Shown piece after piece: positions 1-55,924 of a DNA stretch of 55,924 bases (positions within the stretch are counted from its first letter, which is position 1; every line of letters starts with the position of its first letter). The position numbers and the translations under genes are program-made. The DNA is taken from contig JAKFXR010000016.1 in NCBI GenBank assembly GCA_021731285.1, positions 1 to 55,924 of the forward strand, read 5' to 3'. Under the pieces are notes generated by a model, which saw only the letters and a program-made list of their open reading frames with translations, did no database searches and was not told the origin of the DNA. The DNA comes from Polaromonas sp. GTDB taxonomy: Bacteria; Pseudomonadota; Gammaproteobacteria; Burkholderiales; Burkholderiaceae_C.

Positions 1-190
1 GCACCGCAGGTTGCCCCCGTAGCGCAAGCGAAGGGGGACGCAGACAGCAGGGTCGCCTTTTCTTTTGCTTACTTTTCTTTTGGCGACGCAAAAGAAAAGT
101 GAGTTGCCGCCGGGCAACCCCCGGCTTGTTGGCGCACCACCGGCGCATGAGGAAGGCATGGAACCCGGATCAAGCCCGGGATGACAAATC
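1..190 (+). repeat. Dispersed composite repeat, copy A
   Basis: Non-coding stretch before the metH stop codon. Bases 1-142 match bases 55771-55912 in the same orientation at roughly 85-90 percent by eye. Part of it recurs inverted at about 55353-55440. It contains the hairpin CTTTTCTTTTG-GCGACG-CAAAAGAAAAG at about 73-100. Bases 157-186 hold a second sub-repeat (CCGGATCAAGCCCGGG) that recurs inverted near 55300. The window opens in mid-element, so another arm probably lies to the left. Identity was estimated by eye, and no coding function is seen. Confidence 0.8.
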
Positions 191-213
191 CGGGGTCCGG
201 GAGGACAGCAACG

Positions 214-1260
214 TCAAGCCGCTTCCTTGTAGAAGAACCCGCGCTGGATTCCCCGGGGCGCCAACGGCTTCACAGCCTCGTGAATCGCCCCGATGTGCTC
301 GGGCGTCGTGCCGCAGCACCCACCCACGATGTTGACCAGCCCCTCGTCAGCAAACTCGCGCAGCAGGCGCGAGGTCACGTCCGGGGTCTCGTCAAACCCG
401 GTGTCGCTCATCGGATTGGGCAACCCGGCGTTCGGGTAGCAGCTGATGAAGGTGTCGCCGGCCACACGCGCCAGCTCCTGGATGTAGGGACGCATCAGCG
501 CCGCACCGAGCGCGCAATTGAGGCCGACCGCCAGCGGCTGCGCGTGGCGGATGCTGTGCCAGAAGGCGGTCACGGTCTGGCCGCTCAGGATGCGGCCCGA
601 GGCGTCGGTCACTGTACCGCTGATGATCAGCGGCAGGCGCTCACCGCTGTTGTCAAAGTACTCGTCAATCGCAAACAGCGCCGCCTTGGCATTGAGCGTG
701 TCAAAAATGGTCTCCACCAGCAGCACGTCTGCGCCGCCTTTGACCAAAGCTTCTGTTTGCTCGTAATAGGCCTTGCGCAGCTCCTCGAAGCTGGTGTTGC
801 GCGCGCCGGGGTCATTGACGTCGGGGCTGATGCTGGCAGTTTTGGGGGTGGGGCCGAGCGCACCGACCACAAACCGGGGCTTCTCCGGCGCGGAAAACTT
901 GTCACAGGCCGCGCGCGCAATGCGGGCCGACTCGAAGTTCATCTCGACCGCAAGGTCGGCCATGTCGTAGTCGGCCTGGGCCACGGTGGTGGCGCCAAAG
1001 GTGTTGGTCTCTATCATGTCAGCGCCGGCGGCCAGGTAGCCTTCATGGATGTCCTGAATCACATCGGGGCGGGTCAGGCTCAGCAGCTCGTTGTTGCCCT
1101 TCACGTCTTTATGGAAGTCCTTGAAGCGCTCGCCGCGGTACTGCGCTTCGCTCAGCTTGAAGCGCTGGATCATGGTGCCCATCGCGCCATCGAGGATGGC
1201 GATGCGTTTTTCCAGGATGGCAGGGAGCGCGGCTCCGCGGGTGTAGATGGCTTGCTTCAT
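214..1260 (-). CDS. metH: Homocysteine S-methyltransferase module of methionine synthase
   Basis: 348 residues covering only the N-terminal homocysteine-binding module of B12-dependent methionine synthase, which activates homocysteine thiolate on zinc for methylation in the cytoplasm. The TIM-barrel start [12 protein letters not shown] lies at residues 22-33. The three zinc-ligand cysteines are C249 (GLNCALG) and C315/C316 (GGCCGTT). Full-length MetH has about 1200 residues and further folate, cobalamin and SAM modules, which are absent here. From family knowledge, many Comamonadaceae split MetH into two adjacent genes, so the remainder is expected left of the window. The ATG at 1260 gives the canonical N-terminus. 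No SAM, SAH or cobalamin riboswitch is recognisable upstream. Confidence 0.93.
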
Positions 1261-1580
1261 GCCCCGATTTTAAGGCGCAGGCCATACACGGACAAACCCA
1301 CGGACAATTTTCAACCCGCCCCAAGCAAGCCCCCTGGGGGGCCGTCGGCGCCCTCTCCCTTCAAGCAGGGGCCGCGGGTCCGGCTTCGCCGGCCCGCAGG
1401 CGCAGCGTCCACTAGGGGCTGGAGCCTGCGGCTCCAAAGCTGCTTGAGCAGCTTTGGACGGGCGACAGAGGCGACGCGTCTCGCGACGCCGCGGCCTGCA
1501 AGGCCTCGTGCATTACACGAAGTGAAAAGCGTGGGGGCCCTGTTTTCCCCTGACAATAGCGGTTCCTCCCAACCCCCGCC
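1261..1580. repeat. 320-base intergenic region rich in hairpins (dispersed repeat family 2)
   Basis: This space lies between the divergent metH and rhodanese starts. No gene is seen. It is packed with short inverted repeats: GGAGCCTGCGGCTCC, AAAGCTGCTTGAGCAGCTTT and GGCCTGCAAGGCC. Read on the minus strand, its right part (about 1516-1545) resembles the segment at 51105-51135, with CCCCCACGCTTTTC in common, and it begins with a CCCCC/GGGGG block. I read it as a long copy of a Comamonadaceae-type intergenic repeat. Promoters for both flanking genes must lie inside it, but I cannot pick them out. Confidence 0.55.
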
Positions 1581-1973
1581 ATGAAACATCTCCAACCCAA
1601 AGAAGCCTGGGACTACCTGCAGCAACACCCCGACGCCCTGTTTGTCGATGTGCGCATGGAAATCGAGTCGCTGTACGTGGGCCGCCCGCCCGGTGTCGTG
1701 AACGTGCCCTGGTACGAATACCCCGACCTGCTGCCCGATCCCGCAAAGTTTGCCGCCGCGGTGACGCAAGAGGCCAGCAGCAAGGCGCAGCCCGTGTTGC
1801 TGATCTGCCGATCCGGCCAGCGCACACTGGACGCGGGCAAAGCGCTGGAGAAAGCAGGCTTTACCGAGGTGATCAACGTCGTGCACGGCTTTGAGGGTGA
1901 GCTCGATGAGCAGTTTCAGCGCTCCACCCTGAGCGGCTGGCGCTTTGACGGCTTGCCGTGGGAGCAGATGTAG
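1581..1973 (+). CDS. Single-domain rhodanese-like protein
   Basis: 130 residues forming one rhodanese fold, as in thiosulfate or persulfide sulfurtransferases. [10 protein letters not shown] near residues 21-30 is the conserved entry strand. The active-site loop is C76-R-S-G-Q-R, whose cysteine carries the persulfide. There is no signal peptide, so it should be cytoplasmic. The physiological sulfur acceptor cannot be told from sequence. The gene overlaps the start of recQ by 16 bases, so the two are probably co-transcribed and translationally coupled. The Shine-Dalgarno sequence before the ATG is weak. Confidence 0.92.
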
Positions 1974-3850
1974 CCTTGCCGGATCCCACGACCGCTCCTT
2001 CTGCGCTGGACATCCTCGGCCAGGTTTTTGGCTACGCCGACTTTCGCGGGCCCCAGCAGGCCATCGTGGACCACGTGGTGCGGGGCGGCGACGCGCTGGT
2101 GCTGATGCCGACCGGCGGCGGCAAATCGCTGTGTTACCAGATACCGGCGATCGTCCGGCAAAAAGCCGGTCATGGGGTCACAGTGGTGATCTCGCCATTG
2201 ATCGCACTGATGCACGACCAGGTCGGCGCGCTGCACGAGGCAGGGGTTTCCGCGGCCTTTCTCAACTCCACCCAGACGCAGGAAGAAAGCGGCCTGCTGG
2301 AAAAGCAGTTGCTGCGCAACGAGTTGACCCTGCTGTACGCCGCACCAGAGCGCATCAACACACCGCGCATGAAAGGCCTGCTGGGGTCCCTGCATGAGCG
2401 CGGCCTGCTGAGCCTGTTTGCGATCGACGAGGCGCACTGCGTGAGCCAGTGGGGCCATGACTTCAGGCCCGAGTACCGCTCGCTCAGCCTGCTGCACGAG
2501 ACCTTTCCGGACGTTCCGCGCATTGCGCTGACGGCCACCGCCGATGCGCTGACGCGCCAGGACATGATCGAGCGTCTCAAGCTGCAGGACGCGCGCGAAT
2601 TCGTCAGCAGCTTTGACAGGCCCAACATCCGCTACACCATCGTCGAAAAAACCGATGCCACACGCCAGTTGCTGCGTTTCATTGAAAGCGAGCATGCGGG
2701 CGAAGCCGGTATTGTCTATTGCCAGTCGCGCAAGCGCGTGGAAGAAGTCGCAGAGGCGCTCGCCGACGCCGGCATCAAGGCCATGGCTTACCACGCGGGG
2801 CTGGACAGCGCGTTGCGCCAGCAGCGGCAGGACCGCTTCCTGCGCGAGGAGGGCATGGTGATGGTGGCGACCATTGCCTTCGGCATGGGCATCGACAAGC
2901 CCGATGTTCGTTTTGTGGCGCACCTGGACATGCCGAAAAACATCGAAGGCTACTACCAGGAGACGGGGCGTGGCGGGCGTGACGGCTTGCCCACCGACGC
3001 CTGGATGACTTATGGTCTGCAGGACGTGGTGAACCAGCGCCGCATGATAGACACCAGTGACGCCGCCAGCGAGGAGTTCAAGCAGGTCATGCGCGGCAAA
3101 CTCGACGCCCTGCTGACACTTGCCGAAGACACGCGCTGTCGTCGTGTCAGTCTGCTGCACTATTTCGGCGAAGACAGTCAGCCTTGCGGCAACTGCGACA
3201 ACTGTTTAAACCCACCAGTCGTCTGGGACGCCACCGAGGCTGCCCGCAAAATGCTCAGTTGCATTTATCGGGTGCAGCAGGCCAGCGGCATCAGCTTTGG
3301 CGCCGGCCACCTCATGGACATCCTGCGCGGCAAAACCACAGAAAAAGTGCTGCAGCACGCCCACGACAAACTCAGCACCTTTGGCATAGGCGCTGACCTG
3401 AGCGAAGTGCAGTGGCGCGGCGTGCTGCGCCAGCTCATTGCCAAAGGCATGGTTCGGGTGGACCCCGACGCCTTCAACACCCTGCAACTCCTGCCCGATG
3501 CACGCCAGGTACTCAAGGGCGAGGTCAGCGTGATGCTGCGCGAGCAGGCGGCTGGCGAGAAGTCCGGCAGCCGCAAGAAGGGGACCAAAACATCCGTCAA
3601 GGGCCTGGCTGAAGCTGCCCTCAACGCCGGTGCGCTGGAGCGCCTGGCGCGCCTCAAAGCCTGGCGCGCAGAGGTGGCGCGTGAGCACAACCTGCCGGCC
3701 TTCGTGATTTTTCACGACGCCACCCTGCGGGCGATTGCGGAGCGATCACCGCACAATCTGGCGGACCTGGAGGGCATCAGCGGCATAGGTGCCAAAAAGC
3801 TGGAGGCCTATGGCGGCGAGGTTTTACGGGTCTGCGCCGCAGACTCATGA
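1958..3850 (+). CDS. recQ: ATP-dependent DNA helicase RecQ
   Basis: 630 residues with full RecQ architecture: a 3'-5' superfamily-2 helicase used in recombination and fork repair. Walker A is PTGGGKS (51-57) and the Walker B box is DEAH (157-160), followed by the aromatic-rich loop [13 protein letters not shown]. Motif VI is [10 protein letters not shown]. The RecQ-C-terminal zinc cysteines appear as [11 protein letters not shown]...CGNCDNC near residues 390-410. An HRDC domain closes the protein (about 555-625). The start is not certain: GTG at 1958 overlaps the rhodanese gene, and TTG at 1976 is a shorter alternative. There is no sign of truncation. Confidence 0.96.
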
Positions 3851-3884
3851 CAAAAGTGAACCTTTGCCCTTTGGCCATGCGGAT

Positions 3885-3900
3885 CTGTCGCTATAAAATA
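3885..3900 (+). promoter_or_regulatory. Possible sigma-70 -10 element
   Basis: TATAAAAT stands about 80 bases before the start of the 7TM-DISM gene, in the only AT-rich patch of the recQ downstream gap. A TTGGCC at about 15 bases spacing would be a poor -35. This is pattern only, with no experimental support. Confidence 0.3.
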
Positions 3901-3976
3901 TGTAGCGAATGAGCCCGGTCGCGCTGACGACTTCGTGCTGCGGCACAATGCGCGGGTGGGATTTTTGAAAAATATC

Positions 3977-5716
3977 ATGGTTGGGAGAAACGCAAGCGCC
4001 CTGATCCGGATGGTGATGGCCGTGCTTTGCCTGCACACAATGCTGCTGGCCAGCCCCGCCCAGGCTGCCGCCGAACCGCTGGTACTGGGCAGCAATGGCG
4101 CGCCGCTGACGCTGACGCCGTCGCTGGACGTCTGGCTGGACCCCGACGGACGGACTTCGGTGGAGAGCCTCGAGGCCGGGGCGGACACCTTGCCATTTGC
4201 GCCGGCTCAGGCTGACAAAAAATACGATCTTGACGGTGGCGCGTTATGGCTGCGCTTTGAAGCGGTGGTGCAGGACCCACGGACTGCCTGGAAGATGGAG
4301 TTGCCGATGTCGGGAATCGACAAGGTAACGCTGCACTACCGGGACAGCCTTGGCCGCTGGGTGGTTCAGCAGGCCGGAGACACGCTGCCCTCCAGCGCAT
4401 GGGAGCAACCGGGCCGCTATCCGGTGTTTGCCCTGAACCACGAAATCGGTCAGACCACCACTTACTACCTCCGGGTTGACCATGCGCGGGTTCCCTTCTC
4501 CACCATGCCGGTGGTGTTGGGCGATGCGCAGCTGGCGACCGCCTGCCAGCTTGAGAGCCTGCTGCTCGGCGCCTACTTCGGGCTGGCGACCCTGGCCACC
4601 CTGCTGGCAGCGCTCATTGCCTTCTCCTACCGTGACATGGGTTTTGCGACCTACGCCCTCTACATGGGTACCTTTTCGGCCGCGCAAGCCGTCTTTACCG
4701 GAGTGGCAGGGCTTTACTGGTGGCCGCAGCTGCCCGAGCTGAACAATGTTGCCATTGTGGTGCTGCGGGTGACGGCCGCAGCGAGCGCGCTGCTGTTTGT
4801 GCGCACCATTGCGACCCCCAAGCGTTTTTCGCGCGCACTGGACTGGTTGATTCTGGCCCTGATCTGGTTGCTGCCGGCGATCGCCCTGCTCGACGCGGCA
4901 CATCCCAGCCCGGAAAGCTTTGTACTGATCAACAGCCTGATCGGCGCCTCCATCCTGGTTCTGCTGCTGGTGGTGGGCGTCTCACTGGTGGAAGGTGATC
5001 GCCATGCGCGATGGATCGTCCTCGGTTTTCTCCCGATCATCCTGGCGGCGCTGTTCCCGCTGCTGCGCAATTTCGGCTTGATGACTTCGGGGTTTCTGAC
5101 ACAACACGCCTTGCTGATTGGCTCGGCCATTGAAGCGCCCATTTTGTTTTATGGCCTGCTCCGCCGCGTGACGCAGCGGGGTGAGCCAACGGCCCGGGCA
5201 AGTGCGCTGCGCACGACCGACCCGCTGACTGGGCTGGGTTCGGCCAGACTTCTTCTGGGCAAACTGCGCCAGGCAAGCAGCACGGCCGAGCGCTACCAGT
5301 TGCCCTGCGCACTCTTGCTGGTCAACCTGAGCAACCTCTCCCGCCTGCAGCAGCAATACGGGCGGGAAACCGGCGACCGTGCCATGGTGCTGGCGGGGGC
5401 GCGCATACGGGCCGCGGCCCAGACCACGGACACCGTGGCGCGCGTAGGCGACAGCCACTTCGCCCTGCTGCTTGAAGGCCCCATGAGCAGTGACTCGGTC
5501 AACGACGTGGCGACCAAAATCCTGGCCAGCGGACTGCGGCCGTCGATGGAATTGCCCGAGGCCGATCCGCTGCTTTTTCACATTGCCATCGGCTACATGG
5601 CCAGCCCCAAAAAGTTGAGTCCGGCACAGGCACAGGCCTGCCTGGACCGGATGATGCACACCTCCAGGGAGATGAACGACGGATCGGGCAAAGCCATCCG
5701 CATGGTTCACCTGTGA
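3977..5716 (+). CDS. 7TM-DISM receptor with a degenerate GGDEF domain
   Basis: About 579 residues from the ATG at 3977. A signal peptide ends at ...ASPAQA, followed by a periplasmic 7TMR-DISM extracellular domain (about 30-170). Seven transmembrane helices follow (about 185-400) and then a cytoplasmic GGDEF-family domain. The GGDEF domain keeps the DPLTGLG entry motif, but the catalytic GG[D/E]EF loop reads RVGDSHFALLL, so metal and GTP catalysis is probably lost. It may bind GTP or act as a protein-interaction output. An ATG at 3935 would add 14 residues but would place a longer, less typical n-region before the signal peptide. It stands alone between recQ and the AAA+ gene. Ligand unknown. 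Confidence 0.85.
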   Translation: MVGRNASALIRMVMAVLCLHTMLLASPAQAAAEPLVLGSNGAPLTLTPSLDVWLDPDGRTSVESLEAGADTLPFAPAQADKKYDLDGGALWLRFEAVVQDPRTAWKMELPMSGIDKVTLHYRDSLGRWVVQQAGDTLPSSAWEQPGRYPVFALNHEIGQTTTYYLRVDHARVPFSTMPVVLGDAQLATACQLESLLLGAYFGLATLATLLAALIAFSYRDMGFATYALYMGTFSAAQAVFTGVAGLYWWPQLPELNNVAIVVLRVTAAASALLFVRTIATPKRFSRALDWLILALIWLLPAIALLDAAHPSPESFVLINSLIGASILVLLLVVGVSLVEGDRHARWIVLGFLPIILAALFPLLRNFGLMTSGFLTQHALLIGSAIEAPILFYGLLRRVTQRGEPTARASALRTTDPLTGLGSARLLLGKLRQASSTAERYQLPCALLLVNLSNLSRLQQQYGRETGDRAMVLAGARIRAAAQTTDTVARVGDSHFALLLEGPMSSDSVNDVATKILASGLRPSMELPEADPLLFHIAIGYMASPKKLSPAQAQACLDRMMHTSREMNDGSGKAIRMVHL

Positions 5717-5773
5717 CTTGAAGAAAAGCGGAACCCGTGCCCTGCGGCATGCGATCCGCCGGACTCGAACGGT

Positions 5774-8131
5774 CTACTGCATGAAACCCATGCTGCGGGC
5801 CTCGCGGACCTCCGGCTTGATCCGGTGCTCGGCTTCGAGCTGGGACAAAAACTCATCCGCCGAGAACACCGCAGCCAGGATGTCCGTCTGCCGTTTGACC
5901 GCAGCAAAATCACCGGGGCACAACTGCGTCAGCTTGTCCAGCCTTTGCTGCAATTCCGTCGTGAGCGCCTGGACGTCGCCCGCCAGCGCTTCCGCAATGA
6001 ACATCTGCTCCCGCTGCGCACAAGTTAGCGGCAGGAACCTGATTTTGAACGTAAAGCGCCGCAGCGCCGCCTGGTCAAGGCTTTCCATCAGGTTGGTGGT
6101 ACACACAAAAATGCCGGTGAAGCGCTCCATACCCTGCAGCATTTCGTTGACTTCAGTCACCTCGTAAGTGCGCTGCGCGCCGCGCCGGTCCTGCAGAAAG
6201 CTGTCGGCCTCGTCCAGCAGCAAGACCGCCTTTTCCGCCTCCGCCTCGCTGAACATCGCGGCCATGTTCTGCTCGGTTTCGCCTACATACTTGCTCATCA
6301 GGTCACTGGCCTGCTTGATGATCAGCGGGCGGTCCAGGGCTTTGGCCAGATGTTCGGCAAGCGCTGTTTTGCCGGTACCCGGCGCGCCATAAAAACACAG
6401 CGTGCCGTGCCCGCGCGCCTTCAAGGCTTCGACGATACGCGGCACCTCAAAGCGCGACTCGACATTGAGCATGGACAAATCGTAGGTCGTCACGCTGCGC
6501 CGGCCAACTGCATCGGCCTTGTTGCCCAGCGCCAGATCTGCATTTTTGAGCTGGCGCTCGATCAGCGACTCCATCAGCGCGCCTTGACCTCCCGCCAGAA
6601 TCGCCGCCATGCCGGCCTCATCGGTTGACTGGCCGGGGTGACTGGCCAGTTTGGCAAAGCGCACCGCGGTTCGGATCTGGGCAGGCGTCAGGCCCTTGCG
6701 CCCGGTCAGTCGCGCCACAAAGGCGTCGCTGACCTGCACGCCCTCCAGCGTCTTGCGCACCAGGCCTTCCCTGGCGCCCGGCGGCGGCGACTTGAGCTCC
6801 AGGTGGTAGGCAAAGCGGCGCCTGAAGGCCGGGTCGATCTGCTCTATGCGGTTGGTGACCCACAGGGTGGGCACGGTGTTCGTCTCCAGGATCTGATTGA
6901 CCCATGCCTTGCCACTGACTGAAGCGCTGGCAGGCGCGGCGAGTTGCTCCGAACGCGCCATCAGCTGCGCAGCTTCGCTGGAGATGGTGGGAAACACGTC
7001 TTCCACCTCGTCGAAAAGCAGGGCCGCATGCGCGCTGCCCTTGAGAAACACCTGCGCAATCTGCAGTGAGCGGTAACGGTCGCGCCCGCTCAGCGAATTG
7101 CCATCCCGGTCGGCGTACTCCACCTCGAACAAATCGAGTCCCGCAGCTTGCGCCACCACCTTGGCCAGCTCGGTTTTACCAGTGCCCGGGGGGCCATACA
7201 GAAGGATATTGACGCCAAGCTCCTTGCTGGCTACCGCATTGAGCAAAAGCGAAACCAGCACTTGCGCGTCTTCGCGCGCAAAGGAAAAGTCGGTCAGGCC
7301 CAGGCTGCTGCGCGCCACCGGCCGGGTAAACACCGCCATCAACTCGTTCTGGTCACGGTATTCACGCATCAGCACTGGGGGGAGTTTTTCGCTGACCTTC
7401 ATGAGGTCGGCCAGGTCGGTGATGTTGTGTTCGGAGATCAGGTTCTCCACCATGCCGATACGCTCAAGCCTCGATCCGGCGCGCAGGGCCTCGGCGACCT
7501 CGTTGGCCTTGACACCGGCCACGTCGGCAATCGCGGCGTAGGCTTCGGGCGCATTGTTGACCTTGAACTCCACCAGCAGCGAGCGCAGGTCGCGCTGGTA
7601 GCGCGCCAAGGTGCCGTACAGCAGCAAGGCGCGCTCGGCCTGGTTAAGTTGAAGCAGATTGGCCAGCGCATCGATGTTCTTTTCGACCAGGGTGGACTGC
7701 TTTTTCAGCGCATGCGTCAACCAGTCGCCAGTAGCGCTGAGCACCGACAGCAAATCCTTGGGCTGATCCTTGGCGTGCTCGTCAAGATAGAAGAAAAGCG
7801 TACCTTCTTCATAGGGCCCGCGCCATGCCCCGTGGCGGTTCATGAACTCGGTGTCGGTCAGCCCCTCGTGGCCGCGCCAGAGTTCGTTGTCCTTGCAGCG
7901 GCGTCCCAGGAACTCGCGCAAGCGTTGCAACGCCGGCAGCGGCCATACCAGATGACGCCCCGACAGGGACAGCAGGCTGTTGAGATCGCGGCGTACATTG
8001 AATTTGGCGCCCTGCCGCGCGGCCAGTGTCAGCACAAAATGCGAACACATGAGATCGAGCACCGGCGCGTCCTTCAGGCCGGGCGACAGCAACAGCTGGC
8101 CATGCTTGTCGGAACCGGAACGCTTGCTCAT
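5774..8131 (-). CDS. Tandem AAA+ ATPase of unknown function
   Basis: 785 residues. The ATG at 8131 is preceded by a clear GGAGG about six bases upstream. An uncharacterised helical N-terminal region (about 1-280) is followed by two AAA+ modules. Module 1 has Walker A GPPGTGKT (313-320), Walker B LLFDEVED (371-378), sensor-1 N427 and FRRRF (436-440). Module 2 has Walker A GAPGTGKT (582-589), a pore-like SKYVGETE (613-620), Walker B LLLDE (637-641) and arginine finger RR (691-692). Both sites look intact. The layout recalls Cdc48/SpoVK-type unfoldases or remodelling ATPases, but no substrate-binding domain is recognised. It is divergent from ilvA and has no obvious operon partner. Confidence 0.88.
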   Translation of the reverse strand: MSKRSGSDKHGQLLLSPGLKDAPVLDLMCSHFVLTLAARQGAKFNVRRDLNSLLSLSGRHLVWPLPALQRLREFLGRRCKDNELWRGHEGLTDTEFMNRHGAWRGPYEEGTLFFYLDEHAKDQPKDLLSVLSATGDWLTHALKKQSTLVEKNIDALANLLQLNQAERALLLYGTLARYQRDLRSLLVEFKVNNAPEAYAAIADVAGVKANEVAEALRAGSRLERIGMVENLISEHNITDLADLMKVSEKLPPVLMREYRDQNELMAVFTRPVARSSLGLTDFSFAREDAQVLVSLLLNAVASKELGVNILLYGPPGTGKTELAKVVAQAAGLDLFEVEYADRDGNSLSGRDRYRSLQIAQVFLKGSAHAALLFDEVEDVFPTISSEAAQLMARSEQLAAPASASVSGKAWVNQILETNTVPTLWVTNRIEQIDPAFRRRFAYHLELKSPPPGAREGLVRKTLEGVQVSDAFVARLTGRKGLTPAQIRTAVRFAKLASHPGQSTDEAGMAAILAGGQGALMESLIERQLKNADLALGNKADAVGRRSVTTYDLSMLNVESRFEVPRIVEALKARGHGTLCFYGAPGTGKTALAEHLAKALDRPLIIKQASDLMSKYVGETEQNMAAMFSEAEAEKAVLLLDEADSFLQDRRGAQRTYEVTEVNEMLQGMERFTGIFVCTTNLMESLDQAALRRFTFKIRFLPLTCAQREQMFIAEALAGDVQALTTELQQRLDKLTQLCPGDFAAVKRQTDILAAVFSADEFLSQLEAEHRIKPEVREARSMGFMQ

Positions 8132-8322
8132 TGAAGACCTCCAGCCTGAAGGAAACACCACTTGCCCATGCACGCCTGTTTGCGCGCACGCCTAACCATA
8201 ACGCAGCTTGGAGCATCAGGGAAGACGCCGTGCAAGAAGGTCCGTGTGAATTGCGCCACAAAACCTGCTTCAAACCAGCCACAATCGGCGCTCTTGCCGG
8301 GGAAAAATATGTGGAAAGCACC

Positions 8323-9525
8323 ATGCTCACTTTGACGGATATCCAGGCTGCAGCGCTACGCCTGCATGACCACCTGCTGGACACCCCCTGCGTGGTGTCC
8401 AAAACGCTCTCGCAGATCACCGGGGCGGAGGTATTTCTCAAATTTGAAAACCTCCAGTACACAGCGTCCTTCAAAGAGCGCGGTGCCTGCAACAAGCTGG
8501 CCCAGCTGTCCGGTGCCGAGCGCCAGCGCGGCGTGATTGCCATGAGCGCGGGCAACCATGCCCAGGGCGTGGCTTACCACGCGCAGCGTCTTGGGCTACG
8601 GGCGGTGATCGTCATGCCGCGTTTTACCCCCGGAGTGAAAATCGAGCGCACCCGCGGCTTTGGCGCCGAGGTGCTGCTCCAGGGGGACACCCTGGAAGAG
8701 TCTAGAGCCCACGCGCTCGGGCTGGCGGAGCAGGAAGGCCTGGTGTTTGTTCACCCCTACGACGATGACGCCATCATTGCAGGCCAGGGAACCGTTGCGC
8801 TGGAAATGCTGCATGCTGTTCCTGAACTCGACACACTGGTGGTAGCGGTAGGCGGGGGTGGCCTGATTGCCGGCATGGCCACCGCTGCCCGGGCCATCAA
8901 GCCCGGCATCGAGATCGTCGGGGTGCAAACCTCGCGGTTTCCGGCCATGATCAACGCCATCAAGGGAACGCACCATCCCCAGGGGAGCAGCACGATTGCC
9001 GAAGGGATTGCCGTCGGCACTCCCGGCGTCATCCCGCAAGCCATCATCGCCCGGCTCGTGGACGATCTGGTCCTCGTCGACGAAGGCGACATCGAGCAAG
9101 CGCTCGTGATGTTGCTGGAGATCGAAAAGACGCTCGTTGAAGGCGCGGGCGCAGCCGGCCTGGCGGCGCTGCTGAAATACCCGGCACGCTTCAAGGGGAA
9201 AAAAGTCGGGCTGGTGCTGTGCGGCGGCAATATCGACCCGCTGCTGCTTGCCGCCATCATTGAGCGCGGCATGGTGCGCGCCGGACGCCTGGCACGCATC
9301 CGGGTGAGCGCGCGCGACGTTCCGGGGTCTCTGGCCCAGATCACGGCAACCGTCGCCGGCGCCGGCGCCAACATCGATGAAGTTCACCACCAGCGGGCCT
9401 TCACCATGCTCTCGGCACAAAATGTGGATATCGAACTGGTGATCCAGACCCGGGGGCGTGAGCACATCACACAGGTGTTGAAGGTTCTGCGCGCCGCGGG
9501 TTTTCAGGCTGAGGAACAACAATGA
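8323..9525 (+). CDS. ilvA: Threonine dehydratase (ammonia-lyase) with ACT domain
   Basis: 400 residues from the ATG at 8323. It deaminates L-threonine to 2-oxobutanoate with PLP, the first step towards isoleucine. The PLP lysine is K51 in ASFKERGA. The phosphate-binding glycine loop is AVGGGGLIAG, and CGGNIDP lies later in the fold. A single C-terminal ACT domain (about 325-400, RIRVSARDVPGSLAQI) suggests effector control. At about 400 residues it is the short TdcB-like form rather than the 500-residue biosynthetic form with two ACT-like domains. An in-frame ORF extends up to 8131, but that stretch lacks family similarity. It overlaps the next gene by four bases (ATGA). Confidence 0.93.
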   Translation: MLTLTDIQAAALRLHDHLLDTPCVVSKTLSQITGAEVFLKFENLQYTASFKERGACNKLAQLSGAERQRGVIAMSAGNHAQGVAYHAQRLGLRAVIVMPRFTPGVKIERTRGFGAEVLLQGDTLEESRAHALGLAEQEGLVFVHPYDDDAIIAGQGTVALEMLHAVPELDTLVVAVGGGGLIAGMATAARAIKPGIEIVGVQTSRFPAMINAIKGTHHPQGSSTIAEGIAVGTPGVIPQAIIARLVDDLVLVDEGDIEQALVMLLEIEKTLVEGAGAAGLAALLKYPARFKGKKVGLVLCGGNIDPLLLAAIIERGMVRAGRLARIRVSARDVPGSLAQITATVAGAGANIDEVHHQRAFTMLSAQNVDIELVIQTRGREHITQVLKVLRAAGFQAEEQQ

Positions 9526-9926
9526 ACGCTTCACTTCTGCAAGCCGCGCTCCCCCAGTACTTTGCGCCCTGGGTGCAGGCCCTGGATCTTCGGGTCCAGT
9601 CGCTGGACGAGCAGGGGGTGACCCTGCGCCTGCCCCAAAATCCGCAATTGTCGCGGGTCGGCGGCATGCTTTGCGGCCAGGCCATGATGGCCGCTGCCGA
9701 CACCGCGATGGTGCTGGCCCTGATGCATCACTTTGGCGAATTCAAACCATGCACGACGGTGCAGCTGGGCAGCAGCTTTTTAAGGCCCTTGTCCAGCCAG
9801 GACGCGCTGATTGAAGCGCGCGTGCTGCGTGCTGGCAAATCACTGGCTTTTGGAGAAATCGATATTCGCGGCGCGAACGACGGCAAAAGCGTCAGCCGCT
9901 TCTCCGCCACGTACGCACTGCTTTAG
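9522..9926 (+). CDS. PaaI-type hotdog thioesterase
   Basis: 134 residues with a single hotdog fold like PaaI/YdiI acyl-CoA thioesterases. The central helix reads GGMLCGQAMMAAADTAMVLAL. It keeps the acidic residue of the active-site helix (AADTA), but the usual HGG turn is replaced by CGQ. Substrate is unknown, and aryl- or short acyl-CoA is the family expectation. It is translationally coupled to ilvA through the ATGA overlap, so a role in cleaning up CoA esters around isoleucine or propionate metabolism is possible but only inferred. Confidence 0.85.
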   Translation: MNASLLQAALPQYFAPWVQALDLRVQSLDEQGVTLRLPQNPQLSRVGGMLCGQAMMAAADTAMVLALMHHFGEFKPCTTVQLGSSFLRPLSSQDALIEARVLRAGKSLAFGEIDIRGANDGKSVSRFSATYALL

Positions 9927-9957
9927 AGGAGGCCCTGCCCCACGCTGTCGCGGCCAA

Positions 9958-10446
9958 CTAGTTCCAGCCGATCACATCAAACCCTTTGTCGCTCAGGCAG
10001 CGCTGGACAAAATTACGGTAGATGCCGCTGGGCCGGTCGCCGCGAAAAGCGCCCTGCACCGCCCCGGCCGAACCACCCACGGCCGCGCCTGCGGCACCAG
10101 CCCGGACGACGCCTTCGCCACCGCGGCCGGTGATGAGCGCGCCCACGGCGGCGGCAACGCCGCCGGTAGCTGCGCCCGCCCCGGCGCCGCGGGCCACGGC
10201 GTTGTTTTTTTCTTCAGGAGTGAGTCCGGCCGAAACTGCCTTGGCCATACATAGATCGACTTCGGCACGCGCCTGCGCCTCGCCAATGCGGTTCAGCGCC
10301 GCATTGGGGTACAGCACGGGGCGCGCCGAAGAACTGCCGGGGCCGGTGCTGGCGCAACCGCTCACGCCCCCCACCACCAGCGCCGCTGCGCACAAGAGAC
10401 CAGGCCGGAAAGACGGCCAGATGAAGCGAAAGCTGTAAAATCGCAA
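9958..10446 (-). CDS. Glycine-zipper lipoprotein
   Basis: 162 residues. I chose the TTG at 10446 because GGGAG sits about seven bases upstream. The ATG at 10476 would overlap the start codon of the divergent small ORF. The signal peptide has a basic/aromatic n-region and a hydrophobic stretch ending in lipobox VSGC, so a lipoprotein is expected. The body carries repeated small-residue motifs (GAGAGAATGGVAAAVGAL, AGAAGAAVGGSAGAVQGAF) typical of glycine-zipper envelope proteins that form helical hairpins in membranes. Two further cysteines occur. Function is unknown. It converges on the thioesterase gene. Confidence 0.8.
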   Translation of the reverse strand: MRFYSFRFIWPSFRPGLLCAAALVVGGVSGCASTGPGSSSARPVLYPNAALNRIGEAQARAEVDLCMAKAVSAGLTPEEKNNAVARGAGAGAATGGVAAAVGALITGRGGEGVVRAGAAGAAVGGSAGAVQGAFRGDRPSGIYRNFVQRCLSDKGFDVIGWN

Positions 10447-10474
10447 AAATCGTCTCCCGTTTTCAGGAATCACC

Positions 10475-10639
10475 ATGTCAAGCCCCGAACATTCAACCAA
10501 TGCCGCCCATAACAGCCCCACCCCCGCTCAGGAGCAGGATGCCGTAGAGGCGATTGTGCCGCTGATGCCCATCGTACTGCCGGTGGCTGGCGGTGTGCTC
10601 ATGTTCCTGCTGGCCTTCATCGCCATCTACATGGCCTGA
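10475..10639 (+). CDS. Small single-pass membrane protein (54 residues)
   Basis: A short ORF beginning MSSPEHSTNAAHNS and ending in a hydrophobic helix, IVPLMPIVLPVAGGVLMFLL, then AFIAIYMA. AGGA lies just before the ATG (caggaatcacc), a good ribosome site. An acidic Q/E-rich linker precedes one transmembrane helix at the C-terminus. It is divergent from the glycine-zipper lipoprotein, and the two start regions are within 30 bases of each other. Function is unknown. From memory, similar small tail-anchored proteins occur in Comamonadaceae, but no search was possible. Confidence 0.7.
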   Translation: MSSPEHSTNAAHNSPTPAQEQDAVEAIVPLMPIVLPVAGGVLMFLLAFIAIYMA

Positions 10640-10656
10640 GCCAGGCCGCGTTCCGG

Positions 10657-11931
10657 CTAGCCGTGCAAGCCGGGCGCGGATGACGATCGGCTCACCATCA
10701 GCATCCCGACAATAAACGCAATCAGGTGCCCCTCCGGAAATGTCCGGAAATGTCCGCTGAAGAGACTTGTGGCGCACCATGCAAGCACGCAACCGGCCGC
10801 CAGCTTTCCGTAGGGGTTGCCGTCTTTCAGGCAATGCCAGAGCATGGCGCCAATCAGCAGAAAAAACGACGCCAGACCGATCAGGCCATTTTCCGCGGTC
10901 ACGAACAGATACTGGTTGTGCGGATCGTCTGCAGGATCGCTTTGCCACCCCTGGTACTTTTCTGCCGCCAGCGCGCTGTAGTGCTTCTTGAAGGCTCCCG
11001 TCCCGAGGCCAAATGCCGGATTCTGTTTGATCAACTCCAGCGTCGTTTCATACAAAACCATTCTCTTTCCCAGGGAGGTCTCCAGCGGGACCGTCGCAAA
11101 TGCCCGGGCCTCGTTCACCCCCTGCATCACCCGCTGCTGAACCGAGGGCGAAGCATAAAAAGCAAAGACGGCAACAAGAACAGCGGCAAACGAGCCCGCC
11201 ACCAGACCTCGCCATCCCCGCCACATGGCAAACGCCCAGGCAACGAGCACCAGAAAAACCACATAGCCGCTTCGCCCGTGAGTCACCACCGCGATATTCA
11301 GAGTGAACGCCGCGGCAAGAGCCCGCAACGCCCAAGTGCCGGCGCTCGGGCGTGGTTGCAGCGAAAGCCAGAATGCGAGAAACGCGGCAAGGGCAAAAAC
11401 CATTCCCTGGGTAACGTTGGAGCGGAAAACATTTTCGGCAATCAGCGGGGTCACGGCCCGCACACTGCGGATGGGCAACAGCCTGGACAACTCCTGCACC
11501 ATCGGACTGGTCAAGGCGAAGGATGCGACAAGGCCTGTCGCCGCAGTTGCCAGAAAAGCCTTCAGAAAACGACGCTTGGGCTGCGCATCAGAAAAAATCA
11601 GCACGAGCGGAAGAACAAGAACAATTTTCCGTTCTGAATACAAGGTGGTCAACGCGTAGGACATGGGGGCATCGGTGTACAACAACCCAATGACCTGCCA
11701 GCCGAGGTACACAGCGAGAGCCAGCGCAAATCCTCTCGGGAAATTTTCCGTCGCCAGCTGCCGGCGGGCGTCCGAGAGGCAGACCGCAAGAAAAAGCAAT
11801 AAAAAGACAGCAATGCCGATGTTCGCAAACGCCGTTGAAACCAGATTGGCGCATACAGCAAAAATGGCTGCATTCTGCGTCCACTTGACCAGGACGGAAG
11901 ACGAGGCAGAGAGAGGGGCGCGCTCATTCAT
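10657..11931 (-). CDS. O-antigen ligase-like (Wzy/WaaL family) membrane protein
   Basis: 424 residues from the ATG at 11931 (MNERAPLSASSS). About ten to twelve transmembrane helices are visible. A long periplasmic loop with GTGAFKKHY...DDPHNQYL is typical of the Wzy_C/O-antigen ligase family, including the conserved H-N-x-Y/L portion that contacts polyisoprenyl-linked glycan. It should act in the inner membrane with its active loop in the periplasm, either ligating O-polysaccharide to lipid A-core or glycosylating pilin; sequence alone does not decide. An in-frame upstream extension to 12333 overlaps the glycosyltransferase and is not coding. The next gene upstream is an LPS-type glycosyltransferase, supporting an envelope role. 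Confidence 0.88.
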   Translation of the reverse strand: MNERAPLSASSSVLVKWTQNAAIFAVCANLVSTAFANIGIAVFLLLFLAVCLSDARRQLATENFPRGFALALAVYLGWQVIGLLYTDAPMSYALTTLYSERKIVLVLPLVLIFSDAQPKRRFLKAFLATAATGLVASFALTSPMVQELSRLLPIRSVRAVTPLIAENVFRSNVTQGMVFALAAFLAFWLSLQPRPSAGTWALRALAAAFTLNIAVVTHGRSGYVVFLVLVAWAFAMWRGWRGLVAGSFAAVLVAVFAFYASPSVQQRVMQGVNEARAFATVPLETSLGKRMVLYETTLELIKQNPAFGLGTGAFKKHYSALAAEKYQGWQSDPADDPHNQYLFVTAENGLIGLASFFLLIGAMLWHCLKDGNPYGKLAAGCVLAWCATSLFSGHFRTFPEGHLIAFIVGMLMVSRSSSAPGLHG

Positions 11932-11971
11932 TGGCGGTAGGCTCACGGTTTGGCGGCTACAGGCTGTGGAT

Positions 11972-12805
11972 TCAACTGTGGCGCCGACGCCGCCACAGTT
12001 TTTTCCAGCGGAACTGCAGGGCCTGAAACCACAGGGGGTGGGACTTGTCCAGCGCCGACGGAAACTTTCCGTTGTGGCTGCCTTGCTCAACCACGGGAGG
12101 CTCCAGCCAGTACATTGGGGTGGCCAGGGTCCTGTCGATATGTTCAAAGGTGTGATCAATTGGCAAAGTGATGCCGTTTGCAGCAATCCAGTCAAGCCTT
12201 CTTTTGGCAGTCGCCAGCGAAACGATATAGGAGTCTGCGAACTTGCCCTGATTACGCGGGTACAACCGCTGGTCTGGCCGGATGTCTTCCTTCGGTACGT
12301 AATAGTGCCCGCCGCAGCCCAAAAAGGTGACATGCGGATCGGCGAGCATCAGCTCTTCGCGCATCAACGCCTTCAGCGAAGGCCAGAACTGCTCGGACAA
12401 AATGACATCGTCCTCCAGCACGAGCGCCCTTGAGATGTTTCTCTCGACCATCCATTGGTGCGCCTGCCAGTGCTTGAGCGCGCAGGACTGCTGAGCCGGC
12501 GACAGCCCATCGCCCCTGAAAAAGCGCTGCCGTGTGGCAGGCAGGATGGCTGGAATGTCGAAATCGAGAACGAATTCAAAAGGCAAACCCAGCGCTTCCA
12601 TCTGGTTTTCTATGGATCGCCGCCGTTGCACAAAACTGGTGGCATGGACAACAAAAATCGCATCCAGCCCCTGCGGCAAGGCTTGGGTGGGCGGTATCGG
12701 GGAGGGCGTGGCGGTGGGCATGGACAAGGCGTCGGTGAAGTTCGCTCCGGGCTGCGGCAGCGTGTTCGATTCTAGGTGAGGCGCCGCCACTGGCAGACTC
12801 TCCAT
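11972..12805 (-). CDS. Family 25 glycosyltransferase (LPS biosynthesis type)
   Basis: About 277 residues from the ATG at 12805, which has AGGG just upstream. An alternative ATG at 12721 gives 249 residues and sits nearer the start of the fold. The family-25 signature is clear: IFVVHATSFVQRRRSIENQ, FEFVLDFD, LSPAQQSCALKHWQAHQWM and the nucleotide-metal motif LVLEDDVIL. YIVSLATAKRRLDW follows. Members transfer hexoses in LPS or lipooligosaccharide outer core. A proline-rich stretch (PTATPSPIPPTQ) precedes the domain. It lies 40 bases upstream of the ligase-like gene and is probably co-transcribed with it. The donor sugar cannot be predicted. Confidence 0.85.
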   Translation of the reverse strand: MESLPVAAPHLESNTLPQPGANFTDALSMPTATPSPIPPTQALPQGLDAIFVVHATSFVQRRRSIENQMEALGLPFEFVLDFDIPAILPATRQRFFRGDGLSPAQQSCALKHWQAHQWMVERNISRALVLEDDVILSEQFWPSLKALMREELMLADPHVTFLGCGGHYYVPKEDIRPDQRLYPRNQGKFADSYIVSLATAKRRLDWIAANGITLPIDHTFEHIDRTLATPMYWLEPPVVEQGSHNGKFPSALDKSHPLWFQALQFRWKKLWRRRRHS

Positions 12806-12934
12806 GCCCTGCGGCGCTGCACACCAACAACGTTTGTGCCACAAGCGAGCGAATTCGGACTGCTTTTGCGCTTGAAACGCAAGCCGCATGCTAACCTTTT
12901 GTCGCCAGCGTCGGGCTGGGCGAGGGGTTTCAAC

Positions 12935-14290
12935 ATGGCAAAAAAAATCGGCGCAATTGCACTGCTGTGTCTGGCCTGGACGCTGGTAGCGGCCGCGCCT
13001 GCCGATGACGTGAAGGCCCTGCTTGAACAAGGCAAGGACAAAGAAGCCTATGAGGCCGGCAAAGCGACGCCCGACGCCCTGGGCACGCCCCTCTTCGACT
13101 TTTATTTCGGCATCGCTGCACTCAACGCGGGGGTTCCAGGCGAGGGCGTGCTTGCGCTGGAGCGCTACCTGCTTCAGTTTCCGGACAACCGGTCGGCCCA
13201 GTTCCAGCTTGCACGCGGCTATTTCATCCTCGGCGAAGATCAGCGCGCGAGGGAAGAATTTGCCGGGCTCTCGGCAGCAGCCACCGGATCCGAGCTGGAG
13301 AACGTCAACCAGTTCCTCGACGCGATTCGGGCCCGTGAGTCACGCTACAAACCAACCTCTTCGGCATTTTTTGAAATCGGCCGCGGCTACGACAGCAACA
13401 TCAACAGCGGAATCCGTAGCGGCCAGGTCGCCGGTCTGCCGCTGGGGTTTCTGGTCCTGCCGGGGCAGTCATCCGAAAGGCAATCCGACTCTTTCCGCAC
13501 GGTGTCCGCTGGCTTGCAAGGCGTCTATCCGGTCGCCCCGGGCGTGGCCCTGTACGCCGGCGGGTTGTTCACCGCGCGCAGTCATTTCAAGCACACCAGC
13601 GACGTCTTCGACCAGCACATGCTTGCCCTCCAGGGTGGCATCTCACTGCTGGAGGGCCGCAACCTGTACCGCCTGGGTGTGGACGTCGCCAGCCTGTCTG
13701 TGGACAACCAGCAGTACCTGTCCCTGCGCACCCTCGTCGGTGAATGGCAATACCAGAGCGACCAATACAACCGCTTTTCCCTCTCGGCCCAACACTCCCG
13801 GCAGACCTATCACAACATCAATACCTTCCTGGACATAGACAAGACTTTCCAGGTGAATTCAGGCGCCGATATCAGAAACAGCGGACTGGCGAGCCTGACC
13901 GGTGCGTGGACCCGAACGCTCACCCATCCCTGGAACCCGGTGTTCACTACCAGCCTGAACGTGGGCAGCGAGAGGAACCGCCGTGAGCGACCAGACCTTT
14001 CACGCGAAATCTGGGGCGCGCGCTTGACGGTCGTCATCCAGCCGCAGCCCAAGTGGACGGTAGGCAGCGGCCTGAGCTACCAGGAAAGCCGGTATATCAG
14101 CGATTTCGCCACCGCCATCCCGCCACGGCGAGACCAGTTTTACGCGCTTGATCTTTCCGCCGCTTATGCGCTGGATCGCAACTGGTCCCTGCGCGGCGAG
14201 TACCAGCATGTCAATCAAAATGCCAATATCGGCTTTTATTCCTATACGCGTGAGTCGTTTGCGCTCAAACTGCGCTACGACTTCAAATAA
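12935..14290 (+). CDS. TPR plus outer-membrane beta-barrel protein, DUF560/Slam-like
   Basis: 451 residues. The ATG at 12935 follows GAGGGG, and an ORF extension to 12776 lacks a signal peptide. Signal peptide 1-20, TPR-like helices about 47-113 (PLFDFYFGIAALNAG, AQFQLARGYFILGEDQRA), then a beta-rich C-terminal half beginning FEIGRGYDSNINSG (146-159). The GYDSNIN signature at the TPR-barrel junction and alternating aromatic strands to the final LKLRYDFK match DUF560/Slam proteins, the outer-membrane channels of type XI secretion that move cargo to the cell surface. It lies 12 bases before the FecR-domain gene and is evidently co-transcribed. Assignment is by architecture, without a profile search. 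Confidence 0.72.
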   Translation: MAKKIGAIALLCLAWTLVAAAPADDVKALLEQGKDKEAYEAGKATPDALGTPLFDFYFGIAALNAGVPGEGVLALERYLLQFPDNRSAQFQLARGYFILGEDQRAREEFAGLSAAATGSELENVNQFLDAIRARESRYKPTSSAFFEIGRGYDSNINSGIRSGQVAGLPLGFLVLPGQSSERQSDSFRTVSAGLQGVYPVAPGVALYAGGLFTARSHFKHTSDVFDQHMLALQGGISLLEGRNLYRLGVDVASLSVDNQQYLSLRTLVGEWQYQSDQYNRFSLSAQHSRQTYHNINTFLDIDKTFQVNSGADIRNSGLASLTGAWTRTLTHPWNPVFTTSLNVGSERNRRERPDLSREIWGARLTVVIQPQPKWTVGSGLSYQESRYISDFATAIPPRRDQFYALDLSAAYALDRNWSLRGEYQHVNQNANIGFYSYTRESFALKLRYDFK

Positions 14291-14302
14291 TGGAGGCTCA
14301 TC

Positions 14303-15838
14303 ATGAAGATGACCAGCATGGCCGCCGCCGCTTTGTTTGCCGTGCTTTCAGCCGGGCTGCATGCGGCCCCAGCCGGAAAGATACTTGCCGTCGCCGGTGA
14401 CGCCACGCTGGCCCGGGCCGGACGGCAGATGCCGCTGCAGGCGGGTGCCCTGGTTGAGAGCGGGGATATCCTTGAGGTTGGCGATCGCAGCAGCCTGCAA
14501 GTGCGGTTCACCGATGAATCCGTGGTGGCGCTTCGCGCCAACAGCCAATTCAGGATTGAAGACTACAAGTTCGACAAAAGCGCCGACTCCGACCGCTCCA
14601 TTCTGGGATTGCTCAAAGGCGGCATGCGCACCATCACCGGCCTGATAGGCAAGGCCAATCAGAAGAACTACGCGGTACGCACTTCCACCGCCACCATCGG
14701 CATCCGCGGCACCCACTTCAGCGTGGTGTCGTGCAACAACGATTGCCGCAACCCGGACGGAACGCAGGGCGCCAATGGCACCTTTGGCGCCGTCACCGAC
14801 GGGCGCATCACGGTCTCCAACGAAAGTGGTCAGCGCGAATTTGGCCAGCAGGACTTTTTCCACGTTCCTACCGCCGCTTCCGCCCCGGTTCGTTTGCTCG
14901 CCCCTCCGGCGATTTTGAACGACCGCAGCCCGGGGACGCGCGGCCGCAGCCCAACCGGCGAAGCGCCCGGCTCCGCCACTGGTTCGGCCCAGGCGCGGGA
15001 TGGCGATGGCACCAACACGCGGACATCCACCTCCCCGCAACTGACCGAACAAACGGCACCGGTCACCCAGCTGATCTCCCCGGTGACGCGCGTTTCTTCT
15101 ACCGATTTGCCCAGTGTTGTTTACAGCGGAGGTAGCAGCAGCGGGATCACAGTGCTCGAAACCCGTCTGGGCAACAACTCCACGGCGATAGAGGCCAACG
15201 CCAGAAATTACAGCGTTCTTGAGCTTCGCAATGAGGTGTCGGAGGTCAGCGGAGCCCTGTTCAACAATGCTGCCAGCCTGGCCAGCGCTTTTCGCTCGAT
15301 ACGTGCTGTCGGTGGCAATGACGCCGCCGGAGTCTATTGGATGTATGAGTCACCCAATGCTGGTTCAGCCGCCAATCGGCAGCTGGGCTCGCACCACGCC
15401 TGGGGTGACACGCCCAAGGTCCAGTTGCCCGGCGCCGGCACGGCCCAGTACAACTTCGTCGGAGGAACCACGCCTACAGACAATTTTGGCCGCTCCGGAA
15501 CCTTTTCGGGCGGCAATCTGCTCATGAATTTCGGCGCGCGCACTGTCACCACCCCCACCATGTCGCTTACCTTCACCACCCAGGGCAGCGTGGGAGCGGT
15601 GACCTACACCCTCAGCTCGGCAGTATTGCCAATGGGCGGAGGCCCCCATTCCGTCACCACCACCACCACATCCTGTCTTCCCTCCGCATGCGCAGGAACC
15701 CCCACGGGTTCGTTCAATGGCCGGTTCGTGGGTGCTACCTTGCAAGGCTACGCCGCAGCCATCACTGCGGGCACCACCGCATTGGGTTCGGGGCAGGCCA
15801 ACACCGCTGGATTGGTTGCCGGCTTCGCCAGGCAGTAG
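14303..15838 (+). CDS. Secreted FecR-domain protein with a C-terminal barrel-like domain
   Basis: 511 residues with a type-I signal peptide (cleaved after LHA-AP, no lipobox). FecR domain about 48-145: VESGDILEVGDRSSLQVRFTD, then YAVRTSTATIGIRGTHF. A low-complexity S/T/G/P linker follows (about 195-275). The C-terminal region is glycine- and threonine-rich, with alternating strands ending GSFNGRFVGATLQGY (469-483). That end resembles the small barrel domains of TbpB-like type XI cargo. Two close cysteine pairs (C144/C148 and C458/C463) could form disulfides. There is no transmembrane helix, so it is not a classical FecR anti-sigma regulator. GGAGG precedes the start, and the gene is 12 bases after the DUF560-like channel. 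Confidence 0.75.
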   Translation: MKMTSMAAAALFAVLSAGLHAAPAGKILAVAGDATLARAGRQMPLQAGALVESGDILEVGDRSSLQVRFTDESVVALRANSQFRIEDYKFDKSADSDRSILGLLKGGMRTITGLIGKANQKNYAVRTSTATIGIRGTHFSVVSCNNDCRNPDGTQGANGTFGAVTDGRITVSNESGQREFGQQDFFHVPTAASAPVRLLAPPAILNDRSPGTRGRSPTGEAPGSATGSAQARDGDGTNTRTSTSPQLTEQTAPVTQLISPVTRVSSTDLPSVVYSGGSSSGITVLETRLGNNSTAIEANARNYSVLELRNEVSEVSGALFNNAASLASAFRSIRAVGGNDAAGVYWMYESPNAGSAANRQLGSHHAWGDTPKVQLPGAGTAQYNFVGGTTPTDNFGRSGTFSGGNLLMNFGARTVTTPTMSLTFTTQGSVGAVTYTLSSAVLPMGGGPHSVTTTTTSCLPSACAGTPTGSFNGRFVGATLQGYAAAITAGTTALGSGQANTAGLVAGFARQ

Positions 15839-16269
15839 ACCCGGACATCCGGCGGGCGCGGGCCATCCTCTCCCGGATTGCCCGGGACTGCCATTGGCTA
15901 CCCCACGGTCATCACTGCCCGCACCCGCACCATGACTACGCATAACCTCATGCGGGTTTTGCATATCTTTTGGACGTAACCATGGGGTAACCCGGACCGA
16001 ACTTCTTAAAATGAAATTCTGGCCGACCCGTGGAAACCAGAAAAACCGGCTTACAAGCTGCTTTTTTTGACATTTGTGCCGCAGCCCAACCTGGCTGCAG
16101 CCCCGCCCGCCGACCGGGACCTGTCCGATGTGCGCCCTGCTGTGTCAAGCCAGCCGGCTCGCGTCATTTCGACAAACGTCTCGATGTCAAAGTAACTGCC
16201 AGCAGACGCGGCACGAAAGATCTTGACCGACGTTTATCGAAATCACGCTTTTTAACTTTGGAGCTTTCG
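15839..16269 (+). other. 431-base leader region before pckG
   Basis: No gene is seen. An in-frame ORF from 16030 joins pckG, but its first 80 codons do not resemble PEPCK. A possible -10 (TTAAAAT, about 16004-16010) would give a 5' untranslated region of about 260 bases. Weak hairpins occur (GGACATCCGGC-type at about 15842 and AACCTCATGCGGGTTT at about 15944), the second possibly ending the FecR transcript. T-rich patches lie at about 16061-16070 and 16245-16257. I recognise no riboswitch family. Confidence 0.4.
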
Positions 16270-18138
16270 ATGAACCACCCAGCCATGCAGGGGCTCAGCC
16301 TCAACGCCCCCAGCTATGTCAAAAATGCCCGGCTGATCGCCTGGGTTGCCGATATGGCAGCCCTGTGCAAGCCTGACACCGTGTATTGGTGCGATGGCAG
16401 CGAAGAGGAATACCAGCGCCTGTGTCAGCAACTCGTCGACGCCGGCACGCTGACCCGGCTCAACCCGGCAAAACGCCCCAACAGCTTTCTGGCCTGCTCC
16501 GACCCGAGCGACGTGGCGCGCGTGGAAGACCGGACCTACATTTGCTCATCCAAAAAGGAAGATGCCGGGCCGACCAACAACTGGGTTGCGCCGGACGAAA
16601 TGCGCGCCACCCTGCAGCCGTTGTTTGACGGCTGCATGCGTGGACGCACGATGTACGTGGTGCCCTTCAGCATGGGCCCGCTGGGATCGCCGATTGCCCA
16701 CATTGGTGTTGAGTTGTCGGACAGCCCTTATGTGGCCATCAACATGAAGATCATGACCCGCATGGGCAAGGCCGTCTTTGATGTGCTCGGCGTCAATGGC
16801 CAATTTGTGCCCTGCGTCCACACCGTGGGCGCGCCATTGGCCGCAGGCGAAAAAGGCGTCAAGTGGCCCTGCAACAAAACCAAGTACATCGTGCACTACC
16901 CGGAGACACGCGAAATCTGGTCCTACGGCTCAGGCTATGGTGGTAACGCGCTGCTGGGTAAAAAATGCTTTGCGCTGCGCATCGCCTCCAACATGGGGCG
17001 CGACGAGGGCTGGCTGGCCGAACACATGCTGATCCTGGGTGTCACCAATCCGCAGGGTAAAAAATACCATGTGGCTGCGGCCTTCCCGTCGGCTTGCGGC
17101 AAGACCAACTTTTCCATGCTGGTGCCGCCTGCCGGCTTCGAAGGCTGGACGGTGACGACCATTGGCGATGACATTGCCTGGATCAAGCCCGGTGCCGACG
17201 GCAAACTCTACGCCATCAACCCGGAGGCCGGCTACTTTGGCGTGGCCCCAGGCACCAACATGCTGACCAACCCGAACTGCCTGCGCAGCCTGGACCGAGA
17301 CGTGATATTTACCAATGTCGGCCTGACGGACGACGGTGACGTCTGGTGGGAAGGCATGGAACAGGACGCCCCTGGCAAGGCGCTTCCGGCCCACCTGATC
17401 GACTGGCAGGGCAAGGACTGGACGCCACAGATCGCGAAGGAAACCGGCGCCAAAGCCGCGCATCCGAATTCCCGCTTCACTGTGGCTGCAACCAACAACC
17501 CGGCCCTCGACCCCGCATGGAACGATCCCGCCGGCGTGCCTCTTGACGCCTTCATTTTTGGCGGCCGCCGTTCGGACACCGTTCCGCTGGTGACCGAGGG
17601 TCGCAACTGGGTGGAAGGCGTGTACATGGCTGCGACCATGGGCTCCGAAACCACCGCCGCCATCACCGGCCAGGTCGGTGTCGTGCGCCGCGATCCTTTT
17701 GCAATGCTCGCATTTGCCGGCTACAACATGGCCGACTATTTCCAGCACTGGCTCAACGTCGGCAAAAAGCTGGAAGCGTCTGGTGCCAAGCTGCCCAAAA
17801 TCTTCACTGCCAACTGGTTCCGCAAAGGCGCTGATGGCAAGTTTGTCTGGCCTGGCTATGGCGAGAACATGCGCGTGCTGAAATGGATGATTGACCGGAT
17901 TGAAGGTCAGGGCAAAGGCCAGGAACATTTCACCGGCATCAGCCCCGCCTACGAAGACCTGAACTGGACCGGACTGGACTTCAGCGCCCAGCAGTTTGAC
18001 AGCGTCATCAGCATGGACCGGTCTGCGTGGGCAAAGGAACTGGCACTCCACGAAGAGCTGTTCAAGCAACTGGAGCATCACCTGCCGGAAGAACTGACAC
18101 AGACCAAGGCGGCCATCGAAAAACGGCTCGCCGCCTGA
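16270..18138 (+). CDS. pckG: Phosphoenolpyruvate carboxykinase (GTP)
   Basis: 622 residues, the full length expected for GTP-dependent PEPCK, which converts oxaloacetate and GTP to PEP, CO2 and GDP at the start of gluconeogenesis. The P-loop (kinase-1a) is FPSACGKTN (272-280) with the GTP-class catalytic C276. [14 protein letters not shown] is the metal-binding kinase-2 region, and [12 protein letters not shown] and the [16 protein letters not shown] lid are present. The ATG at 16270 is preceded by GGAG and begins [10 protein letters not shown] strong intrinsic terminator follows. Use of the GTP enzyme instead of ATP-type PckA is normal in Burkholderiales. Confidence 0.97.
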
Positions 18139-18163
18139 GTCCACCGGCCCTGGGGCCGGATGT

Positions 18164-18196
18164 AAAAAGGCCACCGCAAGCGGTGGCCTTTTTTTC
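18164..18196 (+). terminator. Rho-independent terminator of pckG
   Basis: AAAGGCCACCG-CAAG-CGGTGGCCTTT is a perfect 11-base stem with a four-base loop and an eight-T run, 25 bases after the pckG stop. The flanking A and T runs make it potentially bidirectional, so it could also end the leftward transcript from 18741. Confidence 0.93.
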
Positions 18197-18225
18197 TGAG
18201 TTCGCCGGGACGGCGAATGCAACGA

Positions 18226-18741
18226 TCAGATGTAGTAGCGCTGGTATGCGCGCAACTCCGGACCGCCAACGCGGATCGTACGTTTCGGCAACGCTGCTGA
18301 TGAGGCTGAGGTGGCTTCTTCAGCGGCGCCTGCACGCGTCAGGGCCACTTGCAAGTCCGCCATCACGCGGGGGTCTGATTTGGCAGCTTCCCACAGGCGC
18401 ATGTCTGCGCGTCCGCGTGCCACACTGCTCGACCAGACATCGAGCGCAGCGACTGAGCGTGCGGCCAGACTGCGTGCCGTACCGGCGAACAGCGCAAGCG
18501 CAGTGAAGGCGACAGCCCACATGGCGATCCAGATCACCAGCAGATGACCTTCCGCCACACTGTCCATCACCTGGTAGGCAACAACCATGATGGCAGCAGC
18601 AACAGCCGAGAGCAGCAGGGTGGCAAGGCCACGGGTGCCCGAGAGTCCCTGGCGCAGCTGTTTTGCCGCGCTCATGGCCGACGTCACACGGTCGGCGCCA
18701 ACGTGGTGAGTGGACTGTTTGGTGTTGACGAAGCTGGTCAT
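18226..18741 (-). CDS. Two-helix membrane protein of unknown function
   Basis: 171 residues from the ATG at 18741, chosen because AAGGGGAA lies five bases upstream. An N-terminal cytoplasmic segment (about 1-45), two transmembrane helices (LATLLLSAVAAAIMVVAYQV and LLVIWIAMWAVAFTALALFA) and an alanine-rich cytoplasmic tail ending PELRAYQRYYI. I do not recognise a family. The start faces the LysR gene across an AT-rich region with inverted repeats, so it is a likely LysR target. It converges on pckG and may share its bidirectional terminator. Confidence 0.75.
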   Translation of the reverse strand: MTSFVNTKQSTHHVGADRVTSAMSAAKQLRQGLSGTRGLATLLLSAVAAAIMVVAYQVMDSVAEGHLLVIWIAMWAVAFTALALFAGTARSLAARSVAALDVWSSSVARGRADMRLWEAAKSDPRVMADLQVALTRAGAAEEATSASSAALPKRTIRVGGPELRAYQRYYI

Positions 18742-18770
18742 GATGGTTCCCCTTGGTGAGTGCCACCACC

Positions 18771-18797
18771 GATATTGGTTTGGGCACAACCAGATAT
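18771..18797. promoter_or_regulatory. Candidate LysR-type operator 1
   Basis: Imperfect palindrome ATATTGGTT-tgggcac-AACCAGATAT, 30 bases from the start of the 18226-18741 gene and in the divergent intergenic region of the LysR gene. Size and position fit a LysR recognition site. Inference from symmetry only. Confidence 0.45.
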
Positions 18798-18835
18798 TAG
18801 GGTTATCACTGATGTTATTCAACTTTATCTTTATG

Positions 18836-18853
18836 ATTATGGTTATTCATAAT
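18836..18853. promoter_or_regulatory. Candidate LysR-type operator 2
   Basis: ATTATG-GTTATT-CATAAT is a perfect 6+6 inverted repeat ending nine bases before the LysR ATG, well placed for autorepression. The surrounding 60 bases are strongly AT-rich in an otherwise GC-rich genome. Confidence 0.5.
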
Positions 18854-18861
18854 GGTGATAA

Positions 18862-19842
18862 ATGACCCCCTCTTTCGAAAAACCTTCACCCCCGCCCAAT
18901 TTCCGCACGCTGGACCTGAATCTGCTGCGCGTGTTTGACGAGGTCATGGCTGAGCGCAGCCTCACGCGGGCGGCGCGCAACCTCTCCCTGACGCAGCCAG
19001 CGGTCAGCAATGCGCTGCGCCGCCTGCGCGACACCCTGGGAGACGAACTGGTCAAGCGCAGCGGCCAGGGCATGGCGCCCACGCCGCGGGCCCTGACCCT
19101 GTGGCCAGCGGTGCGCGAAGCCCTGCAGCAATTGCAGGAAGCCATGGTTCCAAGCGAGTTTGTGCCCGCCAGGGCCAACTCCACTTTCGTGCTCGCCATG
19201 GCCGATGCAACGGCCGCCGAGCTCATGCCTGGGCTGGTTGAAACACTGGAACATGAGGCACCTGGCGTTGCGATGCGTGTCGTGCCACTCACCACACGCG
19301 ACCCCAGACGGATGCTCGACGAGGAGAGCTGCGATCTGGCGGTTGGGTATTTTCCTTCTGTGCTGGCTGACCTGACAGTCCGGGCGCAAAACGGTGAGCC
19401 GATGCCGTTCATGCATCAACGGCTCTACGATGGAGAATATGTGTGTGTCATGCGCAAGGATCACCCCCTTGCCAAAGGGCCATTGACGCTGAACCGCTTT
19501 TGCGCGGCACGACACATGCTGGTCAGCTTTTCGGGCCGGCCCTTCGGGTTTGTCGACGAGTCCCTCGCGTCACTGGGCCGGCAACGTCAGGTCGTGCTGA
19601 CCGTCAACCAGTTTTTCACCGCTGGCCAGGTGGTGGCCAACTCCAACCTCCTTACCGTGTTGCCGGCCCATTTTGTAAGGGTGACGGGCATCGCCGATCA
19701 ATTGGTACTGCGGCCCCTGCCTTTCGACGTATCACCGGTACACGTGGACGCCGTATGGCACCGACGCTCCGGGCAGCGCAGTGCTCATACGTGGCTGCGG
19801 TTGGCCGTGGCGCGGGCTGCAGCCAAGGCCTTCACGCCATAA
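18862..19842 (+). CDS. LysR-family transcriptional regulator
   Basis: 326 residues. N-terminal winged helix-turn-helix LDLNLLRVFDEVMAERSLTRAARNL then SLTQPAVSNALRRLRDTLGD (about 16-75), followed by a two-lobed effector domain. The helix text matches the NodD/PnbR/LinR-like subgroup that responds to aromatic or organic inducers. The effector is not predictable. It is divergent from the two-helix membrane gene, sharing a 120-base AT-rich intergenic region with two palindromes, which suggests autoregulation. A second small membrane gene converges on its 3' end. Confidence 0.92.
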   Translation: MTPSFEKPSPPPNFRTLDLNLLRVFDEVMAERSLTRAARNLSLTQPAVSNALRRLRDTLGDELVKRSGQGMAPTPRALTLWPAVREALQQLQEAMVPSEFVPARANSTFVLAMADATAAELMPGLVETLEHEAPGVAMRVVPLTTRDPRRMLDEESCDLAVGYFPSVLADLTVRAQNGEPMPFMHQRLYDGEYVCVMRKDHPLAKGPLTLNRFCAARHMLVSFSGRPFGFVDESLASLGRQRQVVLTVNQFFTAGQVVANSNLLTVLPAHFVRVTGIADQLVLRPLPFDVSPVHVDAVWHRRSGQRSAHTWLRLAVARAAAKAFTP

Positions 19843-19852
19843 AGCGGTCCGG

Positions 19853-20122
19853 TCAGCGCACAACGCTGAGGTAGGCTCGCGCCGCCCGGCGCAGCTGCTC
19901 GGCCTGTCGGGGATCACGCCCAGCGCGGGCCCCGGCGGTCTCCATCAGGCTCCGGGCAACGCCCTGCGTTGAGCCGCCGGTGCGACCAAAGGACAGAAAA
20001 GCGACAACCCGGGCAACAAGCAAATACATAACAACAAGCGCCGCGGAAACGGCGAAAAGTGGCAACACAGTCAGATTAAGGGTTTTCCCTGATATTGCAA
20101 GCCTGTGCATGCGCAAGCGCAT
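19853..20122 (-). CDS. Putative small membrane protein
   Basis: About 89 residues if started at the ATG at 20122. Other candidates are ATG 20110 and GTG 20068, and none has a good Shine-Dalgarno sequence. One hydrophobic helix (VLPLFAVSAALVVMYLLVARVV) is followed by a basic tail, GARAGRDPRQAEQLRRAARAYLSVVR, that looks like a real cytoplasmic domain. It converges on LysR with a ten-base gap. A motif resembling one upstream of the other LysR-flanking gene lies at about 20074-20097, which would be upstream of the GTG start. Reality as a gene is likely, the start is not settled, and function is unknown. Confidence 0.5.
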   Translation of the reverse strand: MRLRMHRLAISGKTLNLTVLPLFAVSAALVVMYLLVARVVAFLSFGRTGGSTQGVARSLMETAGARAGRDPRQAEQLRRAARAYLSVVR

Positions 20123-20125
20123 GCA
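20106..20125. repeat. Perfect 9+9 inverted repeat
   Basis: TGCATGCGCAAGCGCATGCA, two 9-base arms around AA, lying over the two candidate ATG codons of the small membrane gene and about 80 bases before the phosphoesterase start. It could be an operator or an mRNA hairpin hiding the start. Confidence 0.6.
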
Positions 20126-20202
20126 TATCGGACATAAAGCCGCTACGTCCAGGCATGGACGGTTGATGGGCCATGCGTCAACACCTCCTGCACAATCCAT
20201 GA

Positions 20203-21063
20203 GTGAACATCCAGCTTTTGTCCGACCTGCACCTCGAGTCCAACCCGCATTTCAAGGCCCGGCCCAACCCGGGGGCCGACCTTCTGGTGCTGGCAGGCGA
20301 CATCGGCTCTTACCAGCCTGGCTCCCTGCTGGAAAGCATGGGCATCCGCGACTTCGGACTCGCACGGTTTTCCCCCCTGCCGGTGTCAGAAGGCGGCGCG
20401 GGCTGGCCCACGCCCGTGTTTTTTCTGCCGGGCAACCACGAGTACGACGGGCTGGAATTTGCGCAAGCCCGTACCTCGCTGCGTGCAAGCTGCGAGAGGC
20501 TGGGCATGGTCTGGCTGGAGCAGGAGACCGTGGTGCTGGACGGCATACGTTTTGTGGGCAGCACCTTGTGGACTGACTTTGATGCGCTGAGCGGCAGTGG
20601 AGGCCATGCCGGCGAGCCGGACCTCGCCGCGCAACGCAATGCCCGCGAAAAGGCTTTTCGCGCCGCAAATTTTTACCTGCAGAAAAACCACGCTTTTCGC
20701 GAAGGGCAGCCCATGCTGGCCGAGGACGTGCGGGAAGAAGGCCTGAAAAGCCAGGCCTGGCTGCGGATCGCATTGGCCAGGCCTTTTCAGGGTCGCACGG
20801 TGGTGGTGACGCATTTTGCGCCCAGCCTGCTCAGTGCGGACCCACGCTATGGGCTGGTGCCCGGAACCGCCGGTTTTTGCAATTCACTCGATGACACCCT
20901 CTTGCCGCTGGCCACACTGTGGCTGCACGGACATCTGCACTGTCCGTGTGACTACGTCAAAAACGGTTGCCGGGTGGTTGCGAATCCGCTGGGATACGCG
21001 CGCAAGGGAGAGCAGGACGGCTACCAGGAGAATCTGCTCATCGAGGTGGCCGCTGTCTCCTGA
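20203..21063 (+). CDS. Calcineurin-type metallophosphoesterase
   Basis: 286 residues from a GTG at 20203 (MNIQLLSDLHLE); no in-frame ATG is better. All five metallophosphoesterase motifs are present: SDLHLE (7-12), GDIG (32-35), GNHEYD, THFAPS and GHLH, giving a dinuclear metal site. There is no signal peptide, so it is cytoplasmic. Substrates in this family range from nucleotides to phosphoproteins, and nothing here narrows it. It stands alone, with promoter sequence probably inside the AT-richer stretch just upstream. Confidence 0.9.
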   Translation: MNIQLLSDLHLESNPHFKARPNPGADLLVLAGDIGSYQPGSLLESMGIRDFGLARFSPLPVSEGGAGWPTPVFFLPGNHEYDGLEFAQARTSLRASCERLGMVWLEQETVVLDGIRFVGSTLWTDFDALSGSGGHAGEPDLAAQRNAREKAFRAANFYLQKNHAFREGQPMLAEDVREEGLKSQAWLRIALARPFQGRTVVVTHFAPSLLSADPRYGLVPGTAGFCNSLDDTLLPLATLWLHGHLHCPCDYVKNGCRVVANPLGYARKGEQDGYQENLLIEVAAVS

Positions 21064-21103
21064 ACTGCCCCACCGTGCGTGAAAGCAAGCCGGCGGCCAT
21101 CAA

Positions 21104-21775
21104 CTAACGCGCGTTCAAGCCGCCAAAGCAGGTGTTCACCATCATCTCGACCATCTCTTCGTTGCTGTACAGACCGCTGGCTGTCAAAAATTCAAGAACC
21201 GGATCGCAGGCCCGCGCATACAGGGTGTAGAGCACCAGCAGTGGGGGGGTTTTGGGGTCAAGTGATCCATCCTGTTGGGCCTGCTCGATCCATAACCCTA
21301 TGTGGTCGCTCACTTGCATCAAACCGTCGATGTAAGCCTTGTTCTTCATCAGCGCCGCACGCAGGCTCGAATTATGGTGCGGCAAAGAGGGCATCTCCCC
21401 CTCAATCTGCAAGCCCAGCATCCACCGCACCAGGGCCTTGAGCTGCTCCACAGGGCGGGCGTCGGCAGGCCTGCCGGCGATAAATTCCTGCGCCCTCGCC
21501 ACCACCCGCACCATGGCCGCGGCGGCGAGGTCTTCCTTGCTGGGGAAGTGCTTGTAGAGGCTGGCTTTGGCAATACCGACTTCGGCAGCCACCTGGTCCA
21601 CCGTCATCAGATCGAACCCTTTTTCAGCCAGCAAGCGATTGACCGCCCGGACAATGGCATCCTCTCGCACAAGCAGCATCTGCTGCTTGAAGGAGGTTTT
21701 TGGCGCAGACGTTCCGCCGGAAGCGGCCCTGGCGGGCACTGTCGTTGAAGTCTGGCGGCTTGGGGCAGTTGTCAT
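21104..21775 (-). CDS. TetR-family transcriptional regulator
   Basis: 223 residues from the ATG at 21775; ATG 21823 would add 16 residues. A long disordered N-terminus precedes the TetR helix-turn-helix, VREDAIVRAVNRLLAEKGF...TVDQVAAEVGIAKASLYKHFPSKEDL. The C-terminal ligand domain is of the AcrR/TetR_C type and ends in methionine-rich EEMVEMMVNTCFGGLNAR. No target gene is clear. The neighbour upstream on the same strand is a sensor kinase whose stop is 75 bases away, so they may be separate units. Confidence 0.88.
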   Translation of the reverse strand: MTTAPSRQTSTTVPARAASGGTSAPKTSFKQQMLLVREDAIVRAVNRLLAEKGFDLMTVDQVAAEVGIAKASLYKHFPSKEDLAAAAMVRVVARAQEFIAGRPADARPVEQLKALVRWMLGLQIEGEMPSLPHHNSSLRAALMKNKAYIDGLMQVSDHIGLWIEQAQQDGSLDPKTPPLLVLYTLYARACDPVLEFLTASGLYSNEEMVEMMVNTCFGGLNAR

Positions 21776-21850
21776 CTTCGGGAATTCTAGCCCCGTCCGT
21801 CTCAAAGCGAAGCGGGCGCCCATATTGCGACCGGATGGTCGGGGCTTGGC

Positions 21851-24439
21851 TCAGGCTTCTTCAGTTGCGCGTTTCGCTATCGAAGGATCTTCTGCAAGTG
21901 TGAAATAGAACGTCGCACCCAAGCCGGGCTCAGACTCGGCCCACACCCTGCCCCCGTGACGAACAATGATCCGGTGGACTGTGGCCAGCCCTATCCCGGT
22001 CCCGGCAAATTCCGAAATCGTGTGCAGGCGCTGAAAGGCGCCGAAGAGTTTTTCCGAATAAGCCATGTCAAAACCGGCGCCGCGGTCACGCACCGCATAG
22101 ACCGTTTCACCTTCCGCATTGGTCTGGCACCCAAAGGAGATATGGGTACGGGGCTGGCGTTCGCTGAATTTCCAGGCATTTCCGAGCAGGTTGTCCAGCA
22201 CCTGGCGCAGCAAGCGGCGGTCACCCTGGACCTGCATTCCCGGCTGAATCTCCCAGCGCGCCTGCCTGCCCGCCTCGCGCTCGGCAAAGCCGCTCAACAC
22301 CGTCTCCGCCATGGCACTCAAATCCACGCTGCCCCAGCGCAGGCTGGCGCGCGAGACTTGCGCCAGAGACAGCAAGGCGTCGATCAACTCTCCCATCTGC
22401 ACCACGCCCGCGCGAATGCGGTTCAGGTAGTGCAGACCACGCTCACTGGGCGGACTGGGGCCGATTTCCTTTTCCAGGAGACCGCTGAATCCGTCAATGG
22501 CGCTCAGCGGCGTGCGAAGGTCATGGGAAACCGAATAGGAAAAAGACTCCAGGTCGCGGTTGACAGACTCCAGCTCTGCTGTGCGCCGGCGCACACGCTC
22601 TTCCAGCTCGGCGTTCAGGCGCAAAATCTCCTCCTGCGCCTGTTTTCTTTCCTGGCGTGATCGCAATGCGTCTATGCCAAACGCCAGGTTATCGGCCAGC
22701 TCCTGCAGCAAGCTGATTTCGTCCGCCCCCTGTTTTTCGACGACACCGGAGTACAACCCCAATAAGCCGAAAGTGCGATGGGTATCGCGAAGCGGCAAGA
22801 ACACCGCGCTGCGATAACCCTGGCGCATGGCCTCACCGCTCCAGTAAAACTGATTGGCTCCTTTGGTGATGTCTTCGCTGACTCTGACCTCGCCACTTCG
22901 AATCGTCTGGCCTGCCGGACCTGCGCCGGTTTGCAGTTCGGGATCCCATGTCAACTCGATGGCAGACAGGTAACCACCCTCGTCCCCCGCATGCGCCATG
23001 GGCATGATGGTGCGCGCAGCGTCATCCTGCGCATACCCGACCCAGGCCATCCGATACCCTCCCACATCGACAGCCAGCCGGCACACCTGCAGCAGCAGTT
23101 GGGACTCATCGTCCATCCGCGTCAGGGCCTCGTTGCAGCGACTGAGCATTTGCAAGGCGCGATTGGTGCGCGCCAGCTCCAGGGCGGCCAGCTTCCGGTC
23201 GGTGATATCACGCGCGGTACCGACGATGCGCTCTACCTTGCCTCCGGCGTTCAGAACCGGATAAGAGTGGTCGCGGATCCAGCGAACCTCACCCTCAGCG
23301 CGAACGATCCGGTACTCCAGGTCAGAGGGTTTCCCGGCCGCCTGGGTCGCGTTGGCCGCGGCTTCTGCGGCGCGGTCATCCGGATGAATGCGCGAGCGGT
23401 AGGAGTCGGAGTCCTTGTAGAGAGTCTGCAGGCTCTCGTGCCAAACCGTTTCGTAAGCCGGGCTGATGTACAGAAAACGCCCGCTCGCAAAGTCCCGGTT
23501 GTAGAACACGTCTTCCACGTTTTCAGCCAGTTCGCGAAAACGTGCCTCGCTCCCCAGCAGCGCCTCCTCGGCACGCGCGCGCTCTATCGCGATGCGCGCC
23601 AGTCGGACGGCGACTTCGACCAGTTGCAGCTCCGGTGGCACAGGTTGGTGCAGGCTCTGGAAATAAATGGCAAAGGTAGCAAGCACTTCGCCGCTGACTG
23701 ACAACACGGGTGTGGACCAGCAGGCCTTGAGCCCGTACTCCATTGCCATTTCCCGGTAGTCGCGCATCAGTGGGTCACTGCCGATGTCCGCCACGACCAC
23801 CGGCGTTTTCCGGAAGGCTGCCGTGCCGCAGGCCCCTGCCCCTTCAACCAGCTGCAGCCCGTCAATACGCTGGTTGAAACTTTCCGGCAAGCTGGGCGCC
23901 GCGCCATGGCGCAGGCGTGTGCCATCAAACAAAAGAACCGAGCACAGGCTTGCGGGCAGTTGCCCTTCTATCAGCCGGACAATGGACTCCAGACACTGCG
24001 GCAGGGGAGCGCCACGAGCGATCAGCTCAAGCACCTGCTCCTGCGAGCGCGCAAAGTCGGCGCTGCGCCTGCTTTCGGTGATATCGGTAAACACCACCAG
24101 TCCGCCTCCCAGCGTCTGCTGCCCGTCATGCAAGGGACGAACATTCAGGCGCAACACGCGGTCGCTGACACCAGGCGCGCGAAGCAGCAACTCCCAATTG
24201 GAAATGCTTTCACCCCGGATAGCGCGACTCAAGGGCCTGTCCTGAGGTGCCTTGAGTTCCCTGCCGTCCAGCTCCAGCAGCAGATGGCCTTCCCGCCACG
24301 CCTCCACGGTCGTACCGGTTTCCCCTTCCGGAAAAACCTTCCGGGCAGCAGCGTTGAACAACAGAAAGCGGCCATCCACATCGACCGCTATCACGCCTTC
24401 AGTCATGCTGTTAATGATCAGGTCGAGCAACACTGGCAC
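21851..24439 (-). CDS. Multi-sensor histidine kinase (PAS-GAF-PAS-GAF-HisKA-HATPase)
   Basis: 862 residues from a GTG at 24439; a second GTG at 24433 has better spacing to GGAGAG. Domains in order: PAS (about 5-125), GAF (135-290), PAS with PAC (305-430, ending IVGTARDITDRK), GAF (440-600), coiled linker, HisKA with phospho-acceptor H639 in SYSVSHDLRTPLSAI, and HATPase_c with N box DNLLGNAWKF, G1 DRGAGFDM and G2 GTGIGLATV. No transmembrane helix is seen, so it is a soluble cytoplasmic sensor. The kinase core resembles bacteriophytochrome-type kinases, but no chromophore cysteine motif was recognised. No response regulator is adjacent, making it an orphan kinase. Confidence 0.92.
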   Translation of the reverse strand: MPVLLDLIINSMTEGVIAVDVDGRFLLFNAAARKVFPEGETGTTVEAWREGHLLLELDGRELKAPQDRPLSRAIRGESISNWELLLRAPGVSDRVLRLNVRPLHDGQQTLGGGLVVFTDITESRRSADFARSQEQVLELIARGAPLPQCLESIVRLIEGQLPASLCSVLLFDGTRLRHGAAPSLPESFNQRIDGLQLVEGAGACGTAAFRKTPVVVADIGSDPLMRDYREMAMEYGLKACWSTPVLSVSGEVLATFAIYFQSLHQPVPPELQLVEVAVRLARIAIERARAEEALLGSEARFRELAENVEDVFYNRDFASGRFLYISPAYETVWHESLQTLYKDSDSYRSRIHPDDRAAEAAANATQAAGKPSDLEYRIVRAEGEVRWIRDHSYPVLNAGGKVERIVGTARDITDRKLAALELARTNRALQMLSRCNEALTRMDDESQLLLQVCRLAVDVGGYRMAWVGYAQDDAARTIMPMAHAGDEGGYLSAIELTWDPELQTGAGPAGQTIRSGEVRVSEDITKGANQFYWSGEAMRQGYRSAVFLPLRDTHRTFGLLGLYSGVVEKQGADEISLLQELADNLAFGIDALRSRQERKQAQEEILRLNAELEERVRRRTAELESVNRDLESFSYSVSHDLRTPLSAIDGFSGLLEKEIGPSPPSERGLHYLNRIRAGVVQMGELIDALLSLAQVSRASLRWGSVDLSAMAETVLSGFAEREAGRQARWEIQPGMQVQGDRRLLRQVLDNLLGNAWKFSERQPRTHISFGCQTNAEGETVYAVRDRGAGFDMAYSEKLFGAFQRLHTISEFAGTGIGLATVHRIIVRHGGRVWAESEPGLGATFYFTLAEDPSIAKRATEEA

Positions 24440-24646
24440 CTCTCCCGAGAGCTTTGCAGGTCATGCCTGCCCATTCACTGTACAGGAAGGAGCCGCTATT
24501 GCGGCGATCAATTGTGCCCGCCGTCCCGCGAGAGCACGGGGCCGACGCCCGCTCTCCTACACGTATCGGGCGACGGTGCTGACAGGCCGCCTGCAGCACA
24601 CTGGCCATAGTGGTTCATTGCCATTGTCATTGCCCGAAGGAAAACC

Positions 24647-24964
24647 ATGACCCGTGACGCCTCTAGCCACCCACCCAAGCCCGCGCGGGGCTCATTGCCA
24701 GCCACACCGGGTAGCAGCGAGGGCATGCCCTCCAGGGAGCCGGCGGCTAGCCGGGCCATGCCGGGAAAGGAAGCAAGCCCACGGGATGCCTCCCACGAAG
24801 CCAGCCTGGCATTGCCGCACGAGCGGGACCAGGCCGTCGACATGACCGAAGACAAGATTGATCCGGTCATTGATCAGGCGCAAAAGGATTTGCGCCAGGG
24901 CCTGGAGGACACTGACAAGAGGCCAGCCATGAATACCGCCTACCAGAAGCTCAAACGCACCTGA
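24647..24964 (+). CDS. Small charged hypothetical protein
   Basis: 105 residues, with a good Shine-Dalgarno sequence (AAGGAAAACC-ATG). The N-terminal half is proline/serine-rich and looks disordered. The C-terminal half, SHEASLALPHERDQAVDMTEDKID then VIDQAQKDLRQGLEDTDKRP, is charged and predicted helical; from memory it resembles small hypothetical proteins of Burkholderiales. No signal peptide, transmembrane helix or known domain is seen. It converges on the carboxypeptidase gene with a three-base gap. Confidence 0.7.
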   Translation: MTRDASSHPPKPARGSLPATPGSSEGMPSREPAASRAMPGKEASPRDASHEASLALPHERDQAVDMTEDKIDPVIDQAQKDLRQGLEDTDKRPAMNTAYQKLKRT

Positions 24965-24967
24965 GCC

Positions 24968-25840
24968 TCAAGGAACCGGCACGCGGCTGCCCGACGTAGC
25001 TGGCCGGACCGGGCTTTCCGGCGTCCGGCTCACTCTCTCGCTCATCCAGCGCAGCAGATCCAGCCACATCTGGCGCATTTCCGCATCCAGCGGTGTTCGC
25101 ATGGCATTGGGCAATTCGATGGTGACGACCGGCACGCCCTTGTGCACCCCACCGTAGTTGCCCAGCGAGCCGGGGAAAATACCGACCTGATCAAGGTAAA
25201 GCCGCCCCAGTCGCGATGGCGGCACCGATGGACCGTCAAAGTCAAGCACGCCATAGGGCGCGTGGATGCTGACGATCAGGTGCGGCTTGAACTGTTGCAT
25301 CTGCTCATGCAGAAATTTCGACTCCGGCTCCGAAAGGGGTTTGGAGCCAGGCCAGCGGCGCGGATCCTTCCCCGTGCGTTTTTCCCAATAAATCCGGGCA
25401 TCCCTGTCCCAGTGCGGCGTGGGGAAATTACGATTGAGGTCCACCCCGTTGGCATTCACCCGGCGCGGCGGCGTCGCCAGCAGTCCGTCGGGATTGAGCG
25501 CTGGAATAAAACGCCAGTGAATCGCCGGAGCCCAGGGCGCGGCCGTCTGTTCGGCCAGATGAATCCAGTGCAGCGCCACAGCGGCCGAGGAAAGCTCGTC
25601 ACCATGAATCGCGCCGACCACCAGCACACGTTGCTGCTCGTCCGCAGACTTGATGTCGCGTGTCCAGATCGTCTGGCCTTTGACCGACCGCGCGCTGGTC
25701 ACTTCAAGCCGCGCCGCCTCACACATGCTTCGTTTGACGTTGGGCAGCTTGCGCGCAAAATCATCGCAGGGCGCTGCCGCACGCACCCCTGCCGCGACAG
25801 CGGCCAGGACAAGCAGAACCGCAAAACGGGAAATGCGCAT
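24968..25840 (-). CDS. Periplasmic M14-family zinc carboxypeptidase/amidase
   Basis: 290 residues with a signal peptide (cleaved near GVRAAA, about 23). The zinc site of M14 peptidases is complete: H79 and E82 (GAIHGDE), H193 (VSIHAPYG), the substrate-binding NGVDLNRNFP (131-140) and catalytic E242 (VVTIELPNAM). The pattern fits MpaA-like murein-peptide amidases (DUF2817 group), which trim the gamma-D-Glu-mDAP bond of peptidoglycan peptides. A signal peptide would place this member in the periplasm, unlike cytoplasmic MpaA of enterics. It converges on the small charged protein and is divergent from the flavin reductase. Confidence 0.9.
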   Translation of the reverse strand: MRISRFAVLLVLAAVAAGVRAAAPCDDFARKLPNVKRSMCEAARLEVTSARSVKGQTIWTRDIKSADEQQRVLVVGAIHGDELSSAAVALHWIHLAEQTAAPWAPAIHWRFIPALNPDGLLATPPRRVNANGVDLNRNFPTPHWDRDARIYWEKRTGKDPRRWPGSKPLSEPESKFLHEQMQQFKPHLIVSIHAPYGVLDFDGPSVPPSRLGRLYLDQVGIFPGSLGNYGGVHKGVPVVTIELPNAMRTPLDAEMRQMWLDLLRWMSERVSRTPESPVRPATSGSRVPVP

Positions 25841-25896
25841 GCCGCAAGTTTACGGCGGCGCCTGCCCCGGCCGGACGCTTCAGGTAAATTACACCC

Positions 25897-26415
25897 ATGT
25901 CTCCCGCCGTTCGCCTCAGTCAAGCCAGCCGCCCCAGTTTTTCGCAGCGCGAGTTCCGGGCTGCGCTGGGCACCTTCGCCACCGGCGTCACCATCGTCAC
26001 GGCGCTCAGCGCGAACGGCGAGTTGATCGGCCTGACCGCCAACTCCTTCAACTCTGTTTCGCTGGAGCCCCCTCTGGTGCTGTGGAGCCTGGCGCAAGCG
26101 GCCGGCTCCATGCCCGCCTTGAGTACCGGATCGCACTACGCCATCAATATCCTGGCCGCCGACCAGAAGGCACTTGCCGAACGCTTCTCCGCAAGGCGCG
26201 AAGGCCGCTGGGAAGGCGTCGCCTGGACCGCGGGGGTCAGTGGTTCACCACTGCTGAGCGGGGCCGTTGCCACATTTGAGTGCTTCAACCGCAGCCGCTA
26301 CGAAGAGGGCGACCACGTGATTTTTGTCGGGGAGGTCGAGCGCTGCACCCACCGCGCGGGCGCTGCGCCCCTGCTGTTTCACGGCGGCAAGTTCTATACC
26401 GAGCATCCGCTGTAA
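25897..26415 (+). CDS. Flavin reductase family protein
   Basis: 172 residues of the FMN-binding split-barrel flavin-reductase family. FRAALGTFATGVTIVTALSANGE and GLTANSFNSVSLEPPLVLWSL are the hallmark entry and flavin-contact segments, and FHGGKFY closes the fold. Such proteins reduce FMN or FAD with NAD(P)H, usually for a two-component monooxygenase, but no oxygenase is adjacent. It lies 12 bases before the EamA transporter gene and probably shares its transcript. Shine-Dalgarno is weak at the ATG. Confidence 0.9.
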   Translation: MSPAVRLSQASRPSFSQREFRAALGTFATGVTIVTALSANGELIGLTANSFNSVSLEPPLVLWSLAQAAGSMPALSTGSHYAINILAADQKALAERFSARREGRWEGVAWTAGVSGSPLLSGAVATFECFNRSRYEEGDHVIFVGEVERCTHRAGAAPLLFHGGKFYTEHPL

Positions 26416-26427
26416 GACCCCTGCTGC

Positions 26428-27324
26428 ATGCCATCGCGAAAAAACCACCTCGACGCCCTCGCCATATCGCTGCTTTTGGCTTGCTGCCTTTTCTGGGGCT
26501 TTCAGCAAGTCCTCGTCAAAGCCACCTTGCCCGAACTCCCGCCAGTGTTCCAGGCTTTCATCCGTTTCGCCGGGGCGACCCTGCTCCTCGGCGGGTGGTG
26601 TGTGTGGCGCGGCATCAGGCTGTTTGCTGCGGACGGCTCGCTGCGTGCCGGCCTGCTGGCAGGCAGTTTGTTTGCGGCCGAGTTTGCCTGTCTTTACGTG
26701 GGCTTGCAGTACACCAGCGCCTCGCGTCTGACGGTCTTTCTCTACACCTCGCCATTCTGGGTCGCGGCGCTGCTGCCCTTCTGGGTGAAATCCGAAAAGC
26801 TGCGCAGCATGCAGTGGGCAGGTCTGGCCTGTGCCTTTGCCGCCGTGGTTTTTGCCCTGCGCGAAGGCTTTGGTGCGGGAGGCGCGTCCACCTGGCTGGG
26901 TGATGTGCTGGCCCTGGTGGCCGGCATGTTCTGGGGCCTGACCACCGTGGTGATACGCGCTACCTCCTTGAGCCGGCTGTCTGCAGAAAAGCTGCTGTTC
27001 TATCAGGTGGCGGTCAGCACGGCGGTGTTGCCGTTTGTGTCGCTGGCACTCGGCGAGGCCTGGGTCTGGTCCTTCAGTCCCTTTGCCATCACCTCCTTGC
27101 TGCTCCAGACGGTGGTGGGCGCGTTCGCGAGTTACCTGGCCTGGATGTGGATGTTGGGGCACTACCCGGCCACCAAAATTTCGGTGTTCGTGTTTCTCAC
27201 GCCATTGTTTGCCCTGTTGTTCGGCGCTGTCTGGCTCAAGGAAACCGTGACCATGAGCCTGGTGGCGGCGCTGACGCTGGTTGCCATCGGCATCGTTCTG
27301 GTCAATCGCAAACCCGCCGCCTGA
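26428..27324 (+). CDS. EamA/DMT-family transporter
   Basis: 298 residues with ten predicted transmembrane helices in two EamA repeats (about 10-150 and 160-295), as in the drug/metabolite transporter superfamily. Typical features are FWGFQQVLVKATLPELPP at helix 1 and VFLTPLFALLFGAVWLKE near the end. It is probably an exporter of amino acids or small metabolites across the inner membrane. Substrate is unknown. It follows the flavin reductase and is followed by a dispersed repeat rather than a clear terminator. Confidence 0.9.
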   Translation: MPSRKNHLDALAISLLLACCLFWGFQQVLVKATLPELPPVFQAFIRFAGATLLLGGWCVWRGIRLFAADGSLRAGLLAGSLFAAEFACLYVGLQYTSASRLTVFLYTSPFWVAALLPFWVKSEKLRSMQWAGLACAFAAVVFALREGFGAGGASTWLGDVLALVAGMFWGLTTVVIRATSLSRLSAEKLLFYQVAVSTAVLPFVSLALGEAWVWSFSPFAITSLLLQTVVGAFASYLAWMWMLGHYPATKISVFVFLTPLFALLFGAVWLKETVTMSLVAALTLVAIGIVLVNRKPAA

Positions 27325-27330
27325 ACTCAT

Positions 27331-27400
27331 ATGCTATATGTTTAATAGCACACTTCTCCCGTCGACAAAGGGCAGGACCGATATTTCTCTTGCAAAAACG
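27331..27400 (+). repeat. Dispersed repeat family 3, copy 1
   Basis: TGCTATATGTTTAATAGCA (27332-27350), an inverted repeat of TGCTAT/ATAGCA, followed by a tail sharing ACAAAGGGCA and ATTTC with 49531-49600. It fills the gap between the EamA and SDR genes. The hairpin may help transcripts terminate. Confidence 0.75.
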
Positions 27401-27413
27401 GGCTCGCCCCAGC

Positions 27414-28223
27414 CTACTGCGACGCAGTGATGCCGCCGTCCAGGTAAAGCACCTGTCCAGTCACAAAGGCCGCGGCGGGCGCGGCAAAAAAAACGGCGGC
27501 GCCCGCCACGTCCTGGGGATCCGCGATGCGGCCCAGCGGAATGCGGTCCAGCACCTGCTTGCGGGTGTCAGGGTTTTCCAGCCAGTGGCGCGCCATCTCT
27601 GTTTTGACCACCGTAGGCGCAATCCCATTGACGGTGATGCCATGCACCGCCAGCTCGCTCGCGTGCTGGCGAATCATCATGACCAGCCCGCCCTTGCTGC
27701 TGCAATAGGCCGAGTAGCCCCGTCCGCGCAGACCGAGTTGCGCCCGCACCGACAGCAGATGCACCTGCGCGCCACCTCGGCCGCCTGCTATCTGCTTTTT
27801 GGCCGCCGCCTGGGCGAGAAACATGGCTGCCTTGAGGTTGACCTGGATCACCTCGTCAAACACTTCCTCGGTCACGTCGAGCAGGGCCTGTTCACGCTGC
27901 ATGCCCACGCAATTGACCAGAATGTCAAAGCTGCCAAAGTGGCTGGCCACCGCATCAATGGAGGCCTGCATCTGCGGTACCGAATGCGCGTCCATGGCCA
28001 GACCCAGGGCATCGTGCCCTGCGGCGCGCAGGGCGGCCGCCACGTCCCGGGCCTTGCTTTCATCGCGGCCGGATACCGCCACCCGTGCGCCCGCGATGGC
28101 GAGCGCCCAGGCGATCGCCTCGCCAATGCCGCCGTAGCCGCCCGGGATGTAGGCGGTTTTGCCGCGCAGGTCAAAAAGGCCTGTGAGGGCGGCGCTGAAA
28201 TCAATGCGTGGCGTGATGCTCAT
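27414..28223 (-). CDS. Short-chain dehydrogenase/reductase
   Basis: 269 residues, classical SDR. The nucleotide loop is the glycine-rich GGYGGIG (28-34), the NNAG-equivalent is VNCVG, the catalytic pair is YCSSK (from GYSAYCSSKGG), and the tail LYLDGGITASQ is typical. An extra N-terminal stretch of about 20 residues precedes the first strand. It is the last gene of a leftward catabolic and transport operon (RpiR, IolC-like kinase, dehydrogenase, binding proteins, LivH), so a polyol, cyclitol or sugar-acid oxidation role is likely. The exact substrate is unknown. It is 64 bases from the next SDR gene. Confidence 0.9.
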   Translation of the reverse strand: MSITPRIDFSAALTGLFDLRGKTAYIPGGYGGIGEAIAWALAIAGARVAVSGRDESKARDVAAALRAAGHDALGLAMDAHSVPQMQASIDAVASHFGSFDILVNCVGMQREQALLDVTEEVFDEVIQVNLKAAMFLAQAAAKKQIAGGRGGAQVHLLSVRAQLGLRGRGYSAYCSSKGGLVMMIRQHASELAVHGITVNGIAPTVVKTEMARHWLENPDTRKQVLDRIPLGRIADPQDVAGAAVFFAAPAAAFVTGQVLYLDGGITASQ

Positions 28224-28287
28224 GGTGACTTCAATGGTGGGTGTGGTTTGATCGGGTGCGCGGGGGCTTTCGCTGAGGCTCTCAGGC

Positions 28288-29037
28288 CTAGTCCATCAGC
28301 AACCCGCCATTGAGGTCAATGATTTCCCCGGTGATGAAGCCCGCCAGGGGAGAGGCCAGAAAGCGCACCACGTGGGCAAACTCTTCAGGCTCGCAAAAGC
28401 GCCCGACCGGAATGTCTTTGAGCAACTTCTGGCGCTGCTCTTCGCTCAGCTGCTCGGTGATCATGGGCGTTTTCACATAGGCTGGCGCAACCGCATTGGC
28501 GGTGACGCCGAAAGAGGCCAGTTCACGGGCCAGCGAAAACGTCAGTGCGCTCATGGCACCTTTCGAAACGGAATAAGCCGTGCCCGCCGTCAGTCCGCCA
28601 GTTTTGGCGGCGAGCGAACTGGTGTTGATGATGCGGCCATAACGCCGGGCCTTCATGCCAGGCACCACCTGCTGCGCCAGGTAAAACGCGCCATCCAGGT
28701 TGGCGCCCATCACGCGCCGCCATTCGTCTGCGGTGGTGGCTTCGACCTTGTTGTTGGAAAGAATGCCCGCGTTGTTCACCAGAATATCGACAGGTCCCAG
28801 CGCCTCGACGATGCGCGCATGACCGCTTCGCACGGCGTCGGCATCGCTGATGTCAAAGGAGAAGGCCCGCGCGTTGGACCCCAGCTCGGCGGCCAGAGCC
28901 TCGTTGCGCTGCTGGTTGAAGTCCACCATGGCGACCTTGCAGCCATCTTCCAGCAATACACGGGTCGCGGCCAGACCCATGGTGCCGGCTGCACCGGTCA
29001 CCAGGGCTACTTTGTCTTCAAGAGGTTTCATTTGCAT
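28288..29037 (-). CDS. Short-chain dehydrogenase/reductase
   Basis: 249 residues, classical SDR with cofactor motif TGAAGTMG (14-21), VDF after beta-2 (favouring NAD), NNAG, serine in TSSLAAK and catalytic YSVSK, ending IIDLNGGLLMD. A GAGGG site precedes ATG 29037 or the internal ATG at 29031. It sits in the same leftward cluster as the other SDR gene. Two different dehydrogenases in one locus suggest two oxidation steps or a two-way epimerisation by oxidation and reduction. Substrate inferred only as a polyhydroxy compound. Confidence 0.9.
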   Translation of the reverse strand: MQMKPLEDKVALVTGAAGTMGLAATRVLLEDGCKVAMVDFNQQRNEALAAELGSNARAFSFDISDADAVRSGHARIVEALGPVDILVNNAGILSNNKVEATTADEWRRVMGANLDGAFYLAQQVVPGMKARRYGRIINTSSLAAKTGGLTAGTAYSVSKGAMSALTFSLARELASFGVTANAVAPAYVKTPMITEQLSEEQRQKLLKDIPVGRFCEPEEFAHVVRFLASPLAGFITGEIIDLNGGLLMD

Positions 29038-29094
29038 CGTTGTTCAACCCTCAACAGGCCGGTTTTGTCTTTTTTCAGGACCATCGCGGAACCG

Positions 29095-29166
29095 GCTCTG
29101 CCGGGCCGCAGATGGTGCCCCCTTGAGGGGGGTCCGGCTACACGAAGTGAGCCGAGGCGGGGGTGT
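29095..29166 (-). repeat. Dispersed repeat family 2, copy
   Basis: The segment carries a CCCCCTTGAGGGGG palindrome and ACACGAAGTGAGCCGAGGCG. Its reverse complement aligns with 51105-51180. It lies between an SDR gene and livH inside the cluster, so the livH transcript probably reads through it or ends there. Confidence 0.65.
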
Positions 29167-29167
29167 T

Positions 29168-30097
29168 CTAAACATCCAGGACGCTCTTTTTACCAAACAG
29201 GCCGCGTGAACGGAAGGTCACCACTGCAATGAACAGCAGGTACATGGACATCAGCGACCACTCCGACGCATACGAGCCCGTGAGTCCCACCACCATGCCG
29301 ACCATCAGGCCGGCAATCACCGCACCCCACAGCGAGCCCACACCGCCCAGCACGATGATGAGAAAGGCAGGGACAACGGCATCCACACCCACATGCGGCC
29401 GTATGCCCCAGATGGGCGCCATCACCACACCGGCAATGGCAGCCAGCGCCACGCCCAGCCCGAACACAAACAGGCGCAGGCGCGACAGGTTGATGCCCAG
29501 GGCGCGAACCATTTCGCTGTCATGCGCGCCAGCCTTGATGATCGCGCCATAGGGCGTTTTTTGCAGAAAGGCCCACAGCAGCAAAATCATCAGGATGGCA
29601 AAACCGCTGGCGAAGAAGCGGTACTTTGAATACACCAGGTCGCCCAGCAGGAAGGCGCCGGAGATCGCTGGCGGCAAGGCAATCTGCTGTTCGGACGAGC
29701 CCCAGATGACGCGAATGCTTTCCTCGATGACCAGGGCTGCGCCGAAAGTGAGCAGCAGGCCATACAGCGGATCACGCCCGTAGGTACGCCGCATGCACAG
29801 CTCGAGCAGCATGCCAAACATGCCCACAAAAACCGGTGCAAGAACCAGGGCAATCAGGTAACGGGTTTCTATGGGAAAGGACATGTACCAGGCTTGCATC
29901 TCCGGGAACATGCCCAGCCGCGGCGCCACCAGGAACAGCGCGAAGTACATGCCCAGTGCAAACAGCGAACCATGTGCGAGGTTGATGGTCTCCATCACAC
30001 CCACAATCAGCATGAAGCCCAAAGCGATGAGTGCAAACAGCAAGCCCAGCGAGACCCCGTTGACGAGGTGCGGAAGAATCTGAAAAATGAAATCCAT
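29168..30097 (-). CDS. Branched-chain-amino-acid-type ABC permease (LivH family)
   Basis: 309 residues from the ATG at 30097; the longer ORF to 30181 overlaps the binding-protein gene. About eight transmembrane helices, with the LivH hallmarks NGVSLGLLFALIALGFMLIVG, ETINLAHGSLFALG, GRDPLYGLLLTFGAALVIEE and ALGINLSRLRLFVFGLG. It is one half of the inner-membrane channel of a HAAT-family importer. The partner LivM and the ATPases are on the divergent arm at 36752-39236, an unusual split. The stop lies at the edge of a dispersed repeat. Confidence 0.92.
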   Translation of the reverse strand: MDFIFQILPHLVNGVSLGLLFALIALGFMLIVGVMETINLAHGSLFALGMYFALFLVAPRLGMFPEMQAWYMSFPIETRYLIALVLAPVFVGMFGMLLELCMRRTYGRDPLYGLLLTFGAALVIEESIRVIWGSSEQQIALPPAISGAFLLGDLVYSKYRFFASGFAILMILLLWAFLQKTPYGAIIKAGAHDSEMVRALGINLSRLRLFVFGLGVALAAIAGVVMAPIWGIRPHVGVDAVVPAFLIIVLGGVGSLWGAVIAGLMVGMVVGLTGSYASEWSLMSMYLLFIAVVTFRSRGLFGKKSVLDV

Positions 30098-30135
30098 AAA
30101 AGTCTTTTTGGGTTGGGGCTTGCGTTTTGCTTGTA

Positions 30136-31473
30136 TCAGGGCTCGTAGGTAGGCGTCAAGGCGTATGACTCCAGCTTGCATTGCTGCAGACTGTCCTTGT
30201 CTTCCACCTCGTCCGGGCGAAGCCGTCCCAGGATGCGGAAGATGTCGTCGTCCTGTTTCGGAAAAGCGTTGTAGGAGGCCATGTAAATGTTCTGCTGCAG
30301 CTGATGGGTCACCGGGTTCATGTAGGCATCTTCGTGCTGCATGCGCCGCACAGCGGGCACCTTGAGGTTTTCCAGTTCGCGAATGATCTTCAGGTTGTTG
30401 GTCGAGCCGGTGCGCTCGATGGCGCCAAACAATTCGTGCGTTGCCATGTAGCCGTTGTAGAACACATTGCCCGGCACCTTGATGCGGTATCCGGCATTGG
30501 CGCGCTGGTACCGCCCCACAAACTCTTTCACACCGGGCAGGCCCAGGCCCCAGTACCAGGTGGTGCCGAAGATCCCGAACATCGCCTCGCGGCCCAGTCC
30601 ATACACATCGGGCCAGTCGGCCTGGTTGTTGATCCAGCCGAAGCTGCGGTCCAGCCCGGCCTTGCGCACCTGCTCACGCAAAGCCTTGAGGTCTTCCCCA
30701 CCCACGGCAGTGGCAATAACACCGGGGTTGAGTTTTTTGATCTTCTCCAGCTGGGCAGAAAAATCGCGGGTATTCTGCGGCACCAGCAACTCTTCAACCA
30801 CCTTGCCTCCGTTGCTCTCGACGATGCCGCGTATGCCCTTCGCGGTGTTGTGGCCCCACAGGTAGTCGCTCGTCAAAAGCACCCAGTTGCGGCCAAAGCC
30901 TGTCATGGCGCCCTTGACCACCGATGTCGAAAAGTTGGTGCCGTTGCCGTCCCAGACAAACTTCACACGGTGGCAATCCTTGCCCGCCTCGGTGGGCGAA
31001 CTTGAGTTGGTGTTGAAGTAGATGCAGCCATACTTCTGGGCCACCTTGGAGATGGCATTGGCAGCGCCCGAATGCACACCCCCCAGCATGAAGGCCACTT
31101 CCTTTTCGGTGATCATGCTGGTGGCCACGGCGGCGGCTTTGGCGGCGTCGCCGCCGGTGTCGGCGTGGACCGTCTCGACGCGCCGCCCCAGCACGCCGCC
31201 GCGCTCATTGACTTCCGCAATCGCCATGAGGATGCCGCGCTGCTCGTCCTGGCCGCTCAGGCCATATTGGCCCGTGTCGTCGGTGCTCAGGCCAATCAGC
31301 AGTGGTTTTTTGTTGCGTGCCTGCGCCCACGCGCGGTGCACCGACCAGGGTCCGAAGCAGCCCAATGTCGCCGCCCCGACACCCCGGATCAACTGACGCC
31401 TCTGTTTCTGGACCGGCGAGAGCATGGCTTCGCCCTGCGGCAGCGTGCTGCCGCTGTGCTGGTGGGTGCTCAT
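30136..31473 (-). CDS. HAAT-type ABC substrate-binding protein, paralogue 1
   Basis: 445 residues from the ATG at 31473 (MSTHQHSGSTLPQ); an in-frame extension to 31647 overlaps the neighbour and is rejected. A Tat-like signal (KQRRQLIRGVG then a hydrophobic stretch to RAWA) is followed by a periplasmic type-I binding fold of the UrtA/AmiC/LivJ kind: ITEKEVAFMLGGVHSGAANAI, NSSSPTEAGKDCHR, WPDVYGLGREAMFG. Overall similarity to the next gene is high and both share the ending CKLESY...TPTYE, so this is a tandem duplication. Context points to a sugar-, cyclitol- or sugar-acid-like ligand rather than amino acids. Start chosen on Tat motif and spacing. Confidence 0.9.
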   Translation of the reverse strand: MSTHQHSGSTLPQGEAMLSPVQKQRRQLIRGVGAATLGCFGPWSVHRAWAQARNKKPLLIGLSTDDTGQYGLSGQDEQRGILMAIAEVNERGGVLGRRVETVHADTGGDAAKAAAVATSMITEKEVAFMLGGVHSGAANAISKVAQKYGCIYFNTNSSSPTEAGKDCHRVKFVWDGNGTNFSTSVVKGAMTGFGRNWVLLTSDYLWGHNTAKGIRGIVESNGGKVVEELLVPQNTRDFSAQLEKIKKLNPGVIATAVGGEDLKALREQVRKAGLDRSFGWINNQADWPDVYGLGREAMFGIFGTTWYWGLGLPGVKEFVGRYQRANAGYRIKVPGNVFYNGYMATHELFGAIERTGSTNNLKIIRELENLKVPAVRRMQHEDAYMNPVTHQLQQNIYMASYNAFPKQDDDIFRILGRLRPDEVEDKDSLQQCKLESYALTPTYEP

Positions 31474-31481
31474 GGTGGCTC

Positions 31482-32831
31482 CTACACTTCGTAAGTCGGG
31501 GTGGATTCGTAGCTTTCCAGCTTGCACGCGCCCTGGGAGTCCCTGTCCACAACATCTTTCGGATCGCTCTGGGTGAGGATCTTGAAGATATCGTCTTTCT
31601 CCGCCGGCTTGTCGTTGTAGCTCGCCATGTAGATGGTTTGCTGGCACTGGTGCGTCACAGGATCGATCCAGGCATCAAAATGCTGAAGTCTGTCCGCGGC
31701 AGCCATCCTGCGGCCTTCGAGCTTTTTGATGATGGCAATGTTGTTGGTGGTTCCCGCCTCTTCGGCACAGCGCAGCAACTCGCGCGTGGCCATGTAGCCG
31801 TTGTGATAAACATTGCCCGGAACACGAATGGCCATGCCGGGATACTGCTTCTGGTAGGCCGCCACAAACTCTTTCACGCCCGGCAGGTTCAGGCGCCAGT
31901 ACCAGGTGGTGCCGAATACGCCAAAGATCGACTCGGGGCCAAGGCCATACACATCGGGCCAGTCCTGCTGGTTGTTGACCCAGGCCATGCTCTCGTTCAT
32001 CTTGAGCTGCACGACCTGCTGGCGCAAGGCCTTGATGTCGTCGCCGCCGATGGCCGTAGCCACAACCGCCGGCTTGATCTGCTGCAGCTTGAGCAGGTAG
32101 GAAGAAAAGTCCCGCGTGTTTTGCGGCACCAGCAATTCTTCAACAATGCGGCCGCCGTTGGCCTCAACAATCGCCCGGGTTGCCTTGGACGTGCTGTGTC
32201 CCCACACGTAGTCATTGGTCAGCAACACCCAGTTGCGGCCGCTTGCCTTGATGGCGTTCTTGACAATGGCGTTGTTGAAGTTGGTGCCATTGCCATCCCA
32301 GACGAACTTGGTACGGTGGCAATCCTTGCCGGCCTCGGTGGGCGAGCTGGAGTTGGTGTTCAGGAAAATCGTGCCGTACTTTTGCGCGACTTGCGAGATT
32401 GCGTTGGAGACGCCCGAGTGCACGGCACCGATCAGGAAGGCGGCTTCGTTGCGCGTGATCATGCGCTCTGCAGCCCGCGAACCAGTGGCCGGCGTGGTTT
32501 CCGTGTCGATGTGAATCGCTTCAATCCGGCGTCCAAGTACGCCACCCTTGTCGTTGAATTCCTTGATGGCCATCATGGCGCCCAGACGCTCTTCCGAGCC
32601 GGAGGCGCCGTATTGGCCGGAGGTGTCCATGGTGAGGCCAATGGTCAGTGGTTTTTTCTGGCCAGTCTGGGCCCAGGCATGGTTGTGTTTCCACGGCCCC
32701 ATGAAGGGAGCCGCGCCGTAGAGGCCGGCGCCGACCAGCGCGAGGCTGGAGTTTTTAAGCAGCTGGCGGCGGGATGTGGCTGTGGCGTCCGGTTGCTGAT
32801 CCGGAGTCTTGCCGGGTTGGGTGTCGCTCAT
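31482..32831 (-). CDS. HAAT-type ABC substrate-binding protein, paralogue 2
   Basis: 449 residues with a textbook Tat signal, SRRQLLKNSSLALVGAGLYG (20-39), preceded by AGGAGAAGACAAC-ATG. The mature part is a type-I periplasmic binding protein: TIGLTMDTSGQYGASG, GAVHSGVSNAISQVAQKYG, NSSSPTEAGKDCHRTKFVW, VWGHSTSKATRAIVEANGG. It is a paralogue of the downstream gene, eight bases away. Tat export implies folding in the cytoplasm before transport, perhaps with a bound cofactor or disulfide. Two receptors feeding one transporter would widen ligand range. Confidence 0.92.
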   Translation of the reverse strand: MSDTQPGKTPDQQPDATATSRRQLLKNSSLALVGAGLYGAAPFMGPWKHNHAWAQTGQKKPLTIGLTMDTSGQYGASGSEERLGAMMAIKEFNDKGGVLGRRIEAIHIDTETTPATGSRAAERMITRNEAAFLIGAVHSGVSNAISQVAQKYGTIFLNTNSSSPTEAGKDCHRTKFVWDGNGTNFNNAIVKNAIKASGRNWVLLTNDYVWGHSTSKATRAIVEANGGRIVEELLVPQNTRDFSSYLLKLQQIKPAVVATAIGGDDIKALRQQVVQLKMNESMAWVNNQQDWPDVYGLGPESIFGVFGTTWYWRLNLPGVKEFVAAYQKQYPGMAIRVPGNVYHNGYMATRELLRCAEEAGTTNNIAIIKKLEGRRMAAADRLQHFDAWIDPVTHQCQQTIYMASYNDKPAEKDDIFKILTQSDPKDVVDRDSQGACKLESYESTPTYEV

Positions 32832-32859
32832 GTTGTCTTCTCCTGTGGTGGTTGGTTGC

Positions 32860-33762
32860 TTAACGGGGGACGATCTTGACGTCGTTTAGTTTTTCCTGGG
32901 CTTCGAAAAGGGATGCAATCAGCTTGTCGCCGTAACCGGCATTGACGGCCTGCACAAAACTTTGGTGGGCGGCCTCGCCCATAAAACTGGTAACCGGCAG
33001 CATTTCCGCGAGGTGGGTGTAGTAACGCAGGTCTTTTTGCGCAAGGGCGATGCCAAACTTGAACCCGGTAACGTCGCCCTCCTGGAGGGTTTTGGTCGCC
33101 ATCATCTGAAAGATGCCGCAATTCACGCCGCCGGCGGAAATGACTTCATACAGGCGGTTCAGGTCCAGGCCGCTCTTGGCGGCGACCGCAAAGGCTTCGG
33201 CGATCGACGCCGCAAAGCTCATGGCCATCATGTTGTTGACCAGCTTGAGCACATGGCCGTGGCCGGGAGGGCCGACGTGGAAAATGTTTTCGCAAAACGC
33301 CTTGAGCACGGGCTCCAGGGTTTTGAAATCTGCAGGCTCCGCGCCCACCATGGTGTTGAGGCGGCCTTCTTCTGCTTCCTTCGGGGTGCGCGCCAGCGGC
33401 GCATCGACCAGGCGAATGCCTTTGGCCGCCAGGTCATTGCGTATGCGTGTGCTGGAGGCCGGCTCGGCGGTCGAGGTGTCAACCACGATCAGGCCGCTGC
33501 GGCCGCAGTTGAGCAGGCCGTCCTTGCCGTAGATGATGTCTTCGACCTGGGGCGAGCCGGTGACGCAGATGAAAACAATGTCCGAGGCCAGCGCACATTC
33601 GGCGTTGGTCTTGGCTTCCTTCGCGCCGGCCGCAATCAGGTCGGCCAGGTTGTCGCGGTTGCGGTTGACCTTGAAGGTCAGCGGGAAGCCTTTGGCGAGC
33701 AGGTTTTTTGCCATGCCATGACCCATCATGCCAATGCCAATAAATCCAATTTTTTGTGTCAT
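32860..33762 (-). CDS. 3-hydroxyisobutyrate dehydrogenase-family oxidoreductase
   Basis: 300 residues of the beta-hydroxyacid dehydrogenase family. The N-terminal Rossmann motif is GFIGIGMMGHGMAKNL (6-21). The substrate-binding segment is DAPLARTPKEAEEG, where the family usually has DAPVSGG, and the catalytic lysine is K173 in KLVNNMM. Members oxidise 3-hydroxy acids such as 3-hydroxyisobutyrate, tartronate semialdehyde or sugar acids with NAD(P). Gene order suggests it acts with the IolC-like kinase on a sugar-acid or cyclitol intermediate. The unusual ARTPK substrate loop may mark a distinct specificity. Confidence 0.92.
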   Translation of the reverse strand: MTQKIGFIGIGMMGHGMAKNLLAKGFPLTFKVNRNRDNLADLIAAGAKEAKTNAECALASDIVFICVTGSPQVEDIIYGKDGLLNCGRSGLIVVDTSTAEPASSTRIRNDLAAKGIRLVDAPLARTPKEAEEGRLNTMVGAEPADFKTLEPVLKAFCENIFHVGPPGHGHVLKLVNNMMAMSFAASIAEAFAVAAKSGLDLNRLYEVISAGGVNCGIFQMMATKTLQEGDVTGFKFGIALAQKDLRYYTHLAEMLPVTSFMGEAAHQSFVQAVNAGYGDKLIASLFEAQEKLNDVKIVPR

Positions 33763-33798
33763 GCTTTCTTTCCTCTGGTTATCCGTTTATTCAGTTAT

Positions 33799-35718
33799 TC
33801 AGGTGACGGTCTCGGTCACGCCGCTGCGCGCTTCGTCCCACAGCTTGATCAGCCGCGCATAACGCGCCGCAACATCCTTGACGACCTCTGCGTCGCTCAT
33901 GCGGCCGGCAAACCATCCGGCTGCCGCCTCCGCAAAGATCGAACGGCCCACGGCAAATCCGCGGCAAACCGGATGCGGCGCAGCGATGCGAAAGCTCAGG
34001 TCCAGCTTGTCTTCGCTGGCCTCCAGGCCCAGTACCAGCACGCCGCGGCAATGCGGGTCGTGTTGCTCAATGACACCTGCTATGGCCTCCCAGGCCTGGG
34101 CAGACGCGGCAGGGGGCAGCTTCCACCAGTCCGGAAAAATTCCTGCCTGGTAAATCTGCTCCAGCGCCTCGGCCACCGTGGTGTCGTCACAAGGCATGTC
34201 GAGCGGTGGAATCACCTCGATCAGAAACTCGTGGAAGGTGTCCACGCTGGCGCGCTGCAATTCGGCCAGACGGGCGATCTGTATGTCGCGCAAGGCTGGC
34301 ATGTCGTGGGGGTGATAACTCACCAGGCACTTGGCGACGTGCTCACCCGGCCAGGAACGCATGGCGTGGCCGAGCTGCGCGCCGGCCTCAAATTGCAGCG
34401 GGCGCGAGCCTGGCAACTCAACAGGCCGCGCCACCCACCATCCTTTGCCCGTCATGCCGGGGAAGACATCCTCTCCAAAGCGGCCGTCCACAATGATTCC
34501 GACGCCAGGCCGACGCCCCGCGCCCCGGCGCGCACCTTCGGCAATCAGGGATTTGAAAAGGGAAATCCGCTCGTGCCCGGCGTCGTGGCGGGCAGCAATT
34601 TCTTCAAGCTGAACACGGTGATCGAAGGCCAGAATGACCAGCTCTTCCCAGCACCGCGTGCGGGTGGTGACACGGTGCAAATGCTCAAGCTGCGCGTCTT
34701 CACGCAGGCGCCGCGTGGTCGAGCCATTGAGCAGGAAAAACTGCAGCTCTTCCCAGCTCGCCATGGCCGGCGCGCAGCCATGGCGCGACACCACAATCGC
34801 GCCGCAGGCGTTGGCATAGGCGCAGCAACGGGTGATGGCTTCGCCCCGTATCCAGCCACGCAAAAAGCCCGCCATGAAAGCATCGCCCGCGCCCAGCACG
34901 TTATAGACATCGACGGGAAAGCCTGGGCCCTTGAGTCCTTTTTCCAGGTCGTCGGGAATGACTGCATCAAACACCACGCAGCCCATCGGGCCGCGCTTGA
35001 CGACCAGCGTCGCCGCGGTGAGCTCGCGCAGGCGGCGCAGCGCTGCCAGGGTGTCGGTGCTGCCACCGGCGATATGAATTTCTTCTTCCGTGCCAACGAC
35101 CAGGTCGCACTGGCCGATCACTGTCTGCAGATGGGCGCTCACCTCGCTCGAGGGCACAAAGCGTTGCTCGCCCATGCCCGGGCTGGTCAAGCCCCACAGC
35201 ACCGGCCGGTAGTCAATGTCCAGCACCACGCGGGTACCCGCAGCCCTGGCCAGCGTCATGGCCTTGCGGCAGCTTTCATAGGTGGCCGGTTGAGACAAAT
35301 GCGTACCCGAGAGCAGCAAAGCCTTGCTCGACGCGATGAACTCCGCGTCGACATCCTCACAGCTGATGGCCATGTCGGCGCAGTTGTCGCGGTAGAAAAT
35401 CAGGGGGAAGGTTTCCTTGTCCTGAATGCCCAAAAACACCAGGGCGGTCAACCGCTTCGGGTCTGTCGTGACGTGGCTGACGTCCACCCCTTCGGCCATC
35501 AGCGTCTCGCGCACAAAGCGCCCGTGATGCTCGTCGCCCACGCGGGTCAGCATGGCGGGTTTGAGGCCCAGACGGGCCATACCTACGGCTGTGTTGGCAG
35601 GTGATCCGCCGAGGTACTTGGTGAAGGTCAGCATGTCCTCCAGACGGCCGCCGATCTGCTCTCCATACAGATCGACCGCTGCGCGGCCCATGCAAATCAC
35701 ATCAAATCGGCGTGTCAT
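33799..35718 (-). CDS. Bifunctional IolC-type kinase fused to DUF2090 aldolase-like domain
   Basis: 639 residues from the ATG at 35718, preceded by AAGGAGACTCC. Residues 1-330 are a PfkB/ribokinase-fold sugar kinase with GGSPANTAVGMARLG (37-51) and the catalytic anion hole GAGDAF (276-281), closest in text to 5-dehydro-2-deoxygluconokinase. Residues about 345-630 form DUF2090, which in known fusions is taken as 5-dehydro-2-deoxyphosphogluconate aldolase (IolJ-like). Together these would convert 5-keto-2-deoxygluconate to a triose phosphate and malonate semialdehyde. No iolB, D, E or G is in the window, so either those lie elsewhere or the fusion works on a different keto-sugar acid. Its ATG overlaps the regulator stop (ATGA). 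Confidence 0.88.
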   Translation of the reverse strand: MTRRFDVICMGRAAVDLYGEQIGGRLEDMLTFTKYLGGSPANTAVGMARLGLKPAMLTRVGDEHHGRFVRETLMAEGVDVSHVTTDPKRLTALVFLGIQDKETFPLIFYRDNCADMAISCEDVDAEFIASSKALLLSGTHLSQPATYESCRKAMTLARAAGTRVVLDIDYRPVLWGLTSPGMGEQRFVPSSEVSAHLQTVIGQCDLVVGTEEEIHIAGGSTDTLAALRRLRELTAATLVVKRGPMGCVVFDAVIPDDLEKGLKGPGFPVDVYNVLGAGDAFMAGFLRGWIRGEAITRCCAYANACGAIVVSRHGCAPAMASWEELQFFLLNGSTTRRLREDAQLEHLHRVTTRTRCWEELVILAFDHRVQLEEIAARHDAGHERISLFKSLIAEGARRGAGRRPGVGIIVDGRFGEDVFPGMTGKGWWVARPVELPGSRPLQFEAGAQLGHAMRSWPGEHVAKCLVSYHPHDMPALRDIQIARLAELQRASVDTFHEFLIEVIPPLDMPCDDTTVAEALEQIYQAGIFPDWWKLPPAASAQAWEAIAGVIEQHDPHCRGVLVLGLEASEDKLDLSFRIAAPHPVCRGFAVGRSIFAEAAAGWFAGRMSDAEVVKDVAARYARLIKLWDEARSGVTETVT

Positions 35719-36587
35719 GGAGTCTCCTTGCGACGTGGCGCAGTGCGTGGGGTCTTGCCCGCTGTTTGTTCCGCCAGGTGGTGCCCGGTGCTGACCACCA
35801 GGGCCTGCGCCAGACAAAGCGGCGCCACCAGCGAACGGAATGGTTTGGAAGAGTCGTCGGCCAGTTCAAGGCATACGCGGGCAGAAGCCTTCAGCGGAGA
35901 CAGCGGGCCATCGGTGATTGCAATCACTGCAGCGCCGGCGCGGGTTGCCGTTGCCGCGGCTTCAATGACTTCGGGCGAGTAGTTGCGAAAGCTGGCAGCA
36001 ATCAGCACGTCGCCGGGCGCAATGGAGCGCAGGCTCTCGCGCAGCATTCCACCCACGCCGTCCAGCAAATGGGTCTTCAGTTCCAGCTGGCTCAGCGCAT
36101 AAGCCAGGTAGCCAGCCACAGGAAATGCGCGGCGCTGCGCCAGCACATGAATGCGCGGCGCCGTTGCCATCAGCTTGACTGCAGCCTTCAGGTCGGCTTG
36201 CAGAATCTTTTCTTCGAGGTGCCCAAGCTCTGCCACCGATTCGGCGACCAGCTGATGCAGAACATGGGTCTGCGCTTTGGCGCCACCAACCTGTTTGCGC
36301 CGCATCTGCTCGATGCGTTCGCGGTAAGTGTCGGAGCGCTCCAGCAAATGCCCGCGAAACACCTGTTGCATTTCCGAGAAGCCGCCAAAGCCCAAGGCGT
36401 TGGCGAAACGGATCATGGCCGAGGGCTGCACTTCAGTGGCTTCTGCCACCGTGGCGACCGTGCCCAGCGCCATTTCATGAGGCTGCTCCAGGGCAAAGCG
36501 GGCAATGCGCTGGAGTTGCTTGGACATGTCCGGATAGGTCCGGGCCATGAGATCCTTCAATTCTTCGTAACTTGCCACGGGTTTCAT
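35715..36587 (-). CDS. RpiR/MurR-family transcriptional regulator (IolR-like)
   Basis: 290 residues from the ATG at 36587 (MKPVASYEELKD); ATG 36644 would add 19 residues of poor quality. An N-terminal RpiR helix-turn-helix (about 20-95, with LGTVATVAEATEVQPSAMIRFANALGF) is followed by a SIS phosphosugar-binding domain (about 125-270, APRIHVLAQRRAFPVAGYLAYALSQL and ITDGPLSPL). Such proteins sense a sugar phosphate and control nearby catabolic genes. It is first in the leftward operon, translationally coupled to the kinase, and its start faces livM across an AT-rich region with inverted repeats. It should control both arms. Confidence 0.92.
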   Translation of the reverse strand: MKPVASYEELKDLMARTYPDMSKQLQRIARFALEQPHEMALGTVATVAEATEVQPSAMIRFANALGFGGFSEMQQVFRGHLLERSDTYRERIEQMRRKQVGGAKAQTHVLHQLVAESVAELGHLEEKILQADLKAAVKLMATAPRIHVLAQRRAFPVAGYLAYALSQLELKTHLLDGVGGMLRESLRSIAPGDVLIAASFRNYSPEVIEAAATATRAGAAVIAITDGPLSPLKASARVCLELADDSSKPFRSLVAPLCLAQALVVSTGHHLAEQTAGKTPRTAPRRKETP

Positions 36588-36650
36588 AAGTGGTGTCTCA
36601 TTTTTTTTCCGGTATGCATGCGAATTGGCGGTGGGGGTCCGCATGTAAAT

Positions 36651-36664
36651 AGAATAAATATTCT
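36651..36664. promoter_or_regulatory. Candidate RpiR operator 1
   Basis: AGAATA-AA-TATTCT, a perfect 6+6 inverted repeat in the divergent promoter region, 64 bases upstream of the regulator ATG. It shares the AGAATA/TATTCT arms with operator 2. Binding by the adjacent RpiR protein is inferred. Confidence 0.6.
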
Positions 36665-36673
36665 TGCATAAAT

Positions 36674-36694
36674 GAATATTAGAACGTATATTCT
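36674..36694. promoter_or_regulatory. Candidate RpiR operator 2
   Basis: GAATAT-TAGAACGT-ATATTC (36674-36693), with nested AGAA/TTCT arms (36681-36694). Its centre is about two helical turns from operator 1 and it ends 58 bases before livM. Both sites lie where promoters for the two divergent arms should be. Confidence 0.6.
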
Positions 36695-36751
36695 GTTTTG
36701 TCCAGCTTTTTTATTTCATATCAATTTCTACCCAAATAGAGACACATTTCC

Positions 36752-37765
36752 ATGCAACTCTCCTCAGGCCGCGCGCCCCTGTTTCCCCTGCCGATGTGGA
36801 TCACATTGGTGGTTTTGATCTCCACGCCGCTCTGGATCACGCGGGTGGGGCTCTACCAATACCTGGCTCTGGAAATCATGATCTGGGTGTTGTTTGCGAT
36901 GGGCTACAACCTGTTGCTCGGCTTCACCGGCCTGCCTTCCTTTGGGCATGGGGCGTTTTTTGGTGTGGGCGCTTACGCATTCGGTCTGCTGCAGCTTCGC
37001 GTCTGGCCCAACCTCTGGTTTGACCTGCTGGGCGCTGTGGTGATTGCAGCCATCATGGGTGCCATCGTTGCGCTGTTTATTTCACACCGGCGCGGCATCT
37101 ACTACGCGCTGCTCACCATCGCCTTTGGCCAGGTGTTCTGGTTCATCGCCAACAAATGGCACACGGTCACGGGCGGCGAGGACGGCCTGCTCAACATCAA
37201 GCGGCTGCCGGCGGACTTCGGTTTTGTCTCTTTCAATCTGACCAGCAACGATTCCCTGTTTTTCTTCGCGCTGGCAGTCTTTTCGGTGGTGCTGGTGGGG
37301 TTGTGGCGTCTTGTTCACTCTCCGCTGGGACGCATCTTCAGCGCCATCAAACAAAATGAAACCCGGGCGTCTTTTGTAGGCTACAACGTCTGGGTCTACA
37401 AGTGGCTGGCCTTCACCATCTCCACCGCTGTTGCCGGTCTGGCAGGCGCCCTGTTTTCCATGGCGCAGCAATCGGCCTACCCCAATGTGATGAGTTTGCA
37501 CAACTCCGGCTTTGTCGTGATGATGGTGTTGATCGGCGGGGGCATGGTCAGCTTCTGGGGGCCGCTGATTGGCGCGGCCTTTTTTATCCTGACGCGCGAT
37601 TTGCTGGGGGCCTACACCGAGACCTGGTTGCTCTGGTACGGCCTGATCTTCATGGCCATGGTGCTGTACAAGCCTGAAGGCATTGCGGGTGCATGGCAGG
37701 ATTGGCGTGGCAGGTCCAGGCGCAAGGCAACAACGTCCATCGCGCCCGCAGGAGGTGCACTGTGA
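36752..37765 (+). CDS. Branched-chain-amino-acid-type ABC permease (LivM family)
   Basis: 337 residues, about nine to ten transmembrane helices. LivM hallmarks: NLLLGFTGLPSFGHGAFFGVGAYAFG, SHRRGIYYALLTIAFGQVFW, PLGRIFSAIKQNETRASFVGYNVW (coupling helix) and LIGGGMVSFWGPLIGAAFF. It forms the inner-membrane channel with the LivH protein encoded on the opposite arm. It starts the rightward operon, and its TGA overlaps the livG GTG. Substrate probably a sugar-like compound, by context only. Confidence 0.93.
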   Translation: MQLSSGRAPLFPLPMWITLVVLISTPLWITRVGLYQYLALEIMIWVLFAMGYNLLLGFTGLPSFGHGAFFGVGAYAFGLLQLRVWPNLWFDLLGAVVIAAIMGAIVALFISHRRGIYYALLTIAFGQVFWFIANKWHTVTGGEDGLLNIKRLPADFGFVSFNLTSNDSLFFFALAVFSVVLVGLWRLVHSPLGRIFSAIKQNETRASFVGYNVWVYKWLAFTISTAVAGLAGALFSMAQQSAYPNVMSLHNSGFVVMMVLIGGGMVSFWGPLIGAAFFILTRDLLGAYTETWLLWYGLIFMAMVLYKPEGIAGAWQDWRGRSRRKATTSIAPAGGAL

Positions 37766-38505
37766 AGCTGTTTGAGGCCAGTGGGCTTTCCAAGCGCTTC
37801 GGCGCACAAGTGGTCCTCCAGGACATCACCCTTGGTTTTGAGGAGGGGCAACTGGCCGGCATCATGGGCCCCAACGGCGCAGGCAAGACCACCTGCTTCA
37901 ATGTGCTGACAGGCCGCTACAAGCCTGACCGCGGCCGCGTCAGGTTTGCAGGCGAGGACATCACAGGCCTGTCGCCGCGCGAAATTGCACGCAAGGGTGT
38001 TTCGCGTTCGTTCCAGATCATGAATCTTTTTGACGACTACACCGCTCTGGACAACGTGCTGGTGGCTACGCCGCATGTGCGCAAGCAGGGTTTCAACCCC
38101 TGGCGGGACCTGGGCGCCGACACCACGGCCCAGCAGCTCGCGGCTGCAGTGCTGGAGCGTGTGGGCCTCAAGGGCAAGGAAAAGACCCTGGCGAGCAGCC
38201 TGTCTTACGGCGAGCGCCGGGCGCTGGAGATTGGCGTCGCGCTCGCCGCCGAGCCCCGCATGCTGTTTCTGGACGAGCCCACAGCCGGACTGGGCGCCGA
38301 GGGCACCGCCCGGCTGGCTGAACTGGTGAAACAGTTGAAGCGCCAATTGACCATTGTGATTATTGAGCACGACATGAATTTTCTTTTCAGCCTCGCCGAC
38401 CAGATCTCGGTCATCCATTGGGGACAGGTGATCACCGAGGGCACGCCAGAGCAGCTGCGCCAGAACGAGTGGGTTCGCCGCTCCAACCTGGGAGCACTGG
38501 CATGA
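37762..38505 (+). CDS. ABC transporter ATP-binding protein (LivG family)
   Basis: 247 residues from the GTG at 37762, which has GGAGG eight bases upstream and overlaps the livM stop. Walker A GPNGAGKTT (about 37-45), Q-loop SFQIMNLF, signature SYGERR (LivG-type variant of LSGGQ), Walker B LFLDEPTAGL and switch histidine in IIEHDMNF are all present. It is a full-length LivG, with the extra TGLSPREIARKGVSRSFQ segment of that family. It overlaps livF by four bases. Confidence 0.95.
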   Translation: MKLFEASGLSKRFGAQVVLQDITLGFEEGQLAGIMGPNGAGKTTCFNVLTGRYKPDRGRVRFAGEDITGLSPREIARKGVSRSFQIMNLFDDYTALDNVLVATPHVRKQGFNPWRDLGADTTAQQLAAAVLERVGLKGKEKTLASSLSYGERRALEIGVALAAEPRMLFLDEPTAGLGAEGTARLAELVKQLKRQLTIVIIEHDMNFLFSLADQISVIHWGQVITEGTPEQLRQNEWVRRSNLGALA

Positions 38506-39236
38506 ACGCGGTCCTCAAACCGTCTCCCGCGGGCGGCGACATGCTGTCGGTTGACCACATTGACACGTTTTATGGCGAGTCACAGGTGCTGTTTGACGTA
38601 TCGCTCAAGGTGGGCCCCGGTGAAGTGGTCGCCTTGCTGGGGCCCAATGGCGCGGGGAAAACCACCACGCTGCGCTCCATCCTCGGACTGACGGCTCCGG
38701 CCAAGGGGTCCATTTCTTTTGATGCGCAAGACATCACACGCATGCCCACCCACGAGATTGCGCAGGCGGGCATGGGCTGGGTGCCTGACGACAGACGCAT
38801 CTTTCCCACACTGACCGTGGCGCGCAATCTGTCCATCGCGCGCAAGACGACCCGTTTTCGCAAGTGGAGCGAGAAGGAGTGCTTCGAGATTTTCAGTGCG
38901 CTCGAATACCTGATGCACCGCGAGTGCGAAAACCTGTCGGGTGGCGAGATGCAGATGGTGGCGATCTCGCGGGCCCTGCTTGGCTCCCCCGGCCTGGTGC
39001 TGTTTGACGAGCCCAGCCAGGGCCTGGCACCCAAGGTGGTACAGGACGTGATGAAGACCATCACGCGCCTGAAGTCCGAAGGCATTGCGGTTCTGGTGGT
39101 AGAGCAGAACGTGCAAAGCGCGCTGCAGGTCGCCGACCGCGCCTATGTCATGAACCTGGGCAAGATCGTCCACGAAGGCCCCGCTGCGCAATTGCGCGAC
39201 GACGCTGGCCTGCGCCGCCAACTTTTGGGAGTTTAG
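38502..39236 (+). CDS. ABC transporter ATP-binding protein (LivF family)
   Basis: 244 residues from the ATG at 38502. Walker A GPNGAGKTTTLR, Q-loop VPDDRRIFPTLTV, signature ENLSGGEMQM, Walker B LVLFDEPSQGLAP and H-loop VVEQNV where LivF proteins carry Q in place of H. It pairs with LivG as the second nucleotide-binding subunit of the importer. The ATG overlaps the livG stop (ATGA), and the stop is five bases before the next gene. Confidence 0.95.
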   Translation: MNAVLKPSPAGGDMLSVDHIDTFYGESQVLFDVSLKVGPGEVVALLGPNGAGKTTTLRSILGLTAPAKGSISFDAQDITRMPTHEIAQAGMGWVPDDRRIFPTLTVARNLSIARKTTRFRKWSEKECFEIFSALEYLMHRECENLSGGEMQMVAISRALLGSPGLVLFDEPSQGLAPKVVQDVMKTITRLKSEGIAVLVVEQNVQSALQVADRAYVMNLGKIVHEGPAAQLRDDAGLRRQLLGV

Positions 39237-39241
39237 TCAGA

Positions 39242-39862
39242 ATGAACCAGCCTCTTTTGCGCGTTGACAACGTCGCCAAGCGCTACCAGCGCGGCGTCTT
39301 CAGGAAGACCACCACTTTTTCCCTGAACGCCGACTTCCAGATTGAAGAACCCTGCATTGTGGGCGTCATGGGTCCCAATGGCTCGGGCAAGACGACACTG
39401 TTTGAACTGATCACCGGCAGCAACCTGCCCAGTGCTGGCCGTGTGCTTGTCAATGGCCAGGACATTCATCAGGTCCGCACCAGGGAGCGCGACCGGCTGG
39501 CCGTCCACTACCACCAGTCCTACCAGGTGCGTTCTTTCCAGAAGAGCAAGCCCGACTTCATGCTGGCCCACGCCGGGGGCAACGCCCCGCTGGTTCACCT
39601 GTTTGACGAGCCGCAGTTCAACACCCAGGACGGATACATCGGCTTCATGCTCGATTTTTTCCAGAAGCTAAAGCGCAGCGGCAAGGTGGTGTTCTTGTGC
39701 CTGCACCCCAACGAGCCGTACCACATCGATATTCTTCGCCAGAGCTGTGAGCGTTTCGTTTTCGTCCAGAAGGGCGTGGTCACCGAGGCACCCGACTTCG
39801 ACACCCTGACGCGGGATGAGCGGGTCCGCTCCTACCTCGGGGCTTTGGCGCCGGCCTGCTGA
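39242..39862 (+). CDS. ABC-like ATPase lacking the helical/signature subdomain
   Basis: 206 residues. Walker A GPNGSGKTT (44-52), Q-loop-like HQSYQ (91-95), Walker B LVHLFDEPQ (117-125) and switch histidine H155 (CLHPNE) are intact. Only about 20 residues separate the Q-loop and Walker B, against roughly 70-80 in LivF, and LSGGQ is missing; AHAGGNAP may be its remnant. It cannot complete a normal sandwich dimer on its own, so it may bind ATP without transport, regulate LivFG or be decaying. It is the last gene of the tightly packed operon, and its unbroken frame argues against simple decay. Followed by a GC hairpin. Confidence 0.82.
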   Translation: MNQPLLRVDNVAKRYQRGVFRKTTTFSLNADFQIEEPCIVGVMGPNGSGKTTLFELITGSNLPSAGRVLVNGQDIHQVRTRERDRLAVHYHQSYQVRSFQKSKPDFMLAHAGGNAPLVHLFDEPQFNTQDGYIGFMLDFFQKLKRSGKVVFLCLHPNEPYHIDILRQSCERFVFVQKGVVTEAPDFDTLTRDERVRSYLGALAPAC

Positions 39863-39869
39863 GGCGAGG

Positions 39870-39889
39870 GTCCGGGATTGGGCCCGGAC
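39870..39889 (+). terminator. Possible terminator hairpin of the liv arm
   Basis: GTCCGGG-ATTGGG-CCCGGAC, a perfect 7-base stem eight bases after the last gene of the operon. No T run follows, so it may only protect the 3' end or work with Rho. Confidence 0.45.
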
Positions 39890-39906
39890 ATCCCGTGCTT
39901 GCACGC

Positions 39907-39936
39907 TTTCGCACACATGTGCTAATATTGGCACAT
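39907..39936. promoter_or_regulatory. TetR operator, copy 1
   Basis: TTTCGCACACATGTGCTAAT (39907-39926) and the overlapping near-perfect palindrome ATGTGCTAATATTGGCACAT (39917-39936), which includes the first two bases of the ATG of the tetR-like gene. A close copy stands before the 37-residue gene at 40589. This fits autorepression. Confidence 0.7.
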
Positions 39937-40537
39937 GGACGCCAAAACCCAGAAAAGCGAGTTGACCCGCGCCGCGATTGTCGGGGCAGCGCTCGACCTG
40001 GCTTCCGCTGAAGGGCTGGAGGCCATCACGCTGCAGGCCGTTGCGGACCGGCTGGGTTTGTCCAAGAGCGGTGTGTTCTCGCGCATCGGTTCTCGCGAGG
40101 CCCTGCAAAAGGCCGTGATCGAGGAGTTTGGCCGGCGCTTTCTGGCCAGTGTGTTTGTGCCCGCGATGCAGTCGCCCAAGGGGCTGCCCCGCCTGAACGA
40201 TCTGGTGCAGCGGTGGATTGTGCGCACCCGCGACGTCGACGCACGGACCGGCTGCATCTTCAGCGCTGGCGCGTTTGAACTTGACGACCGCGAAGGCGAG
40301 TTGCGCAACCTGCTCCTGGACGAAGTCACTCGCTGGCGCGCGGCCCTCAGGCGCACCGTCCTGCAAGCCATGGACGCAGGTCACCTGAAACCCGGCACCG
40401 ATGCGGAGCAGGTGGTCAGTGAGCTCAACGCCCTGATCCTGGGCATGCTGCATGACGCGCGCTTTCTGCGGGACAGCCGCGCCACCGAGCGCGCCCAGGC
40501 CACATGGCAACGGCTCGTGAAGACTTATCAGGCATGA
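39935..40537 (+). CDS. TetR-family transcriptional regulator
   Basis: 200 residues. Helix-turn-helix ELTRAAIVGAALDLASAEGLEAITLQAVADRLG then LSKSGVFSRIGSREAL (about 8-60), with a TetR_C_16/YcdC-like ligand domain (ARTGCIFSAGAFELDDREGE). Members of this group sense fatty-acid or phenolic ligands and are usually local repressors. Its start codon sits inside a palindromic operator, and the same half-sites recur upstream of the next gene, so it very likely represses itself and the peptide-hydrolase unit downstream. Confidence 0.92.
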   Translation: MDAKTQKSELTRAAIVGAALDLASAEGLEAITLQAVADRLGLSKSGVFSRIGSREALQKAVIEEFGRRFLASVFVPAMQSPKGLPRLNDLVQRWIVRTRDVDARTGCIFSAGAFELDDREGELRNLLLDEVTRWRAALRRTVLQAMDAGHLKPGTDAEQVVSELNALILGMLHDARFLRDSRATERAQATWQRLVKTYQA

Positions 40538-40588
40538 ACTGCTACATGATTTCCGTGACGCCCCACAAGGGCATTTTGTTGGCCCATA

Positions 40589-40608
40589 TTTCGCACAACC
40601 GTGCGAAT
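40589..40608. promoter_or_regulatory. TetR operator, copy 2
   Basis: TTTCGCACAACCGTGCGAAT, containing a perfect TTCGCAC/GTGCGAA inverted repeat, 15 bases before the ATG of the 37-residue gene. It matches TTTCGCACACATGTGCTAAT at 39907 at 16 of 20 positions by eye. Confidence 0.7.
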
Positions 40609-40622
40609 ACAAAGGAGTTGTT

Positions 40623-40736
40623 ATGTTGATCTTTATCTCCGGCATTGCCGTGTTTCTTGCCTGGCGCGCCGTCCGCGCTGCTGTCGCTTCGTTGCGGGCT
40701 CTGCCGCGCAGCAACGAAGACTGGATCTGGTACTGA
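40623..40736 (+). CDS. Small membrane peptide (37 residues)
   Basis: A short ORF beginning MLIFISGIAVFLAWRAVRAA and ending PRSNEDWIWY. AAAGGAG lies seven bases before the ATG, one of the best ribosome sites in the window. One hydrophobic helix is followed by an arginine-rich then acidic/aromatic tail, as in small inner-membrane regulatory peptides. It stands between the TetR gene and the hydrolase, 17 bases from the latter, directly behind a TetR-type operator. Function unknown; a modulator or partner of the hydrolase is a guess. Confidence 0.7.
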   Translation: MLIFISGIAVFLAWRAVRAAVASLRALPRSNEDWIWY

Positions 40737-40753
40737 CCCCCTCAGGAGCAGCC

Positions 40754-41641
40754 ATGACACGTACATCTCTCGAAGCCACCGCGGCTTTCTACAGCGCCAG
40801 CCCTGCAACAAAATTTTTCCGCTGGGGACTGGCCGCGTCCCAGCGCTTCTGGCCGGGCCTGGCCGTTCGCGCCGCGTCGCGCCTGTTTGCGACCCCTCTG
40901 CCACCCAAGTGGCTGAACCGCCGCCGCTCCTGGAGCGCGGACTGGCGCATCGAAACCTGGCCTTTTGAAAACGCCAGCCTGACGGTGTACTCGCGGCCGG
41001 TGGCACCGCACGGGCCGGTGGTCTTGCTGGTGCACGGCTGGGGTGGTCATGCCGGCCAGATGCTGGCGCTGGCAGACAGTCTGCACGCGCAGGGCTTTCG
41101 GCCGGTGATTGTCGAGTTGCCGGCCCATGGCCGCAGCGCGGGCAGCATCAGCACCCTGCCGCAGTTTGCACGGGCGATTGAATATGCAACGGCGCGTCTG
41201 GTGCAACAGGGACACAGCCTGCACACCCTGGTTGCGCATTCGCTGGCAGCCAATGCAGGCGCCTACGCTGCGAGCCGCGGCTTGCCGGTTGGCCGGCTGG
41301 TGCTCATGGCGCCGCCTGCCTCGCCCCACGAATACACACGGCTGTTTGCGCATGTGTTTGGCCTGAGTGAAGGCACACGCGCCGCCATGCAGCGGCGGGT
41401 GGAGGCCCGGGAGGGCATCCTGATGCCGCTGTTTGAACCTGCTGCGGTCGGTCCGCGCATCACCCAGCCCACCTTGATCGTGCATGACCGGCATGACAGC
41501 ATCAACCGCTTTGCAGATGGGCAGGCTTTTCGGCAGGCGGTTGCCGGTTCGCGCCTGCTCGCCACGCAAGACCTCGGGCACAGGCGGATTCTGAAAGACC
41601 CGGACGTCCTGCGTGAGGTGACAGCCTTCGTCGCCAGCTGA
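40754..41641 (+). CDS. Alpha/beta hydrolase
   Basis: 295 residues from the ATG at 40754 with CAGGAG upstream; the ORF extension to 40601 overlaps the small peptide gene. Alpha/beta-hydrolase fold with oxyanion segment LLVHGWGGHAGQM, nucleophile elbow VAHSLAAN (A-H-S-L-A instead of G-x-S-x-G), acid in VHDRHDSIN and base in LGHRRIL. An amphipathic N-terminal region (about 1-60) may sit on the membrane. Ester or lipid substrates are likely, but nothing in the sequence narrows it. It probably belongs to the TetR-controlled unit. Confidence 0.88.
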   Translation: MTRTSLEATAAFYSASPATKFFRWGLAASQRFWPGLAVRAASRLFATPLPPKWLNRRRSWSADWRIETWPFENASLTVYSRPVAPHGPVVLLVHGWGGHAGQMLALADSLHAQGFRPVIVELPAHGRSAGSISTLPQFARAIEYATARLVQQGHSLHTLVAHSLAANAGAYAASRGLPVGRLVLMAPPASPHEYTRLFAHVFGLSEGTRAAMQRRVEAREGILMPLFEPAAVGPRITQPTLIVHDRHDSINRFADGQAFRQAVAGSRLLATQDLGHRRILKDPDVLREVTAFVAS

Positions 41642-41714
41642 ACGTTCCTCTCTTGTGCCCGGGCCCCATTGCTCTTAGGATGGCGCCACCTACAACAGCC
41701 ACAAGGAGCGGGAC

Positions 41715-43022
41715 ATGGGAATGTTTGACTGGTCAGAAAAAAGCAGCGCCGTACTGCAACAGGGCGGCGTGATCGCCCCCGACGAGCGCCTGCCCTGGCC
41801 GCAGACCGCGGTCATGGGCGTGCAGCATGTGATTGCGATGTTTGGCGCCACCGTGCTGGCGCCCATCCTGATGGGTTTTGACCCCAACATTTCCATCCTG
41901 ATGAGCGGCGTGGGCACGCTGATCTTTTTTCTCGTCACTGGCGGCAAAGTGCCGAGTTATCTGGGCTCGAGCTTTGCGTTTATCGGCGTTGTGATTGCAG
42001 CCACCGCCTATGCCGGCAAGGGGCCCAACCCCAACATCGGCGCGGCGCTGGGTGGCATCATTGCCTGCGGCGTGGTGTACACCGTCATCGGCGCCATCGT
42101 GCAAGCGGTGGGCACCGGCTGGATCGAGCGTTTCATGCCGCCTGTGGTCACAGGTGCGGTTGTCGCGGTGATTGGCCTGAACCTGGCAGGCATACCGATC
42201 AAGAACATGGCAGCCAGCAACTTTGATTCATGGATGCAGGTGGTGACCTTTGTCAGCGTGGCGCTGGTGGCCGTGATGACGCGCGGCATGGTGCAGCGCC
42301 TGCTGATACTTGTCGGCCTGATGGTTGCCACGGTGGTCTACGCGGTGTTGACCAACGGACTGGGCATGGGCAAACCGGTCGATCTGTCAGGCATCGCGAA
42401 CGCGGCCTGGGTCGGGCTGCCGGCCTTCGCCGCGCCAGTCTTCAGCGCCAGCGCCATGCTGCTGATTGCGCCTGTGGCCATCATCCTGGTGGCGGAAAAC
42501 CTGGGACACATCAAGGCCGTGACCGCCATGACGGGCAAGAACCTCGACCCCTACATGGGGCGCGCCTTCATCGGTGACGGTGTGGCCACCATGGTTTCGG
42601 GCGCGGCCGGTGGGACGGGTGTCACCACTTATGCAGAAAATATCGGTGTGATGGCTGCAACCAAAATTTACTCGACCGCGGTTTTTGTGGTGGCTGCGGT
42701 GATCGCGGTGGTGCTGGGCTTCAGCCCCAAGTTCGGTGCGCTGATCCTGGCGATTCCGCTGCCCGTGATGGGCGGCGTGAGCATTGTGGTGTTTGGGCTG
42801 ATCGCCGTGGCCGGGGCCAAAATCTGGGTCGACAACAAAGTGGACTTTTCCGACAACCGCAACCTGCTGGTCGCGGCCATCACCCTGGTGCTGGGCACGG
42901 GAGATTTCACCCTCAAGTTCGGCCAGTTTGCGCTGGGCGGCATAGGCACCGCGACCTTTGGCGCCATCCTGTTGTACGCGCTGCTGGGGCGCAATAAAAC
43001 GCCGGGCAACGCAGGCCGCTAG
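41715..43022 (+). CDS. Uracil/pyrimidine permease (NCS2 family, UraA/RutG-like)
   Basis: 435 residues with the 14-helix layout of nucleobase:cation symporter 2. Characteristic segments: GVQHVIAMFGATVLAPILMG (helix 1), PSYLGSSFAFIG (helix 3), LIAPVAIILVAENLGHIKAV with the substrate-binding glutamate, and GDGVATMVSGAAGGTGVTTYAENIGVMA, the UraA-type second glutamate motif. It is a proton-coupled importer of uracil (or thymine) in the inner membrane. AAGGAG precedes the ATG. Its stop abuts the stop of the convergent coiled-coil gene with no spacer. Confidence 0.95.
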   Translation: MGMFDWSEKSSAVLQQGGVIAPDERLPWPQTAVMGVQHVIAMFGATVLAPILMGFDPNISILMSGVGTLIFFLVTGGKVPSYLGSSFAFIGVVIAATAYAGKGPNPNIGAALGGIIACGVVYTVIGAIVQAVGTGWIERFMPPVVTGAVVAVIGLNLAGIPIKNMAASNFDSWMQVVTFVSVALVAVMTRGMVQRLLILVGLMVATVVYAVLTNGLGMGKPVDLSGIANAAWVGLPAFAAPVFSASAMLLIAPVAIILVAENLGHIKAVTAMTGKNLDPYMGRAFIGDGVATMVSGAAGGTGVTTYAENIGVMAATKIYSTAVFVVAAVIAVVLGFSPKFGALILAIPLPVMGGVSIVVFGLIAVAGAKIWVDNKVDFSDNRNLLVAAITLVLGTGDFTLKFGQFALGGIGTATFGAILLYALLGRNKTPGNAGR

Positions 43023-43373
43023 TCAGGCTGCGGGCGACTCGTTCTGCGCCTGGGCCAGCGCGGCCTGGGTTTGCGCCAGCTCCTGCTCCAGCGCCGTGCG
43101 CTCGTCAATCTCCTGCGCCAGCAACTGGTTGACCTGCGCCAGCTCCTCGGCAGAATCCTGAATTCTCTCTTTCAGATCATCGGTTTTTTGCAGCGCTGCA
43201 GAAAGATCACCAGTCTGCGCATCGTCGGGGATCTCCTGCTTGAGCACCGCGTTGATGACCATCAACTCGTCGGCCGACTGTTTGACGGCGTCTTTCACTG
43301 CATCGTTCTGGTCCAGTGCAATCACCAGAGGCGTGGCAGGTGCATCGCGGCGATGCTTTCTGTTTTTGGTCAT
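43023..43373 (-). CDS. Coiled-coil hypothetical protein
   Basis: 116 residues. A basic N-terminus (MTKNRKHRRDAP) is followed by long heptad-rich helices, DDLKERIQDSAEELAQVNQLLAQEI and ERTALEQELAQTQAALAQAQ. There is no signal peptide and no known domain. DELMVINAVLKQEI and EELAQVNQLLAQEI form two imperfect repeats. It is convergent with the uracil permease with adjoining stop codons. Function unknown. Confidence 0.75.
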   Translation of the reverse strand: MTKNRKHRRDAPATPLVIALDQNDAVKDAVKQSADELMVINAVLKQEIPDDAQTGDLSAALQKTDDLKERIQDSAEELAQVNQLLAQEIDERTALEQELAQTQAALAQAQNESPAA

Positions 43374-43499
43374 GGTGACCCCGGTGGAGGTGAGTTGAAA
43401 ACGTCCTGCCGAAGGACAGGCGGACGGCGCTGCTGCAAGCCCCTATGGTAAGGCCATGCCCCCAAGCACGCTACTCTCAGGCTGGCAGACCTTGCACTT

Positions 43500-44756
43500 T
43501 TACGGCTTCTTTACCGGCGCCGGGCTGAAAATCTTGCCCACGGCGGCACCCAGCCGCGCGCCTATGGCCGTCCCCACGCCCGGCAGGACGGCTGTACCCA
43601 GAACGGCGCCGGCAATGGCGCTGCGCGGGACCGATACCTCGACCTTGTCCAGCGGGCCACTGACCTGAAGCGGCACACCCACGATACCGTCCACCAGATC
43701 GACCGCAAATTCGGCGTCTATCCGGCGATTGGCGATCTTTGCCTGACCTGAAGCGGTGAGCGCGCCCGAGCTGGCCTTGATGCCGGTGAGGCTGACCACC
43801 ATGCCTGCGGGTGTATTTTGGGTGTCGAGCTGGCCGGTGATGGACTCCAGCGGCGTTTCCCCGGCGCGCTCCTGGCCGAAACTTTTGACGATCCTGTCAA
43901 CGCTGACGCGAAGTTTCGCGTCGTCGCCCACGGTGAAACTGGTCCTGGTGTGCAGCGTCCGGGCCAATTCGCCTATCGTGTCTCCGTTGGCTGAAAGGGC
44001 GGTCTCGCCCGAGGCCTTGCCCGTGACGATGGAGTTGCGCTTGAAGGCTGCCAGCGCACTGGCGATTTCCACCCCGCGCGGTTGCAGCCGGCCGTCCAGA
44101 TGCAGCCGCCCATTGGCGCGCGTGTGCAGCTGCACCTCACCGTTGGCCGTGCCGCCACCTACATTGATGTCCGTGGTCCAGCGGTCTTCCTGACCTTGTC
44201 GGGTCAGGGTCAGGTCTGCCGCAGGAGTGACGCCCGGCCGGCGCAATTTTGCCTGGCGCGGTCGCCAGTTCGGGTCAAAGTCCACCTCACCGTCAAACAC
44301 CAGCTCCCGGCCATAACGGGTGATCCAGGTGACATCGCGAAATACCAGCCGTTCCAGCGGTATGGCCACACCGGGCACGCTGGCAGCCTCCTTTCCCGCA
44401 TTGAGTTCCCGCAGGGACATCTGGGGCAACACCGCGCCATCGAGGTCGGCATGGTCGGCCTGCATCCGCCCGTCCATCAATGCCGCCATGCTGGGATAGA
44501 CGGTCAGTTTTTTCACGGTGATGGGTTGCGGCTGCGCGGTCGCCGCATCGTGCAACACGATGGCGGGCGTCGGAAAGAGCCTCCAGCGCAAGGCGCCGAC
44601 CTTGACCGGCACGCCCAGACGCGCCTGCAACTCCCGCGAAGCCCGGGCCGCCAGTTCCTCTTCGTCAGGCATGAGAGCGGCAACCGCCAGCCACAGGCCG
44701 CCCAGCAGGGCAAGCAGCACGCCGGCGCCAACCATCCATTTTTGACCATGTCGCAT
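43500..44756 (-). CDS. AsmA-family envelope protein
   Basis: 418 residues. An N-terminal signal anchor (GVLLALLGGLWLAVAALM) is followed by the AsmA start pattern with RWRLFPTPAIVLHDA (about residues 57-71), beta-rich repeats through the middle and an AsmA_2-like C-terminal part (TPAGMVVSLTGIKASSGALTASG). The tail AIGARLGAAVGKIFSPAPVKK is glycine-rich. AsmA proteins sit in the inner membrane facing the periplasm, and larger relatives (TamB, YhdP) bridge lipids to the outer membrane. It is shorter than E. coli AsmA (about 617). It is divergent from the thioesterase gene at 44889. Confidence 0.88.
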   Translation of the reverse strand: MRHGQKWMVGAGVLLALLGGLWLAVAALMPDEEELAARASRELQARLGVPVKVGALRWRLFPTPAIVLHDAATAQPQPITVKKLTVYPSMAALMDGRMQADHADLDGAVLPQMSLRELNAGKEAASVPGVAIPLERLVFRDVTWITRYGRELVFDGEVDFDPNWRPRQAKLRRPGVTPAADLTLTRQGQEDRWTTDINVGGGTANGEVQLHTRANGRLHLDGRLQPRGVEIASALAAFKRNSIVTGKASGETALSANGDTIGELARTLHTRTSFTVGDDAKLRVSVDRIVKSFGQERAGETPLESITGQLDTQNTPAGMVVSLTGIKASSGALTASGQAKIANRRIDAEFAVDLVDGIVGVPLQVSGPLDKVEVSVPRSAIAGAVLGTAVLPGVGTAIGARLGAAVGKIFSPAPVKKP

Positions 44757-44888
44757 AGCGTCTTTCTCTTGTGCCAGGATGTGCCCCGGTGCTTATCGAG
44801 CCCCTCCACCTTACAGGCGGGGACGGTCCGGGCGTGTAGGCCGCAATCTCCTTATAGTCAGGGGATTCAAGCCAACCTGGAAACAGCC

Positions 44889-45311
44889 ATGCGAATCTGG
44901 AAGCAAGCGATCTCCGTGGAACTCCTGGCCGCCACCAATGCCAATTGCGCGGTCACGTACCTGGGCATCGAGTTCCTGGAGGTGGGCGACGACTTCATTC
45001 GGGCCCGGGTGCCGGTGGATGAACGCACCCGTCAGCCCTATGGCCTGTTGCACGGCGGAGTCTCGGTGGTGCTGGCTGAAACCCTGGGCTCCTGCGGCGC
45101 TGCCTTTGCGGCGCCCGAAGGCCACCGCACGGTGGGGCTGGACATCAATGCCAATCACCTCAAAGGCGTCACCAGCGGTTGGGTCACAGGCATCACCCGG
45201 CCCGTGCACATTGGCCGCACCACCCAGGTCTGGCACATCGAACTGAGCAACGAAGCGGGTGAGCTGACCTGTGTGTCACGCATCACCATGGCCATGCTGG
45301 CCCCGCGATAA
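44889..45311 (+). CDS. Hotdog-fold thioesterase (YdiI/MenI-like)
   Basis: 140 residues from the ATG at 44889; an antisense-derived ORF extension to 44082 is not coding. Single hotdog domain with the canonical LLHGGVSVVLAETLGS, giving HGG and the catalytic glutamate, and INANHLKGVTSGWVTG. This is the class of 1,4-dihydroxy-2-naphthoyl-CoA and 4-hydroxybenzoyl-CoA thioesterases, but many members act broadly. Unlike the thioesterase at 9522, the HGG turn is intact. Monocistronic, followed by a repeat remnant. Confidence 0.92.
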   Translation: MRIWKQAISVELLAATNANCAVTYLGIEFLEVGDDFIRARVPVDERTRQPYGLLHGGVSVVLAETLGSCGAAFAAPEGHRTVGLDINANHLKGVTSGWVTGITRPVHIGRTTQVWHIELSNEAGELTCVSRITMAMLAPR

Positions 45312-45352
45312 TGAACAAATCGGCAGCACGCCCTTGCGTCACGCCAACAGCT

Positions 45353-45371
45353 TGCTATCAATTGTGTAGCA
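45353..45371. repeat. Dispersed repeat family 3, partial copy
   Basis: TGCTATCAATTGTGTAGCA shares the TGCTAT/(A)TAGCA arms of copies 27332 and 49531, but the ACAAAGGGCA tail is absent. It lies between convergent genes and may serve as a bidirectional transcript end. Confidence 0.5.
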
Positions 45372-45396
45372 TCTGGGTCTGGGTTACAGCGCAGGA

Positions 45397-45969
45397 CTAG
45401 CCGGCAGCGGGCTCCGCCCGTGCCATGCGTTCACTCTTCCAGTAGACGTCGTCACCGCCGTTCATGCGGTTGAGCACGCGGGACAGCACAAACAGCAGAT
45501 CGCTCAGGCGGTTGAGGTAGTGGCGCGGCGACTCATTGAGTTTCTCCGCCTTGTCGAGCGCCACCACGGCACGCTCGGCACGCCGCGCAACCGTGCGGCA
45601 CACATGGGCCAGCGCCGCGGCGCGGGAGCCGGCCGGCAAAATGAATTCCTGCAGGCGCGGCAGGCCGGCGTTGTGCTGCGCCAGCGCTGCGTCCAGCATG
45701 GCCACCGCTTCCGGCTTGAGCAGCTCAAAGCCCGGAATGGACAACTCGCCGCCCAGATTGAACAACTGGTGCTGCACTTCAACCAGCAACTCACGCACCG
45801 CGGCAGGCATCTCTTCGCACAACAACACGCCAATCTGCGAGTTCAGCTCGTCCACATCGCCCATGGCATGCACACGCAGGCTGTCCTTGGACACGCGGGT
45901 GTTGTCGCCCAGCCCCGTGCTTCCGTTGTCCCCGGTGCGGGTAGCGATTTGTGTGAGTCTGTTGGCCAT
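45397..45969 (-). CDS. ATP:cob(I)alamin adenosyltransferase (PduO/MMAB type)
   Basis: 190 residues. ATP-binding N-terminus TRTGDNGSTGLGDNTRVSKD (11-30), then the five-helix bundle with ELNSQIGVLL, LFNLGGEL, HVCRTVARRAER and LNRLSDLLFVLSRVLNR. It transfers the 5'-deoxyadenosyl group of ATP to cob(I)alamin to make coenzyme B12. It links functionally to the B12-dependent methionine synthase at the other end of the window only in the general sense of cobalamin use. Convergent with the thioesterase, divergent from the EF-hand gene. Confidence 0.95.
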   Translation of the reverse strand: MANRLTQIATRTGDNGSTGLGDNTRVSKDSLRVHAMGDVDELNSQIGVLLCEEMPAAVRELLVEVQHQLFNLGGELSIPGFELLKPEAVAMLDAALAQHNAGLPRLQEFILPAGSRAAALAHVCRTVARRAERAVVALDKAEKLNESPRHYLNRLSDLLFVLSRVLNRMNGGDDVYWKSERMARAEPAAG

Positions 45970-46120
45970 GGGCGATGAAAGTTGGGTGGGTTACGCAGGG
46001 AAAGAAAATGTGAGCAATCTGCAGATGATGTCAACGAGGCAACACCGTGCAAAAGTGCTGGAGTCGCTCACTTTGCTGCGGTGCAATAGCGACTTCTTCA
46101 ACTTCAAAGGATATGTCTGC

Positions 46121-46471
46121 ATGACATCCAAATCTCATTTTATTCCCAACTTTGAATTGCGCAGCATCGCGCTGCTGGCTGCATTGACCGTGGGTACAGC
46201 GCTGGCCGCGCATGCCCAAACCCCCGACACAGGTGGGACCAGGCCTTCAACCCCGATGGCCAACCCATCCCCACAAAGCACGCCCGGCCCGATGGCACCG
46301 GCCAAGAATGCAGAAGCCATTTTTGTGCGCGCCGATGTCAACAAGGACGGCAAGCTCAGCCGGCAGGAAACTGCACGCTTTCCAGCGGTGGAGCAACGAT
46401 TTGACGACATCGACACCAATAAGGATCAGTTTGTTTCGCGCGAGGAATTTGAAGCCGCACTCAAATCCTGA
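46121..46471 (+). CDS. Secreted EF-hand domain protein
   Basis: 116 residues from the ATG at 46121, with AAAGGAT upstream; the longer ORF from 45536 is antisense to the adenosyltransferase. A signal peptide (cleaved after AAHA-QT) is followed by a proline/serine/threonine-rich linker and one EF-hand pair: DVNKDGKLSRQE and DTNKDQFVSREE. Both loops keep Asp/Asn at positions 1, 3 and 5 and Glu at 12, so calcium binding is likely. It is probably periplasmic, and function is otherwise unknown. A GC-rich hairpin follows. Confidence 0.88.
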   Translation: MTSKSHFIPNFELRSIALLAALTVGTALAAHAQTPDTGGTRPSTPMANPSPQSTPGPMAPAKNAEAIFVRADVNKDGKLSRQETARFPAVEQRFDDIDTNKDQFVSREEFEAALKS

Positions 46472-46489
46472 CGCCAGCCGTTAAAAGCC

Positions 46490-46511
46490 GTGGGGGCGGG
46501 CCCGCTCCCAC
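46490..46511 (+). terminator. Possible terminator hairpin of the EF-hand gene
   Basis: Arms GTGGGGGCGGG and CCCGCTCCCAC pair along 11 positions with one mismatch, 18 bases after the stop. There is no T run behind it, so intrinsic termination is unsure. Confidence 0.4.
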
Positions 46512-46557
46512 TTCAAATTGCCTGCACAGGCGTAAACTGGGGCCTTCTGGAGACACC

Positions 46558-47982
46558 ATGAACGCCCCCACCCACCCTGACCACCTGTTGCCCCAACTCA
46601 AGCTGCGCGATGTGCCGCAAGCATTGATCGAGGCGTTGAAAGCGCGGTTTGCCGATCGTTGTTCCACGGCCTTGGTGGTGCGTGAGCAGCACGGGCGGGA
46701 CGAGTCCTCCTTTGCCGCGCCGCCGCCGGCAGCCGTGGTGTTTGCGGAAAGCACCGCCGACGTTGCCGACGCCGTGCGGCTGGCCGCGCAGTATGCCGTG
46801 CCCGTCATTCCCTTTGGTGTGGGCACATCGCTGGAAGGCCATCTGCTGGCCGTACAGGGCGGCATCAGCGTGGATGTGAGCCGCATGAACAAGGTGCTCT
46901 CCATCAACGCCGAAGACCTGACGGTGACGGTGCAGCCCGGTGTCACCCGCAAGCAGCTCAACGAAGAAGTCAAAAGCACAGGCCTGTTTTTTCCGATTGA
47001 CCCCGGCGCCGACGCCACTTTGGGCGGCATGAGCGCCACACGCGCCAGCGGTACCAACGCCGTGCGTTACGGCACCATGCGCGAGAACGTGCTCGCCCTG
47101 GAAATTGTCACAGCCGCTGGCGACGTCATACGCACCGGCACCCGCGCGAAAAAGTCATCGGCGGGCTACGACCTCACGCGCCTGATGGTGGGCAGCGAGG
47201 GCACGCTGGGCGTCATCACCGAAGTCACCGTCAAGCTCTATCCCTTGCCCGAAGCAATCTCGGCGGCGATCTGTTCTTTTCCCAGCATTGAAGCTGCGGT
47301 GCGCACCACCATCCAGATCATCCAGCTCGGGGTTCCGATTGCGCGGGTCGAGCTGATCGACAGCAACACGGTGCGCATGGTCAATGCGCACAGCAAGCTG
47401 GGGCTGCGCGAAGAGCCCATGCTGCTGATGGAGTTTCACGGCTCGCCCGGCAGCGTCAAAGAGCAGGCCGAAACCGTTCAGGAAATTGCCGCGGACCTGG
47501 GCGGCAATGCTTTCGAATGGGCCAGCACGCCCGAAGAGCGCACACGGCTCTGGACGGCGCGGCACAACGCCTACTTTGCCGCCATCCAGTCCAGGCCCGG
47601 TTGCCGCGCCATTTCCACCGACACCTGCGTGCCTATTTCCCGGCTCGCCGATTGCCTGCTGGACTCGGTGAGCGAGGCCGACGCCAGCGGCATCCCCTAC
47701 TTTCTCGTCGGCCATGTGGGCGACGGCAATTTTCACTTCGGCTACCTGATCGACCCCGACAAGCCCGAAGAGCGCGAAGTGGCAGAAGGCCTCAACCACA
47801 AGCTGGTCAACCGAGCCTTGAGCCTGGAAGGCACGTGCACCGGAGAGCACGGCATCGGCCTGCACAAGATGGACTTCCTGGTGAGCGAGACCGGAGGCGG
47901 CGCTGTGGACATGATGCGCACCATCAAGCGCGCGCTCGATCCGCAAAACATCATGAACCCGGGCAAGATCTTTAGGCTTTAA
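46558..47982 (+). CDS. FAD-binding oxidase (GlcD / D-lactate dehydrogenase type)
   Basis: 474 residues, PCMH-type FAD domain plus FAD-oxidase C domain. FAD-contact segments are VPVIPFGVGTSLEGHLL, DPGADATLGGMSATRASGTNAVRYGTM and LMVGSEGTLGVITEVTVKL. The C-terminal metal and substrate histidines are in VGHVGDGNFHFG and TCTGEHGIGLHKMDFL. Such enzymes oxidise D-lactate, glycolate or D-2-hydroxy acids and pass electrons to the quinone pool or cytochrome c. No GlcE or GlcF partner is adjacent, which favours a stand-alone D-lactate dehydrogenase (Dld/cytochrome type). GGAG precedes the ATG. Confidence 0.92.
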   Translation: MNAPTHPDHLLPQLKLRDVPQALIEALKARFADRCSTALVVREQHGRDESSFAAPPPAAVVFAESTADVADAVRLAAQYAVPVIPFGVGTSLEGHLLAVQGGISVDVSRMNKVLSINAEDLTVTVQPGVTRKQLNEEVKSTGLFFPIDPGADATLGGMSATRASGTNAVRYGTMRENVLALEIVTAAGDVIRTGTRAKKSSAGYDLTRLMVGSEGTLGVITEVTVKLYPLPEAISAAICSFPSIEAAVRTTIQIIQLGVPIARVELIDSNTVRMVNAHSKLGLREEPMLLMEFHGSPGSVKEQAETVQEIAADLGGNAFEWASTPEERTRLWTARHNAYFAAIQSRPGCRAISTDTCVPISRLADCLLDSVSEADASGIPYFLVGHVGDGNFHFGYLIDPDKPEEREVAEGLNHKLVNRALSLEGTCTGEHGIGLHKMDFLVSETGGGAVDMMRTIKRALDPQNIMNPGKIFRL

Positions 47983-47999
47983 CGCGCCATTGGCGCCGG

Positions 48000-48926
48000 C
48001 TATTTGCCGCCGCGCAAACGTTCAATCAGGCCATTGAGCTCGTCCATCGAACCAAATTGGATTGCAAGCTCTCCCACGTCTTCACGGCGCCCATGGCGCT
48101 TGACCTGCTTTTTGATGCGCACTTCGACCTCCGCCATCAGCAGGTCGGCCAGCTCTTCTTCGACCCGCCGGGTATCGCGCGATTTTTCCTTGCTGACTTT
48201 TTGCGGCTTCAGGGAAAACTCGGCGCTGAGTTTTTTGACCAGGCTTTCGGCCTCCCGCACCGACATTTTTTTGGCGGCAATCTGGTTGGCGGCAGTGATT
48301 TGCGTGGCCCGCTCCAGACCCAACAGCGCCCGCGCGTGACCCATGTCCAGGTCTCCGGCCATCAGCATGGTCTGCACCGGATCGGCCAGATTGAGCAGGC
48401 GCAGCAGGTTGGACGCGGCGCTGCGCGAGCGGCCCACCGCCTGCGCGGCCAGCTCATGCGTGAGTCCAAACTCCTTGACCAGCCGCTGCAGGCCGTGCGC
48501 CTCTTCCAGCGGGTTGAGGTCTTCGCGCTGGATGTTTTCAATCAGCGACATCGCTGCGGCCGATTCGTCAGGCACGTCGCGCACCAGCACCGGCACGCTG
48601 TCCAGCCCGGCGATCTTTGCGGCGCGAAAACGCCGCTCGCCCGCGATGATTTCGTACTTGCCGTCGTTGGCGCCACTGCTCAGCCGCCGCACCAAAATCG
48701 GCTGCATGATGCCCTGCGCCTTGATGGACTCGGCCAGCTCGTACAGCGCGCCCTCGTCCATGCGGGTGCGCGGCTGGTACTGGCCTGCGACCATGTCGGT
48801 CAGCCTCAGCGAAGCCGGCAGACCGGGGCTGGTGGCGCTGCTGTCGATGTCGGACGACTCGCTGACCTTGGGGCCGAGCAAGGCCTCGAGGCCGCGGCCC
48901 AGGCCCTTAGGTTTTTTCGTAGCCAT
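48000..48926 (-). CDS. parB: Chromosome-partitioning protein ParB
   Basis: 308 residues from the ATG at 48926 (MATKKPKGLGRGLEALLG), preceded by AGAAGGAAAA. The N-terminal region holds the ParB/Srx CTPase fold with GERRFRAAKIAG and ENIQREDLNPLEEA. The central helix-turn-helix (LTHELAAQAVGRSRSAASNLLRLL) reads parS, and the C-terminal dimer domain follows. ParB loads at parS, slides as a CTP clamp and acts with ParA to separate origins. Two parS sites lie 2.4-3.5 kb away in rsmG and mnmG. Its start overlaps the end of the hydrolase gene by 20 bases. Confidence 0.97.
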   Translation of the reverse strand: MATKKPKGLGRGLEALLGPKVSESSDIDSSATSPGLPASLRLTDMVAGQYQPRTRMDEGALYELAESIKAQGIMQPILVRRLSSGANDGKYEIIAGERRFRAAKIAGLDSVPVLVRDVPDESAAAMSLIENIQREDLNPLEEAHGLQRLVKEFGLTHELAAQAVGRSRSAASNLLRLLNLADPVQTMLMAGDLDMGHARALLGLERATQITAANQIAAKKMSVREAESLVKKLSAEFSLKPQKVSKEKSRDTRRVEEELADLLMAEVEVRIKKQVKRHGRREDVGELAIQFGSMDELNGLIERLRGGK

Positions 48927-49512
48927 GCATTTTTCCTTCTGTTGTTTGGTACGGGGTGGAGGCCGGTTTGTCCGCTCCACTGCAAAGCAAGCGCAGGCTG
49001 TCATGGGCTTGCGGCCAGTCGCCAAGACCGCTGTCGGCATTGAGGTGGCCACGCGGCCCGGCATCTACAAAGCTTGCGCCCCACGCTGCGGCAAACGCCC
49101 GGGCCCGCGCCGGTGCGCAAAAGGGGTCATCACTGCTGGCAAAGACAAGGGACGCAAACGGCAGGGGTTGCTGCAACACAGGCGCCCAACCGGGCAGGGC
49201 CTGGCGCAGATCATCGCGCTCTGTATCAGGCGGCGCCACCAGCAGCGCGGCCTTGACGCGTTGCGTATTTTTCGAATGCGCAGCCCAGGCCGCCACCTGA
49301 ATGCAGCCCAGGCTGTGCGCCACCAGCACGGCTGGTTGGTCACATGAAAGCAACACCTCTTCCAGCCGTGCAATCCAGTCACCGCGCAGCGGGCGCATCC
49401 AGTCATGCTGCTCCACACGCGTGTAGCCATGTGCGCGCTCCCAGCGGCTTTGCCAGTGGTCAGGGCCGCTGTTTTGCCAGCCGGGGAGAATCAGGACGTT
49501 GCCGGGTTTCAT
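48907..49512 (-). CDS. RBBP9/YdeN-type serine hydrolase
   Basis: 201 residues from the ATG at 49512 (MKPGNVLILPGWQNSG); ATG 49554 would lie within a repeat. Family pattern is complete: LPGWQNSGPDHWQSRWE at the N-terminus, nucleophile AHSLGC, acid in DDPFC and histidine in GPRGHLNADSGLGDWP. These small alpha/beta hydrolases have serine-hydrolase activity of unclear substrate. It stands between parA and parB and overlaps parB by 20 bases, so parB translation depends on this mRNA. A repeat sequence separates it from parA. Confidence 0.92.
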   Translation of the reverse strand: MKPGNVLILPGWQNSGPDHWQSRWERAHGYTRVEQHDWMRPLRGDWIARLEEVLLSCDQPAVLVAHSLGCIQVAAWAAHSKNTQRVKAALLVAPPDTERDDLRQALPGWAPVLQQPLPFASLVFASSDDPFCAPARARAFAAAWGASFVDAGPRGHLNADSGLGDWPQAHDSLRLLCSGADKPASTPYQTTEGKMHGYEKT

Positions 49513-49530
49513 GCGTACGGAGGACTGTTG

Positions 49531-49600
49531 TGCTATTGTTTTAATAGCAAACAATGTCCATCAACAAAGGGCAAAGTGCACATTTCCATGGGTAAAAAGC
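49531..49600 (+). repeat. Dispersed repeat family 3, copy 2
   Basis: TGCTATTGTTTTAATAGCA (49531-49549) and a tail with ACAAAGGGCA and CATTTCC, matching 27332-27395. It fills the gap between parA and the hydrolase gene. The hairpin falls immediately upstream of the hydrolase start and could uncouple parA from parB expression. Confidence 0.75.
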
Positions 49601-50386
49601 TCACAGGACCTTGATGCGCTGAACCATCTCTTCGGCGAAAGCGATGAAAGCCTGCGCGCCTTTGGACGAAGGATCAAACACCACGCCGGGCAGGCCGTAA
49701 CTGGGCGCTTCGGCCAGGCGCACATTGCGCGGGATCACCGTGTTGAAGACCTTGTCGCCGAAATGCTGCTTGAGCTGGTCGCTGACCTGCTGCTGCAAGG
49801 TGATGCGCGGGTCGAACATCACACGCAGCAGGCCGATGATGGCCAGGTCCTTGTTGAGGTTGGCGTGCACCTGCTTGATGGTGTTGACGAGGTCGGTCAG
49901 GCCTTCCAGCGCAAAGTACTCGCACTGCATGGGCACGATCACGCCGTGCGCGCAGCACAGGCCATTGAGCGTGAGCATGCTCAAGGAAGGCGGGCAGTCG
50001 ATCAGCACGAAGTCATAGTCGCCCGCGACCGCCTCAATCGCCAGCTTGAGGCGTTTTTCGCGGCGCTCGATATCCACCAGCTCGACTTCGGCGCCGGCCA
50101 GTTCGCGGTTGGCACCGAGGATGTCGTAACCACAGCCGCCGTCGATCAGCTTCTGGCTGGTGACCCGCGCCTCGGCTATCGAGGCCGACTCCAGCAACAC
50201 GTCGTACACGGTCATTTCCAGCTTGCGCTTGTCCACGCCCGATCCCATGGTGGCATTGCCCTGCGGGTCGAGGTCAATCATCAACACGCGCTGCCCGACC
50301 TTGGCGAGGCCTGCCGCCAGATTGACGGTCGTCGTGGTCTTGCCCACTCCACCCTTTTGATTGGCAACGCAGAAGATTTTGGCCAT
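49601..50386 (-). CDS. parA: Chromosome-partitioning ATPase ParA (Soj type)
   Basis: 261 residues from the ATG at 50386 (MAKIFCVANQKGGVGKTT). Deviant Walker A KGGVGKTTT (11-19), Walker A' LDPQGNAT and Walker B FVLIDCPPSLS are intact. Length and lack of an N-terminal DNA-binding domain define the chromosomal Soj/ParA group. It forms ATP-dependent gradients on the nucleoid that pull ParB-parS complexes. The upstream extension to 50461 overlaps the LysE gene and is rejected; AAAGAG precedes the chosen ATG. Confidence 0.97.
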   Translation of the reverse strand: MAKIFCVANQKGGVGKTTTTVNLAAGLAKVGQRVLMIDLDPQGNATMGSGVDKRKLEMTVYDVLLESASIAEARVTSQKLIDGGCGYDILGANRELAGAEVELVDIERREKRLKLAIEAVAGDYDFVLIDCPPSLSMLTLNGLCCAHGVIVPMQCEYFALEGLTDLVNTIKQVHANLNKDLAIIGLLRVMFDPRITLQQQVSDQLKQHFGDKVFNTVIPRNVRLAEAPSYGLPGVVFDPSSKGAQAFIAFAEEMVQRIKVL

Positions 50387-50432
50387 GTGCTCTTTATTGT
50401 TCTTGGGGAAATCGGATGGAAAGGAATAGAAA

Positions 50433-51059
50433 CTATTTGGAGATGGCCAGCTTGACACCAAAGGCGATAAGAAAAACCCCGGCGGCCTTGTTCAGCCAGC
50501 TCGTGATGCGCGGGCTGGAACGAATGCGTTCGGCCAGAAAATAAGTAAGCAGGACGGAAGTCAGTCCATAGAGAAAGGTCAAACCGGCAATGGTGGCGGC
50601 CATCACCGCAAAAGTCGTCAGACCCTGGTGCTGAGCAGGGTCCACAAACAGCGGGAAGAAGGCCATGTAAAAAACAATGGCCTTGGGATTGAGCAAGGTG
50701 ATGAGCAGGGCCTGCCGAAAGTAGTGGCGCGCCTTGATATGCAGAATGGGCGCATCGCCAGGCTTGGCCATCAGCATCTTGATGCCCAGCCAGGCCAGGT
50801 AAACCGCACCGGCCCACTGGACGATGTGAAAAGCCGTCGGGTAGGCGGCCATCACCGCCGACACACCGGCCACCGCCGCCCAGAGCAGAGCCTGGTCTCC
50901 GGCAATAACGCCAAAGGTGGCGCCCAGGCCGCCCGGAATGCCGCCCTTGCTGGTGGAGGTGATCAGCGCCAGATTGCCGGGCCCGGGAATCAGCAGAAAA
51001 ACAATGATTGCGATGACAAATGCGCCGTAGTCAGCGACGCCAGCAAAGGAGCCCAGCAT
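50433..51059 (-). CDS. LysE/RhtB-family exporter
   Basis: 208 residues from the ATG at 51059, with GGGGA upstream. Six transmembrane helices and the LysE/RhtB hallmarks LLIPGPGNLALITSTSKGG (helix 1 loop), GAVYLAWLGIKML and LLNPKAIVFYMAFFPLFV. Family members export amino acids (lysine, threonine, homoserine) using the proton gradient. Gene position between rsmG and parA is, from memory, a common Comamonadaceae arrangement. Substrate not predictable. Confidence 0.93.
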   Translation of the reverse strand: MLGSFAGVADYGAFVIAIIVFLLIPGPGNLALITSTSKGGIPGGLGATFGVIAGDQALLWAAVAGVSAVMAAYPTAFHIVQWAGAVYLAWLGIKMLMAKPGDAPILHIKARHYFRQALLITLLNPKAIVFYMAFFPLFVDPAQHQGLTTFAVMAATIAGLTFLYGLTSVLLTYFLAERIRSSPRITSWLNKAAGVFLIAFGVKLAISK

Positions 51060-51104
51060 AAAAATCCCCGGAGTGAGGCACGAGTTTACGTCAGCAGGAA
51101 TGCC

Positions 51105-51195
51105 CGCCCCCACGCTTTTCGCTTCGCGTCATTCGCTGCCCCCCGAGGGGGCGCATTTTTCCTTGGGGCGGCCCTGCGGAAAAACTCGTTGGCGC
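51105..51195 (+). repeat. Dispersed repeat family 2, copy
   Basis: CCCCCACGCTTTTCGCTTCG is followed by CCCCCCGAGGGGGCGC and TTGGGGCGGCCCTGCGG. The same modules appear inverted at 29095-29166 and 1516-1545. It occupies the gap between rsmG and the exporter gene. Its GC palindromes could act as a terminator for rsmG. Confidence 0.7.
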
Positions 51196-51210
51196 CTCGC
51201 AGTTTCGTTT

Positions 51211-51870
51211 TCAAACCGTGGTTTTTTGACGCATCCAGACGATGCAGCGCTCCGCATCCAGCCCCGGCACCTGCAACTGTTCCACGTGAAACACCTCCAC
51301 CGCGGCAGGCAAAGCGGCTATTTCATCGGCCGGGTGTTTGCCTTTCATCGCCATCCAGACGCCGCCTTCGGCCAGGGCGCGGCGAGACCATTGGGTGAAA
51401 TCCGGCAGCGAGGCAAAGGCCCGCGAGCAGATCACGTCAAAAGGCTGGGCGATGGTTTCGACCCGGGCATGCAGTCCGCTCAGGTTGGGCAGCTTCAGGG
51501 CGAGTGCGGCCTGCTTGATGAAGGCGGCCTTTTTGTTCACGGTATCCACACAAGTGACCGCAACCGCAGGGCAGCACACAGCAATCACCACTCCCGGCAA
51601 GCCGGCGCCCGAGCCCACATCCAGCAAGTGGCTCGCCTGTGCAAGCCCCGCCGTTTGCAAATGACGCTGCAAAGGAGCAATGGCCGCCAGACTGTCCAGC
51701 AGGTGGTGCGTCATCATTTCTGCAGGGTCACGAACCGCGGTCAGGTTGTAAACCTGGGTCCATTTGCCGATCAGATCCAGATAGTCCAGCAACTGCCCGA
51801 TCTGGCCGTCGCCCAATCCGAGTTGCAAGGCCTGCAGGCCAGTGCGCAAATCAGCTTCCCCGCTGCGCAT
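51211..51870 (-). CDS. rsmG: 16S rRNA (guanine527-N7)-methyltransferase RsmG
   Basis: 219 residues (GidB). SAM-binding motif I LLDVGSGAGLPGVVIAV, substrate and cofactor segments TCVDTVNKKAAF and VICSRAFASLPDF. It methylates G527 of 16S rRNA; in other bacteria its loss gives low-level streptomycin resistance. The ATG overlaps the mnmG stop by one base, the classical gidA-gidB coupling. A near-perfect parS lies inside the gene at 51278-51293. The last residues (MRQKTTV) run up to a family-2 repeat. Confidence 0.96.
   Translation of the reverse strand: MRSGEADLRTGLQALQLGLGDGQIGQLLDYLDLIGKWTQVYNLTAVRDPAEMMTHHLLDSLAAIAPLQRHLQTAGLAQASHLLDVGSGAGLPGVVIAVCCPAVAVTCVDTVNKKAAFIKQAALALKLPNLSGLHARVETIAQPFDVICSRAFASLPDFTQWSRRALAEGGVWMAMKGKHPADEIAALPAAVEVFHVEQLQVPGLDAERCIVWMRQKTTV
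51278..51293. promoter_or_regulatory. parS site 1 (one mismatch)
   Basis: TGTTCCACGTGAAACA, one base away from the consensus parS 16-mer TGTTTCACGTGAAACA, in the 3' part of rsmG. ParB encoded 2.4 kb away should bind it. The site is read on both strands because the consensus is palindromic. Confidence 0.88.
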
Positions 51871-53837
51871 CAGGCTTCAGTCTGCTCGGCAGATTTCAGG
51901 GGAACCGTGTTTTTCCAGAGGTTCTTCTTCAGGTGCACCAGCAGCAGGGACACCGTCGCCGGCGTGATGCCGGATATGCGCGAAGCCATTCCCAGGGTTT
52001 CGGGACGGTGCTTCGCCAGGGTCTGCCGCGCCTCAAAGCTCAGCGCCGACACCTGCAGGTAATCCAGATCGGCAGGCAGTTTGAGGTTTTCGTAGTGGGA
52101 TGCGCGCTCCACCTCGGTTTTCTGCAGGTCAATGTAGCCGGCGTATCGGGCCGTGATTTCGATCTGCTCGACCACGCTTTTAAGTTGCTCATCGCCGGCC
52201 AGGACTTCAATCTCGGGGTTGGCATAGCGCCCATCCTCGAGCGACATCAACCCGGCGTAGTCCACGCCGGGCCGGCGCAGCAAGTCCAGCAGGTTGTACT
52301 CGTGCTCAATCGATGTGCCCAGCACCCGCTGCGCTTCAGCCGCCGGCAGGTTGCGCGGACTCACCCAGATGCCCCGCAGGCGCTCTGTTTCACGTGAAAC
52401 AGCGTCGCGTTTGCGGTTGAAGGCGTCCCAGCGCGCGTCGTCCACCAGGCCCAGCTCCCTGCCCTTTTCGGTCAGACGCATGTCGGCATTGTCTTCACGC
52501 AGCATCAGGCGAAACTCGGCCCGGCTGGTAAACATGCGGTAAGGCTCGGTCACGCCCTTGGTGATCAGGTCGTCTACCAGCACGCCCAAGTAGGCCTCGT
52601 CGCGCCTGGGCAGCCAGGCCTCTTTGCCCTGACATTGCAGGGCAGCGTTGATGCCGGCAAACATGCCCTGCGCGGCAGCCTCTTCATAACCCGTGGTGCC
52701 GTTGATCTGCCCGGCAAAAAACAGGCCCTGCACCGCCCGAGTTTCAAAGCTGGTTTTCAGCGAGCGCGGGTCAAAGTAGTCGTATTCGATCGCGTAGCCG
52801 GGCCGCAAAATGTGGGCGTTTTCCATGCCCGCCATGGACCGGACCAGCTCGTATTGAATGTCAAAAGGCAGGCTGGTCGAGATGCCGTTGGGGTAAATCT
52901 CGTGGGTGGTCAGACCCTCAGGCTCCAGGAAAATCTGGTGGCTTTCCTTGTCGGCAAAGCGGTTGATCTTGTCTTCCACGCTCGGGCAATAGCGCGGCCC
53001 GACACCGTCGATCTTGCCGGTGAACATGGGGCTGCGGTCAAAGCCGGAGCGAATGATCTCGTGCGTACGCTCGTTGGTATGGGTGATCCAGCAAGGCATT
53101 TGCCGGGGGTGGGCAATTTTGCCGCCCATGAAGCTGAACACCGGTACCGCCCCAGGCGTACCCCCGGGCATGCCGTCGCCCGGCTGCTCGGTGCATTTGG
53201 AAAAGTCGATGGTGCGGCCATCAATGCGCGGCGGTGTGCCGGTTTTCAGTCGCCCCTGCGGCAGCTTGAGTTCCTTGAGCCGGGCGCTGAGCGACACCGC
53301 CGGCGGGTCACCTGCCCTGCCCGCCGAATAGTTTTGCAGGCCCACATGGATCTTGCCGTCCAGAAAAGTCCCGGCCGTCAGCACCACGGTGCGCGAGCGG
53401 AACTTGATGCCCACCTGCGTCACCGCACCCACCACCCGATCGCCCTCGACCATCAGGTCATCGACCGCCTGCTGGAAAATCCACAAGTTCGGCTGGTTTT
53501 CGAGCCTGCGGCGAATCGCCGCCTTGTACAAAATGCGGTCGGCCTGCGCCCGGGTGGCGCGCACCGCCGGACCCTTGGAGCTGTTGAGAATGCGAAACTG
53601 GATCCCGCCCTCGTCGGTCGCCAGCGCCATCGCGCCGCCCATGGCGTCCACCTCCTTGACCAGGTGGCCCTTGCCAATCCCGCCTATGGACGGGTTGCAG
53701 CTCATCTGACCCAGGGTCTCGATGTTGTGGGTCAGCAACAGCGTCTTGCAGCCCATGCGCGCCGAGGCCAGCGCAGCCTCGGTGCCGGCATGGCCGCCGC
53801 CGACCACGATCACGTCAAATTCTTGAGGGTAAAACAT
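51870..53837 (-). CDS. mnmG: tRNA uridine 5-carboxymethylaminomethyl modification enzyme MnmG
   Basis: 655 residues from the ATG at 53837 ([18 protein letters not shown]). A TTG at 53849 would add four residues, with less typical text. FAD-binding [17 protein letters not shown] is at the start. Cysteine motif [22 protein letters not shown] and the later [13 protein letters not shown] and DGRYANPE segments mark MnmG (GidA). With MnmE it installs cmnm5 at wobble U34 of tRNAs. Nothing is missing. A perfect parS site lies inside it. mnmG, rsmG and parAB are a typical origin-near block. Confidence 0.97.
52386..52401. promoter_or_regulatory. parS site 2 (perfect)
   Basis: TGTTTCACGTGAAACA, the exact consensus parS palindrome, within the mnmG coding sequence (codons for the SRET region). 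With site 1, it is 1.1 kb apart and flanks the mnmG-rsmG junction. Confidence 0.95.
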
Positions 53838-53845
53838 GATGGCCT

Positions 53846-54337
53846 TCAACTCTCTATCAATTCAGTTGCCAAACCCATGCCGCGCGCCACCTGGGCCTGG
53901 CGGCGGTCCGCGGTCACAAACAGGTCCACCCGCGTGGCCAGCGCACTGCCCACGTGCAATGCGTCCATGCCGCGCAAAGGGCCCTGCTCCATGGCGGCAA
54001 AAGCAAAACGCTCAACACGTGCATCCAGCGGCACCAGGGTCATGTCCGCCACATCGCTTTGCGCGGCGGCCCAGGCACGGTCAAATTCCGGCGCGGGCAG
54101 GCTTCCGTCGCGCCGACGCCGCAGCAACGCAGAGGCCACCTCGGTCTTGCAGTGCGCGGCAACCAGCAATTCGCTGGCCGACTGAAAAAGAGCAAGCACT
54201 CGCTCACGTCCGGCTTCACTGGCGTAGCGCTTGGTCAGCGCAGAGGCGTCAAACATCAGCCGGGCTTCCCCGTCACGCGCCATTGCACGGCTGGCCGGCG
54301 GCGTCGCAGGATAAGGAGCAGACGCGCGCTTCACCAT
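53846..54337 (-). CDS. vapC: PIN-domain toxin (VapC family)
   Basis: 163 residues if started at ATG 54337, which overlaps the antitoxin stop. A shorter start at 54256 ([11 protein letters not shown]) has GGGGA upstream and matches the usual VapC N-terminus. Conserved PIN acidic residues are visible: D in [11 protein letters not shown] in [12 protein letters not shown] in [11 protein letters not shown] and D in FVTADRRQ. VapC toxins are Mg-dependent ribonucleases that cleave tRNA or rRNA. The stop lies nine bases from the mnmG start. Confidence 0.87.
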
Positions 54338-54573
54338 GGAGACTCGCTACGCTCATCCAGCACCGCCTGCGACAAGGACACACCGGGCGGCAAGACCACC
54401 GGCTCAAAGGGGCGCTTCCAGCTGGGCACCTTGACCAGCTCCTCCGACTTCAGAGGAACCAGCTCGGCGACCGGCTTGCCATGTCGCAAAATCCGCACGG
54501 TTTCGCCCTTCTCGACCAGATCAATCATGGCCGACGCGTGGGCCCGGAATTCGCTGAGGGGAATCGTGTGCAT
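54331..54573 (-). CDS. Phd/YefM-type antitoxin
   Basis: 80 residues from the ATG at 54573 (MHTIPLSEFRAHASAMI); a TTG at 54582 is an alternative. Fold motif HTIPLSEFRAHASAMIDLV then ETVRILRHGKPVAELVPL is the Phd/YefM DNA-binding domain. The C-terminal tail (PSWKRPFEPVVLPPG) should wrap the toxin. It is translationally coupled to the PIN toxin by overlap and represses its own promoter, by family knowledge. Confidence 0.9.
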   Translation of the reverse strand: MHTIPLSEFRAHASAMIDLVEKGETVRILRHGKPVAELVPLKSEELVKVPSWKRPFEPVVLPPGVSLSQAVLDERSESPW

Positions 54574-54600
54574 TTTGTACAAAAGTGGTTGTTTCGTACA
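54573..54600. promoter_or_regulatory. Candidate operator of the toxin-antitoxin pair
   Basis: TTTTGTACAAAA (54573-54584) is a perfect 12-base palindrome at the antitoxin start; a second GTACA lies at 54596-54600, forming a TGTAC/GTACA inverted pair about 25 bases wide. AT-rich against its surroundings, as expected for an autoregulated Phd-type promoter. Confidence 0.6.
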
Positions 54601-54670
54601 TTTTAGCGGGTTTCACGTCCCATACCCACGGACGGGACATCTCCCTGCCGCCTGTGGTGCAATCAAATGC

Positions 54671-55261
54671 ATGAGCACACCTCCCAAACTCCTCGTCTTC
54701 GCCGGCAGCACCCGCCAGAACTCCTTCAACCGCAAGCTGGCCCATGCCGCCGCCGGTCTGGCCCGCGCATCCGGCGCAGCGGTCACGCATATCGAGCTGG
54801 CCGACTTCGACATCCCGATCTACAACGCCGACCTGGAAGCCACAGGCACCCCGTCAGACGTGATGAAGCTCAAGCAGATCATGTTCGAGCACCCCGCCTG
54901 GATCATCTGTTCGCCCGAGTACAACGGCAGCTACACCGCGTTGCTCAAAAACACCATCGACTGGGCATCCAGCCCGGTCAAAAGCGACCCGGCCTGGCAG
55001 GAGGGCTTCAAGTCCTTCACAGGCAAGGTGGTGGGCATGCTCAGCGCCTCACCCGGCGCACTGGGCGGTCTGCGTTCGCAAAGCCATCTGGCGCCGCTGC
55101 TGCTCAATGCGCACTGCTGGGTGGCGCCCAAGGCTTTTGCGCTGGGCCGCGCGGGCGATGCGTTTGATGCTGACGGCAAGCTGGTCAATGCTGCGCACGT
55201 CAAGAGTGTGCAGGCGGTGATTGATCAGGTGCTGTTTGCCAGTGCGCGGCTGGCGGCTTAG
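54671..55261 (+). CDS. NADPH-dependent FMN reductase
   Basis: 196 residues from the ATG at 54671 (MSTPPKLLVFAGSTR); the long upstream ORF to 53954 is antisense to the toxin genes. Flavodoxin-like fold with FMN-phosphate loop GSTRQNSFNRKLA (12-24) and the PEYNGSYTALLKN flavin/NADPH segment. Family members (ChrR/SsuE/azoreductase) reduce quinones, chromate or flavins. Divergent from the toxin-antitoxin pair; no partner oxygenase is seen. Confidence 0.93.
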   Translation: MSTPPKLLVFAGSTRQNSFNRKLAHAAAGLARASGAAVTHIELADFDIPIYNADLEATGTPSDVMKLKQIMFEHPAWIICSPEYNGSYTALLKNTIDWASSPVKSDPAWQEGFKSFTGKVVGMLSASPGALGGLRSQSHLAPLLLNAHCWVAPKAFALGRAGDAFDADGKLVNAAHVKSVQAVIDQVLFASARLAA

Positions 55262-55295
55262 CGTGTGAGGTGCGCAGGCCCGTTCGGGCTGGGGT

Positions 55296-55460
55296 TGTCA
55301 TCCCGGGCTTGACCCGGGATCCATGCCTTCTGTGTCTCCTGCTCTGGTGGTATGCGTGGCAAGCCGGGGGTTGCCCGGCGGCAACTCACTTTTCTTTGTC
55401 TCGCCAAAGAAAAGTAAGCAAAAGAAAGGCGACCCGATGCTCCGGGTCCTTCCGCTTCGC
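55296..55460 (-). repeat. Dispersed composite repeat, copy B (inverted)
   Basis: Reverse complement of copy A for the stretch 40-190: the CCCGGGCTTGACCCGGG palindrome, CCATGCC, GTTGCCCGGCGGCAACTCAC and TTTTCTTT...AAAGAAAAG hairpin follow in the mirrored order. It makes up the left arm of the 55353-55890 palindrome. Confidence 0.75.
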
Positions 55461-55770
55461 TCCAGGCAACCTGCGGTTCTCGGTAAAAGCGGGGTCTCGC
55501 TCGAACTCGGCTTCGCCTCAGACAATCGCGAGCCCTGATCCGCTTTTGCCTGCGCTCCTCGGCCCGGACCGACGGGCTTGGGGAGAGAAGACAAATACCA
55601 AAACCGATTCGGGGAGCAAGGACGCGCAAAGCGCGTCCTTGCGGAGCCCGCTCCCGTTCCTGATTCCGTTCCCCGCCCTTCTGGCTGCGCCGAGGAGCGC
55701 AGGGCCAGACGGATCAGGGCGGGCGATTGTCTGAGCGTAGCGAGTTCGAGCCCGACCCCGGCTGGACCGA

Positions 55771-55912
55771 GCACCGCAGGTTTCCCCTCGTAGCGCTAGC
55801 GAAGAGGGGACGCAGACAGCAGGGTCGCCTTTTCTTTGCTTACTTTCTTTTGGCGAAGCAAAAGAAAGTGAGTCGCCCGCCGGGGCGATACCCGGCTTGT
55901 TCGCGAACCACT
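55771..55912 (+). repeat. Dispersed composite repeat, copy C
   Basis: Direct repeat of bases 1-142, starting GCACCGCAGG and ending CCCGGCTTGTTCGCG where copy A has CCCGGCTTGTTGGCG. It contains ACGCAGACAGCAGGGTCGCC, identical in copy A. It is the right arm of the palindrome at the window's end. Confidence 0.8.
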
Positions 55913-55924
55913 AAGCACGAAGCT

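What the first reader, a model, noticed from the sequence alone, without database searches (positions are those of the whole stretch)
12935..15838. Putative type XI secretion pair with a FecR-domain cargo
A TPR plus beta-barrel protein with a GYDSNIN junction (DUF560/Slam-like) is followed after 12 bases by a secreted, non-lipidated FecR-domain protein with a barrel-like C-terminus. Known type XI cargos carry TbpB-like C-terminal barrels on haem- or metal-binding heads. A FecR head as cargo would be a new use of that domain, which normally works as a sigma-factor regulator in the inner membrane. Neither gene has the usual FecR neighbours (sigma factor, TonB receptor).
Basis: partly seen in the sequence, partly recalled or inferred. 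Interest (0 to 1): 0.78.

Follow-up and report, generated by a model that had tools for sequence, protein, structure and literature searches.

The report
FecR protein paired with Slam-like exporter
Two neighbouring genes in an environmental bacterium look like an outer-membrane export channel and the protein it exports, and the same pairing with a FecR domain recurs in many related bacteria, which suggests what a poorly understood part of the type XI secretion family carries.

The parts
12935..14290 (+). Channel: outer-membrane TPR + 14-strand beta-barrel protein related to SlipAM/DUF560, 451 aa
   Evidence: adjacency
12998..13342 (+). Periplasmic TPR region, seven helices (residues 22-136)
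13355..14284 (+). 14-strand barrel (residues 141-450)
13385..13405 (+). GYDSNIN motif at the TPR/barrel junction
   Evidence: G151, D153, N155 invariant in 53 sequences, N157 in 90% or more
14291..14302 (+). 12-nt gap with a GGAGG-like ribosome-binding site
   Evidence: sequence
14303..15838 (+). Cargo: secreted non-lipidated FecR + linker + TbpB/haemophilin-like lobe, 511 aa
14375..14902 (+). FecR fold region (residues about 25-200; Pfam FecR 57-141 = 14471-14725)
14924..15139 (+). Low-confidence, probably disordered linker (residues 208-279)
   Evidence: pLDDT under 50
15131..15835 (+). Handle + beta-barrel lobe (residues 277-511), fold of type XI cargos

Best explanation
The pair is a type XI-like secretion unit. 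Both proteins cross the inner membrane by Sec signal peptides. The first sits in the outer membrane as a 14-strand barrel with periplasmic TPRs. It recognises the C-terminal handle-barrel lobe of the second protein and passes it, unfolded, to the cell surface, as Slam1 does for TbpB and HrpB for its haemophilin. The FecR domain stands at the N terminus, where canonical surface cargos carry the lipid anchor, joined by a long flexible linker. Shown here: gene pairing, predicted folds, profile homology of relatives of both partners to type XI parts, absence of a lipobox, co-inheritance of two paralogous pairs. Inferred: export of the lobe, direction of export, place and role of FecR. My favoured role for FecR, at even odds with whole export, is a periplasmic module that holds or gates the exported lobe at the channel (the first two rivals below are the two versions of this explanation).
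For: Channel: 14 of 17 and 47 of 53 aligned sequences match SlipAM (E<=0.1 and E<=0.01), 12 of 17 and 18 of 53 TPR_Slam (the window protein is in both sets and misses SlipAM); 14 strands and 7 helices, as described for NilB/DUF560 in PMC8406197 (passages). Pairing: 16 of 20 regions that I chose among the hits hold the channel; 76 of 80 channel loci have a FecR ORF within 600 nt downstream on the same strand, 3 of the 4 misses end at a contig end (the 80 are the best of 135); 18 of 35 loci found by the SlipAM model alone have the pair, plus 1 in fragments; the FecR label changes 3 times on a tree of 109 labelled channels against 12.5 in shuffles. Cargo lobe: VIA matches to TbpB, haemophilin, HphA, HpuA, fHbp, NHBA; the six Foldseek matches at E<=1e-3 are four TbpB and two anti-sigma (FecR-fold) chains; NCBIfam slam_lipo matches C-termini of relatives (L145 3.3e-9, L182 5.8e-6, L180 5.7e-4); TbpB_B_D on L145 E 0.0019. 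Reciprocal profiles over 4750 ORFs: a canonical-cargo HMM hits 13 of 125 FecR ORFs, 8 canonical ORFs and one fragment at E<=1 and nothing else; a FecR-lobe HMM hits only 4 non-FecR ORFs at E<0.01: two canonical cargos (2.9e-7 each, one an HphA by Pfam) and two ORFs of a SlipAM-FecR locus. Pair specificity: in four genomes with two pairs, channel and cargo follow the same type (56-88% and 51-80% within type, 26-31% and 28-33% between).
Against: No export was tested. The window channel itself misses SlipAM, and the window cargo is not hit by the canonical-cargo profile at E<=1, which reached only 13 of 125 FecR ORFs; the FecR-lobe profile reached 2 of the 8 canonical cargos. TbpB_B_D matched 1 of 15 lobes at E 0.19; hhalign between lobe sets gave 35% probability, P 4e-4 (FecR-head control 0.2%). 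All slam_lipo and TbpB_B_D scores on FecR cargos are below curated cut-offs. The cargo model has mean pLDDT 71.8 and pTM 0.50; Foldseek's TbpB alignments run over the whole model with rmsd 19-24 and TM about 0.2, so only the domain-wise VIA matches carry weight. 24 of 125 FecR ORFs show no lobe: some are cut or look too divergent, some (L172, L175, L181, L101, L102) look like FecR alone, and L036, whose channel is 43% identical to the window's, has another C-terminus. So FecR, not the lobe, is the constant partner. No solved Slam structure was among the rows listed for the channel.
Confidence: 0.78

Rival explanations
1. Version A of the best explanation, FecR as retention plug: the lobe is exported while FecR folds in the periplasm at the TPR end of the channel and tethers the lobe through the barrel by the linker, in the way of the LapA-type retention module. 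The cargo is anchored without lipid.
For: FecR region of 35 of 35 cargos matches NCBIfam retention_LapA at E<=0.1, best 8.4e-11, while 3 of 3 anti-sigma FecRs do not at E<=1 (E. coli FecR, L217, L219). Foldseek: 5ix9 'cell surface anchoring domain', 61 columns, rmsd 1.1, target TM 0.74, E 0.013. A lipobox pattern search of 125 FecR ORFs gave 6 hits, none of which I read as a lipoprotein. Median linker 72 residues in 70 cargos, by a rough rule.
Against: The 13 bit scores printed for cargos and FecR-only partners beside a channel are all under 40, cut-off 50; the window's is 18.4. 7 of 8 other FecR proteins tested that I do not count as single-lobe cargos or anti-sigma factors match it too (not L003), three of them (L049, L050, L052) without a channel in the fetched region, so the similarity belongs to a wider secreted FecR class. 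LapG-type sites follow FecR in only 13 of 125. FecR-only partners cannot be covalent tethers. Direction of export is unknown.
Confidence: 0.35
2. Version B of the best explanation: the whole protein, FecR included, is exported and either displayed or released; FecR is a surface binding domain.
For: Leptospira Lsa33, a FecR-domain putative lipoprotein, is an apparent surface adhesin (PMC3444417, passages); the Lsa33 and LipL45 models match 33 and 34 of 35 cargos. Soluble haemophilins are exported by type XI channels (PMC12282271, introduction passage).
Against: No anchor would then hold the protein; no test here.
Confidence: 0.35
3. The TPR-barrel protein is a polysaccharide exporter like PgaA/BcsC/PelB or EpsL, and FecR is a periplasmic accessory.
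For: Best Foldseek hits of the channel are BcsC and PelB (E 4e-12 to 1e-10); EpsL E 3e-5 but 23 of 275 bits; glycosyltransferase and O-antigen ligase genes lie upstream on the other strand.
Against: 14 strands in the model, against 16 for PgaA (PMC8406197 passage); SlipAM match in 47 of 53; partner lobes are of type XI cargo fold; no polysaccharide synthase among the 25 families shown of 115 (88 of 132 neighbours scanned).
Confidence: 0.08
4. FecR works as in FecI-FecR signalling, with the channel as receptor.
For: FecR fold.
Against: No DUF4880 anti-sigma domain found in the window's genome, which is 88% complete; the cargo starts with a signal peptide and has no cytoplasmic part; no sigma factor is an immediate neighbour.
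Confidence: 0.03

Closest known systems
Type XI secretion channel (Slam1/2, NilB, HrpB; DUF560/SlipAM, PF04575)
   Same: About 140-residue periplasmic TPR domain plus 14-strand barrel; cargo gene next door
   Different: Window protein does not reach the Pfam model; partner is a FecR protein, not a lipoprotein or free haemophilin; host is an environmental betaproteobacterium
Type XI cargos: TbpB, fHbp, haemophilin/HrpC (tested cargos named in PMC12282271); HpuA (cargo status recalled); NHBA (same barrel fold, cargo status not checked)
   Same: C-terminal handle + barrel lobe by fold, and by reciprocal profiles of relatives
   Different: N-terminal FecR domain and linker instead of a lipid anchor; up to four lobes in relatives; none of the roughly ten published architectures (PMC12282271, sections 15 and 19 part 1 read; 'FecR' 0 times in the main text) has FecR
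FecR/PupR anti-sigma regulators
   Different: No cytoplasmic anti-sigma domain; no sigma factor or TonB receptor as immediate neighbour; secreted
LapA-type retention module
   Same: Weak sequence and fold likeness over about 60 residues; N-terminal place before a long linker
   Different: Below curated cut-off; LapG sites not conserved; not a type I secretion cargo
Leptospira Lsa33 / LipL45 (FecR-domain surface proteins)
   Same: FecR domain on a secreted or surface protein
   Different: Lsa33 is a predicted lipoprotein; that neither carries a type XI lobe or channel partner was not tested

Membership tests
Type XI secretion channel (DUF560/SlipAM) | Match to PF04575 | tested here: inconclusive
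   Window protein: none at E<=1. Paralogue 47.7 bits, over cut-off 22; 47 of 53 aligned sequences at E<=0.01.
Type XI secretion channel (DUF560/SlipAM) | N-terminal periplasmic TPR domain | tested here: met
   Seven helices at 22-136; TPR_16 in 16 of 17 and 48 of 53; TPR folds
Type XI secretion channel (DUF560/SlipAM) | 14-strand barrel | tested here: met
   14 long strands at 141-450 by DSSP on a model of pLDDT 87.7, two short ones aside
Type XI secretion channel (DUF560/SlipAM) | Needed for surface exposure or secretion of cargo | not testable with these tools
   bench assay needed
Type XI cargo | Gene beside the channel | tested here: met
   12 nt apart; 76 of 80 loci
Type XI cargo | C-terminal TbpB-like eight-strand barrel | tested here: inconclusive
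   Fold matches over 277-511, strands not counted in coordinates; relatives match slam_lipo and TbpB_B_D below cut-off; no sequence match of the window lobe itself
Type XI cargo | Sec signal peptide, lipidated or soluble | tested here: met
   SPI-type signal by reading, no lipobox; no signal-peptide predictor at hand
FecR anti-sigma regulator | Cytoplasmic DUF4880 anti-sigma domain and FecI partner | tested here: not met
   PF16220 not found in the window's genome; signal peptide at the N terminus
LapA-type retention module | NF033682 above cut-off 50 bits | tested here: not met
   18.4 bits in the window protein; 13 scores printed for channel-linked FecR proteins all under 40
LapA-type retention module | LapG cleavage site | tested here: not met
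   [PTA]AAG within 150 aa after FecR in 13 of 125 ORFs; the motif is recalled
Polysaccharide exporter (PgaA/BcsC) | 16-strand barrel | tested here: not met
   14 strands in the model
Polysaccharide exporter (PgaA/BcsC) | Synthase genes alongside | tested here: inconclusive
   None among the 25 families shown of 115 in 88 of 132 neighbours

The most novel reading that the evidence does not exclude
A large environmental branch of the type XI family exports non-lipidated proteins whose FecR domain folds in the periplasm and serves as plug, tether or sensor at the channel, so that the exported lobes (one to four) stay attached to the cell without lipid and can report or be gated through FecR.
Probability: 0.33. 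Interest if true: 0.86.

Novelty: new variant of a known kind. Interest (0 to 1): 0.74.

Why it matters
The paper that named type XI secretion says that nine of ten clusters of its channel family hold no characterised protein and expects 'as-yet-unknown cargo' (PMC8406197, passages). The later survey finds the usual barrel cargos beside only 8 of 145 marine cluster 3 loci (PMC12282271, passages). A conserved channel-FecR pair gives a testable cargo for a broad set of soil and water bacteria. It also gives FecR, known as a sigma-factor regulator, a second setting, and offers a possible way to hold a protein at the cell surface without a lipid anchor.

Tried and rejected
Direct sequence matches for the window proteins: Pfam and NCBIfam gave no SlipAM or TbpB domain; phmmer against PDB gave nothing for the channel and only Scabin hits (E>=0.37) for the cargo. 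A profile of the lobe found no PDB chain at E<=10. A profile of the channel gave TPR-region matches, as far as the 60 of 80 rows shown go. hhalign of lobe against canonical lobes was weak.

Glycosylation idea: a family 41 glycosyltransferase follows the FecR gene in 13 loci (10 of 88 scanned neighbours), but the linkers there are not richer in Ser+Thr (0.11, n=5, against 0.19, n=65), so I dropped it as an explanation for the linker.

LapG release: a LapG-type peptidase is in the genome, but cleavage sites are rare after FecR (13 of 125).

One-origin test of the FecR-linked channels: p-AU 0.068, not decisive. A first tree had at least two glycosyltransferases caught by their TPRs; I filtered on the barrel part and rebuilt. 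There, three contig-end channels were left unlabelled, and the channels of L035-L052 and L054 were left out (at least seven are the same contigs as in L119-L198, by length; the others, L036 among them, were simply not used). In the neighbour scan 88 of 132 neighbours were given (size cap) and 25 of 115 families were shown. A plasmid search with the contig 17 FecR protein found nothing.

Counts to read with care: the 125 FecR ORFs hold at least seven contigs twice, and the query alignment for one search was built from channels first found beside FecR; the sample was not. Of 38 places listed, 35 loci were fetched; the own genome's and two short pieces of one genome were not fetched anew. A paper search for the code 5IX9 gave none; that it is the anchor domain of an ice-binding adhesin is recalled. 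A search for FecR with 'retention module' gave no paper.

Full report
WHAT IS THERE. Two genes lie head to tail on the + strand: 12935-14290 (451 aa) and 14303-15838 (511 aa), 12 nt apart with a GGAGG-like site between them. The window belongs to an incomplete genome of about 4.0 Mb in 169 contigs; the nearest channels in the named collection are in Polaromonas MAGs (76%). On the other strand upstream are a family 25 glycosyltransferase and an O-antigen ligase. The genome has three FecR-domain hits. Two of them sit directly downstream of the only two channels that the family profile finds in it: the window pair, and a paralogous pair on contig 17. No DUF4880 anti-sigma domain was found in the genome.

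SEQUENCE TEST OF THE LOBE. An HMM of 11 canonical cargo C-termini was run against all 4750 ORFs of the fetched loci (size). At E<=1 it hit 8 canonical ORFs (largely its own training proteins), one 103-aa fragment, and 13 others, all of them FecR ORFs, in their lobe regions. That is 13 of 125 FecR ORFs, and the window cargo is not among them. In reverse, an HMM of 138 FecR-cargo lobes hit only four non-FecR ORFs at E<0.01: two of the 8 canonical cargos (2.9e-7 each; one is HphA by Pfam), and two ORFs of one SlipAM-FecR locus. NCBIfam's 'Slam-dependent surface lipoprotein' model matches 2 of 35 cargos; where I looked, at the C-terminus (L145, L182). L180, a longer relative outside those 35, matches at 5.7e-4. 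These scores are below that model's cut-off of 80 bits.

THE PAIR IS CONSERVED. Of 20 regions chosen by me among the hits, the paralogue included, 16 hold the channel. Of 80 loci found with the channel profile in GTDB genomes (best 80 of 135), 76 have a FecR ORF within 600 nt downstream on the same strand. Three misses lie at a contig end (L143, L163, L195) and one (L174) has FecR about 2 kb away. Because the query came from FecR-linked channels, I also took an independent sample: SlipAM in 274 genomes of the class (28 with a match), 35 loci fetched. 18 have channel and FecR side by side on one strand (in L110 FecR is upstream), one more (L108) has both in fragments, and 16 have none. Of these 16, eight carry a canonical-lobe ORF, and several others are sub-threshold or broken SlipAM matches. 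On a channel tree the FecR label changes three times in 109 labelled rows, against 12.5 in shuffles; a single origin was neither shown nor rejected (p 0.068). In four genomes that hold two pair types, channel and cargo keep to type.

WHAT VARIES. 101 of 125 FecR ORFs carry a lobe; by an earlier lobe model 28 of 125 carried two to four. No lipoprotein was seen among the 125 by a lipobox pattern and reading of its 6 hits. Some partners are FecR alone, and L036, whose channel is 43% identical to the window's, has another C-terminus. FecR is therefore the constant partner, which speaks for a role at the channel itself.

HOW IT MAY WORK. Channel exports lobe: inferred from the type XI model, in which the C-terminal barrel directs cargo (PMC12282271, sections read) and unfolded TbpB passes through Slam1 (PMC9090332, abstract passage). 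Where FecR ends up is open. In favour of a periplasmic hold: it takes the place of the lipid anchor; the FecR region of 35 of 35 cargos resembles the LapA retention module (best 8.4e-11), while 3 of 3 anti-sigma FecRs do not; and its fold overlaps a 'cell surface anchoring domain' (5ix9, E 0.013). Against: the printed scores are under the curated cut-off, FecR proteins without a channel show the same likeness, and LapG sites are rare. Whole export is as likely on present evidence.

LITERATURE. Searches for FecR with 'type XI secretion', 'T11SS' and 'surface lipoprotein assembly modifier' gave 0 papers each in the held PMC library. 'FecR' does not occur in the main text of two key papers. Supplements, UniProt and InterPro were not searched, so the gene pairing may be listed somewhere in tables. 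Lsa33 of Leptospira is a prior FecR-domain surface protein.

VERDICT. It is one member of a widespread, apparently unreported variant of type XI secretion. The anatomy is well supported; export and the role of FecR are predictions.

Noticed in passing
L144:7788-9938, L129:7726-9861, L131:7766-9676, L147:7844-10021 and nine further loci: A family 41 glycosyltransferase gene (with TPRs in these four, scanned by Pfam) follows the FecR cargo gene on the same strand in 13 loci, which recalls adhesin-exporter-glycosyltransferase operons (recalled: HMW1ABC).
   Followed up: partly
L160:6285-10997, L044:5338-9792, L148:6300-10571, L125:6513-10430: Giant FecR cargos of 1305-1570 aa with four tandem lobes.
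   Followed up: partly
L172:6276-7121, L175:3552-4439, L181:6292-7113, L101:3217-3969: FecR proteins without a lobe beside SlipAM-type channels; the first three end in Val-Phe after a similar short tail.
   Followed up: no
L113:471-1130 and 1687-1950 (-): Lobe-bearing ORFs without FecR downstream of a SlipAM-FecR pair, as if cargo and FecR were split into separate genes.
   Followed up: no
L036:5577-6845: FecR partner of a channel 43% identical to the window's; its C-terminus has no lobe match and no Pfam match beyond FecR.
   Followed up: partly
L003:1294-2013: Third FecR-domain protein of the genome (239 aa, weak match), away from both channels of the genome; no match to the retention module.
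   Followed up: partly
L171: A record titled Klebsiella pneumoniae MAG holds a pair like those of environmental Betaproteobacteria; the label may be wrong, not checked.
   Followed up: no
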